This document shows positions 1 to 33,766 of a stretch of 33,766 nt of DNA, piece after piece. Location: NCBI GenBank assembly GCA_017936565.1, contig JAGBFG010000044.1:1-33766 (forward strand), in the 5' to 3' direction. The notes beneath the pieces are model-generated. The model was not told the DNA's origin and did not search any database. It saw only the letters and a program-made list of their open reading frames with translations. The translations under genes and the position numbers were made by a program. Positions within the stretch are counted from its first letter, which is position 1. Each line of letters starts with the position of its first letter. This stretch comes from Clostridia bacterium (GTDB taxonomy: Bacteria; Bacillota; Clostridia; Oscillospirales; CAG-272).

Positions 1-150
1 ATCCAATCTTTCATCGGGCACAGACACAATGCCGACATTGGGGTCTATGGTGCAAAAGGGATAGTTTGCAGACTGCGCGCCCGCATTGGTCAGAGCATTA
101 AACAGGGTGCTTTTCCCCACATTCGGCAAGCCGACGATACCAAGCTTCAT
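1..150 (-). CDS. ychF: Redox-regulated ATPase YchF (5' end only)
   Basis: This is a 50-residue N-terminal fragment; the rest lies beyond the left edge. It begins [20 protein letters not shown], with the P-loop GLPNVGKST of Obg-like GTPase-fold proteins. The following [21 protein letters not shown] is the switch-I-adjacent sequence typical of YchF/OLA1, which prefers ATP to GTP and associates with ribosomes. The ATG has a GGAGAG ribosome binding site about nine bases upstream and a consensus promoter at 197-225. The family call is firm; nothing can be said about the missing C-terminal TGS domain. Confidence 0.93.
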
Positions 151-196
151 TTTATTTTACTCTCCTTAGCCGAGTTTATATTTTTCTTTTCGGCAT

Positions 197-225
197 ATTA
201 TACCATACAAAACGCCCCTTGTCAA
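197..225 (-). promoter_or_regulatory. Promoter of ychF
   Basis: On the minus strand, TTGACA (220-225) and TATAAT (197-202) are separated by exactly 17 bases. This is a full housekeeping sigma consensus about 50 bases before the ychF start codon. Confidence 0.8.
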
Positions 226-313
226 CAGCGTTTCGGGGGCTTTTTGCCTGCTCTTGCGAAAAGGCAAACCGTATTACCTTCGGCAAAAATTTTCCGTATT
301 CTCAACGTTCTTC

Positions 314-346
314 AAAAAAAAATCGTTTGGGTTTCTCCAAACGATT
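314..346 (-). terminator. Intrinsic terminator after the XRE gene
   Basis: On the minus strand ATCGTTTGG pairs with CCAAACGAT across a short AGAAAC-type loop and is followed by an uninterrupted run of eight or nine T. It lies just downstream of the XRE gene stop at 360. Confidence 0.82.
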
Positions 347-359
347 GTCGTTTCTTTGG

Positions 360-668
360 TTATTTACGCAAGCCTCTTGCAAGCGCGATTAAATGATCCA
401 GCTGCTCATTATTCAGATGCTTGGCAGCTTCCATCAAGTCATTTGTTTTATTGGGATTTTTATCTCCCTCATCAAAGAAAGCCGCAGGGGTAATATCAAG
501 ATACTCACAGATATAAAAGAAGCCTGACAAAGACGGCATGGATTTTCCTGTTTCAATATTGTTGATGTATCCCGGGTTCTGCCCCATAGATAAGCTCATA
601 TCTCTTGCGGAGACACCCTTTGCCGCTCTTAATCTCGCCAAACGAAGCGAAAAATCTTTTTCTGTCAT
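360..668 (-). CDS. XRE-family helix-turn-helix transcriptional regulator
   Basis: A 102-residue DNA-binding protein. Residues 8-65 form an XRE/Cro-type helix-turn-helix: the segment from LARLRAAKGVSARDMS through NIETGKSMPSLSGFFYICEYL has the usual five-helix pattern with the recognition helix near GYINNIE. The short C-terminal tail has no recognisable ligand domain. The start is supported by an AGGAGGGG ribosome binding site seven bases upstream. The gene is divergent from the SLOG-type gene at 832. The region between them holds an inverted repeat over that gene's -10 box (730-753), a plausible operator. Small regulators of this kind usually control themselves or a neighbour; the target here is inferred. 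Confidence 0.88.
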   Translation of the reverse strand: MTEKDFSLRLARLRAAKGVSARDMSLSMGQNPGYINNIETGKSMPSLSGFFYICEYLDITPAAFFDEGDKNPNKTNDLMEAAKHLNNEQLDHLIALARGLRK

Positions 669-719
669 ATCTTCCCCTCCTTCCTATTACATTTTACCCT
701 ATAAAACTCAAAAAAATAT

Positions 720-753
720 TTGATTTTAACCAATATTTGTGCTATAATATTGG
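720..753 (+). promoter_or_regulatory. Promoter and candidate operator of the SLOG-type gene
   Basis: TTGATT (720-725) and TATAAT (743-748) are spaced by 17 bases. A perfect inverted repeat, CCAATATT (730-737) and AATATTGG (746-753), spans the spacer and -10 box. The motif AATATTTG also occurs twice as a direct repeat across 715-740. The arrangement fits binding by the divergent XRE regulator, but that link is inference. Confidence 0.6.
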
Positions 754-831
754 CTTATAGATGTTGTTCGGGGCGGAAATTGGGGTTTGAAGGCGATATA
801 TTCGTAATTTTAATAGACAGGAGAAAAACAT

Positions 832-1312
832 ATGCTTACAACATACACGGTAACATTTGCAGGACACAGGGATATTGACCAATACAAAAAAGTAGCGGAA
901 AAGCTCTATGAGGTAGTATCTGATTTCATTCGCACAAAAGAATTTGTGGAATTTTATGTGGGTGACAACGGCGACTTTGACAGACTTGCAGCTTCGGTTA
1001 TTCGCAGAGCGAAAAAATGTGCGGGATGATAACTCCGCGCTCATTTTGGTTCTGCCCTACACGAAAAGCGGCATGGCGTATACGGAGCAGTCCTTTGACT
1101 CCATTATTGTGCCAAACGAATTGTATAAGGTATATCCCAAGGCAGCCATTACCAAACGAAACGAATGGTTGATTGAAAACGCCAACCTTCTGATTGCTTA
1201 TGTCATTCGTAACGAGGGGGGCGCTGCCAAGACACTGACATACGGAATAAAAAGGGGTATCGCTGTTCTTAATCTTGCGGAAGAAGAAGCTACAACCCTG
1301 TTTTGTTCATAA
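832..1312 (+). pseudogene. SLOG/DUF1273-type protein, frameshifted
   Basis: Two overlapping reading frames together encode about 160 residues of one protein. The first (832-1029) starts MLTTYTVTFAGHRDID, the opening strand and GHR motif of YpsA/DUF1273-like SLOG proteins, which have a Rossmann-like nucleotide-binding fold, and continues through GDNGDFDRLAASVIRRAKK. The second frame (readable from about 1019 to 1312) continues with VRDDNSALILVLPY, KRNEWLIENANLLIAYV and GGAAKTLTYGIKRG, the usual end of the family. The shift falls at or just after a run of six A at 1012-1017: one A fewer, or two more, joins the frames. The start has an AGGAG site and the promoter at 720-748. It could be a true inactivation or an assembly error in the A run. 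Confidence 0.75.
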
Positions 1313-1412
1313 ATTGGTGGCGAAAAATACAAAAATGAACCATGTATTTACAAGGTTTTCTTATTTTTTCAATAATTTCATCATATTTTCTTAAAAAAAT
1401 CACATAAAGCTA

Positions 1413-1441
1413 TTGCAATTTTGATGGAAATACGATACAAT
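1413..1441 (+). promoter_or_regulatory. Promoter of the response regulator
   Basis: TTGCAA (1413-1418) and TACAAT (1436-1441) lie 17 bases apart, roughly 105 bases before the start codon at 1546. The long 5' leader contains an inverted repeat, TGTGAATG (1465-1472) and CATTCACA (1493-1500). Confidence 0.6.
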
Positions 1442-1456
1442 ATTGGTAAAGGTTTT

Positions 1457-1519
1457 ATGAACATTGTGAATGAATTAGCAATGAAACGTAAACATTCACA
1501 TAGAAACGCGTTTGGATAA
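1457..1519 (+). CDS. Possible 20-residue leader ORF before the response regulator
   Basis: A short open frame in the 5' leader starts ATG 1457 and ends TAA 1519, with AAAGG four bases before the start. It encodes a basic peptide ending KRKHSHRNAFG. An 8-bp inverted repeat lies inside it, so a coupled translation or structure role is conceivable. No family is recognised, and the frame may be chance. Confidence 0.25.
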   Translation: MNIVNELAMKRKHSHRNAFG

Positions 1520-1545
1520 ATACTTACAAAAGGAAGGATACAGAT

Positions 1546-2235
1546 ATGGATATAAAGCTTTTGGTTGTAGATGACGACCCCAATATTTGCGAGGCGCTTC
1601 GTGTCTATTTTGAAAAAGAGGGCTGCAAGGTCAAGGTTGCAAACGATGGGACAGAGGCTATCAATTATTTCAAGATGTATGAGCCTGATTTGGTTCTGCT
1701 TGATGTGATGATGCCCAAAAAGGACGGCTGGCAGGTTTGCCGCGAGATCCGCGAAATTTCCCAAAAGCCCATTATTATGATTACCGCCAAGAGCGACACC
1801 ATTGACAAGGTGGTGGGGCTTGAACTTGGCGCTGACGATTTTGTGGTCAAGCCCTTTGATATGAAGGAGCTTTCTGCCAGAATCAAAGCGGTGATGCGCC
1901 GTTACAGCGCGCACGCGAAGACGAACGATGATGAGGTTATCCGTTTTGACAATTTGGAAATCTCCTTGCAGAAATATGAATTGAAGCTGAGAGGCAAGCC
2001 CGTGGACATCCCCCCCAAGGAGCTTGAGCTTCTCTATTTCCTGGCTTCTAACTGCACGCGCGTGTTCACCCGTGACCAATTACTCGACAAGGTTTGGGGA
2101 TTTGATTATCTGGGTGACTCCCGCACGGTTGACGTACACGTGAAGCGCTTGCGCGAAAAGCTCAAGGACGTTTCGGACAAGTGGGTATTGAAAACCGTAT
2201 GGGGTGTTGGGTATAAATTCGAGGTATTACAATAA
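1546..2235 (+). CDS. OmpR/PhoB-family response regulator (orphan)
   Basis: A 229-residue two-component response regulator. Residues 1-120 are a receiver domain: acidic cluster VVDDDPN near residues 7-13, phosphoacceptor Asp53 in LVLLDVMMPKKDGW, the MITAKS threonine region and the conserved lysine in VVKPFD. Residues 130-229 are a winged helix of the OmpR type, from FDNLEISLQKYELKLRG through LTPKELELL-like PPKELELLYFLA, RTVDVHVKRLREKL and the wing TVWGVGYKF. It starts after AAGGAAGGATACAG. No histidine kinase gene lies next to it, which is unusual because these regulators are commonly followed by their kinase. The partner kinase and target genes are unknown. It is not Spo0A, whose output domain is different. 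Confidence 0.93.
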   Translation: MDIKLLVVDDDPNICEALRVYFEKEGCKVKVANDGTEAINYFKMYEPDLVLLDVMMPKKDGWQVCREIREISQKPIIMITAKSDTIDKVVGLELGADDFVVKPFDMKELSARIKAVMRRYSAHAKTNDDEVIRFDNLEISLQKYELKLRGKPVDIPPKELELLYFLASNCTRVFTRDQLLDKVWGFDYLGDSRTVDVHVKRLREKLKDVSDKWVLKTVWGVGYKFEVLQ

Positions 2236-2241
2236 TAAGTG

Positions 2242-2641
2242 AAAAGCCTTGCGAGGATATGGGTGATTTTCTTAGCGGAAAATTTGAAAAATACCATTAA
2301 GTGCGAACATCGCATTTGACTAGTCAAATGCGAATGGGCTAAGCCCAAACCCCTATTACAAGCAGAAAGAGATAACAAATCGGTTATTCGCCGAACTGTT
2401 ATCTCTTTTCTGTTGTTTAAATGAAATCGTGTTTCCACCACGATGAAATCTTCGCTTTGCTCAGATGAAATCCAAGGTCAAGCCCCCTGGATGAAACCAA
2501 ATCCGTCTAAATACAACCCTGCGAAGCAGGATTTCATCGCGAAAGCGATTTCATCCACTATAGGTGGATTTCACCCGTCAAAGACGGATTTGACTGCGTG
2601 TTCTCCGTTAAGGATAACACGCACAATCTCACAAGGCTTTT
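2242..2641. repeat. Nested hairpin array between convergent genes
   Basis: This 400-base non-coding region consists almost entirely of stem-loops. The outermost arms, AAAAGCCTTGCGAGGAT (2242-2258) and ATCTCACAAGGCTTTT (2626-2641), pair with one bulge and would make a bidirectional terminator. Inside are a 22-bp perfect palindrome at 2311-2332 (half-site CGCATTTGACT), GGGCTAAGCCC (2336-2346), a 12-bp stem at 2366-2408, and a block at 2421-2590. In that block mini-hairpins (cgtg..cacg, cctgc-gaa-gcagg, cgc-gaaa-gcg, ccac..gtgg, ccgtc-aaa-gacgg) alternate with the 7-mer ATGAAAT on the left and its complement ATTTCAT on the right. Finally GCGTGTT and AACACGC pair at 2596-2622. No protein is plausible here. 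Confidence 0.75.
2366..2409 (+). terminator. Probable terminator of the response regulator transcript
   Basis: AAAGAGATAACA (2366-2377) pairs perfectly with TGTTATCTCTTT (2397-2408) around an inner CGG/CCG stem, and the 3' arm runs into a T-rich stretch. It is part of the larger hairpin array. Confidence 0.5.
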
Positions 2642-2642
2642 T

Positions 2643-3560
2643 TTAATGAATCGACGTAATATCGTAGGGGGTCGTCTGATAGACGTAATAGTTCAGCCAG
2701 TTGGAGTAGAGCAGGTGCGCGTGAGAGCGCCAATTCACAAGGGGCGCTTTGGTATCATCATCGTCAGGGAAATAATGATGCGGTAGATGAATGGGCTTGC
2801 CTGCGTTTTTATCTCTGAAATACTCTTTGGCGAGGGTGTCCGCGTCATATTCCGCGTGCCCCGTGACGAAAATTTGCCGCCCTTCCATCGCGCACACGAC
2901 GAAAACGCCCGCCTCTTCCGAGGAAGAAAGAATGGTGAGGTTTGGATTTTTTTCAACCTCGCTTCTCAAAATTTCCGTATGCCGCGAATGAGGAACAGGA
3001 AAAACGTCATCAAAGCCACGGAAGAGCATAGACCGTTTTCCTTCTACAACGTGGTCAAAGATGCCAAACTTTTTCTGCGGCAGGGGGTATTTTTCAATAC
3101 CGTAGTGATAATAAAGCGCCGCCTGCGCGCCCCAACAGATATGGAAGGTGCTGTGGACGTGGTTTTTGCTCCATTCCATAATCTCAACCAGCTCTTCCCA
3201 ATATTCCACCTCTTCAAAGGGCAGAAGCTCCACGGGCGCGCCTGTGATGATCATTCCGTCAAAATTGCGGTCCTTTACGTCATCAAAAATCTTATAGAAG
3301 GGAAGCAGGTGCTCCTCTGCGGTGTGCTTGGATTTGTGGGTTTTGGTGTGCATCAGGGTCAACTCCACCTGCAAGGGCGTGTTGCCCAAGAGCCGAGAAA
3401 GCTGGGTTTCCGTATCAATTTTGGTTGGCATCAGATTGAGAACCAAAATTTCCAAGGGACGAATGTCCTGCGTCATGGCGCGGGTTTCCGTCATCACGAA
3501 AATATTTTCCTCGGTCAGAATTTTAGTTGCGGGTAAAGCATTTGGTATCCGAATGGGCAA
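2643..3560 (-). CDS. metA: Homoserine O-acetyltransferase (MetA family)
   Basis: A 305-residue enzyme that acylates the hydroxyl of L-homoserine, the first committed step of methionine synthesis. It starts [10 protein letters not shown], the family N-terminus, from a TTG codon (3558-3560) preceded by GAGG eight bases upstream; no ATG fits this frame. The catalytic residues are in place: Cys142 in [10 protein letters not shown], His235 and Glu237 in VTGHAEYDA. Residue 111 is Glu (GAPVE); in this family Glu111 goes with acetyl-CoA use and Gly with succinyl-CoA, so acetyl transfer is expected. That matches the upstream gene, metY, 32 bases away in the same direction. Expression probably depends on the leader attenuator upstream of metY. 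Confidence 0.95.
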
Positions 3561-3592
3561 AGCATTGTCCTCTTTTCTTTGAAATAATGGGG

Positions 3593-4876
3593 TCAGACGG
3601 TTTCAAGAGCGGCGGCAATATCGGCGATTAAATCATCCTTGTTTTCAATGCCGCAGGAATAGCGGATAAGGTCAGCGGAAACGCCTGCCGCTTCCAATTC
3701 CTCATCGTTCATCTGACGGTGGGTTGTGCTTGCGGGATGCAGGCAACAGGTACGGGCATCCGCGACGTGCGTTTCGATAGATGCCAAGCGAAGAGCGGAC
3801 ATAAACTTCTCAGCCGCGGCTCTTCCCCCTCGAACTCCAAAGCTGACAACGCCGCAGCTGCCGTTCGGCAGGTACTTCTCTGCCAAGGCAAAGTCCTCGT
3901 CACCCTCTAAGGAAGGATAGCGCACCCAAGCAATTTTCTCGTGATTTTTCAGGTATGTAGCCACTGCCAAGCCGTTTTCACAATGGCGGGGCATTCTGAC
4001 GTGCAGGCTTTCCAAGCCCAAGTTCAGAATATAGGCGTTCATCGGGGATTGAATAGAGCCAAAGTCACGCATCAGCTGGGCGGTTGCTTTGGTGATAAAC
4101 GCCCCCTCATTGCCAAAGCGCTCGGCATAGGTGACGCCGTGATAGCTCTCATCAGGCGTGCAAAGACCGGGGTATTTATCCTTGTGCGCCATCCAGTCAA
4201 ACGTTCCACTATCCACGATACAGCCGCCAACAGCAGAGCCGTGACCGTCTAAATATTTGGTGGTGGAGTGGGTAACGATATGGGCGCCGTGCTCAAACGG
4301 GCGGCAGTTGACGGGGGTGGCGAAGGTGTTATCCACGATAAGAGGCACGCCGTGCTTGTTGGCGGCGGCGACGAACTTTTCAAAATCCAGCACCTTCAAG
4401 GAAGGATTGGAAATGGTTTCACCAAAAAGCGCCTTTGTATTGGGGCGGAATGCCGTATCCAACTCCTCGGCGGTGCAATCAGGGGTGAGGAAGGTAAAAT
4501 CAATACCCATTTTCTTCATCGTGACGGAAAAGAGGTTAAAGGTGCCACCGTAAATGGCAGAGCTACAAACCACATGATCGCCCGCAGATGCAATATTGAA
4601 TATGGAAAAGAAGTTGGCAGCCTGACCTGACGAGGTCAGCATAGCGGCGCTTCCCCCTTCAAGCTCGCAAATCTTTTTAGCAACGGTGTCGCAGGTGGGA
4701 TTTTGCAAGCGGGAATAAAAATATCCGTTTGCTTCCAAATCAAAAAGCTTGCTCATAGCCTCTCCCGTTTCATAACGGAAGGTGGTGCTTTGCACGATGG
4801 GAAATTGGCGGGGCTCGCCGTTTGCCGCAGTATAGCCGCCCTGCACACAAGTGGTTTCAATGCCTGTTTTTTTCAT
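3593..4876 (-). CDS. metY: O-acetylhomoserine sulfhydrylase (aminocarboxypropyltransferase)
   Basis: A 427-residue PLP enzyme of the Cys/Met-metabolism family that converts O-acetylhomoserine and sulfide to homocysteine. Family marks in order are TTCVQGGY, the FPIVQSTTF strand, [10 protein letters not shown] (PLP phosphate contacts), [26 protein letters not shown] and the Schiff-base lysine, Lys207, in [12 protein letters not shown]. The C-terminal domain carries [17 protein letters not shown] and [13 protein letters not shown] chose ATG 4876: AAAGGA lies nine bases before it, whereas the ATG at 4894 overlaps that ribosome binding site. It is first in a two-gene operon with metA. The promoter, Met-rich leader peptide and terminator/antiterminator lie at 4921-5149. 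MetY rather than cystathionine gamma-synthase is supported by length and motif choice. Confidence 0.93.
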
Positions 4877-4920
4877 AATATCTATTCCTTTCAATTCAAA
4901 TGAAAATTTTTTAATATGAC

Positions 4921-4970
4921 GTTAAGAAAATAGCGCCCGTGAGACTGCAAGTGCAATCGCCACAAGCGCT
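4921..4970 (-). terminator. Attenuator terminator in the metY leader
   Basis: On the minus strand AGCGCTTGTG (4961-4970) pairs over ten base pairs, including two G-U, with CACGGGCGCT (4932-4941). An inner stem, GATTGC/GCAGTC with an ACTT loop, sits inside, and ATTTTCTTAA follows at once. It lies 45 bases before the metY start codon and downstream of the leader peptide, so it would stop transcription before metY. Confidence 0.72.
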
Positions 4971-5014
4971 TCATAAGGAAAAATCTTTATGAATATGTTT
5001 TTTCTTCCGCTTGT
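4962..5014 (-). promoter_or_regulatory. Antiterminator alternative to the metY terminator
   Basis: ACAAGCG inside the leader ORF (5008-5014) is complementary to CGCTTGT (4962-4968), which is the heart of the terminator's 5' arm. Between them TTCATAAAG (4985-4993) pairs with CCTTATGAA (4970-4978) with one mismatch. The two folds are mutually exclusive. The leader stop codon lies in the inner stem, so a ribosome finishing the leader would break the antiterminator. Confidence 0.65.
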
Positions 5015-5091
5015 ACAACAAAAGCACTGCCCACCGAATATAACATTCGCATCGACATTCTATTTTGCATCAAGCCGTCCAAAACCAACAT
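4987..5091 (-). CDS. Methionine-rich leader peptide of metY-metA
   Basis: A 34-residue open frame lies between a consensus promoter and the metY attenuator. It has a strong ribosome binding site, AAGGAGAGAGAAT before ATG 5089-5091. Five of its first 16 residues are Met; the core is MQNRMSMRM at residues 8-16, with three Met codons in five positions. The C-terminal half (AFVVQAEEKTYS) overlaps the 5' arm of the antiterminator, and the stop codon (4987-4989) sits in its inner stem. This is the architecture of a trp- or his-type leader in which scarcity of charged tRNA-Met stalls the ribosome on the Met cluster and leaves the antiterminator free. Stable peptide function is not implied. Confidence 0.75.
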   Translation of the reverse strand: MLVLDGLMQNRMSMRMLYSVGSAFVVQAEEKTYS

Positions 5092-5120
5092 ATTCTCTCT
5101 CCTTTTTATTCTTTTCCTTA

Positions 5121-5149
5121 ATCATACCATTCAAAAGGCGCAATGTCAA
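5121..5149 (-). promoter_or_regulatory. Promoter of the metY-metA operon
   Basis: On the minus strand TTGACA (5144-5149) and TATGAT (5121-5126) are spaced by 17 bases. Transcription would start near 5113, about 25 bases before the leader peptide start and about 240 bases before metY. Confidence 0.82.
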
Positions 5150-5193
5150 GAGTTTTTTTCGTTCTTTGGGAAAATTATTTTTGGAAGCGCGCA

Positions 5194-5230
5194 AAAAAGC
5201 CCGGAACCGAATAAACGGAACGGGCTTTTA
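5194..5230 (-). terminator. Terminator of the SDR/FAD-oxidoreductase operon
   Basis: On the minus strand AAAGCCCG pairs with CGGGCTTT around an inner CGG/CCG stem and is followed by TTTTTT. It begins 15 bases after the stop codon of the FAD oxidoreductase. Confidence 0.85.
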
Positions 5231-5244
5231 CTTGTAAGAGAAAA

Positions 5245-6549
5245 TTATTTTTGAAGCTCCTTGGCGATATACCGCGCAATGCCCTCACCCATTGACATCA
5301 TGGTTCTTGTAAGTCTTGCGGAAGAGGCAACGGTTGAAGAAAAGGACGCGCCGCGGCAGGCGGCAAAGGCATTGTCAAACTCCTTCGCTTGCGCGCACGA
5401 AAGCGGAATGCCGTAAGGCACTTGCATTTCTCCGCAGGGCATTCCCTCAATACCGTGAGAATCAAGGGCATGGTCGGAAATGGCAACATACGGCTCGTCG
5501 GGCTTTACGCCTTGCATAATGTCTTCCGTTTTCAAAACCTTTTTGCCTAAAAGGCGGTAGTCCTCTCGAATACCAGCAGCAAAAATCTTTTTAATACTGT
5601 ATTCCTTTAACTCGGGGTGAAGAGTCTGCAAATGCTCCCAATAAGCCACCGCGCGACAAACGCCGACAGCATATGCCCTCTCTCCAAGCTCAAGGTATTC
5701 CTTTCCCGTAAGAGTTGGTAGCATATTGATGTTAATATCGCCGTTTGGATACATATTGAAGCAGGATACCACGCGGGAAAGCTTTTCCTGCTTCCAAGCG
5801 CTGATATCTTCATCATAGGGTATTTGCAAGGGCGGACATTTATCCTTGCTCACGCGCAAAACGACAGACACGCCGTTTACCTTGGAGATATCGCCCTCGT
5901 ACCCGACCTCATATTGACACCCCGCATCCCGCAAAAGCACGATGCTACCGCTGGCGTCAATAAAATAGTCGGCAACGACCTCTATCTGCTCTGCTTCGTT
6001 TTCGAGAATGACGGATTTGATTTTACGCCCATCCGTTTTACAGCTCACGTACCGCGTCTTGAAGAGGGGCGTGACATAGTCGGCGTATTCTTCCATAAGC
6101 TCGCTCATTGTCTTTGTCAGCGCATCCTCGTCCATCATAAATCTTCGCCAGGACTTGTTGGTCGGGCAAAGGCTTTTGCATCGCTTCAAGGTGCTTTCGT
6201 AGTCATCCTGACAAGGCACCGAAAGCCCCCAAAGATATCCGCCTGATACCAGGGGCTCGATAAACTCCCCGATATCCTTTTTTTCGCAAAAGGTCAAGCG
6301 GCTGGGGATGCTTCTTTGCACCTCACCGCTTCCGTTTTGCAGCAATTTCTCGGCGATGATACGATGCACTCCGTCAAGAGAGACGCCCGGCTCAAAGCAA
6401 GAAACACCGCTGAAAACAGCAGTTCCGCCATAGCCCTCATGGACATCGGCAATGACGGTTTTTACCTTGCTTTGCGCCAAGCGATAGCAAGCTCCAAAGC
6501 CGCCTGCGCCCGCGCCGAGAATAAAAACGTCACAACAAAGCTTTTTCAT
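5245..6549 (-). CDS. FAD-dependent oxidoreductase (PF12831 type)
   Basis: A 434-residue flavoprotein. The N-terminus carries the dinucleotide-binding fold: DVFILGAGAGGFGACYRLAQ gives GxGxxG followed by the acidic end of strand two (VIADVHEGYGGTA). The family-typical middle strand YFIDASGSIVLLRDAGCQYEVGYEG is present, as is the C-terminal flavin loop with GASFSSTVASSARLTRTMMSMGEGIARY. Members of this family act on unknown small molecules; the cytoplasm is expected since there is no signal peptide. I use ATG 6549; a TTG two codons earlier is also possible. The gene starts seven bases after the SDR stop, so the two are probably translationally coupled. Substrate unknown. A second member of the family lies at 20396-21679. 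Confidence 0.82.
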   Translation of the reverse strand: MKKLCCDVFILGAGAGGFGACYRLAQSKVKTVIADVHEGYGGTAVFSGVSCFEPGVSLDGVHRIIAEKLLQNGSGEVQRSIPSRLTFCEKKDIGEFIEPLVSGGYLWGLSVPCQDDYESTLKRCKSLCPTNKSWRRFMMDEDALTKTMSELMEEYADYVTPLFKTRYVSCKTDGRKIKSVILENEAEQIEVVADYFIDASGSIVLLRDAGCQYEVGYEGDISKVNGVSVVLRVSKDKCPPLQIPYDEDISAWKQEKLSRVVSCFNMYPNGDININMLPTLTGKEYLELGERAYAVGVCRAVAYWEHLQTLHPELKEYSIKKIFAAGIREDYRLLGKKVLKTEDIMQGVKPDEPYVAISDHALDSHGIEGMPCGEMQVPYGIPLSCAQAKEFDNAFAACRGASFSSTVASSARLTRTMMSMGEGIARYIAKELQK

Positions 6550-6556
6550 AATCAAA

Positions 6557-7261
6557 TCAGAGGGGATTTACCTGCTTGTCGATGCCCCAAACGGTAACGT
6601 CCTCAACAACGGCGCGTTGGGGAAGGTTAGCAACGTAAAGAACGGTTTCGGCAATATCCTCTACCATCAATTTATCGGTGGTTTCGCCAATGCCGCAAGC
6701 CTTCTGGAAGCCTGTGGAAGCAGAGGAAGGAACTACGCAGGTCACTCTGACATTGTGGGGCTGCATTTCCAAATACATACCCTTGGAGAAGTTTAAGACG
6801 CCTGCCTTTGCGGCGGCATATACGGACCAGGTGGGCCAGCACTGTCTTGCGCAAACGGAAGAAATGTTAATCATCGTACCCGTTTTTTGGGCTTTCATCA
6901 TATCGGCAAAGGTTTTGCAGCCGTAGATTACACTATTCAAGTTGAGCTTAATGGTTTTGTCGATTTCCTCAGCGGTAAACTCGCTGACCTCTTTAATGGC
7001 AATACCGCCGCCGGCGTTGTTTACCAAAACATCAAGACGCCCGTACTTCTCTTTTACGGTTGCCAATGCTTTTTCCCAATCAGAAGGCAGGGTAACGTCC
7101 AAGGTGAACGCCAAATCTCCGCCCACTTCTTTTCTTGCCGCTTCCAAGGCGTCGTATCCGCGAGCGGTCATAATTACCGTATCGCCCGCATCCTTAAAGG
7201 CTTTCGCGATTGCTTTTCCGTATCCGCTGGAAGCACCCGTAATCAAAACAATTCTGTTCAT
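6557..7261 (-). CDS. Short-chain dehydrogenase/reductase (SDR)
   Basis: A 234-residue classical SDR. TGASSGYGKAIAKAF near residue 8 is the TGxxxGxG cofactor loop, DVLVNNAGGGIA holds NNAG, and the catalytic Ser-Tyr-Lys are in NISSVCARQCWPTWSVYAAAKAG. An arginine in TARGYDALE after strand two suggests NADP(H) preference, an inference. After the active site, VVPSSASTGFQKA replaces the usual PGxxxT, leaving substrate type unclear. It is the first gene of a two-gene operon with the FAD oxidoreductase. Its ribosome binding site AAAGGAG is six bases from the ATG and a consensus promoter lies at 7301-7329. Confidence 0.9.
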   Translation of the reverse strand: MNRIVLITGASSGYGKAIAKAFKDAGDTVIMTARGYDALEAARKEVGGDLAFTLDVTLPSDWEKALATVKEKYGRLDVLVNNAGGGIAIKEVSEFTAEEIDKTIKLNLNSVIYGCKTFADMMKAQKTGTMINISSVCARQCWPTWSVYAAAKAGVLNFSKGMYLEMQPHNVRVTCVVPSSASTGFQKACGIGETTDKLMVEDIAETVLYVANLPQRAVVEDVTVWGIDKQVNPL

Positions 7262-7300
7262 AATAAACTCCTTTATATTTATTTGTTTTTTGATAATGCA

Positions 7301-7329
7301 ATTATATCATAGAAAGGAGCTTTTTTCAA
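7301..7329 (-). promoter_or_regulatory. Promoter of the SDR operon
   Basis: On the minus strand TTGAAA (7324-7329) and TATAAT (7301-7306) are 17 bases apart; the -10 is extended by TGA. It is divergent from the promoter at 7358-7386. Confidence 0.75.
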
Positions 7330-7357
7330 TACGTTTTGGAAAATTTTATACAAAAAG

Positions 7358-7386
7358 TTGACAACCTCACCCCATCATGTTATAAT
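7358..7386 (+). promoter_or_regulatory. Promoter of the GH78-like gene
   Basis: TTGACA (7358-7363) and TATAAT (7381-7386) have a 17-base spacer. Because it lies downstream of the first possible start codon (7336), it rules that start out and supports ATG 7435. Confidence 0.82.
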
Positions 7387-7434
7387 GAAGGCAAGAAAAA
7401 CCGCTTGGCTTTTGCCTGCTTTTCGGAGGGGAAA

Positions 7435-8874
7435 ATGGAACATATTTCCATAAAAAGAATTGTTGAATGCAAGAATATAAAAAACGCTGAGGCGCTTATG
7501 AAAAACCGCGAAACGCAGGTGACGCTGTGCGAAAACAGTTATATGACCGTTGAGGAAGACGGCGGATATATTATCCTTGATTTTGGCAAGGAGATGTGCG
7601 GCGGCATTAAAATTGCCACCATTAACGTCAAAAATGAAAGAAAATGCGCGAGCATTCGGGTGCGCTTTGGCGAAAGCCTGACAGAGACCTCGGCGGAGCT
7701 TGGAGAAAAGAACGCGACAAACGACCACGCGCCGCGGGATTTTATGACCTTTCTTTCCTTTATGTCGACAATTACGGTTGGAAACACCGGTTACCGCTTT
7801 GTGAGAATAGATTTCCCTGCGGGTGCCGAGATTACGGTGAAGGCGATTTTAGGAACAAACCAGATACTGAAAAAGCGTTCAAAATACGCCTATCGCGGTG
7901 AGGATAAGCGAATAAAAGAAATTTTCGCGGCGGCAAAAAGAACGGTTGATTTGTGCTCCTCGGGCGACTATATCTGGGACGGCGTCAAAAGAGACCGTCT
8001 TGTTTGGATTGGAGATTTATACCCCGAGGTTCTGGCGCTAACGAGCATGTACGGGCGTGTTAAGGCAATAGAAAGCTCCTTGCGCTTTGAGCGCGAAAGA
8101 GAAAAAATGGACGGCATATGGATGAGCACTATTAACACCTACAATATGTGGTGGGTTGTTTGCCTTGCGGAATATTATTTCCGTGTGGGAGAAGAGGTCA
8201 AGCCCTTCGTTTTAACTCAAATTGACTATGCTGAACAGCTTATTGCATTATACGACGGGTACGTAGATGAAAACGGCGTTATCACCAACCCAAGCGGCAC
8301 GTGCGTTCTGGTGGACTGGCTGACAGCAGACAATCCTCACGATTCTCAAATCGGGGGAAGAATGATCTGGGCGCTTGGCGCTAAAAAGGCTGCCGAGCTG
8401 TTCAAAAGGCTTGGCAAAGACACGAAAACGGCAGAGCATTTATTAGAAAAGCTGACAAAGGGCGACAAGCAGGAAATTCAGGAGATGAAGTCGGTGCTTG
8501 GATTAAAGCACGCCGTTTACGGCGCGTTGTCGGACGAGGAATATCAAAAGCTCATAGAGGGTGGCGCTTGCGGACTTTGCACCTTTATGACGTACTTCAC
8601 GCTCTCTGCCATCGCCGCGCGCGATAAGGCGCTTGCTACCAAGATTATGAAGGAATACTACGGCGGAATGCTTGACAAGGGGGCTACTACCTTCTGGGAG
8701 CATTTCGATATTACTTGGGTAAAGGACAGCGGCAGGATAGACCGCTACCCCAAGGACAATCAAAAGGACATACACGGCGATTTCGGAAAAGGCTGCTATG
8801 AGGGCTTCCGACACAGCCTGTGTCACGCCTGGGCAAGCGGCGTTATCGCCTTTATAAAGGAAAACATAAAATAA
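7435..8874 (+). CDS. GH78-like (alpha-L-rhamnosidase family) protein
   Basis: A 479-residue protein without a signal peptide. Roughly residues 1-160 are beta-rich (an accessory sandwich) and 165-479 resemble the six-hairpin barrel of family GH78. VKRDRLVWIGDLYPE corresponds to the family motif RDERxxWxGD, and GATTFWEHFD followed by FRHSLCHAWASG matches the second catalytic block and the Cys-His-Ala-Trp segment. The usual RDER glutamate appears as Asp here, so rhamnosidase activity is uncertain. It may act inside the cell on a transported oligosaccharide. It is shorter than secreted GH78 enzymes. Start ATG 7435 has GGAGGGG four bases upstream. The lipoprotein gene at 8907 follows closely in the same direction. 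Confidence 0.72.
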   Translation: MEHISIKRIVECKNIKNAEALMKNRETQVTLCENSYMTVEEDGGYIILDFGKEMCGGIKIATINVKNERKCASIRVRFGESLTETSAELGEKNATNDHAPRDFMTFLSFMSTITVGNTGYRFVRIDFPAGAEITVKAILGTNQILKKRSKYAYRGEDKRIKEIFAAAKRTVDLCSSGDYIWDGVKRDRLVWIGDLYPEVLALTSMYGRVKAIESSLRFEREREKMDGIWMSTINTYNMWWVVCLAEYYFRVGEEVKPFVLTQIDYAEQLIALYDGYVDENGVITNPSGTCVLVDWLTADNPHDSQIGGRMIWALGAKKAAELFKRLGKDTKTAEHLLEKLTKGDKQEIQEMKSVLGLKHAVYGALSDEEYQKLIEGGACGLCTFMTYFTLSAIAARDKALATKIMKEYYGGMLDKGATTFWEHFDITWVKDSGRIDRYPKDNQKDIHGDFGKGCYEGFRHSLCHAWASGVIAFIKENIK

Positions 8875-8906
8875 ATTTCTTTGTTATTTACGGAAAGGGT
8901 GTGTAT

Positions 8907-10625
8907 ATGAAAAAAGCACTTATATTTCTTTTAATAACCGTCCTATTTGTTTTGGGGCTTTCGTCCTGCCTTGGCGAGGCTATGCTTGAGGTTTGCTTTA
9001 TTGTGGACGGCGAAGTATACGACACCGTCAGGGTTGGCGAAAAGGAGCTTATAACGATTCCAAAGGACCCGACCAAGGAAGGCTACACCTTTGACGGCTG
9101 GTATTGGGACAAGGACGTATGGGAAGATCCTTTTACGGCAAACTCCTTGCTCGATACTCCCCTTTCAAGCAAGATGACCGTACGTGTTTACGCAAAATGG
9201 AGCTCTCTCGGTCATACCCACACACCCGCTTTGGCCGTTAGGGAAAACGTTATTGAGCCGACCTGCAAGACCGAGGGCTCGTATGATTCTGTCGTTTACT
9301 GCGACAGCTGCGAAGAGGAGCTGTCGAGAACCCAAAACAGACTTCCTGTATCTCTGACTTCGCACAATATGGTGTCAGGTGTTTGCAGCGACTGTCATTT
9401 GACAAACAGCTCCGAGGGGCTCTTGTTTTATCTGAATGCTGATGAAAAGGGATACACCTTGGTAGGAAAAGGAAGCTTTTCGGGCGAGCATCTTTTTGTT
9501 GGCTTGTATCGGGGATTACCTGTTACACACATCGCGCAAGGGGTTTTCGCTGACACTACCTCTTTAAGAACCGTATTGATTGGGAAGGGCGTTACAAGCA
9601 TTGGAAGCGAAGCGTTTTACGGCTGTACGCGTCTTGTCAGCGTCACCCTTTCCGACACCATTACGAGCATTGAAGAAGAGGCGTTCAGTCAATGCACGGG
9701 GCTTGTCAGCGTTACCCTTCCCGACAGCGTTACGCATATCGGGAAATCGGCGTTTTATAACTGCTTCGCCATAGAGCGCCTTGTCATTGGCAAGGGCGTG
9801 AAGGATATAGAACGAAACGCCTTTAAGGGTTGCAGAGGTCTTACTGAGATAACCTTCAACGCAACGAAAATGAACGACCTTGGAACAAACAATGCCGTTT
9901 TTTCCTCGGCAGGTCAAAACGGAACGGGAATAACCGTTACCATCGGCTCTAACGTTACGCGTATACCGGCATACCTTTTCAGCCCTATTATTTCCGAAAC
10001 CTATTCTCCGAAAATCAAAACGCTTGCTTTTGAGGACGGCAGCGTTTGCCAAAGCATAGGGGAAAGTGCTTTTGAACACTGCTTCGCCCTCACAAGCCTT
10101 GAAATTCCCCCGAGCATTAAGAGCATAGAGGACGCGGCGTTTGGCGATTGCTACGCTATTACCGACATCCGTTTTAACGCCACCGAAATGGCTGACCTTA
10201 AAGCATACAATTACGTTTTTAAGCACGCGGGTAAAAAAGCCGCGGGGATCACCGTTACCGTTGGCTCTAACGTGACAAAAATCCCCGACTTCCTGTTTAA
10301 CCCTTATTCAACGGATTATCCCAAAATCACGTCAGTAGCCTTTGAGGACGACAGCGTTTGCCAAAGCATCGGTACGCGTGCGTTTTACGCGTGCGGTGAA
10401 TTAGAAAGCATCTTTATTCCCGCAAGCGTCAAGAGCATAGGAAGCAAGGCGTTTGAAAATTGCGCGGCTCTGGCATCTATACAGCTTGAAAACCCAAACG
10501 GTTGGAGTGCTGTAGATATTTATGACACGAAAACGGAATTTTTGGGGACGGAGCTTTCAAGCACAACGGTTGCCGCAAGATATCTTTGCGCCATCTACTA
10601 TGATTGCGATTGGTATCGCAAATAA
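8907..10625 (+). CDS. BspA-type leucine-rich-repeat surface lipoprotein
   Basis: A 572-residue exported protein. Residues 1-21 are a lipoprotein signal peptide: MKK, a hydrophobic run, then lipobox LSSC with Cys21. Residues 27-97 match an InlB/Listeria-Bacteroides repeat (EGYTFDGWYWDKD through VYAKW). Residues 117-165 contain paired cysteines (YCDSCEEE, GVCSDCH) resembling a small zinc-ribbon-like module. From about 185 to 530 are LRR_5 repeats such as VTSIGSEAFYGCTRLVSVTL. Two long units, about 315-398 and 421-505, are near copies of each other (FNAT, ITVTxGSNVTxIP, FEDxSVCQSIG), indicating internal duplication. Such proteins usually mediate adhesion. Start ATG 8907 fits the signal peptide; the open frame itself extends further upstream. 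A terminator follows directly. Confidence 0.88.
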   Translation: MKKALIFLLITVLFVLGLSSCLGEAMLEVCFIVDGEVYDTVRVGEKELITIPKDPTKEGYTFDGWYWDKDVWEDPFTANSLLDTPLSSKMTVRVYAKWSSLGHTHTPALAVRENVIEPTCKTEGSYDSVVYCDSCEEELSRTQNRLPVSLTSHNMVSGVCSDCHLTNSSEGLLFYLNADEKGYTLVGKGSFSGEHLFVGLYRGLPVTHIAQGVFADTTSLRTVLIGKGVTSIGSEAFYGCTRLVSVTLSDTITSIEEEAFSQCTGLVSVTLPDSVTHIGKSAFYNCFAIERLVIGKGVKDIERNAFKGCRGLTEITFNATKMNDLGTNNAVFSSAGQNGTGITVTIGSNVTRIPAYLFSPIISETYSPKIKTLAFEDGSVCQSIGESAFEHCFALTSLEIPPSIKSIEDAAFGDCYAITDIRFNATEMADLKAYNYVFKHAGKKAAGITVTVGSNVTKIPDFLFNPYSTDYPKITSVAFEDDSVCQSIGTRAFYACGELESIFIPASVKSIGSKAFENCAALASIQLENPNGWSAVDIYDTKTEFLGTELSSTTVAARYLCAIYYDCDWYRK

Positions 10626-10636
10626 AAAAGCATTTC

Positions 10637-10675
10637 AAAAAATGCTCCTGCTGCAACAGGGGCATTTTTCATTTT
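10637..10675. terminator. Bidirectional terminator between the lipoprotein and activase genes
   Basis: AAAAATGCTCCTG and CAGGGGCATTTTT pair over 13 base pairs with one T-G wobble and a CTGCAA loop. T-rich tracts follow on the plus strand and A-rich sequence precedes. It lies between convergent genes and overlaps the activase stop codon at 10669. Confidence 0.82.
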
Positions 10676-11436
10676 TCATTCTGCATTTTATAGTCCAAGC
10701 CAAGCATTTCATATTTAGCCCCTGCCATTTCGTTGAATGGGAGCCTTTCCCATCGGCTATCGCCTATTATTTTTTGGATAGCGTCAAGGTTTTCCTTTGT
10801 GTCCGTGATGCCGGGGATCTGGGGTGTGCGGACGGTATAAGGCTTTTTACTGCTTTTCAGCAGCGAAAAATTTTCAAGAATTTTCTCATTTGGCACTCCT
10901 GTGTATGCGCGGTGCCTTTGGCTGTCGGCGATTTTTATATCCATTATGACAAAATCGAGCTTTTCTATCATTTTCTGAAAGACGTCCGCATCGGCATAGC
11001 CGCAGGTTTCGACACAAAGATGATATTCCTTTAATTCTTCTAACAGCGCAAAAAGGAATGCGGGCTGAGCCAAGGGCTCACCACCCGAAAAGGTAAAGCC
11101 GCCAAACGAATCGCCTAAAATCTCCACCTGGCGCTTCAATTCATCGGCAAGCTCCTTGGAGTCAACATATTTACCTGTCACTTCAAGACAGTTTTCGGGG
11201 CAAGAATGTATACATCTGCCAAAGGCTTTACAGTCCTCGTGCTCGCATTTTTTCATACACTGCGCACAGCCTATACAGCTTGCCTTTTTGTACATCAGCT
11301 GCGGCTTGGGGCTTAACCCCTCGGGATTGTGACACCAGACGCACCGAAGAGGACACCCCTTCAAGAACACAGTCGTTCTTATCCCGGGGCCATCGTGCAC
11401 TGCCATTTCCTTTATATCAAATATAATTCCCGTCAT
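10669..11436 (-). CDS. Glycyl radical enzyme activating protein (radical SAM)
   Basis: A 255-residue radical SAM activase that installs the glycyl radical on the adjacent enzyme. Cys28, Cys32 and Cys35 in CPLRCVWCHNPEG bind the SAM cluster. An insert at about 53-83 has two ferredoxin-like cysteine sets (SCIGCAQCMKKCEHEDC and CIHSCPENC), typical of activases of non-PFL glycyl radical enzymes and absent from the PFL activase itself. FTFSGGEP and the ETCGYAD strand are standard. The ATG overlaps the upstream glycyl radical gene stop by four bases (ATGA), showing coupling. The C-terminus is followed by a bidirectional terminator. Confidence 0.94.
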   Translation of the reverse strand: MTGIIFDIKEMAVHDGPGIRTTVFLKGCPLRCVWCHNPEGLSPKPQLMYKKASCIGCAQCMKKCEHEDCKAFGRCIHSCPENCLEVTGKYVDSKELADELKRQVEILGDSFGGFTFSGGEPLAQPAFLFALLEELKEYHLCVETCGYADADVFQKMIEKLDFVIMDIKIADSQRHRAYTGVPNEKILENFSLLKSSKKPYTVRTPQIPGITDTKENLDAIQKIIGDSRWERLPFNEMAGAKYEMLGLDYKMQNEK

Positions 11437-12023
11437 ATCTTATACACTTGCCTTTTGATTACGTGGTCCTGGTATTCCTTGTCAAGCTCTGTGAAATAAG
11501 CGCTCCAACCCCAAATTCTGACTACCAGGTGTCTGTATTTTTCGGGGTGCTTTTGCGCGTCAAGCAAAACGGCGGTATTTACGGTATTGAGCTGCAGCTG
11601 ATGACCGCCGCGGTCAATGAAGGACTTGACAAGCATACCCACCTTTTCAATGCCGTCATCATCAGCAAATACACTTGGATGAAATTCCAAGGTTAAGGGG
11701 CCGCCGTTGATGGCGTTACCAAAATGCTGCTTTGTCATTGACGCTATGACCGACACAGGACCCTTGACCCTTGCGAAAAGCGATACGGAATAGTTCGTTC
11801 CAAAGGGCTCCCCCTTGCGTCTGCCGTCTGCGGACGCGCCTATTTCATTTGCGTGCCAAAGATAGTACATGGCGCTGCCTATTCCCGCTCTGTAAACCCC
11901 GCCTTTGCAATTTGTTTTTCCCTTCAACGAAGAAGAAAAGGCATCCAAGAGCGCCGTTGCGATGCTATCGACAAAATCATCGTTGTTGCCGAGCTTTGGC
12001 GCTTCATACCGAAGCATATGCAA
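11433..12023 (-). CDS. Glycyl radical enzyme, C-terminal part
   Basis: This 196-residue frame holds the C-terminal domain of the enzyme whose N-terminal part is at 12065-13417. It contains SADGRRKGEPFGTNYS, the conserved DGR-KGE-x-N segment of pyruvate formate-lyase-type proteins, and LQLNTVNTAVLLDAQKHPEKYRHLVVRIWGWSAYF. The glycine of RIWGWSAYF, 24 residues from the end, is the predicted radical site; the usual form is RVxGY or RVxGF. The coding frame extends back to about 12087 without a stop, giving ELIEAIDNNFEGYSEW before the nominal start, which continues the N-terminal part after a -1 shift at 12071-12077. On its own the fragment lacks the active-site Cys and would be inactive. Confidence 0.85.
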   Translation of the reverse strand: MHMLRYEAPKLGNNDDFVDSIATALLDAFSSSLKGKTNCKGGVYRAGIGSAMYYLWHANEIGASADGRRKGEPFGTNYSVSLFARVKGPVSVIASMTKQHFGNAINGGPLTLEFHPSVFADDDGIEKVGMLVKSFIDRGGHQLQLNTVNTAVLLDAQKHPEKYRHLVVRIWGWSAYFTELDKEYQDHVIKRQVYKI

Positions 12024-12064
12024 CCATTCAGAATAGCCCTCAAAATTGTTATCTATGGCTTCTA

Positions 12065-12077
12065 TCAGCTCTTTTTT
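12065..12077 (-). other. Frame break with A AAA AAG heptamer in the glycyl radical gene
   Basis: In the reading frame of the N-terminal part the codons are AGA AAA AAG AGC TGA; the stop is at 12065-12067. The heptamer A AAA AAG (12071-12077) is the same slippery sequence used in dnaX -1 frameshifting and is correctly phased. A -1 slip gives KKELIEAIDNNFEGYSEW, which reads smoothly into the C-terminal part. One extra A in the run would do the same, so a deletion or an assembly error is equally possible. Confidence 0.6.
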
Positions 12078-13417
12078 CTCATTTTCTTCTCTTCAAACAC
12101 AAATTTCTTTATAGCGGCTAAGCTGTCCGCCGCGGTGGCAATGCCTGTACCGTGAATGCCAAAGTTATTATATTTTCCACCCTGATAAATATCACAGTCC
12201 ATCAGCACATTCATAAAGGGAGAGGGCACAAACCACAGATTGCTTATACCGCGGCAAAGTTGGTCACACTCCTTTTGGATTTCTTGGCAAACCGCGCCGA
12301 AAAGCTCTTGGTAGGTTTCGCTGGCAAGAAGACTTTTATGCAGGGCTATATCTACTGCCTTTGGATATGACATAGCGGCAATATTGGCAACGTCCGCGCC
12401 GACGTTCGGAATAATAAATTCCCAGCAGGCGGCTACCGTATAATTCACCGCGTCATTATGCTCATATCCCAACCCTTCAAGCGCCGGAATGACAACGTCA
12501 TCATTGGAATATTGCGGAAAGCCGAGCCCCGCCTTGGTCAGTCGTGTGGCTTCCTTGTATCTTTCCTTTGGGGTGCTTTTTGAAACACGCAGATTTATTT
12601 TGGGGTCTATCAATTTGTTGTTGTAGGATGCCTTCAAGCACAGCTCGGAAAGAGGATTGAATACGTCGTTTCCGTTTTCATCTATGCCGCCAAGCATCAG
12701 GCTTTGACCGTTGTCTCCCTGTTGAACGCCTGTATAAAGGTCGCTGTCCTTATTAAAGGACAAAAAGAAATCCTCTAACAGCGCCAGGGCGCTATCCTCT
12801 GTCAGCGTTCCGTTTTCCAAATCCCTTTTGAGATACGGATACATATATTTATCAAAGCGCCCGACGGTGTTATGGTAATTGCCCTCCAGCCAAAGAGCGT
12901 AATGCAAAATTCTGAAAAACTGCAACGCCTCGCGGAAATTGCGCGCGGGATAGCGCGGCACTTGGGAAAGAACCTCTACGATATCCGTTCTGTTTTGCCT
13001 TTTCGCCTCGTCCAAATACTTGTCCGAAAGCTTTATAATATTGTCTATTGCTCTTTTTCCGTAAGCATCGGCGGCTTCTCTTTTGGCGAAAAGCCCGACG
13101 GAAATGGTATCATAATAATTCGGGGAAAGATTGGACACAAAGCCAAGCTCGTGTATGTAGCAGCGTGTTTTGATATCCTGCCACTCCGATTCCGTAAAAA
13201 TTTCGGGCAAATTTGAAACGGTCCGCAAGAAAACGATTTGCTCACCGTCAAGAATAACAGGCTTCTCTTCGGCACACATACGCTCAAATCTGTCTGCCAT
13301 ACGCTCAATGGCAGGAAGCCCCTTGGCAAAATACTCTTCCGCCAAATTCCACTCTACATTGTGACGGAACGTATGATGCTTTTTTTCAACGATATAGTTA
13401 TATACGCTCTTGTTCAT
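12065..13417 (-). CDS. Glycyl radical enzyme (PFL-like), N-terminal part
   Basis: A 450-residue frame with the PFL-like barrel. It starts MNKSVYNYIVEKK at ATG 13417, chosen because GGGAGGTG lies six bases upstream; the ATG at 13438 overlaps that site. LSQVPRYPARNFREALQFFRILHYALWLEGNYHNTVGRFD is the family's PFL signature region. The thiyl-radical cysteine is expected in YTVAACWEFIIP: Cys followed two residues later by Glu, as in the CxE motif of glycyl radical dehydratases and eliminases, not the Cys-Cys of true PFL. The frame stops two codons after A AAA AAG; joined to the C-terminal part the protein would be 661 residues, short for the family. Substrate unknown. The divergent AraC regulator at 13523 probably controls it. 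Confidence 0.85.
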   Translation of the reverse strand: MNKSVYNYIVEKKHHTFRHNVEWNLAEEYFAKGLPAIERMADRFERMCAEEKPVILDGEQIVFLRTVSNLPEIFTESEWQDIKTRCYIHELGFVSNLSPNYYDTISVGLFAKREAADAYGKRAIDNIIKLSDKYLDEAKRQNRTDIVEVLSQVPRYPARNFREALQFFRILHYALWLEGNYHNTVGRFDKYMYPYLKRDLENGTLTEDSALALLEDFFLSFNKDSDLYTGVQQGDNGQSLMLGGIDENGNDVFNPLSELCLKASYNNKLIDPKINLRVSKSTPKERYKEATRLTKAGLGFPQYSNDDVVIPALEGLGYEHNDAVNYTVAACWEFIIPNVGADVANIAAMSYPKAVDIALHKSLLASETYQELFGAVCQEIQKECDQLCRGISNLWFVPSPFMNVLMDCDIYQGGKYNNFGIHGTGIATAADSLAAIKKFVFEEKKMRKKS

Positions 13418-13443
13418 AAGCAGCACCTCCCTCTCCATCCTTC

Positions 13444-13489
13444 ATTATATAGCAAAGGCTTGACAAACTCTCGTCCTTTTTGGTGTAAT
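13444..13489. promoter_or_regulatory. Divergent promoters of the glycyl radical operon and its AraC regulator
   Basis: Rightward: TTGACA (13460-13465), 18-base spacer, TGTAAT (13484-13489) for the AraC gene. Leftward: a perfect TATAAT (13444-13449, minus strand) for the glycyl radical gene with no recognisable -35 at the expected place (13467-13472). The two promoters overlap. A good -10 with a poor -35 is typical of activator-dependent promoters; control by the AraC protein is inferred. Confidence 0.5.
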
Positions 13490-13522
13490 AGTGGCAATAA
13501 TTTATCTTTTTTGAGAGGTGCT

Positions 13523-14308
13523 ATGGTTTTTCATCAGCTACACAATTCGCGCACGAATTACAATTTCAACACCGCCTTTTATTCGGATACCGTTTGGGAT
13601 TCTCATTTTCATAAAAATTTGGAATTGATTTACGTTATAAATGGAAGCGTACGATGCACCGTCAATAACCTGTCCTTCCAGATGAACGCGGGGGATTTCG
13701 GGCTTTGCTTACCGTATGACATTCACAGTTATGAGCCTTACAAGGACTCTTCCTACTGGATATTGGTTTTTTCGGGCGATTTCGTTCATTCCTTTTCCAA
13801 AGAAATTGCGGGAAAACACGGGAATAAATTTATATTTGAGGTAAGCGCCCCTGTCAAAGCATATATAAAGGACCGACTGATATATAATGAAAACCCTACG
13901 AAATATACGCTCAAATCCTGCCTTTACGGCATTTGCGAGGAATACGTATCGTCTGTAAAGCTGGTGGAAAAGGACAGAAAAAGGGTAGAAATCATAGCCT
14001 TTATTGCGGATTATATTGCCGAAAAATATACCGAAAGCATCTCTTTGATGGACGTTGCCTGTGCCTTTGGCTATGACTATAACTATATGTCACGGTGCTT
14101 CAAGAGTGTATTTAATATGTCCTTCACGAGCTTTGTGAATTTGTACCGCCTGGAAGCGGCGATTGCGCTTTTGGATAACACGGATGCCAGCATAACGGAA
14201 ATCGCCCTTAAAAGCGGGTTTCAAAGCGTGAGAAACTTTAACGACTGCTTCAAAAAGCATCTGCATACAACGCCATCGCAATACAGAAAGGCCGTATCAA
14301 AGCAATAA
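13523..14308 (+). CDS. AraC-family transcriptional regulator
   Basis: A 261-residue regulator. Residues 1-90 look like an AraC N-terminal cupin: NTAFYSDTVWDSHFHKNLELIYVINGS holds the HxH-like metal or ligand-site segment, followed by FQMNAGDFGLCLPYDIHSY. Residues 160-261 are the double helix-turn-helix, with ISLMDVACAFGYDYNYMSRCFKSVFNMSFTSFVN and the second motif ITEIALKSGFQSVRNFNDCFKKHLHTTPSQYRK. I chose ATG 13523, which has GAGAGGTG upstream and directly follows the promoter; the longer open frame runs back through the divergent gene. Its position opposite the glycyl radical operon suggests it senses that operon's substrate. Confidence 0.9.
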   Translation: MVFHQLHNSRTNYNFNTAFYSDTVWDSHFHKNLELIYVINGSVRCTVNNLSFQMNAGDFGLCLPYDIHSYEPYKDSSYWILVFSGDFVHSFSKEIAGKHGNKFIFEVSAPVKAYIKDRLIYNENPTKYTLKSCLYGICEEYVSSVKLVEKDRKRVEIIAFIADYIAEKYTESISLMDVACAFGYDYNYMSRCFKSVFNMSFTSFVNLYRLEAAIALLDNTDASITEIALKSGFQSVRNFNDCFKKHLHTTPSQYRKAVSKQ

Positions 14309-14378
14309 TAAAAAGGCGATAAAAAAGAAAATCGGAAATGTTTTACAGCCATTTGGCAATGGACTTCCCATATATTAT

Positions 14379-14550
14379 GTGATATAATCTCCGCAGACGG
14401 CAAAGCCGTCAGTGCCGTACCGAGTACGGCACTTGCGCGAGAGCGCAATGCTTAAATCATCAGGAATTTGCCAAGCCCGCAGGGCGGGCAAGAGAAACAA
14501 AGTTTCTCAGCCAAAATCAGAGGTTTTGCGGCAAATTCATGATATAATTT
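14379..14550. repeat. Stem-loop array upstream of the MFS gene
   Basis: Within about 170 bases are at least six perfect or near-perfect hairpins: GACGGCAAAGCCGTC (14396-14410), GTGCCGTAC/GTACGGCAC with loop CGA (14412-14432), TTGCGCGAGAGCGCAA (14433-14448), GCCCGCAGGGCGGGC (14475-14489), GAGAAACAAAGTTTCTC (14492-14508) and CAAAA/TTTTG (14513-14529). GAATTTGCC and GGCAAATTC enclose the last three. Both ends carry TGATATAAT, an extended -10-like sequence. The motifs differ from the array at 2242-2641 but the design is alike. No coding potential is seen; it may be a mobile palindromic element or a structured RNA. Confidence 0.65.
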
Positions 14551-14584
14551 GAACTATTATTTCAGTAGTATATAGGAGCGATTT

Positions 14585-15820
14585 ATGGGGCAATCAAAAA
14601 AGAGCTGCGTCATAATTATTTTTGTTTCTTGGCTGGCATATTTAATTTCTTATCTTGGTAGAAATGATTACAGCGCATGTATTTTGGAAATTGTGAATAC
14701 AACAGGGTTGACAAGAGCCTCTGCCGGTATGATCTCGTCTACCTTTGCGTTATGCAATGCGGTAGGACAGCTTATCAGTACGATAATCATTAACAAGGTA
14801 TCTCCCATGAAGCTGATTTCTGTCGAAATTTTCACGGTGGCGGTCATCAATCTTTTGTTTCCTGTATCAAATCATTTTTACATTATGATGCTTCTTTGGG
14901 GTATCAACGGTTGTATGCAAGCGACGTTGCTTTGCGGAATTATGCGCATTTTTTCAGAAACACTTGAGGAACCGTGGCTATCACGTGGCGCTGTATCGCT
15001 TCATACGATAGGTGCGGTGGGCGGAGTGATAAATTACCTTCTTGCCCCTGTTTTAATCCATTTCTTTCACTGGCAAGCTGTATTTTTTACCGTTTCAACC
15101 TTGCTTTTTGCGCTTGGTATTGTATGGTGTACGGTCATACCGCGGTTCACAACACCAAATAAACAAAGCACCGTAGCAAAAGTGACGGTCAAGGGAAAAT
15201 CAAAATCTATATGGGAAATCCTGAAATCCAAGGGAACCTTGTGCGCGCTTATCGCGGTTTTCATAATCGGAGCATTGAGGGAAAGCGTTTCCCTATGGAT
15301 TCCCTCTTATCTCAACGAGGGCTTTAAGTTAACAGTCACGGTATCAACCGCCATTACGGCAGTCGTACCAATGCTTCAAATCTGCGGCGCCCTGCTGGCA
15401 GGATTGATCGGACCAAAAGCAAATAATCTGTTTGTGCCGACACTAATTACATTCTTGCTTTCCACTGCTTGTTTTTTGATTATACCGTTTATCAGTACGA
15501 CCACGGTAGCGGTAACTGTTTTTTTATTCGTTCTCAACGCTATTTCCATGACAGCCGCACTGACGTTCCTTTTAAGCCTTTATCCCATACGTTATATGGA
15601 ACGAAAAAACATAGCCAAATTCGTGGGACTGCTTAACTTTTTTGTCCATTTGGGGGATTTTGCCGCATCTACCGGATTCGGATGGCTTTCTTCCGTTAGC
15701 GGATGGACATTAACCTTTTCCGTTATGGCGCTCTTGGCATTTTTGGCGGCAATCATCGCAGTAATCGGCATGGGCGCAGTAAATAAAAGGAGAGATGCAT
15801 ATGCCAAAAACAGAGTATAA
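14585..15820 (+). CDS. MFS transporter, organophosphate-antiporter-like
   Basis: A 411-residue membrane protein with about twelve hydrophobic segments in two halves, as in the major facilitator superfamily. The N-terminus (SWLAYLISYLGRNDYSACILEI) and the central WGINGCMQATLLCGIMRIFSE followed by SLHTIGAVGGVINYLLAPVLIHFFHWQAVFF resemble the layout of the GlpT/UhpT organophosphate:phosphate antiporter branch. The diagnostic residues are not complete, so the substrate is open. Start ATG 14585 has AGGAG six bases upstream. The following AraC gene overlaps it by 20 bases. A hairpin array precedes it and may contain its promoter (TATAAT near 14543). Confidence 0.8.
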   Translation: MGQSKKSCVIIIFVSWLAYLISYLGRNDYSACILEIVNTTGLTRASAGMISSTFALCNAVGQLISTIIINKVSPMKLISVEIFTVAVINLLFPVSNHFYIMMLLWGINGCMQATLLCGIMRIFSETLEEPWLSRGAVSLHTIGAVGGVINYLLAPVLIHFFHWQAVFFTVSTLLFALGIVWCTVIPRFTTPNKQSTVAKVTVKGKSKSIWEILKSKGTLCALIAVFIIGALRESVSLWIPSYLNEGFKLTVTVSTAITAVVPMLQICGALLAGLIGPKANNLFVPTLITFLLSTACFLIIPFISTTTVAVTVFLFVLNAISMTAALTFLLSLYPIRYMERKNIAKFVGLLNFFVHLGDFAASTGFGWLSSVSGWTLTFSVMALLAFLAAIIAVIGMGAVNKRRDAYAKNRV

Positions 15821-16652
15821 TGCGACCTATTTCAAGGTGACACATACGATTGAGGAAAATCCCCCGCATCCAACGATACCATACAATTATTACGACGATA
15901 CTTACGGTATAACAATACTTATCCGCGGCGAAGGCACCTGCTCAGTCGAAGGAAACGTTTATGAGATAAAGGACGGAGATCTCATGGTATTGTCGCCCGA
16001 TGAAATACGTTCCTTTAAGTTCAGCAATCACGGTTATCACGAAAGATTATCTGTATATTTTTCCGATTCCGTTCTTTTGCCGCTTTTTGAATATGATCTT
16101 CCGCTTATGAATGTTTTTCGCAATCGGTATTTGGGGCTTGGAAATAAGTACGCCTTTGACGAACACGAAACAGAGCAGGCGATGTTCATTCTCAATCAAT
16201 TAAAGGAGCTCGTGCAAAAAGAAAATAATCCCATCAATACGGCAAGGCTTCATACCCTGATATTTCAACTGCTATTTTGGATCTATGACTCACGTGATTT
16301 GAAAAAGTCACATGAAATGTCAACAGTAAACGATTCTGTGATCTTTGATATTTGTTGTTATATAAAAAACAATCTTGATAAAGACCTGTCATATAACACT
16401 CTGCAAAAAACTTTTTTGGTAAGTCGCTATCAGCTTACAGAGGTGTTTGTACGAAATATGGGAATGTCTTTGACAGAGTATATTATACGAAAGCGTTTGA
16501 ACAGAGCTGTTTTCCTTATACGCGAGGGCACAGGAATAGAAGAAGCCGCATATAACGCAGGCTTTCACACATATTCGCATTTTTATAAGGAATTTGTCAA
16601 GTATTACAAAAAATCCCCACGCGCTTTTTTCGACAATATGAATACAAAATAA
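15801..16652 (+). CDS. AraC-family transcriptional regulator
   Basis: A 283-residue regulator that overlaps the MFS gene end by 20 bases, so the two are co-transcribed. The N-terminal cupin segment reads DTYGITILIRGEGTCSVEGNVYEIKDGDLMVLSPDEIRSF, a typical AraC_binding pattern. The C-terminal 95 residues carry the helix-turn-helix pair, with LSYNTLQKTFLVSRYQLTEVFVRNMGMSLTEYIIRKRLNRA and IEEAAYNAGFHTYSHFYKEFVKYYKKSPRAF. Start ATG 15801 is preferred: AAAGGAG lies eight bases upstream, while the ATG at 15795 is only two bases from it. It probably controls the transporter gene or a linked pathway. A strong terminator follows. Confidence 0.9.
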   Translation: MPKTEYNATYFKVTHTIEENPPHPTIPYNYYDDTYGITILIRGEGTCSVEGNVYEIKDGDLMVLSPDEIRSFKFSNHGYHERLSVYFSDSVLLPLFEYDLPLMNVFRNRYLGLGNKYAFDEHETEQAMFILNQLKELVQKENNPINTARLHTLIFQLLFWIYDSRDLKKSHEMSTVNDSVIFDICCYIKNNLDKDLSYNTLQKTFLVSRYQLTEVFVRNMGMSLTEYIIRKRLNRAVFLIREGTGIEEAAYNAGFHTYSHFYKEFVKYYKKSPRAFFDNMNTK

Positions 16653-16655
16653 AAC

Positions 16656-16701
16656 AAGGCAATATCAACCCGATTTTTGTCGGAATGATATTGCCTTTTG
16701 C
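16656..16701. terminator. Terminator between the AraC gene and the spoIVB fragment
   Basis: GGCAATATCA (16658-16667) pairs with TGATATTGCC (16686-16695) around an inner CCGA/TCGG stem; TTTT follows on the plus strand. It can act in both directions. Confidence 0.85.
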
Positions 16702-16845
16702 TTATGACGCCCTTGCCATAGGGGTGTTTGCCGCGTTCAGCATTTTTTCGATGAAAATGCCGTAGCCCATAGTGGGGTCATTTACCATTACATGAGTAAC
16801 CGCGCCGATAAGCTTACCGTCTTGTATGATAGGTGAGCCCGACAC
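16702..16845 (-). pseudogene. 3'-terminal fragment of a second spoIVB
   Basis: An open stretch of 48 codons matches the last 47 or so residues of SpoIVB. It reads [18 protein letters not shown] then [19 protein letters not shown], against SGSPIIQNGKLVGAVTHV and MINDPTTGYGIFIENMLNA in the intact gene at 22943. The DNA differs at many third positions, so it is not a recent copy. Homology begins abruptly at the SGSP active-site motif; upstream sequence is unrelated and contains the pfkB stop codon. Both copies face the same way and bracket the cassette 16874-22625. The fragment has no start signal and lacks nearly all of the protease. Confidence 0.85.
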
Positions 16846-16873
16846 GAGTGTGATCAAGTAGGGACAACAAATT

Positions 16874-17740
16874 TCATTTGAAGATCTCAACATCATAGTC
16901 AGGAATTGCCTCAAGGTGTGCTACGACAAAACCGGCAATTTTTGTCGCATATTCTAAGCAAAACGGGAGGCTTTTCTTATTCAGATATTGATACAAAAAT
17001 CCGGCACTGAAGCTGTCACCGGCTCCGACTGTTGAAATGGGAGTTGTTTGTAATGCCGGGCAATAATAATTTTTCTTGCTTGTGTAATCGAAAGCATAGG
17101 AGCCGTTTGCGCCATCTGTCAATATCAAACATTTCAACTTTGGATATAAAGCTGAAAGTTTTTTGGCAAATTGATTATGGTTTGTTAAATTCAATAAGTT
17201 CAAAGCTTCTCGTATTACGGGAAGTTCTTCTGTACTTATCTTCAAAAGGGTTGATTTTTCCAATGCAAACAGAATACTTTCTTCCGAGTAAAAGGGCGGG
17301 CGAATGTTTACATCAACAAAAATGTCTTCGAAGGTTTGAGTATTCAGCAACCGCTCCAGAAGCAAATAATTATTTTCGCTTCTTAATGCTAATGTTCCAA
17401 AATAAAATATGTTAAAGTCCTTCGTTTCCTTGTCGCATTTAATGTAATCCCAGGCAACATCTTTCATTAGATTATAAGACGGTATCTGTTGTTCGTTCAG
17501 AGTAACAAGACACGTTCCCGTCGGTTTTTTAGAAACAGTGACGAAATCTGTGTTTATGTTTAATTCTCTAAGCTTTTTTTGTGTTTCATTGCCTAATTCA
17601 TCACTTCCTACAGCAGAAAGCATATATGAATTTCCGCCGAGCTTTGAAAAGTGCGCAGCAACATTAAACGGAGCACCGCCGATGTGCTTTTTATCTGGAT
17701 AGATATCCCACAAAACTTCACCAAAAGACAACAGTTTCAT
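16874..17740 (-). CDS. PfkB-family carbohydrate kinase (fructokinase-like)
   Basis: A 288-residue ribokinase-fold kinase that would phosphorylate a sugar with [37 protein letters not shown] is the N-terminal signature, and [10 protein letters not shown] is characteristic of fructokinase-like members. Near the C-terminus [17 protein letters not shown] contains the catalytic Asp and anion-hole Gly residues, and [15 protein letters not shown] is the strand before it. I prefer ATG 17740, ten bases after GAGG; ATG 17749 would overlap the dehydrogenase stop as ATGA and is also possible. Last gene of a leftward operon with zinc dehydrogenase, GDPD-PHP and FAD oxidoreductase genes. If the dehydrogenase yields a ketose, this kinase could take it; this is inference. 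Confidence 0.87.
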
Positions 17741-17745
17741 AATAG

Positions 17746-18774
17746 TCATACCTCATTTGGACAAATAATGAATTTTCCTTTTCTCCTGAGTGAGGCATCA
17801 GAAAGAATGACGGGAAGTTTTTCCAGAGGAGCGCATTCGTAGATAAATGAAGCTACATCAATTTTTCCGCTATCTATCAGTTCTATTGCACGTTTTTGAG
17901 TGTAGGGATTTATAAATGATGCCTTTAAAACAATTTCTTTCTGGAAAATTTCGAAAGGTTTTATTTTCAGTTCATCATCGGGTGCTGTTAGGCCAAACAT
18001 CATAACTGTTGATTTTTTTCCTGCAATTTGTATTGCGAGATTTATTGTCTCAACTTTACCGACACACTCTATAACGGTTGAAATTCTGTCAATGCCATTA
18101 GCAGCCAAAACTTCTGCGGCACTTTGGTTTGTTGGGTCAATACAAATATCTGCCCCTAATTTTTTTGCGATTTCATGTTTTTCGAGCACAGGCTCTATCA
18201 TTATCAGCTTACTTGCTCCCGAAAGCTTTGCAAGCTGAAGCATTATCATTCCTATCATACCGCCGCCGATTATTGCTACAGTATCACCGCAAGATATATT
18301 ACACATATCTATACCATGAATACAGCAGGCAACAGGTTCTGCCATTGCTGCCATTTCATAGGTTGTGCTGTCGCAGATTTTATAAACCTGTGATTGAGGA
18401 ACAGTGCAATATTGAGCAAATCCACCGTTTACCCCGGTGCCAATACCGGTCATTTTTTCGCAAAAATGACCTATTCCGCTTTTGCAATAATAACATTCTC
18501 CGCACAATTCATTGGGATCAACACAAACCCTGTCGCCCTCTTTTAATGTTGTAACATTTTCACCGACTTTTTCAATTATTCCTGAAAATTCATGCCCCAG
18601 CACAGTTCCTGCGGGCGTGGGAAAGCAGCCTCCGTCACCATTAAAGATATGTACATCTGTACCGCAAATACCACACGCCATAACTTTAATTAATACCTCT
18701 CCGGATTTGAGTATGGGTTTTTCAATTTCTGTAATTCTTAAATCGTGTTTATTAAAAAATACTCCGGCTTTCAT
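17746..18774 (-). CDS. Zinc-dependent medium-chain alcohol/polyol dehydrogenase
   Basis: A 342-residue MDR enzyme of the sorbitol/threonine dehydrogenase type. The catalytic zinc site is formed by ACGICGTDVHIF (Cys) and GTVLGHEFSG (His-Glu). The structural zinc site has four cysteines in CGECYYCKSGIGHFC. The NAD site is DTVAIIGGGMIGMIMLQLAKLSG, with Glu at the end of the next strand (IMIEPVLEKHE), favouring NAD. Such enzymes oxidise sugar alcohols or 1,2-diols. The start has AAAGGA eight bases upstream; the gene lies 13 bases after the GDPD-PHP gene and overlaps or abuts pfkB. The exact substrate is not evident. Confidence 0.9.
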   Translation of the reverse strand: MKAGVFFNKHDLRITEIEKPILKSGEVLIKVMACGICGTDVHIFNGDGGCFPTPAGTVLGHEFSGIIEKVGENVTTLKEGDRVCVDPNELCGECYYCKSGIGHFCEKMTGIGTGVNGGFAQYCTVPQSQVYKICDSTTYEMAAMAEPVACCIHGIDMCNISCGDTVAIIGGGMIGMIMLQLAKLSGASKLIMIEPVLEKHEIAKKLGADICIDPTNQSAAEVLAANGIDRISTVIECVGKVETINLAIQIAGKKSTVMMFGLTAPDDELKIKPFEIFQKEIVLKASFINPYTQKRAIELIDSGKIDVASFIYECAPLEKLPVILSDASLRRKGKFIICPNEV

Positions 18775-18787
18775 AGTAACAATCCTT

Positions 18788-20356
18788 TCAAATAGTTATT
18801 TGATATAAATTTCTTTTTTTATAATAAAATATATTTTTAAATCCAACAGCTCTGAGCGTGGCAAGTGCTTCATTAAAATGCTTTGAGGCATTTTCAGACA
18901 CATGTGCATCCGAACCCAAGGTTATCAAATATCCGCCCATATCAAAATATTTCTTTAAAATATCAATTGGTGGTATAAAATCGTTCAAAAGATCAAACGA
19001 TGAGGTATTAACCTCCAAAGCGATACCTTTTTGAATTATCCGATGTAAGATGCATTCAATTTTATTTTTAAAGTGTAATATATCAATTCCAATATTATAT
19101 TTCCGGTTTATATAACGCAAAGGGCAGGTGAGGTGTGCTAAAATATCAAAATCCACTGTGTCTATCATCGTAATCATATCATCAAAATAAGCATCAAGAT
19201 ATTTCAGAATCATATCCTTGGAAAGCTTGGAAAAATCAATTTTTGAGTAAGCGTAGTCCAGGTTTTTGTATCGCACCAGGTGAACCGAACCAATTAAGAC
19301 ATCGTAATCAACAAGTGCCCTCGCTTTCTTGTATATGTCAGGATACCAGAAACCCTCACTTATTTCAATTCCCGCCAAAAGTTTATTGCCGTATTTCTTT
19401 TCTAAAGCCCGAACAGTTTTATACGCCTTTTCGATAGGTGAAAACACATCATAATCTTTAAATGATGCTGTGTCAAAATGGTCGGTAACCGCAAAAAGTT
19501 CCGTCCCGTTTTCTATTTCTTTTTTAAGCATATCTTCTATTTTGCAAACAGAGTCATGGGAGCTTTCAGAATGCGTATGCATATCAGCAATTAATCCTTC
19601 ATTTAATACAGGCTTTAACTGTCCGTTTGTTTCAATTATGTCTGCACCTAAGGCCTTGGCAGTGCGGAGCTGTTCATCGGTGGAAAGTATCCATAAACCG
19701 AGCCTTGTATATTGTTTCACAAGCGAGGATAAAGCCTCGTCGGCAAAATCTAACTTTACCCACGATGTGGCATTGCTTTTCAACGGAAGCCAAACAGTCA
19801 ACCGGTCTTTCGGCAGAAATCCACTTAACTCCTCAAGAATTTCTTGAGTCACCGCACCATCATAATGAAAATGCATATCCGGAAGAACACGATGTGCCTC
19901 TTTAATGCTTTCAATATCCGAACAAGTAAGACAAGCAGTATCCGAATAATCAGCCAAAGACTCAAAAAGCAGATTTTTTTGTTCGATAGTGAATTTTTGG
20001 TATTTATTGTCGATCTTGAGCTTTATTCCTGATTGCCTTGCCAATTCCAAAGCATCCTTAAGCAACGGGATTTTTGTGCCTTTGAACTTTTGAGAAAACC
20101 AAATTCCAAAATCATATTCTAATGCATCAGCATATGTAATATCACCAATTTTAATTTCATGAGGAATTATATCTCCGCTTTTATATCTTGCTGTTCTGTT
20201 TATTGTGGTATCATGCAACAAAACAAACTTTAGGTCTTTTGTTACAGATACGTCCAGTTCGATAATTTTATATCCCTGTCTGACTGCAGACATAAATGCC
20301 GGCATGGTGTTTTCGGGATTTTCCGTACTCACACCTTTATGGGCTTGAAAAATCAT
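18788..20356 (-). CDS. GDPD-PHP fusion: glycerophosphodiesterase plus PHP phosphoesterase
   Basis: A 522-residue two-domain protein. Residues 1-250 are a glycerophosphodiester phosphodiesterase: AHKGVSTENPENT (His6, Glu15), then Glu33 and Asp35 in IIELDVS and His48 in LLHDTTINRT, ending with ALGADIIETNGQL. Residues 255-522 are a PHP-domain hydrolase of the histidinol-phosphatase kind, with the metal ligands in order: ADMHTHSESSHDS, FAVTDHFD, AGIEISE, IGSVHL, DILAHLT and LGSDAH. There is no signal peptide or membrane segment. Each domain keeps its metal ligands, so both may be active. A fused product could split a phosphodiester and then remove the phosphate from one half, which is inference. 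Second gene of the leftward cassette operon. Confidence 0.88.
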   Translation of the reverse strand: MIFQAHKGVSTENPENTMPAFMSAVRQGYKIIELDVSVTKDLKFVLLHDTTINRTARYKSGDIIPHEIKIGDITYADALEYDFGIWFSQKFKGTKIPLLKDALELARQSGIKLKIDNKYQKFTIEQKNLLFESLADYSDTACLTCSDIESIKEAHRVLPDMHFHYDGAVTQEILEELSGFLPKDRLTVWLPLKSNATSWVKLDFADEALSSLVKQYTRLGLWILSTDEQLRTAKALGADIIETNGQLKPVLNEGLIADMHTHSESSHDSVCKIEDMLKKEIENGTELFAVTDHFDTASFKDYDVFSPIEKAYKTVRALEKKYGNKLLAGIEISEGFWYPDIYKKARALVDYDVLIGSVHLVRYKNLDYAYSKIDFSKLSKDMILKYLDAYFDDMITMIDTVDFDILAHLTCPLRYINRKYNIGIDILHFKNKIECILHRIIQKGIALEVNTSSFDLLNDFIPPIDILKKYFDMGGYLITLGSDAHVSENASKHFNEALATLRAVGFKNIFYYKKRNLYQITI

Positions 20357-20395
20357 ATTTAAAAAGTCTCCGTTCTTTTTTCATTTCACAAAAAA

Positions 20396-21679
20396 TTAAT
20401 CAAGTATCGCTTTGTTTTCCTTTAAAATGCTTTGAAGCATTGATATATCTATCTCGTTAACCGTTTTTTTCGTATTTACCGACAGAAAAGCCGCAGGTCC
20501 CGCCGCCTGACCCATTGCCATGGCACAGGGCATACACCGCAATCCGCCCGCCGCCTGAGACTCGCATGAAATAGTTTTGCCTGCCACAAGCAGGTTGTTA
20601 ACCCTTTTTGGCAGCATACTTCTGTAAGGAATGTAATATCTTTTTGCAACTTCAATTTTAAAATTTCCCGTTTCGTTTTTGTTTCTTGAATGAACATCCA
20701 TACCAAAAACATAAACTGCGATGCGGTCAGAGTGCTTTGTTCCCTTTGCAATATCATCAACGGTAATTTTATAAACACCATCTATATGTCGGCTTTCTCT
20801 GACACCCAAAACAGAAGCAACTTGGAAAAGTTCGCAGTTTTCAAAGCCGGGCGTCTCCTCACGCAAAACTCTGTATGCATCAAGCACCTGAAGCCTTGCA
20901 CAGCGGTGTGCATCGCTCATACTTTTCGAGTTTGTTGCATCAACCGAATAAACGTGATAATGATTAACCGAATACACCCCTTTTCTTGGCGTGCGGTAAG
21001 CCTTGACAGGCAAGGTAGGCCTTTCGCTTTTCTGATACTCTGCATTTCCTACCTCAAACATCAGCGTTGCCGGCTGAGGAACACCGCTTTCCTCATCACC
21101 CTTGTAGGTATATACACCTGAGGCAGCTGCTACATCAGCGTTGCCCGTGCAATCTATTATTATTTCACCTGAAACGCTTATAAGTCCTTCAAGTGCCGAA
21201 AGAACAAGATATTTTATATGCTCATCTTCACAGATGCAATCTGAAAACCGTGTATATAGCATTACCTCCACATTTGCTTCCTGAACCATTTTGTCAAGAA
21301 CGACCTGAAGCATATAGGAATGGAAGGGTGTAACATGGCGATGATACTTTTTAATAAACGAAGTGTAAATACTTGGAGAATCAGTTTCTTCGGGATACAC
21401 AACTGCCGAAAATTCGTCTAGTCTTTCGATTATTTCACGATATATTCCGCCTACGGTGGGCTCATCGCCATCTCTGTCGTATACTGTCATAAAGGGTTGT
21501 ACCAGCCCCGCTGTTGCCATTCCTCCCAGCATACCCGTGGCTTCTGCCAACAACACCTTCAATCCTAATCTTCCTGCGGAAATGGCGGCACACACACCTG
21601 CAGGACCGCCTCCCACAACAATAACGTCGTATTTACCGTAAAACGGCAGATTTTTTGTGTAATAAATCTGTTCATTCAT
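20396..21679 (-). CDS. FAD-dependent oxidoreductase (PF12831 type)
   Basis: A 427-residue flavoprotein, first in the cassette operon. YDVIVVGGGPAGVCAAISAGRLGLKVLLAEATGMLGGMATAG gives the GxGxxG fold, the acidic ribose contact and the family's GGxAT loop. IIIDCTGNADVAAASG is the conserved central strand, and LLVAGKTISCESQAAGGLRCMPCAMAMGQAAG is the C-terminal flavin-contact region. The family oxidises or reduces diverse small molecules. The start has AAAGGAG about ten bases upstream and 39 bases separate its stop from the GDPD-PHP gene. It belongs to the same broad family as the enzyme at 5245-6549. Control by the divergent DeoR regulator is likely. Confidence 0.87.
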   Translation of the reverse strand: MNEQIYYTKNLPFYGKYDVIVVGGGPAGVCAAISAGRLGLKVLLAEATGMLGGMATAGLVQPFMTVYDRDGDEPTVGGIYREIIERLDEFSAVVYPEETDSPSIYTSFIKKYHRHVTPFHSYMLQVVLDKMVQEANVEVMLYTRFSDCICEDEHIKYLVLSALEGLISVSGEIIIDCTGNADVAAASGVYTYKGDEESGVPQPATLMFEVGNAEYQKSERPTLPVKAYRTPRKGVYSVNHYHVYSVDATNSKSMSDAHRCARLQVLDAYRVLREETPGFENCELFQVASVLGVRESRHIDGVYKITVDDIAKGTKHSDRIAVYVFGMDVHSRNKNETGNFKIEVAKRYYIPYRSMLPKRVNNLLVAGKTISCESQAAGGLRCMPCAMAMGQAAGPAAFLSVNTKKTVNEIDISMLQSILKENKAILD

Positions 21680-21787
21680 ATACTATCTTCTCCTTTTGCT
21701 TTTACCTAACATGGTTTTATGCTGTTATGTTAAATGAGGTCGTGCATAAAACAAATACTCATAAAAATGAGCATATAATCCGAAAAC

Positions 21788-21837
21788 AAGTGCATGCTAA
21801 TGTAGCACTTGACAATACCATTTATTTATGTTATTAT
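21788..21837 (+). promoter_or_regulatory. Promoter of the DeoR gene with a candidate operator
   Basis: TTGACA (21809-21814) and TATTAT (21832-21837) are 17 bases apart. An inverted repeat, AAGTGC (21788-21793) and GCACTT (21805-21810), touches the -35 box. A second palindrome, CTCAT-AAAA-ATGAG, lies about 30 bases to the left in the divergent intergenic region. Either could be the DeoR operator; a clear leftward promoter was not identified. Confidence 0.55.
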
Positions 21838-21926
21838 ATATTAAATGATCAAAACGGTCAATAAGCGACGCTGATTTTGAGCAATAGATCGTGATTGCGA
21901 GCGTTTGTAAAAGTGTTGGTGATTAT

Positions 21927-22625
21927 ATGAACAAAGACAGAGAAAAAGAGATACTGGAAATATTATTAAAGAAAAAAAATGTAACAGTCAAGCAATTAGC
22001 GGATAGTTTATTTATCAGCGAGCCTTCTATTAGGCGTGATTTGGCGAGCTTAGAAAAACAACACTTAATCAAGCGTATTCATGGTGGAGCGGTGCTTGAA
22101 GAAACAATGCTATCAAAGAATAAAATTCCTTTTTTAATAAGAGAATACGAACAAAGCAGCGCAAAAGTATTGATTGCTCAAAAAGCTATTGACCTTATAA
22201 ATGATAATGATGTCATTTTTATGGACGCATCAACAAGCTGCTATTATTTAATTCCGTTTCTTTCATCAAAACGAAATATAACTGTTGTTACTAATGGCGT
22301 CAAGGCTTTAACGAAATTGGCGGAGTATGACATAAATACTATATCTACCGGAGGAACACTTATTAATAGTTGTTTGGCATTAGTAGGTGAAGAAGCCTAC
22401 AAAACCATAGAAACTTTTAATGCCGACATTGCATTTTTTTCTTGCAGAGGCATATCCGACGACGGATACCTTACAGATATTGCACCTGAAGAAAACAACA
22501 TAAGAAAACAAATGATGAAGAATTCAAAAAAATCATATTTGCTCTGTGCAAGTGAAAAGTTTGGCAAAAAGTATTTCCATAATCTTTGCCACAAAGATGA
22601 ACTAAATGGAATAATAACGGTTTAA
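21927..22625 (+). CDS. DeoR/GlpR-family transcriptional repressor
   Basis: A 232-residue sugar-responsive regulator. Residues 1-58 are the DeoR helix-turn-helix: REKEILEILLKKKNVTVKQLADSLFISEPSIRRDLASLEKQHLIKRIHGGAVL. Residues 75-230 are the DeoRC effector domain, with DNDVIFMDASTSCYYLIPFL (the ribose-isomerase-like phosphosugar site), NITVVTNGVKAL, ISTGGTL and FFSCRGISDDGYLTD. Start ATG 21927 follows TTGGTGATT, a weak ribosome binding site, and fits the family N-terminus; the longer frame from 21891 adds an unrelated leader. Effectors of this family are usually phosphorylated sugars, consistent with the kinase and phosphatase genes of the divergent operon. The gene is visibly AT-rich. Confidence 0.92.
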   Translation: MNKDREKEILEILLKKKNVTVKQLADSLFISEPSIRRDLASLEKQHLIKRIHGGAVLEETMLSKNKIPFLIREYEQSSAKVLIAQKAIDLINDNDVIFMDASTSCYYLIPFLSSKRNITVVTNGVKALTKLAEYDINTISTGGTLINSCLALVGEEAYKTIETFNADIAFFSCRGISDDGYLTDIAPEENNIRKQMMKNSKKSYLLCASEKFGKKYFHNLCHKDELNGIITV

Positions 22626-22942
22626 AAAATAAATCTTATATAATCTTTTCAGCCTCTTGTCTGTTCGCTTGCTTGTACCTCGTTGAAAGCTTTCACACAT
22701 AAAGACACAGATTTTTAAAAAGGTTGGAGTTTTTTTGTAATAATATTATAAATTTGTGAATTTGTCCACACGTATTCCTTGAACGATACCGCAACGGTTA
22801 TGTTATAATAAGGGAAACATTTTACCTCTATAGCTCATAAAAATAATTGTTGTCCTTAAAATAACACCAAATATGAGAGTGTTATAATAAGGACAACAGT
22901 TTTATTCAATTTTGTGTTATGCACTCTGCATTTTATATTAGT
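22626..22942. repeat. Non-coding region with a 20-bp inverted repeat and a repeated 12-mer
   Basis: Two arms, 22848-22867 (from TGTTGTCCTTA) and 22879-22898 (ending TAAGGACAACA), match at 18 of 20 positions around an 11-base loop. They form a hairpin that can serve as terminator for both converging genes. GTTATAATAAGG occurs twice, at 22802-22813 and inside the right arm at 22881-22892, so the left arm could pair with either copy. No coding potential is seen in the region. Confidence 0.55.
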
Positions 22943-24151
22943 TTACGCCGCCTTTGGCTGTGCTTGATTTTGTGACGCATTCAGCATATTCTCAATAAAT
23001 ATTCCGTATCCTGTGGTAGGGTCGTTGATCATAACGTGAGTAACTGCACCGACGAGCTTGCCGTTCTGGATTATGGGGGAGCCGGACATTCCCTGCACGA
23101 TACCGCCTGTTTTTTCAAGCAGCGCTTTATCGGTGATGTGAACGACAAAGGATTTCGTTTTGCTTTGGCTGCGGATATCCTTGATTTCAATTTCGTATTC
23201 CTTGACCTCTTCGCCGTCAAGAGAGCAGCGCAAAACCGCCTTTCCCTCTTTGACCTCTTCGGGCGTTGCGACGGGGATGGGAGTGCTATCCGGGCATTCG
23301 CTGAAAACGCCAAAGACACCGCAATCGGTATTGCCAATGACGGCACCCTTTTTCGCGCCGCAAAGATACCCGCGCAGCTCTCCGGGAGTCCCTGCTGTTC
23401 CTTTGTGAATGCTGTGAATTTTCACGCCCGTGACCGTTCCTCGCGACAAAGGAACGAGAGCCCCCGTTTCACTGTCACAGATGCCGTGTCCCAATGCGCC
23501 GAACTCGCCGGTTTTCGGCACGATATAGGTGACAGTTCCAATGCCGGACGTAGTATCCTTCACCCAAAGGCCTGCTTTGTTTTTTCCGTCCTCGTCGGAT
23601 TTGACAAGGGTAACCGTGAAGGTCATTTCCTTATCGCCGCGGCGGCAAACCAAAACTGCCTTATCCGTTGCTTCCTCTAATAGCTTTGCCACCTCCACGG
23701 CGGAATGCACCTTTACACCGTTAACGGAAAGCAGCACGTCCTTCACCTGTATGCCCGCTTCCGCGGCAGGATTTTTCTTCACTCCGCCCGAAGAGACCTC
23801 TGAAATACCTACGATTAAGACACCGTCCGTTAATACCTTAACCCCAAACGTTTGCCCGCCTGGAATGAGTGAGAGATTATGATATTCCTTTACTTCTATT
23901 TTCTTTAACTGTATAACACCGAACAGCTTTGCTGAAACAGTAGAAACGGAAAACGCTTCATTTTCGCTGACCGTTTGCTTGCCCGACAACGCCACACAGG
24001 GATAAGAGGGGAGCGCGTCTTCCCTTACCAAAGTCATTTGGTTCGGCAAGGAAATCTCCGCTATTCCCACCCCCAAAAGAAACGCTAATATGAGGCATCC
24101 TATAAGGGATGCCGTTATTTTTATGATTTTTTTGCCCATTTTTCCGACCAA
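22943..24151 (-). CDS. spoIVB: SpoIVB peptidase (stage IV sporulation protein B)
   Basis: A 402-residue serine protease (family S55) that, in the forespore, signals activation of the mother-cell factor SigK. Residues 8-30 are a membrane anchor. Residues 96-185 are a PDZ domain (GGQTFGVKVLTDGVLIVG, then PAAEAGIQVKDVLLSVNGVKV). The protease domain follows, with His222 in FGALGHGICD and the serine in GMSGSPI (residues 355-360), then THVMINDPTTGYGIFIENML. The nominal start is TTG 24151; ATG 24139 is an alternative, and neither has ideal ribosome-binding spacing. In most relatives spo0A follows spoIVB; here a metabolic cassette follows instead, and a truncated second 3' end lies beyond it at 16702-16845. 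Confidence 0.93.
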   Translation of the reverse strand: MVGKMGKKIIKITASLIGCLILAFLLGVGIAEISLPNQMTLVREDALPSYPCVALSGKQTVSENEAFSVSTVSAKLFGVIQLKKIEVKEYHNLSLIPGGQTFGVKVLTDGVLIVGISEVSSGGVKKNPAAEAGIQVKDVLLSVNGVKVHSAVEVAKLLEEATDKAVLVCRRGDKEMTFTVTLVKSDEDGKNKAGLWVKDTTSGIGTVTYIVPKTGEFGALGHGICDSETGALVPLSRGTVTGVKIHSIHKGTAGTPGELRGYLCGAKKGAVIGNTDCGVFGVFSECPDSTPIPVATPEEVKEGKAVLRCSLDGEEVKEYEIEIKDIRSQSKTKSFVVHITDKALLEKTGGIVQGMSGSPIIQNGKLVGAVTHVMINDPTTGYGIFIENMLNASQNQAQPKAA

Positions 24152-24281
24152 TCTTTCCTTGTTTTCGCCTTTTTATTTCAAACTGATACTAATTTGTGCA
24201 AGGAAGACTTTTTTTATAACCGCAAAACGCAATTCTTCTCTTCCTTTTTTTGTTTGGCGAAAAAATGGATGTGACGGATTT

Positions 24282-24593
24282 TTATGGTGTCAGACAATCT
24301 ACGTAAATATCATATAAGGAAAGCGGCGTGACGCGATGGCGGCAAAGAAATTGCAAAAATGCTTCGGCAAAATCCTTCTTATCCGTCAAGGCGGGAATAG
24401 AAGCTTCTCTTTTGACATCGCCCCTTTGAAGCGACACGGAAATATGATAAAGCTTCTTGCCTTCCTTACATTCTCCCTCGTAAAGCTCCTTTGCCAAGGG
24501 CGAAGAATGCGCCTCGCTTTCCTGCAACAGATACGTAAGGACGGTGTTATCCCATTGGCTCTTCAAAACTTGAATGGTTTTGGTTTGTTCCAT
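24282..24593 (-). CDS. Small conserved protein, DUF6514-like
   Basis: A protein of 103 or 104 residues. The C-terminal part, LYHISVSLQRGDVKREASIPALTDKKDFAEAFLQFLCRHRVTPLSLYDIYVDCL, has the layout of DUF6514: a short beta pair, then a helix and a closing LYD-x-x-x-D-x-L segment. The function of that family is unknown. The N-terminal 45 residues are charged and helical. It starts ATG ATG after AGGAAGGA; either Met could be used. It stands alone between spoIVB and glnS, and no clear promoter was found. Family assignment is from memory of the pattern and moderately sure. Confidence 0.55.
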   Translation of the reverse strand: MEQTKTIQVLKSQWDNTVLTYLLQESEAHSSPLAKELYEGECKEGKKLYHISVSLQRGDVKREASIPALTDKKDFAEAFLQFLCRHRVTPLSLYDIYVDCLTP

Positions 24594-24596
24594 CAT

Positions 24597-24890
24597 ATTT
24601 TCCTTCCTCTCTTTTACTTATTTTCAGTATAACGACGGGAAAGAGAGGCGCACGATTGCATTTTCGACCTTATTTTGAAATTTTCGGGAAAAAGCGAGTC
24701 GTTTTTGGTCGTTTTCGATGATATTTTGCGGAAATTTCAGTAAAAAAGGCGAACAAGACAGGCAAAGAAAAAAGGGGGGTTTTGCCTGCATAATTGCAAA
24801 AACAACCTTATTTTGCCCTGAAAAAAGAAAAATAGCCATCTTTTTTCAAGAGGAGCGACCAATATTTTATAAATATGAAAAAAACACAAA
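24597..24890. other. Intergenic region without recognised genes
   Basis: About 290 bases between the DUF6514-like gene and the glnS terminator, rich in A and T runs. I see no convincing reading frame, RNA gene or repeat. TATACT near 24630 on the minus strand may be a -10 for the DUF6514-like gene, but no matching -35 was found. Confidence 0.4.
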
Positions 24891-24938
24891 AAAGAAAGGG
24901 CGGCAAACGACAGACTTTTGTCATTTACAGCCCTTTTT
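24891..24938 (-). terminator. Terminator of glnS
   Basis: On the minus strand AAAGGGC pairs with GCCCTTT, and inside it GTAAATGACA pairs with TGTCGTTTGC (two G-U). CTTTTTT follows. It begins ten bases after the glnS stop codon. Confidence 0.85.
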
Positions 24939-24947
24939 AACTGATTT

Positions 24948-26603
24948 TTATTTCTTTTGAGGATAAGAATCCTTCAAGCCGACAATGCGGTTATAGGTAT
25001 TGGCGTATTTAGAATCCTTTATGAAATAGCCAACACGGACAAACTGGAAGCGCTCGCCCTCTTTGACATCCTGCATAGAGGCTTCAAGCTTGGCGTTTTC
25101 CAATTTTTTCACGGAATCAAGATTGAGGTAATCGCCGTAGGTCTTGCCCTCGGGAATATCTGCCACGTTTTCCAAGGTGAAAAGATGATCATAGAGCATA
25201 ACGGAAGCATCGACGGCGTGCGAAGCGGAAAGCCAATGAATCGTTCCCTTGATTTTTCTGCCGTCGGCAGGCATTCCGTTTCCTGTTTCAAGGTCACAGG
25301 TGCAACGGATTTCACGGATAGAGCCGTCCTCGTTTTTCACAAGCTCCTCAAAGCGAATGATATAGGCACCCATCAAGCGAACCTCACCACCCGGCTTCAA
25401 GCGGAAGAACTTAGGCGGCGGAACCTCGGCAAAGTCATCCGCGTCGATATAAAGCTCGCGCGTGAAGGCGACCTTTCGCGTTCCCATTTCGGGATGCTGG
25501 GGGTGGTTAGGCAGGTCAAAATACTCTACCTTATCGGCAGGGAAATTGGTGATAACCACACGGATGGGGTTAAGGACTGCTATGCGTCTATAAGCCGTTT
25601 CGTTCAGCTCCTCGCGGATGCAATGCTCCAAAAGCTCGATATCCACCACGCTATACGCCTTGGCAATGCCCGCTCTTGCAACAAAATCGAAAATAGAGGC
25701 GGGGGTATAGCCGCGGCGGCGCAAGCCGCAAATAGTGGGCATACGGGGGTCATCCCATCCGTCCACCAAGCCCGTTTCCACCAGCTGACGCAGATAACGC
25801 TTGCTCATAACCGTATGGGTGACATTCAAGCGGGCAAATTCTCTTTGCTTGGGCTTTGCCTCGAAGCCGATGTTTTCAATGACCCAATCATAGAGAGGAC
25901 GGTGGTTTTCAAATTCAATGGAGCAAAGAGAGTGAGTAATACCCTCTAAGGCGTCCTGAATGGGATGGGCATAGTCGTAAAGGGGGTAGATGCACCATTT
26001 ATCCCCTTGTCTGTGGTGCGAGGTATGCACAATGCGGTAGATAGCGGGGTCACGCAGATTGATATTGGGCGATGCCATATCAATTTTGGCGCGAAGCGTC
26101 TTTGCCCCGTCGGGAAACTCGCCGTTTTTCATTCTTTCAAACAAATCAAGGTTCTCTTCCACGCTTCTGTCGCGCCAGGGGCTGTTTTTGCCGGGCTCTG
26201 TCAAGGTACCTCTGTATTCCTTCATTTCCTCGGCAGACAGGTCACATACATACGCCTTGCCCTCTTTTATGAGCTTAACGGCGAAGGCATAGCAATCGTC
26301 AAAATAGTCGGAGCCGTAATAAACGCCGCCCGTGGGCGCCGCGCCAAGCCATTCCAAATCTCTATAAATAGACTCTACGTACTCATTGTCTTCCTTTGCG
26401 GGATTGGTATCGTCATACCGCAAATTGAAAAGACCGCCGTATTTTTTTGCCGTTCCCGCATTGATCCAGATAGCCTTTGCGCTTCCGATATGCAAATAGC
26501 CGTTGGGCTCAGGGGGAAAACGGGTGTGAATTTTCAAAGAAGGATTTTTTTCCAAATCCGCATCAATTTCTTCATGAATAAAATTGGACTTGATTTCTTC
26601 CAT
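24948..26603 (-). CDS. glnS: Glutaminyl-tRNA synthetase
   Basis: A 551-residue class I aminoacyl-tRNA synthetase charging tRNA-Gln. RFPPEPNGYLHIGSAKAI contains the HIGH motif (HIGS) and the PEPNG signature of GlnRS; THTVMSKRYLRQLV is the KMSKS equivalent (VMSKR). The catalytic core ends near residue 340 and the C-terminal beta-barrel anticodon-binding domains follow (KVEYFDLPNHPQHPEMGTRKV, EVRLMGAYIIRFEEL). Length and motifs are those of bacterial GlnRS, not GluRS. Start ATG 26603 lies nine bases after AAAGGA; an earlier ATG (26621) overlaps that site. The upstream MBL hydrolase is 36 bases away in the same direction. Many Firmicutes instead make Gln-tRNA by GatCAB. Confidence 0.97.
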   Translation of the reverse strand: MEEIKSNFIHEEIDADLEKNPSLKIHTRFPPEPNGYLHIGSAKAIWINAGTAKKYGGLFNLRYDDTNPAKEDNEYVESIYRDLEWLGAAPTGGVYYGSDYFDDCYAFAVKLIKEGKAYVCDLSAEEMKEYRGTLTEPGKNSPWRDRSVEENLDLFERMKNGEFPDGAKTLRAKIDMASPNINLRDPAIYRIVHTSHHRQGDKWCIYPLYDYAHPIQDALEGITHSLCSIEFENHRPLYDWVIENIGFEAKPKQREFARLNVTHTVMSKRYLRQLVETGLVDGWDDPRMPTICGLRRRGYTPASIFDFVARAGIAKAYSVVDIELLEHCIREELNETAYRRIAVLNPIRVVITNFPADKVEYFDLPNHPQHPEMGTRKVAFTRELYIDADDFAEVPPPKFFRLKPGGEVRLMGAYIIRFEELVKNEDGSIREIRCTCDLETGNGMPADGRKIKGTIHWLSASHAVDASVMLYDHLFTLENVADIPEGKTYGDYLNLDSVKKLENAKLEASMQDVKEGERFQFVRVGYFIKDSKYANTYNRIVGLKDSYPQKK

Positions 26604-26639
26604 TTTGTTGTATCCTTTCATGCAAGTGCTTGCGTTGTT

Positions 26640-27251
26640 TTACATTCTTCTATACTGTTTTTCTTGGGTATAACGGCCTTCTCTGCCGTGCCCCGCATAG
26701 ATGCGGTATTCTCCCTGCCGAGAGAAAAAGCGGGAAAGAGAGTCGGCAAGCGCCGCTTTTTCCCCTCCGTAGAGGTCATATCTTCCGTAGCCGCCGTCGG
26801 CAAACACCGTGTCGCCCGTTATGACAAAATCCTCGCCCCAAAGAACGATAGAGCCCTTCGTGTGCCCCGGGGTGTGCATCACCGTTAAGGCTTCGTTGCC
26901 AACTGTGAGCGTCTCGCCGTCCTTCAAAAGCCTATCTGCCTTGAAGGGAAAGGAAAGAGAGAAGCCAAAGAAAAGAGAGCCGTTTTTTGCGGGGGAAGAA
27001 AGAAGCTCCTCGTCCTTTTCGGCAAGGCAGAGCGGAAGAGAGAGCGCTTTCCATTCCGCGAGCGCTTCTATGTGGTCAAAATGCCCGTGGGTCAGGACGA
27101 TACCGCGCAAGACGGTTTTTTTCGTCAATGTCGGCAGAACCTCGGCAGGCTTTGCCGATGGGTCGATGACCAAGGCGTTTTCTTCCTTGTCGTCCATAAC
27201 GATATACGTATTGGCGCCGAAGCACCCACCCTTGAAAGACAAGACCTTCAT
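26640..27251 (-). CDS. Metallo-beta-lactamase-fold hydrolase (glyoxalase II-like)
   Basis: A 203-residue MBL-fold protein. The metal ligands are THGHFDH (HxHxDH) at about residue 56, the His in HTPGHTKGS, the Asp in VITGDTVFADGGYGR and the final His in IYAGHGREG. The opening GCFGANTYIVMDDKEENALVIDP is typical of the small glyoxalase-II-like hydrolases common in Firmicutes. Thioester hydrolysis is a guess. Start ATG 27251 is six bases after GGAAGGA; the longer frame adds an unlikely N-terminus. Probably co-transcribed with glnS from the promoter at 27321-27349. Confidence 0.9.
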   Translation of the reverse strand: MKVLSFKGGCFGANTYIVMDDKEENALVIDPSAKPAEVLPTLTKKTVLRGIVLTHGHFDHIEALAEWKALSLPLCLAEKDEELLSSPAKNGSLFFGFSLSFPFKADRLLKDGETLTVGNEALTVMHTPGHTKGSIVLWGEDFVITGDTVFADGGYGRYDLYGGEKAALADSLSRFFSRQGEYRIYAGHGREGRYTQEKQYRRM

Positions 27252-27320
27252 TTTCATTCCTTCCGACAGGAAAGAAAGCCTTTTTCCCATCTGCTTTTCT
27301 TCTTTTGGATAACTTATCAT

Positions 27321-27349
27321 ATTTTAACACAAAAAAAACAAAATGTCTA
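27321..27349 (-). promoter_or_regulatory. Promoter of the MBL hydrolase-glnS operon
   Basis: On the minus strand TAGACA (27344-27349) and TAAAAT (27321-27326) are 17 bases apart. Confidence 0.65.
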
Positions 27350-27438
27350 CCGTTTTGGGCGTTTTTTTTCAAAAAAACTAAAAATCGGCGTTTTTTACGG
27401 GAAGAATTGATTTTTTCTGTTTTTCATAGGAAAAGGGG

Positions 27439-27467
27439 TTGCAAAAAAGCGGAAAATGATATATAAT
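27439..27467 (+). promoter_or_regulatory. Promoter of the upp operon
   Basis: TTGCAA (27439-27444) and TATAAT (27462-27467) are separated by 17 bases, about 70 bases before the upp start codon. Confidence 0.75.
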
Positions 27468-27538
27468 AGCAGTTGAACAAAACTCCGTTTCTTTGGCAGG
27501 AAGCAGAGGCAGAAAATATGCCGTAAAGGAATAAGCTT

Positions 27539-28168
27539 ATGAGTACCTTTCATTTGATCGATCATCCTTTGATTCAGCACAAACTGACCATTATGCGTCA
27601 AAAGAACACTCACTCCAATGATTTCCGTATGCTTTTGAACGAAATTTCGATGCTCATGGGCTATGAGGTCACCCGTGATCTTCCTCTGCGTCAAATTGAA
27701 ATTGAGACGCCCATAAAGAAAACCAAAATGAGCACCATCGCAGGCAAAAAGCTGGCTATCGTTCCCATTTTGCGCGCAGGGCTCGGTATGGTTGACGGGC
27801 TTTTGAATCTGGTACCTGTGGCGCGTGTCGGTCACATCGGTATGTACCGTGATCCTGACACCCATTTGCCTGTGGAATATTACTGCAAGCTTCCTGCGGA
27901 CGTCAGCAACCGCCTTGTCATTCTGGTTGACCCGATGTTAGCCACCGGTGGCTCCGCCTCTGACGCATTGACGCTTTTGAAGCAAAAGGGCTGCCGCAAC
28001 ATTCGCTTCATGTGCCTGGTTGCCGCTCCCGAGGGGGTTGCGAAGGTGCAGGCTGACCATCCCGACGTTGATATTTTCTGCGCCGCCTTGGACGAGTGCT
28101 TGAACGAGCACGCGTATATCGTTCCCGGTCTTGGCGATGCGGGTGACCGCATATTCGGCACGAAATAA
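27539..28168 (+). CDS. upp: Uracil phosphoribosyltransferase
   Basis: A 209-residue enzyme that makes UMP from uracil and PRPP in pyrimidine salvage. It begins [19 protein letters not shown], the strongly conserved family start. The PRPP loop is [18 protein letters not shown] and the uracil-binding end is [18 protein letters not shown]. The length is exactly that of bacterial Upp. AAAGGA lies upstream of the ATG with normal spacing, and a promoter lies at 27439-27467. It heads a tightly packed run of five genes (rluA-type, lnt, ABC ATPase, ABC permease), each touching or overlapping the next. Confidence 0.97.
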
Positions 28169-28170
28169 CG

Positions 28171-29160
28171 ATGCATGAGATAAAAATAGGGAAAAATGAC
28201 AGCGGACAGCGCTTAGACAAGTTTATTATCAAGGCTCTGCCCGCCTTGCCCATTTCCCTTTTATACAAATCCGTCCGCACAAAGAAAATCAAAATAAATC
28301 GCCACCGCGCCGACATCAAGCAGATATTGAACGAGGGGGATACTTTGCAATTTTTCTTGGCGGACGAATTTTTTTCTGCCTCTGCCGCTTCTAAGGAAAA
28401 GGGGCTTGGCAATATTCGGGTAAATCTCGATATCGTATACGAGGACGAGAATATTTTGCTGATAAACAAAAGACCCGGTATTTCCGTTCACGAGGACGAC
28501 AGTAAAACGGGCGACACCCTGCTTTTGCATATACAGGCGTATTTGTATCAAAAGGGGGAGTATCATCCCGAAGAGGAGCAATCCTTTGCGCCATCTCTTT
28601 GCAATCGCATTGACCGCAACACAGGCGGTATTGTCATTGCTGCCAAAAATGCCGCGGCTTTGCGGGATATGAATGCCCGCATAAAGGAAAGGCGCGTGAA
28701 AAAATATTATTTATGCGTCATCAAGGGTACACCCTCCTCCAAGGAGGCACTCTTAGAGGGCTTTCTGCGAAAGGACGCGAAAACCAACACGGTCAAAATT
28801 TTTGACGCTCCGCAAAGGGACGCCAAGAAAATTATGACGCGTTACCGCGTGCTTAAAACCAACGGCGCCTACTCTCTTTTAGAGGTGGAGCTTTTGACGG
28901 GGCGCACGCATCAAATCCGGGCGCATTTAGCCCATATAGGCTTTCCTCTTTTGGGCGACGGCAAATATGGAGAAAACAAGAGCGAAAAGGCAAAGGGATA
29001 TAAATTCCAAGCGCTTTGGTCTTATCGCTTGGGCTTTGTCGAGGGGCAAGAGGATTTATTTTCCTATTTAGACGGAAAAGAGTTTTCCGTTCCCTTGGAT
29101 AAAATTTATTTTGTGGAAGAGCTGTTTGGCAATTTCAAAGAAGGAACGCAAAAAAGATGA
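28171..29160 (+). CDS. RluA-family RNA pseudouridine synthase
   Basis: A 329-residue enzyme that converts uridines to pseudouridine in rRNA or tRNA. Residues 11-65 are an S4 RNA-binding domain (SGQRLDKFIIKALPALPIS through RTKKIKINRHRADIKQIL). The catalytic domain starts near residue 88 with VYEDENILLINKRPGISVH, has the catalytic Asp in NRIDRNTGGIVI (family HRLDxxTSG) and ends with LLTGRTHQIRAHLAHIGFPLLGDGKYG. The conserved His of HRLD is Asn here, a tolerated change in some members. It starts two bases after the upp stop and overlaps lnt by four bases. Which RNA site it modifies cannot be told. Confidence 0.93.
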   Translation: MHEIKIGKNDSGQRLDKFIIKALPALPISLLYKSVRTKKIKINRHRADIKQILNEGDTLQFFLADEFFSASAASKEKGLGNIRVNLDIVYEDENILLINKRPGISVHEDDSKTGDTLLLHIQAYLYQKGEYHPEEEQSFAPSLCNRIDRNTGGIVIAAKNAAALRDMNARIKERRVKKYYLCVIKGTPSSKEALLEGFLRKDAKTNTVKIFDAPQRDAKKIMTRYRVLKTNGAYSLLEVELLTGRTHQIRAHLAHIGFPLLGDGKYGENKSEKAKGYKFQALWSYRLGFVEGQEDLFSYLDGKEFSVPLDKIYFVEELFGNFKEGTQKR

Positions 29161-30794
29161 AAACGGTTAAAAGGAAGACTTTTTACAGGGGACTTCTCTT
29201 GTTTTTCGGGGGAATGCTTGGCGCTTTGCCCGTGGTTTTTTCTCCGTTTTCTCTGTCTGTTTTTGTGGTCCTTTCTCCTTTTTGCTACTATTTGCTCAAA
29301 AAGATGAGAGAGGGGTGCCGACTGCTGGCGCTGTATCTCTCCTGTCTTATCTATTTTCAAGGGTATTTTATGCTGGCGTTTTCCTTTTTTACGTCAATGT
29401 ATCCCTTGGATTTCGCGGGGCTCTCGAAGATAGCTTCCTTGGCGGTTGTCCTTGTCGCTATGGTTCTGCTCCCTTTTGCCTTATCCTCTATTTTTTCTCT
29501 TATGGGTGTGGCGCTTGGGCTTTTCGCCCGCTTTGTGCCAAGGGGGATTCCCTTGCTGCACGCGCTTGCCCTTGCTTCGCTTTGGACGGTGTTTTCTTAC
29601 GTTCAGAACCTCGGTTGGTTTGGCGTTCCCTTCGCGCCCATTTCCTTAGCGCTGACGCCGCACCCCGTTCTGATACAGTCGGCTTCCCTCTTTGGGCATT
29701 ATTTTTTGATTTTCCTCATTGTCCTTTGCAATTCCCTTTTGGCAGAGGCTGTGTTTTATTTGCGCCGTTGCCAAGACAAGGGAGCGCTTCTCTCCTTGTG
29801 CTTGATTTTGGGCATTCTTTTGGGGCAGTTTTCCTTTGGGGCCTTGCGCTTATCCCTCACACCTTCAAGGGAAGAGGTGAAAATTGCTGTTTTACAAGGC
29901 AACGTTTCCTCTATGGAAGCGGATATTTCCCAGAGCGAAAATATGCTTTTCCGCTTCGCCTCGCAAGCGAGAAAGGCAGCGAATGCGGATGATGGTATTG
30001 ATTTGATGCTTTGGGCAGAGGCGGCTTACCTTGGCACGATGGAAGACGCGGCATACGTCCAAGCCTATCTTGGTGCTCTTGCCAAGGAAACGGGGACGAT
30101 ACAGGTTGTCGGCTCCTATGGGCTTCACCCCGACAGCCAAGGGGAAGAGCGCTTTTACAACTCATTATTCGTGTTTTACCCTGATGGCAGTATGAGCCAA
30201 GAGGTATACGACAAGCGCCGCCCTGTTCCGTTTGGAGAATATTTACCCTGGACTTCCTTTTTCAAGGCTGTCATTCCCCCCTTGGCAGAGATCAATATGC
30301 TCTCCCGCGACATTCAAGCGGGAGAGACCCCTTCTCTTTTCTCCTTGCCCTTCGGAAAGGCAGGGGGGCTTATCTGCTTTGATTCTTTATACCCTGCCTT
30401 ATCAAGAGAGAGCGCAAGGGAAGGCGCTGAAATTTTCCTTTTAGCGACCAACGACTCGTGGTTTGACGGCAGCTTTGCCAAGGACGTTCATTTTGCGCAC
30501 GCCATTATGCGCAGCGTAGAATGCGGCAGGGCCACCGCCCGCGCGGGCAACACGGGGATTTCGGGCTTTATTGATGCTTACGGCAGAACAAAGGCAAGAA
30601 CCCTGCCCGACATACAAGCCCACCTCATAGACACCCTTCCTCTTTCCAACACACAAACCGTATATACGAGAATAGGTGACTGCTTTGTTCTTCTTGCTCT
30701 GCTTTATTCTCTTTCTCTTCCCCTTTGTTTTTTTCTTACAAGCAAATACAAAAATAAACGGCGTAAGCCGCAAAAGAAAGGAACCCTTGTATGA
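29157..30794 (+). CDS. lnt: Apolipoprotein N-acyltransferase
   Basis: A 545-residue membrane enzyme of the Lnt type that transfers an acyl chain to the N-terminal Cys of lipoproteins. The N-terminal 230 residues hold about seven hydrophobic segments. The nitrilase-like domain (residues 240-500) has the catalytic triad: Glu in DLMLWAEAA, Lys in EVYDKRRPVPFGEYLPW and Cys in GGLICFDSLYP. NDSWFDGSFAKDVHFAHAIMRSVECGRATARAGNTGISGFID is the expected following block. A final hydrophobic segment precedes the basic tail. The start overlaps the pseudouridine synthase stop by four bases. Lnt is classical for Gram-negatives and less expected in Firmicutes; the triad makes the assignment firm. Confidence 0.9.
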   Translation: MKTVKRKTFYRGLLLFFGGMLGALPVVFSPFSLSVFVVLSPFCYYLLKKMREGCRLLALYLSCLIYFQGYFMLAFSFFTSMYPLDFAGLSKIASLAVVLVAMVLLPFALSSIFSLMGVALGLFARFVPRGIPLLHALALASLWTVFSYVQNLGWFGVPFAPISLALTPHPVLIQSASLFGHYFLIFLIVLCNSLLAEAVFYLRRCQDKGALLSLCLILGILLGQFSFGALRLSLTPSREEVKIAVLQGNVSSMEADISQSENMLFRFASQARKAANADDGIDLMLWAEAAYLGTMEDAAYVQAYLGALAKETGTIQVVGSYGLHPDSQGEERFYNSLFVFYPDGSMSQEVYDKRRPVPFGEYLPWTSFFKAVIPPLAEINMLSRDIQAGETPSLFSLPFGKAGGLICFDSLYPALSRESAREGAEIFLLATNDSWFDGSFAKDVHFAHAIMRSVECGRATARAGNTGISGFIDAYGRTKARTLPDIQAHLIDTLPLSNTQTVYTRIGDCFVLLALLYSLSLPLCFFLTSKYKNKRRKPQKKGTLV

Positions 30795-31492
30795 ATTTTC
30801 CCCCTATTTTAGAATGCAAAAATTTAGGGAAGCGGTACGAAGCGCCCGTTTTTGACCGTTTCAACCTTTCTCTTCCCTGCGGAAAAATCATTGGTCTTTT
30901 AGGACCGAACGGAAGCGGAAAAACCACCCTGATTAAGTTAGCGGCAGGGCTTCTGACGGCGGATAGCGGTGAAATTCTCATAGGCGGCATACGTCCCTGC
31001 GAAAAAAGCAAGGGGATTGTTTCGTATTTGCCTGAGCGCAACTCTCTGCCTGAATGGATGAACACAGAAGAGCTGATTGCCTTTTTTTGCGAATTCTTTT
31101 CGGATTTTGACGCAAGCCGCGCCCAAGAAATGATACGGGATTTACAAATTAACCCGAAGGCGCGCATCAAAACGCTCTCAAAGGGCACCAAGGAAAAGGT
31201 ACAGTTGATTATGGTGATGTCCCGAAACGCAAGACTGTATCTTTTAGATGAGCCGATAGGCGGCGTTGACCCTGCCACGAGGGACTACATTTTAAGAACC
31301 ATTATCAAAAACTATCAGCCCACCTCCACCATTCTGCTTTCCACTCATCTGATTGCCGACGTTGAGCCTGTTTTGGACGATTTTCTCTTTTTGAAGAATG
31401 GAAAAATTGTCCGTTCGGGCAACGTGAAGGAATTTTGCACGGTGCAGGAATGCACGCTGGATGAAGCTTTCAGGAGGGAATTCAGATGTTAA
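30791..31492 (+). CDS. ABC transporter ATP-binding protein
   Basis: A 233-residue ATPase. Walker A is GLLGPNGSGKTTLIK (about residues 35-49), the signature is LSKGTKEKVQL and Walker B is LYLLDEPIGGVDP, followed by the H-loop in LLSTHLIADVE. The variant signature LSKGxxxK and the short length are those of ABC-2-type exporters (YtrB- or BcrA-like). It overlaps lnt by four bases and the permease by seven, so ATPase and permease are translationally coupled. The substrate is unknown. Confidence 0.93.
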   Translation: MNFPPILECKNLGKRYEAPVFDRFNLSLPCGKIIGLLGPNGSGKTTLIKLAAGLLTADSGEILIGGIRPCEKSKGIVSYLPERNSLPEWMNTEELIAFFCEFFSDFDASRAQEMIRDLQINPKARIKTLSKGTKEKVQLIMVMSRNARLYLLDEPIGGVDPATRDYILRTIIKNYQPTSTILLSTHLIADVEPVLDDFLFLKNGKIVRSGNVKEFCTVQECTLDEAFRREFRC

Positions 31493-32295
31493 AGAAGCTA
31501 TATTTGTACGATTTGAGGGCACTTTGGCGGATTTTGACACCGTTTCTGGCTCTGGCGCCTGTGGTTGGTCTTATTGCCTTTGGCATTATGGAGCTGATTA
31601 CCGTCTTAGAGATGCGTAACCTCGCCTTGAACGGCACGCTGCTTTTGCTCTATTTCCTTTGTGTTGTGGCTATTATGCTGGTCAGCGTGGCAGTTATGTT
31701 TTTCGTTGTACAGAGATATTATAAGAATTTCTTTACCGATGAGGGCTATTTGACCTTGGTTCTGCCCGCCACCATTGAAGCACAGGTAACCGCCAAAATT
31801 CTTTCGGGTGTAACTTGGAGTCTTTTATCCACCGTTTCCTTGTCTGTTTCCCTGTTTTTTGCCCTTGGTCTTCCTATTCTGCGCTCCTTGGAGATCGATT
31901 TTTGGGTGCAATCCTTTTCTTCTGTATTAGAAGAAATGGGGCTGATGTTCGGCGGAGTCAACGGGGTCTTATCCGTTATTTCTTCTCTTTTGTCTGTGTT
32001 CTCCCAAATCGTTCTTTTGTACACCGCTATTACCCTTGGCTCTCTTATCATACGCAAGCATAAAATTTTCGGCTCGGTTCTGTTCTACTTTGTCATCAAC
32101 GCGCTTATCAGCGCGGCAAGCGGATTATTTTCGTTTGTTTGCGGTCTTTTTCTGGCAGGGGCAGAGACGGTTGAGCAAATCGCCATGGCAAACACCATTA
32201 CCCACTTGACAACCATTTTAGTCAATCTCGCGGTTTTGTTTGGTGGCTATTTCTGCTCTTGCGGTATGATGAAAAAGAGAATAAATCTCGAATAA
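31486..32295 (+). CDS. ABC transporter permease (ABC-2 type)
   Basis: A 269-residue membrane protein with about six hydrophobic segments, near residues 15-40, 50-75, 105-130, 160-180, 195-225 and 235-262. There is a short cytoplasmic N-terminus (LKKLYLYDLRALWRIL). The motif FTDEGYLTLVLPATIEAQVTAKILSGVTW after the second segment is typical of permeases paired with YtrB-like ATPases in Firmicutes. It overlaps the ATPase gene by seven bases and ends the upp operon at a strong terminator. Substrate unknown. Confidence 0.85.
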   Translation: MLKKLYLYDLRALWRILTPFLALAPVVGLIAFGIMELITVLEMRNLALNGTLLLLYFLCVVAIMLVSVAVMFFVVQRYYKNFFTDEGYLTLVLPATIEAQVTAKILSGVTWSLLSTVSLSVSLFFALGLPILRSLEIDFWVQSFSSVLEEMGLMFGGVNGVLSVISSLLSVFSQIVLLYTAITLGSLIIRKHKIFGSVLFYFVINALISAASGLFSFVCGLFLAGAETVEQIAMANTITHLTTILVNLAVLFGGYFCSCGMMKKRINLE

Positions 32296-32312
32296 CGCGT
32301 TTTCCAAATATA

Positions 32313-32354
32313 AAAAAATTGGCAGTTGCCTTTTAGAAGGACTGCCAATTTTTT
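32313..32354. terminator. Bidirectional terminator between converging operons
   Basis: AAAAAATTGGCAGT (32313-32326) pairs perfectly with ACTGCCAATTTTTT (32341-32354), with an inner CCTT/AAGG stem. T runs occur on both strands. Confidence 0.92.
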
Positions 32355-33069
32355 ATTGCAATAAAAGACGAATGCCCCACAAAACACAAAGGTGTAAGGG
32401 GTAATAGAGGTAAAAGAAATACTTGCATCTACCCCTTCCCGCTTTGCCGTTATACAAGCAAACGAGGGGTAAGGCGAAAAGGCAAAACCATTGCCAAGCG
32501 CCAAGAGGGGCGCCCCTTAATGACAGGCAAAGGAAAAGCATACCAATAGCAAAAAGCACTATTTTTTGCTTCCTTGTTCTGCCTATATAGACAAAAACAG
32601 GAAGAAGGACGCCAAAGATATCATAGCTGACGGAAAGCCCGTAAAAGCCAAAGAAGCCATAGCAAAGAAACGCTGTTGCCGCAAGAGTGGGAATAAAGAG
32701 CAGCGCCCATCTCTTATCCTCTACACTTATATCGCAAAGCCACATAAAAAGGACGGAAAGGGCTAACGTGACAAAGATGTTCAAGTTCAGGCTCTTCATA
32801 TACACAAAGTAAACAGCCTGTATGGCAATGCCGAAGAGCGCCAAGCGCAAGCCGTACGCCTTGCGGTTTTTGGTGTGGGTATATCCTTCGGCGACACAAA
32901 AGGCAAAGAGGGGAAAGGAAACGCGTCCAAAAAGGCGCAGGATCTGATAGAGCCAAGGCGGCATAAAGGCGCAAAACACAAGACCGATATGATCAAGCGT
33001 CATCAGCGCCAATGCCAGCCATTTTAAGACGCTTCCCGACAGAAAGGGCTTTGGGAAGGTAAAACGCAT
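32353..33069 (-). CDS. TraX-family membrane protein
   Basis: A 238-residue protein with seven or eight hydrophobic segments. LKWLALALMTLDHIGLVF near the start, with the conserved LDH/DHIG motif, followed by LRLFGRVSFPLFAFCVAEGYTHTKNRKAYGLRLALFGI, is the TraX acyltransferase-3-like signature. F-plasmid TraX acetylates pilin; chromosomal Firmicute members have no known role. I chose ATG 33069 because GAGG lies seven bases before it; a TTG at 33120 overlapping the upstream stop codon is possible but gives a less hydrophobic, unusual N-terminus. Confidence 0.88.
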   Translation of the reverse strand: MRFTFPKPFLSGSVLKWLALALMTLDHIGLVFCAFMPPWLYQILRLFGRVSFPLFAFCVAEGYTHTKNRKAYGLRLALFGIAIQAVYFVYMKSLNLNIFVTLALSVLFMWLCDISVEDKRWALLFIPTLAATAFLCYGFFGFYGLSVSYDIFGVLLPVFVYIGRTRKQKIVLFAIGMLFLCLSLRGAPLGAWQWFCLFALPLVCLYNGKAGRGRCKYFFYLYYPLHLCVLWGIRLLLQ

Positions 33070-33116
33070 AAATTTGCCTCGTACAATGTTATTTGTCCAT
33101 AAAGGAGTCTTTTCTT

Positions 33117-33443
33117 TCAAGCTCTTAAAAGGGTTATATGAAAATATTTTTCCTGAAAGCGCGTTTTCTCTATGATTTCTTCATCGCTAAACTGCTTGTT
33201 TTCGGGGGCAACGATCCATTTCGTTTCATTGTCATCGCTTCGATGAATGATGGCGATAACGACCCCGTCAAACGCATCTAACGGCTCATCTACGCCAAGT
33301 ATATAGGCATCCTGCTCCTCGCCATCGCCCCCGATGACGCTTGGCACATAGCCGTAGTTCACCTCATATACGATGCTTTTGTGCTTGGGGTGAACGGATC
33401 CCTTGGGTCTGTCAACGACAACGTGAACCCTTTTCCCTATCAT
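33117..33443 (-). CDS. Short inorganic pyrophosphatase-like protein
   Basis: A 108-residue protein resembling the core of family I pyrophosphatases: VVVDRPKGSVHPKHKSIVYEVNYGYVPSVIGGDGEEQDAYILGVDEPLDAFDGVVIAIIHRSDD. The acidic cluster GDGEEQDAY takes the place of the family's DGDPxD. It is much shorter than the usual 170 or so residues, but short proteins of this kind are widespread in Firmicutes; hydrolysis of pyrophosphate is not assured. The ATG overlaps the upstream hydrolase stop by four bases, with AAGGGG before it. Confidence 0.8.
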   Translation of the reverse strand: MIGKRVHVVVDRPKGSVHPKHKSIVYEVNYGYVPSVIGGDGEEQDAYILGVDEPLDAFDGVVIAIIHRSDDNETKWIVAPENKQFSDEEIIEKTRFQEKYFHITLLRA

Positions 33444-33766
33444 ATGCTATCCCCTTCGCTTTCCCACGTGGGAATGTTTTTTAGCTTGCTCCAAACAAAT
33501 TTACCCATATTTTTTCCACCGAGCTTATTTAAGTGTATGCTATCAAGCTGATAATCTCTTGCCTTGACGCGCGCATATCCAAAGCCCGCCTCGCAAAACA
33601 CGTTGATGACGGCAACGCCATTCAAACGCGCGGCGCGTTCTATGGTTTCGGCAAACTCAAACTGTGTCATCCCTCTTTTTTCGTTGACTGTATGAGGTGG
33701 CGCGTCATTGGCGCCAATCATAATGATAACCACAATCTGCGCCGTTGTTTTCTCTTGCAAATACCG
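33440..33766 (-). CDS. SGNH/GDSL hydrolase, C-terminal part (cut by window edge)
   Basis: About 108 residues of an esterase-type hydrolase; the N-terminus with the GDS serine block lies outside the window. VVIIMIGANDAP is the block III GxND motif, and YQLDSIHLNKLGGKNMGKFVW contains the catalytic Asp-x-x-His (DSIH) of block V. The ending is normal. It overlaps the pyrophosphatase-like gene by four bases, so the three leftward genes probably form one operon whose promoter is outside the window. Confidence 0.82.
   Translation of the reverse strand, partial: RYLQEKTTAQIVVIIMIGANDAPPHTVNEKRGMTQFEFAETIERAARLNGVAVINVFCEAGFGYARVKARDYQLDSIHLNKLGGKNMGKFVWSKLKNIPTWESEGDSI

Follow-up and report, generated by a model that had tools for sequence, protein, structure and literature searches.

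A predicted methionine-sensing attenuator upstream of metY-metA in a clostridial genome, with similar leaders elsewhere in its family

How might a clostridium sense methionine at metY-metA when neither of the usual RNA sensors can be recognised before these genes? For methionine genes in Gram-positive bacteria the usual explanation is an S-box or T-box riboswitch, according to PMC6230763. The question arises in a stretch of 33,766 nucleotides from an uncultured Clostridia bacterium (contig JAGBFG010000044.1, genome G000; hereafter the window), where a promoter, a strong ribosome-binding site, a 34-codon ORF and a terminator lie upstream of metY-metA on the minus strand, between these genes and the gene of an FAD-dependent oxidoreductase. 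An earlier note had read this arrangement as a leader peptide with methionine codons and a transcription attenuator, and sequence inspection, scans and folding placed all four parts on the minus strand where it had put them.

We think it probable that the leader is a ribosome-mediated transcription attenuator, which would sense methionine through the charging of tRNA-Met and control metY-metA. We base this reading on the sequence parts, the predicted alternative folds, the conservation in one relative and the fact that Met-rich leaders recur before metN and metY; we infer from these that the ORF is translated, that the ribosome stalls on it when tRNA-Met is uncharged, and that termination and read-through really occur.

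The leader and its surroundings

5121..5149, minus strand: sigma-70-type promoter TTGACA-17-TATGAT with TG before the -10 (extended -10), 11 of 12 matches
5098..5104, minus strand: Shine-Dalgarno AAGGAGA of the leader ORF (sequence)
4987..5091, minus strand: leader ORF of 34 codons, Met at 1, 8, 12, 14 and 16, translation MLVLDGLMQNRMSMRMLYSVGSAFVVQAEEKTYS
5010..5076, minus strand: entire 1:2 hairpin (anti-antiterminator), about codons 6-28 (minimum-energy fold)
5028..5057, minus strand: core of the 1:2 hairpin, UGUCGAUGCGAAUG-loop-AUUCGGUGGGCA, holding Met codons 14 and 16 (coordinates from pattern match)
5008..5015, minus strand: antiterminator 5' arm UACAAGCG, codons 26-28 (folding)
4987..4993, minus strand: stop-codon helix, 5' arm UUCAUAA, including the stop codon (folding)
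4970..4976, minus strand: stop-codon helix, 3' arm UUAUGAA (folding)
4961..4968, minus strand: antiterminator 3' arm CGCUUGUG (strand 3), inside the terminator 5' arm (folding; invariant in the relative)
4924..4970, minus strand: intrinsic terminator, hairpin 4970-4932 and U-tract 4931-4924, -25.7 kcal/mol
3593..4876, minus strand: metY, O-acetylhomoserine sulfhydrylase (TIGR01326, over cut-off)
2643..3560, minus strand: metA, homoserine O-acetyltransferase (NF047918, over cut-off)

Methionine makes up 5 of the 34 residues of the leader ORF. The promoter match is not significant and weighs little alone, since such sites are common in shuffled sequence (1 in the scan of positions 4000-6000 versus 2.3 in shuffles). 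The terminator hairpin was equalled in stability by 0 of 200 shuffles (z -4.9), and the tract right after it reads ATTTTCTT. A search for a hairpin plus T-tract found it with 0 of 40 shuffles as good; the simple terminator scan does not list it. The leader as a whole folds far better than its shuffles (z -5.2).

Comparison of the window leader with Rfam gave no match at gathering scores, hence neither the T-box (RF00230) nor the SAM-I riboswitch (RF00162), in agreement with what the earlier note had said of these two classes. Up to E 10, the best match was an irrelevant sRNA (sau-6072, E 2.5). The same models do detect their targets in this genome, as 8 T-boxes and one SAM-I riboswitch were found there, and absences from it are soft because it is 85% complete. 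The SAM-I site precedes metK (the protein was read as MetK) both in G000 and in G765, the genome of the relative described below. The T-boxes precede a leuA-like gene, valS, asnS, trpB, serS, ileS and two long ORFs; these gene names come from inspecting the translated ORFs by eye and not from a family search. The specifier is legible in 6 of the 8 (CTC, GTC, AAC, TGG, ATC and GTA), and none is that of Met.

Two other features of the window may be recorded. A Gut-1 RNA (RF01706) lies directly downstream of metA at 2526-2596 on the minus strand (51.2 bits against a cut-off of 50); the family also occurs at another metY locus (L005) and, below cut-off, in locus L274. At 8820-10625 on the plus strand a long ORF begins like a lipoprotein and carries repeated units that look leucine-rich; judged by eye, it would encode a surface protein of the BspA-like kind.

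Conservation in one relative and alternative folds

The closest relative of this leader was found in JAFTSW010000010.1 (locus L032; RGIG4119, a roe deer cecum MAG), whose MetY is 88% identical to that of the window and is also followed by metA (82% identity). The upstream sequence of locus L116 in G765 is the same as that of L032, so both are counted as one relative. Its leader has the same layout with a diverged sequence: a promoter TTGACT-17-TATGAT in the equivalent place and a Shine-Dalgarno AAAGGAAA (both by eye), the ORF MLFTGRHMQATLSMRMPHSVDSAFAMRLKRV, and a terminator whose 5' arm is common to both leaders. Start, reading frame, Shine-Dalgarno and stop position are kept. The ORF is 3 codons shorter in the relative, and in both leaders the stop codon lies exactly 15 nt before a common AAGCGCUUGUG.

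Over the first 24 codons the two leaders align without indels at 67% nucleotide identity. The proposed conservation of the Met cluster holds in this single relative for Met 8, 14 and 16, as it does for the initial Met, and is lost at position 12, where Met is replaced by Leu. The differences are spread over the three codon positions (9, 7 and 8), with 2 synonymous and 11 non-synonymous codon changes; for comparison, the third-position identity of metY between the two is 61%. As there is no third-position excess, much of the leader's conservation would lie at the RNA level. A nearly invariant block, UGUCGAUGCGAAUG-loop-AUUCGGUGGRCAG, folds as a hairpin, which places the constraint on RNA pairing and on the Met codons and not on the peptide.

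Folding of the unhindered RNA gives three elements in both species, namely the 1:2 hairpin, the 3:4 terminator and a helix around the stop codon. When a ribosome sits on the Met codons and strand 4 is not yet made, strand 3 pairs upstream in both species and stacks on the stop-codon helix, its partner being UACAAGCG in the window and AGCGCUUUU in the relative. The mutually exclusive antiterminator that had been described, with the stop codon in its inner helix UUCAUAA/UUAUGAA, was recovered by folding. This helix reads UUGAAAA/UUUUCAG in the relative, a compensatory change, with the stop codon itself placed in the loop. The outer arm differs in position, since in the relative it is AGCGCUUUU, at codons 22-24, that pairs with AAAAGCGCU. 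The pairing of ACAAGCG with CGCTTGT singled out by the earlier note is therefore present in the fold of the window and not conserved as such, its function being what is kept; covariation, for which the note had proposed a test in both stems, was seen in the stop-codon helix, and it rests on two sequences because among 69 genus genomes the leader was found in one other species only.

We modelled the ribosome as a footprint on the leader. With the footprint at Met 8, 12, 14 and 16 of the window, the probability that strand 3 pairs upstream, P(antiterminator), was 0.67-0.79, and at Met 8, 14 and 16 of L032 it was 0.79-0.87; with the ribosome at the stop codon it was 0 in both. High values were also obtained at non-Met codons, from about 3 to 18, so that the model locates effective stalls and not the sole importance of the Met codons. 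The extra Met 26 of the relative falls outside this stretch. Without a ribosome the value was 0.22 in the window versus 0.65 in L032, so untranslated RNA is predicted to favour termination in the window and to be mostly antiterminated in the relative, whose 1:2 hairpin is thus a weak guard. In the control on single leaders, 5 of 100 shuffles equalled or exceeded the observed probability for the window, compared with 46 of 100 for L032.

In the mechanism that we propose, RNA polymerase would transcribe the metY-metA leader with a ribosome following behind. When Met-tRNA is ample, the ribosome would reach the stop codon and occupy the stop-codon helix and strand 2, letting the 3:4 terminator form. 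When Met-tRNA is scarce, the ribosome would stall on Met 8-16 and cover strand 1; strand 2 could then pair with strand 3 in a helix that stacks on that of the stop codon, and this antiterminator would allow the polymerase to read through into metYA. Since Met-tRNA also initiates the leader, strong methionine starvation would reduce leader initiation.

Distribution of the leader and methionine-rich leaders in the family

A covariance model built from the two leaders was run with strict filters on 69 genomes of the genus, many of them incomplete. It recovered G000 and G765 (E 3.2e-36 or better) and did not find the leader in the other 67; metY is present in 57 of the 69. Matches in five other genus genomes (E 0.13-0.6) were taken as chance. 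In 78 loci the model gave L040 (3656-3798, plus strand, E 0.018) and L129 (E 0.32), both away from metY, and a rejected match on the reverse strand of the terminator itself (E 0.18). The leader pattern SMRMxxSVxSAF was found only in the window among 395 family genomes, and the hairpin pattern with up to 3 mismatches, searched in 394 genomes of the order, gave the window and one 3-mismatch match in G744 that was also taken as chance.

A T-box motif was found upstream of metY in 21 of 138 loci and in 4 of 100 further loci; some loci of the two collections belong to the same species, so the 21 cases are not independent. UAUGGC is present in 20 of these 21, and we read it as a Met specifier by analogy, as the T-boxes of G000 hold AUC or GUA likewise before a CUUCCGAG-like sequence. 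When 11 metY loci were compared with Rfam, 10 proved to be RF00230 matches with E no higher than 1.2e-14, 3 of them passing the gathering score; the eleventh, with no RF00230 match, is L116, the leader-bearing relative. Nine congeners carry the motif at metY (G777, G759, G772, G792, G773, G770, G344, G085 and G129), and most metY loci have neither a T-box motif nor a Met leader. Met T-box motifs before metY indicate that tRNA-Met is a signal for this gene in the relatives. In the congeners, metY thus appears to respond to tRNA-Met charging by way of T-boxes, and the species pair of the window appears to use the ribosome instead.

The survey upstream of metY yielded two more leaders of different sequence. 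The very compact one of L060 (JAFQVY010000017.1), MKSLYLNYNMMMCTCAFKN, lies 144 nt before metY and has a promoter-like sequence, a terminator and a long antiterminator. With 3 internal Met it falls short of our stricter criterion (at least 4) and was found with a looser one. With the A site at Met 10-12, P(antiterminator) from folding was 0.60-0.77, dropping to 0.20 one codon later. High values return from codon 15 onward and at the stop (0.61), in much weaker folds (-4 to -7 kcal/mol), and an automatically chosen arm leaves little contrast (0.43-0.55 at Met versus 0.44 at the stop). The leader of L256/L284 (G152), MNFCMYMMYDMMMCRSK, is found 178 nt before metY. Here the predictions leave the ribosome-binding site of metY, GGGAGG, paired in one of two ways, either within a local hairpin (-13.2 kcal/mol) or, in the full fold, through 4 of its 6 bases with bases just after the leader stop, so this leader may be a translational rather than a transcriptional attenuator. 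The Met-rich metY matches L076 and L093 (the same as L134) are doubtful.

Because Y[ND]MMMC is common to the leaders of L060 and L256, we searched this pattern in the 395 family genomes and obtained 19 sites in 17 genomes (two overlap), versus 3 sites for the reversed control. Among them are Met/Cys-rich leader ORFs before metN or metQ (L274, L276, L279, L280, L286, L289 and L290). The top NCBIfam model in the six metN cases is MetN, which at 352-391 bits stays below its cut-off of 499.7, while the ABC and NIL domains are over the Pfam cut-offs; the neighbour in L286 has Lipoprotein_9 over cut-off and MetQ models below theirs. Rfam with E up to 0.1 gave no match on these leaders, all matches lying upstream of the leader in L274. 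The matches L275, L277, L278, L281-L283, L287 and L288 were rejected as signal-peptide-like long ORFs, coding frames or sites where no met gene was seen, and likewise no met gene was seen beside the two G056 sites (L285/L291).

MetN itself was found in 72 of 335 family genomes at E 1e-85 or better; at this threshold it was not found in the 85% complete G000. We surveyed up to 450 nt upstream of all 72 (only 39 nt in L296 and 286 in L317) for ORFs of 10-45 codons with a Shine-Dalgarno, at least 4 internal Met and at least 11% Met. Such leaders precede 15 of the 72 genes, compared with 0 of 72 on the antisense strand (L293, L294, L295, L298, L308, L309, L315, L320, L321, L322, L326, L330, L362, L279 and L280). 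They span nine genera by label (g3, g21, g26, g30, g31, g33, g58, g64 and g70), and the metQ leader, identical in L286 and L339, belongs to a tenth (g66). Met-rich ORFs at metY were obtained in 7 of 238 sense loci (5 distinct sequences) versus 0 of 238 antisense. When all 20 residue types were compared, Met had the largest excess at metN (15:0; Leu 12:5, Cys 5:0, Ser 19:15, Arg 20:16); the same test at metY gave 5:0 for Met, which does not stand out against Asp 8:0, Glu 15:2 and Gly 16:4. Alignment of three g30 leaders showed that the arm AATCTCACGG and the terminator are conserved. Given the excess at metN and the two additional metY leaders, attenuation by Met leader peptides appears to recur as a way of regulation in these clostridia.

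The mechanism was evaluated in a pooled set of 20 leaders (the window, L032, L060, L256, the 15 metN leaders and L339). A terminator-like hairpin begins 2-55 nt after the leader stop in each of them. Against shuffled downstream sequence, the terminator within 70 nt was matched by at most 2 of 40 shuffles in 18 of the 20 leaders (0 in 16, 1 in L330, 2 in L320); those of L322 (3 of 40) and L309 (10 of 40) are doubtful. Mean P(antiterminator) was 0.75 when the middle Met codon occupied the A site; shuffling the upstream sequence lowered it to 0.56, and placing the ribosome at the stop to 0.23. In all 20 leaders the observed value lies above the mean of its shuffles, and singly a median of 10.5 of 100 shuffles reach it. 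Fold energies of the tested stretches are no better than those of shuffles in several leaders (89 of 100 in L295, 72 in L330, 56 in L293), and in L326, L330, L279 and L280 the probability at the stop is above 0.5, at odds with the simple model.

Known systems, rival explanations and meaning

In the trp, his, leu, thr and ilv attenuators, a short ORF with many codons for the regulated amino acid is combined with mutually exclusive hairpins and an intrinsic terminator. The window leader resembles them in its amino-acid-rich ORF, exclusive hairpins, terminator and cognate gene downstream; unlike them, it has Met as control codons, an amino acid that also starts translation, and its stop codon lies in the inner helix of the antiterminator. 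The T-box class senses tRNA charging by reading the tRNA directly, without translation. Its Met form (RF00230) precedes metY in relatives and has no counterpart in the window leader, and the SAM-I riboswitch (RF00162), which controls sulfur metabolism, stands in G000 and G765 at the place given above and not at metYA.

The comparisons that follow draw on the accessible parts of the papers cited. Leader-peptide attenuators of amino-acid operons are described in PMC8079986 and PMC5794164. The nearest precedent found is that of Streptomyces lividans TK24, for which the Met leader peptide metL is predicted upstream of metNIQ (PMC8079986); its start is leaderless, the authors report no typical Rho-independent terminator, and it is a prediction only. 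Like the clostridial metN leaders, metL is a predicted Met leader peptide before a methionine importer, and its end, which alternates Met and Cys, resembles them; it differs from the window leader in belonging to an actinobacterium and in not preceding metY-metA. For Actinobacteria, no conserved RNA structures are reported upstream of methionine operons (PMC1262725). In bacilli, a histidine leader at hisS/hisZ and leader peptides replacing T-boxes have been described (PMC2965389), and the ilv-leu operon of Staphylococcus aureus has a leucine-rich attenuator (PMC5794164). The hisS/hisZ and ilv-leu leaders represent classical attenuation in Firmicutes, as here, for other amino acids and genes. 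A SAM-I riboswitch of Xanthomonas also senses uncharged initiator tRNA (PMC7270179), coupling methionine genes to tRNA-Met status as the window leader would; it differs in being aptamer-based and translational, and the accessible text mentions no leader peptide. PMC6230763 and PMC9373788 concern other mechanisms. In the open-licence papers searched, no methionine leader-peptide attenuator in Firmicutes was found. The kind is known (trp/his type); its methionine version with a terminator in clostridia, for uptake and synthesis, appears to be new within that literature.

Could something other than a stalled ribosome account for these leaders? The hairpin core, nearly invariant in nucleotides and conserved as RNA with no third-position excess, would suit a riboswitch of a new kind that binds SAM, methionine or a related metabolite, with the hairpin as its aptamer and the ORF incidental. 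We consider this unlikely, as the Shine-Dalgarno, start, frame and stop position are all kept, Rfam up to E 10 offers only the irrelevant sRNA, and the other leaders of the family have Met-rich ORFs without this hairpin sequence, which a ligand-binding fold would not predict. The Met T-box motifs before metY in nine congeners bring to mind a degenerate T-box reading tRNA-Met directly, but the model that detects 8 T-boxes in the genome has no match here, and of all the alternatives this one seems to us the most improbable.

The richness of some metN leaders in Met, Cys and His would fit a functional small protein encoded in the met operon, such as a metal-binding (Met/Cys) or membrane peptide. 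However, the peptide of the window and its relative is not conserved outside the Met codons and the hairpin, and the terminators come directly after the ORFs, which makes a functional product very unlikely. We give equally little credit to a chance ORF over an ordinary terminator, or to a constitutive leader. The promoter match at regional chance level and the presence of the leader sequence in two species only would be compatible with chance; the conserved layout, the compensatory change and the equal spacing speak against it, as do the lack of antisense control ORFs in 72 and 238 regions and a terminator matched by 0 of 40 shuffles.

Attenuation by a ribosome stalled on Met codons, as the earlier note had proposed, is supported by the layout of the relative, by the ribosome-position model in both species and by the Met leaders before metN and metY in related genera. 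It seems somewhat probable, at a clearly lower level than for the window leader itself, that attenuation by Met (and Cys) leaders is general to this clostridial family, arose more than once, controls both metNIQ and metY-metA, replaces the Met T-box of close relatives and, by sensing the amino acid that starts translation, works as a band-pass sensor. If this is true, deep starvation should weaken the sensor by blocking initiation of the leader. What the window itself offers is a predicted methionine sensor coupled to translation, in a genus where other members bear a Met T-box motif at metY; kin of this leader stand upstream of methionine importer genes in ten genera of that family. The switch between a tRNA-reading and a ribosome-stalling sensor becomes directly testable within one genus, and it raises the question of how a sensor functions when its signal also limits translation initiation.
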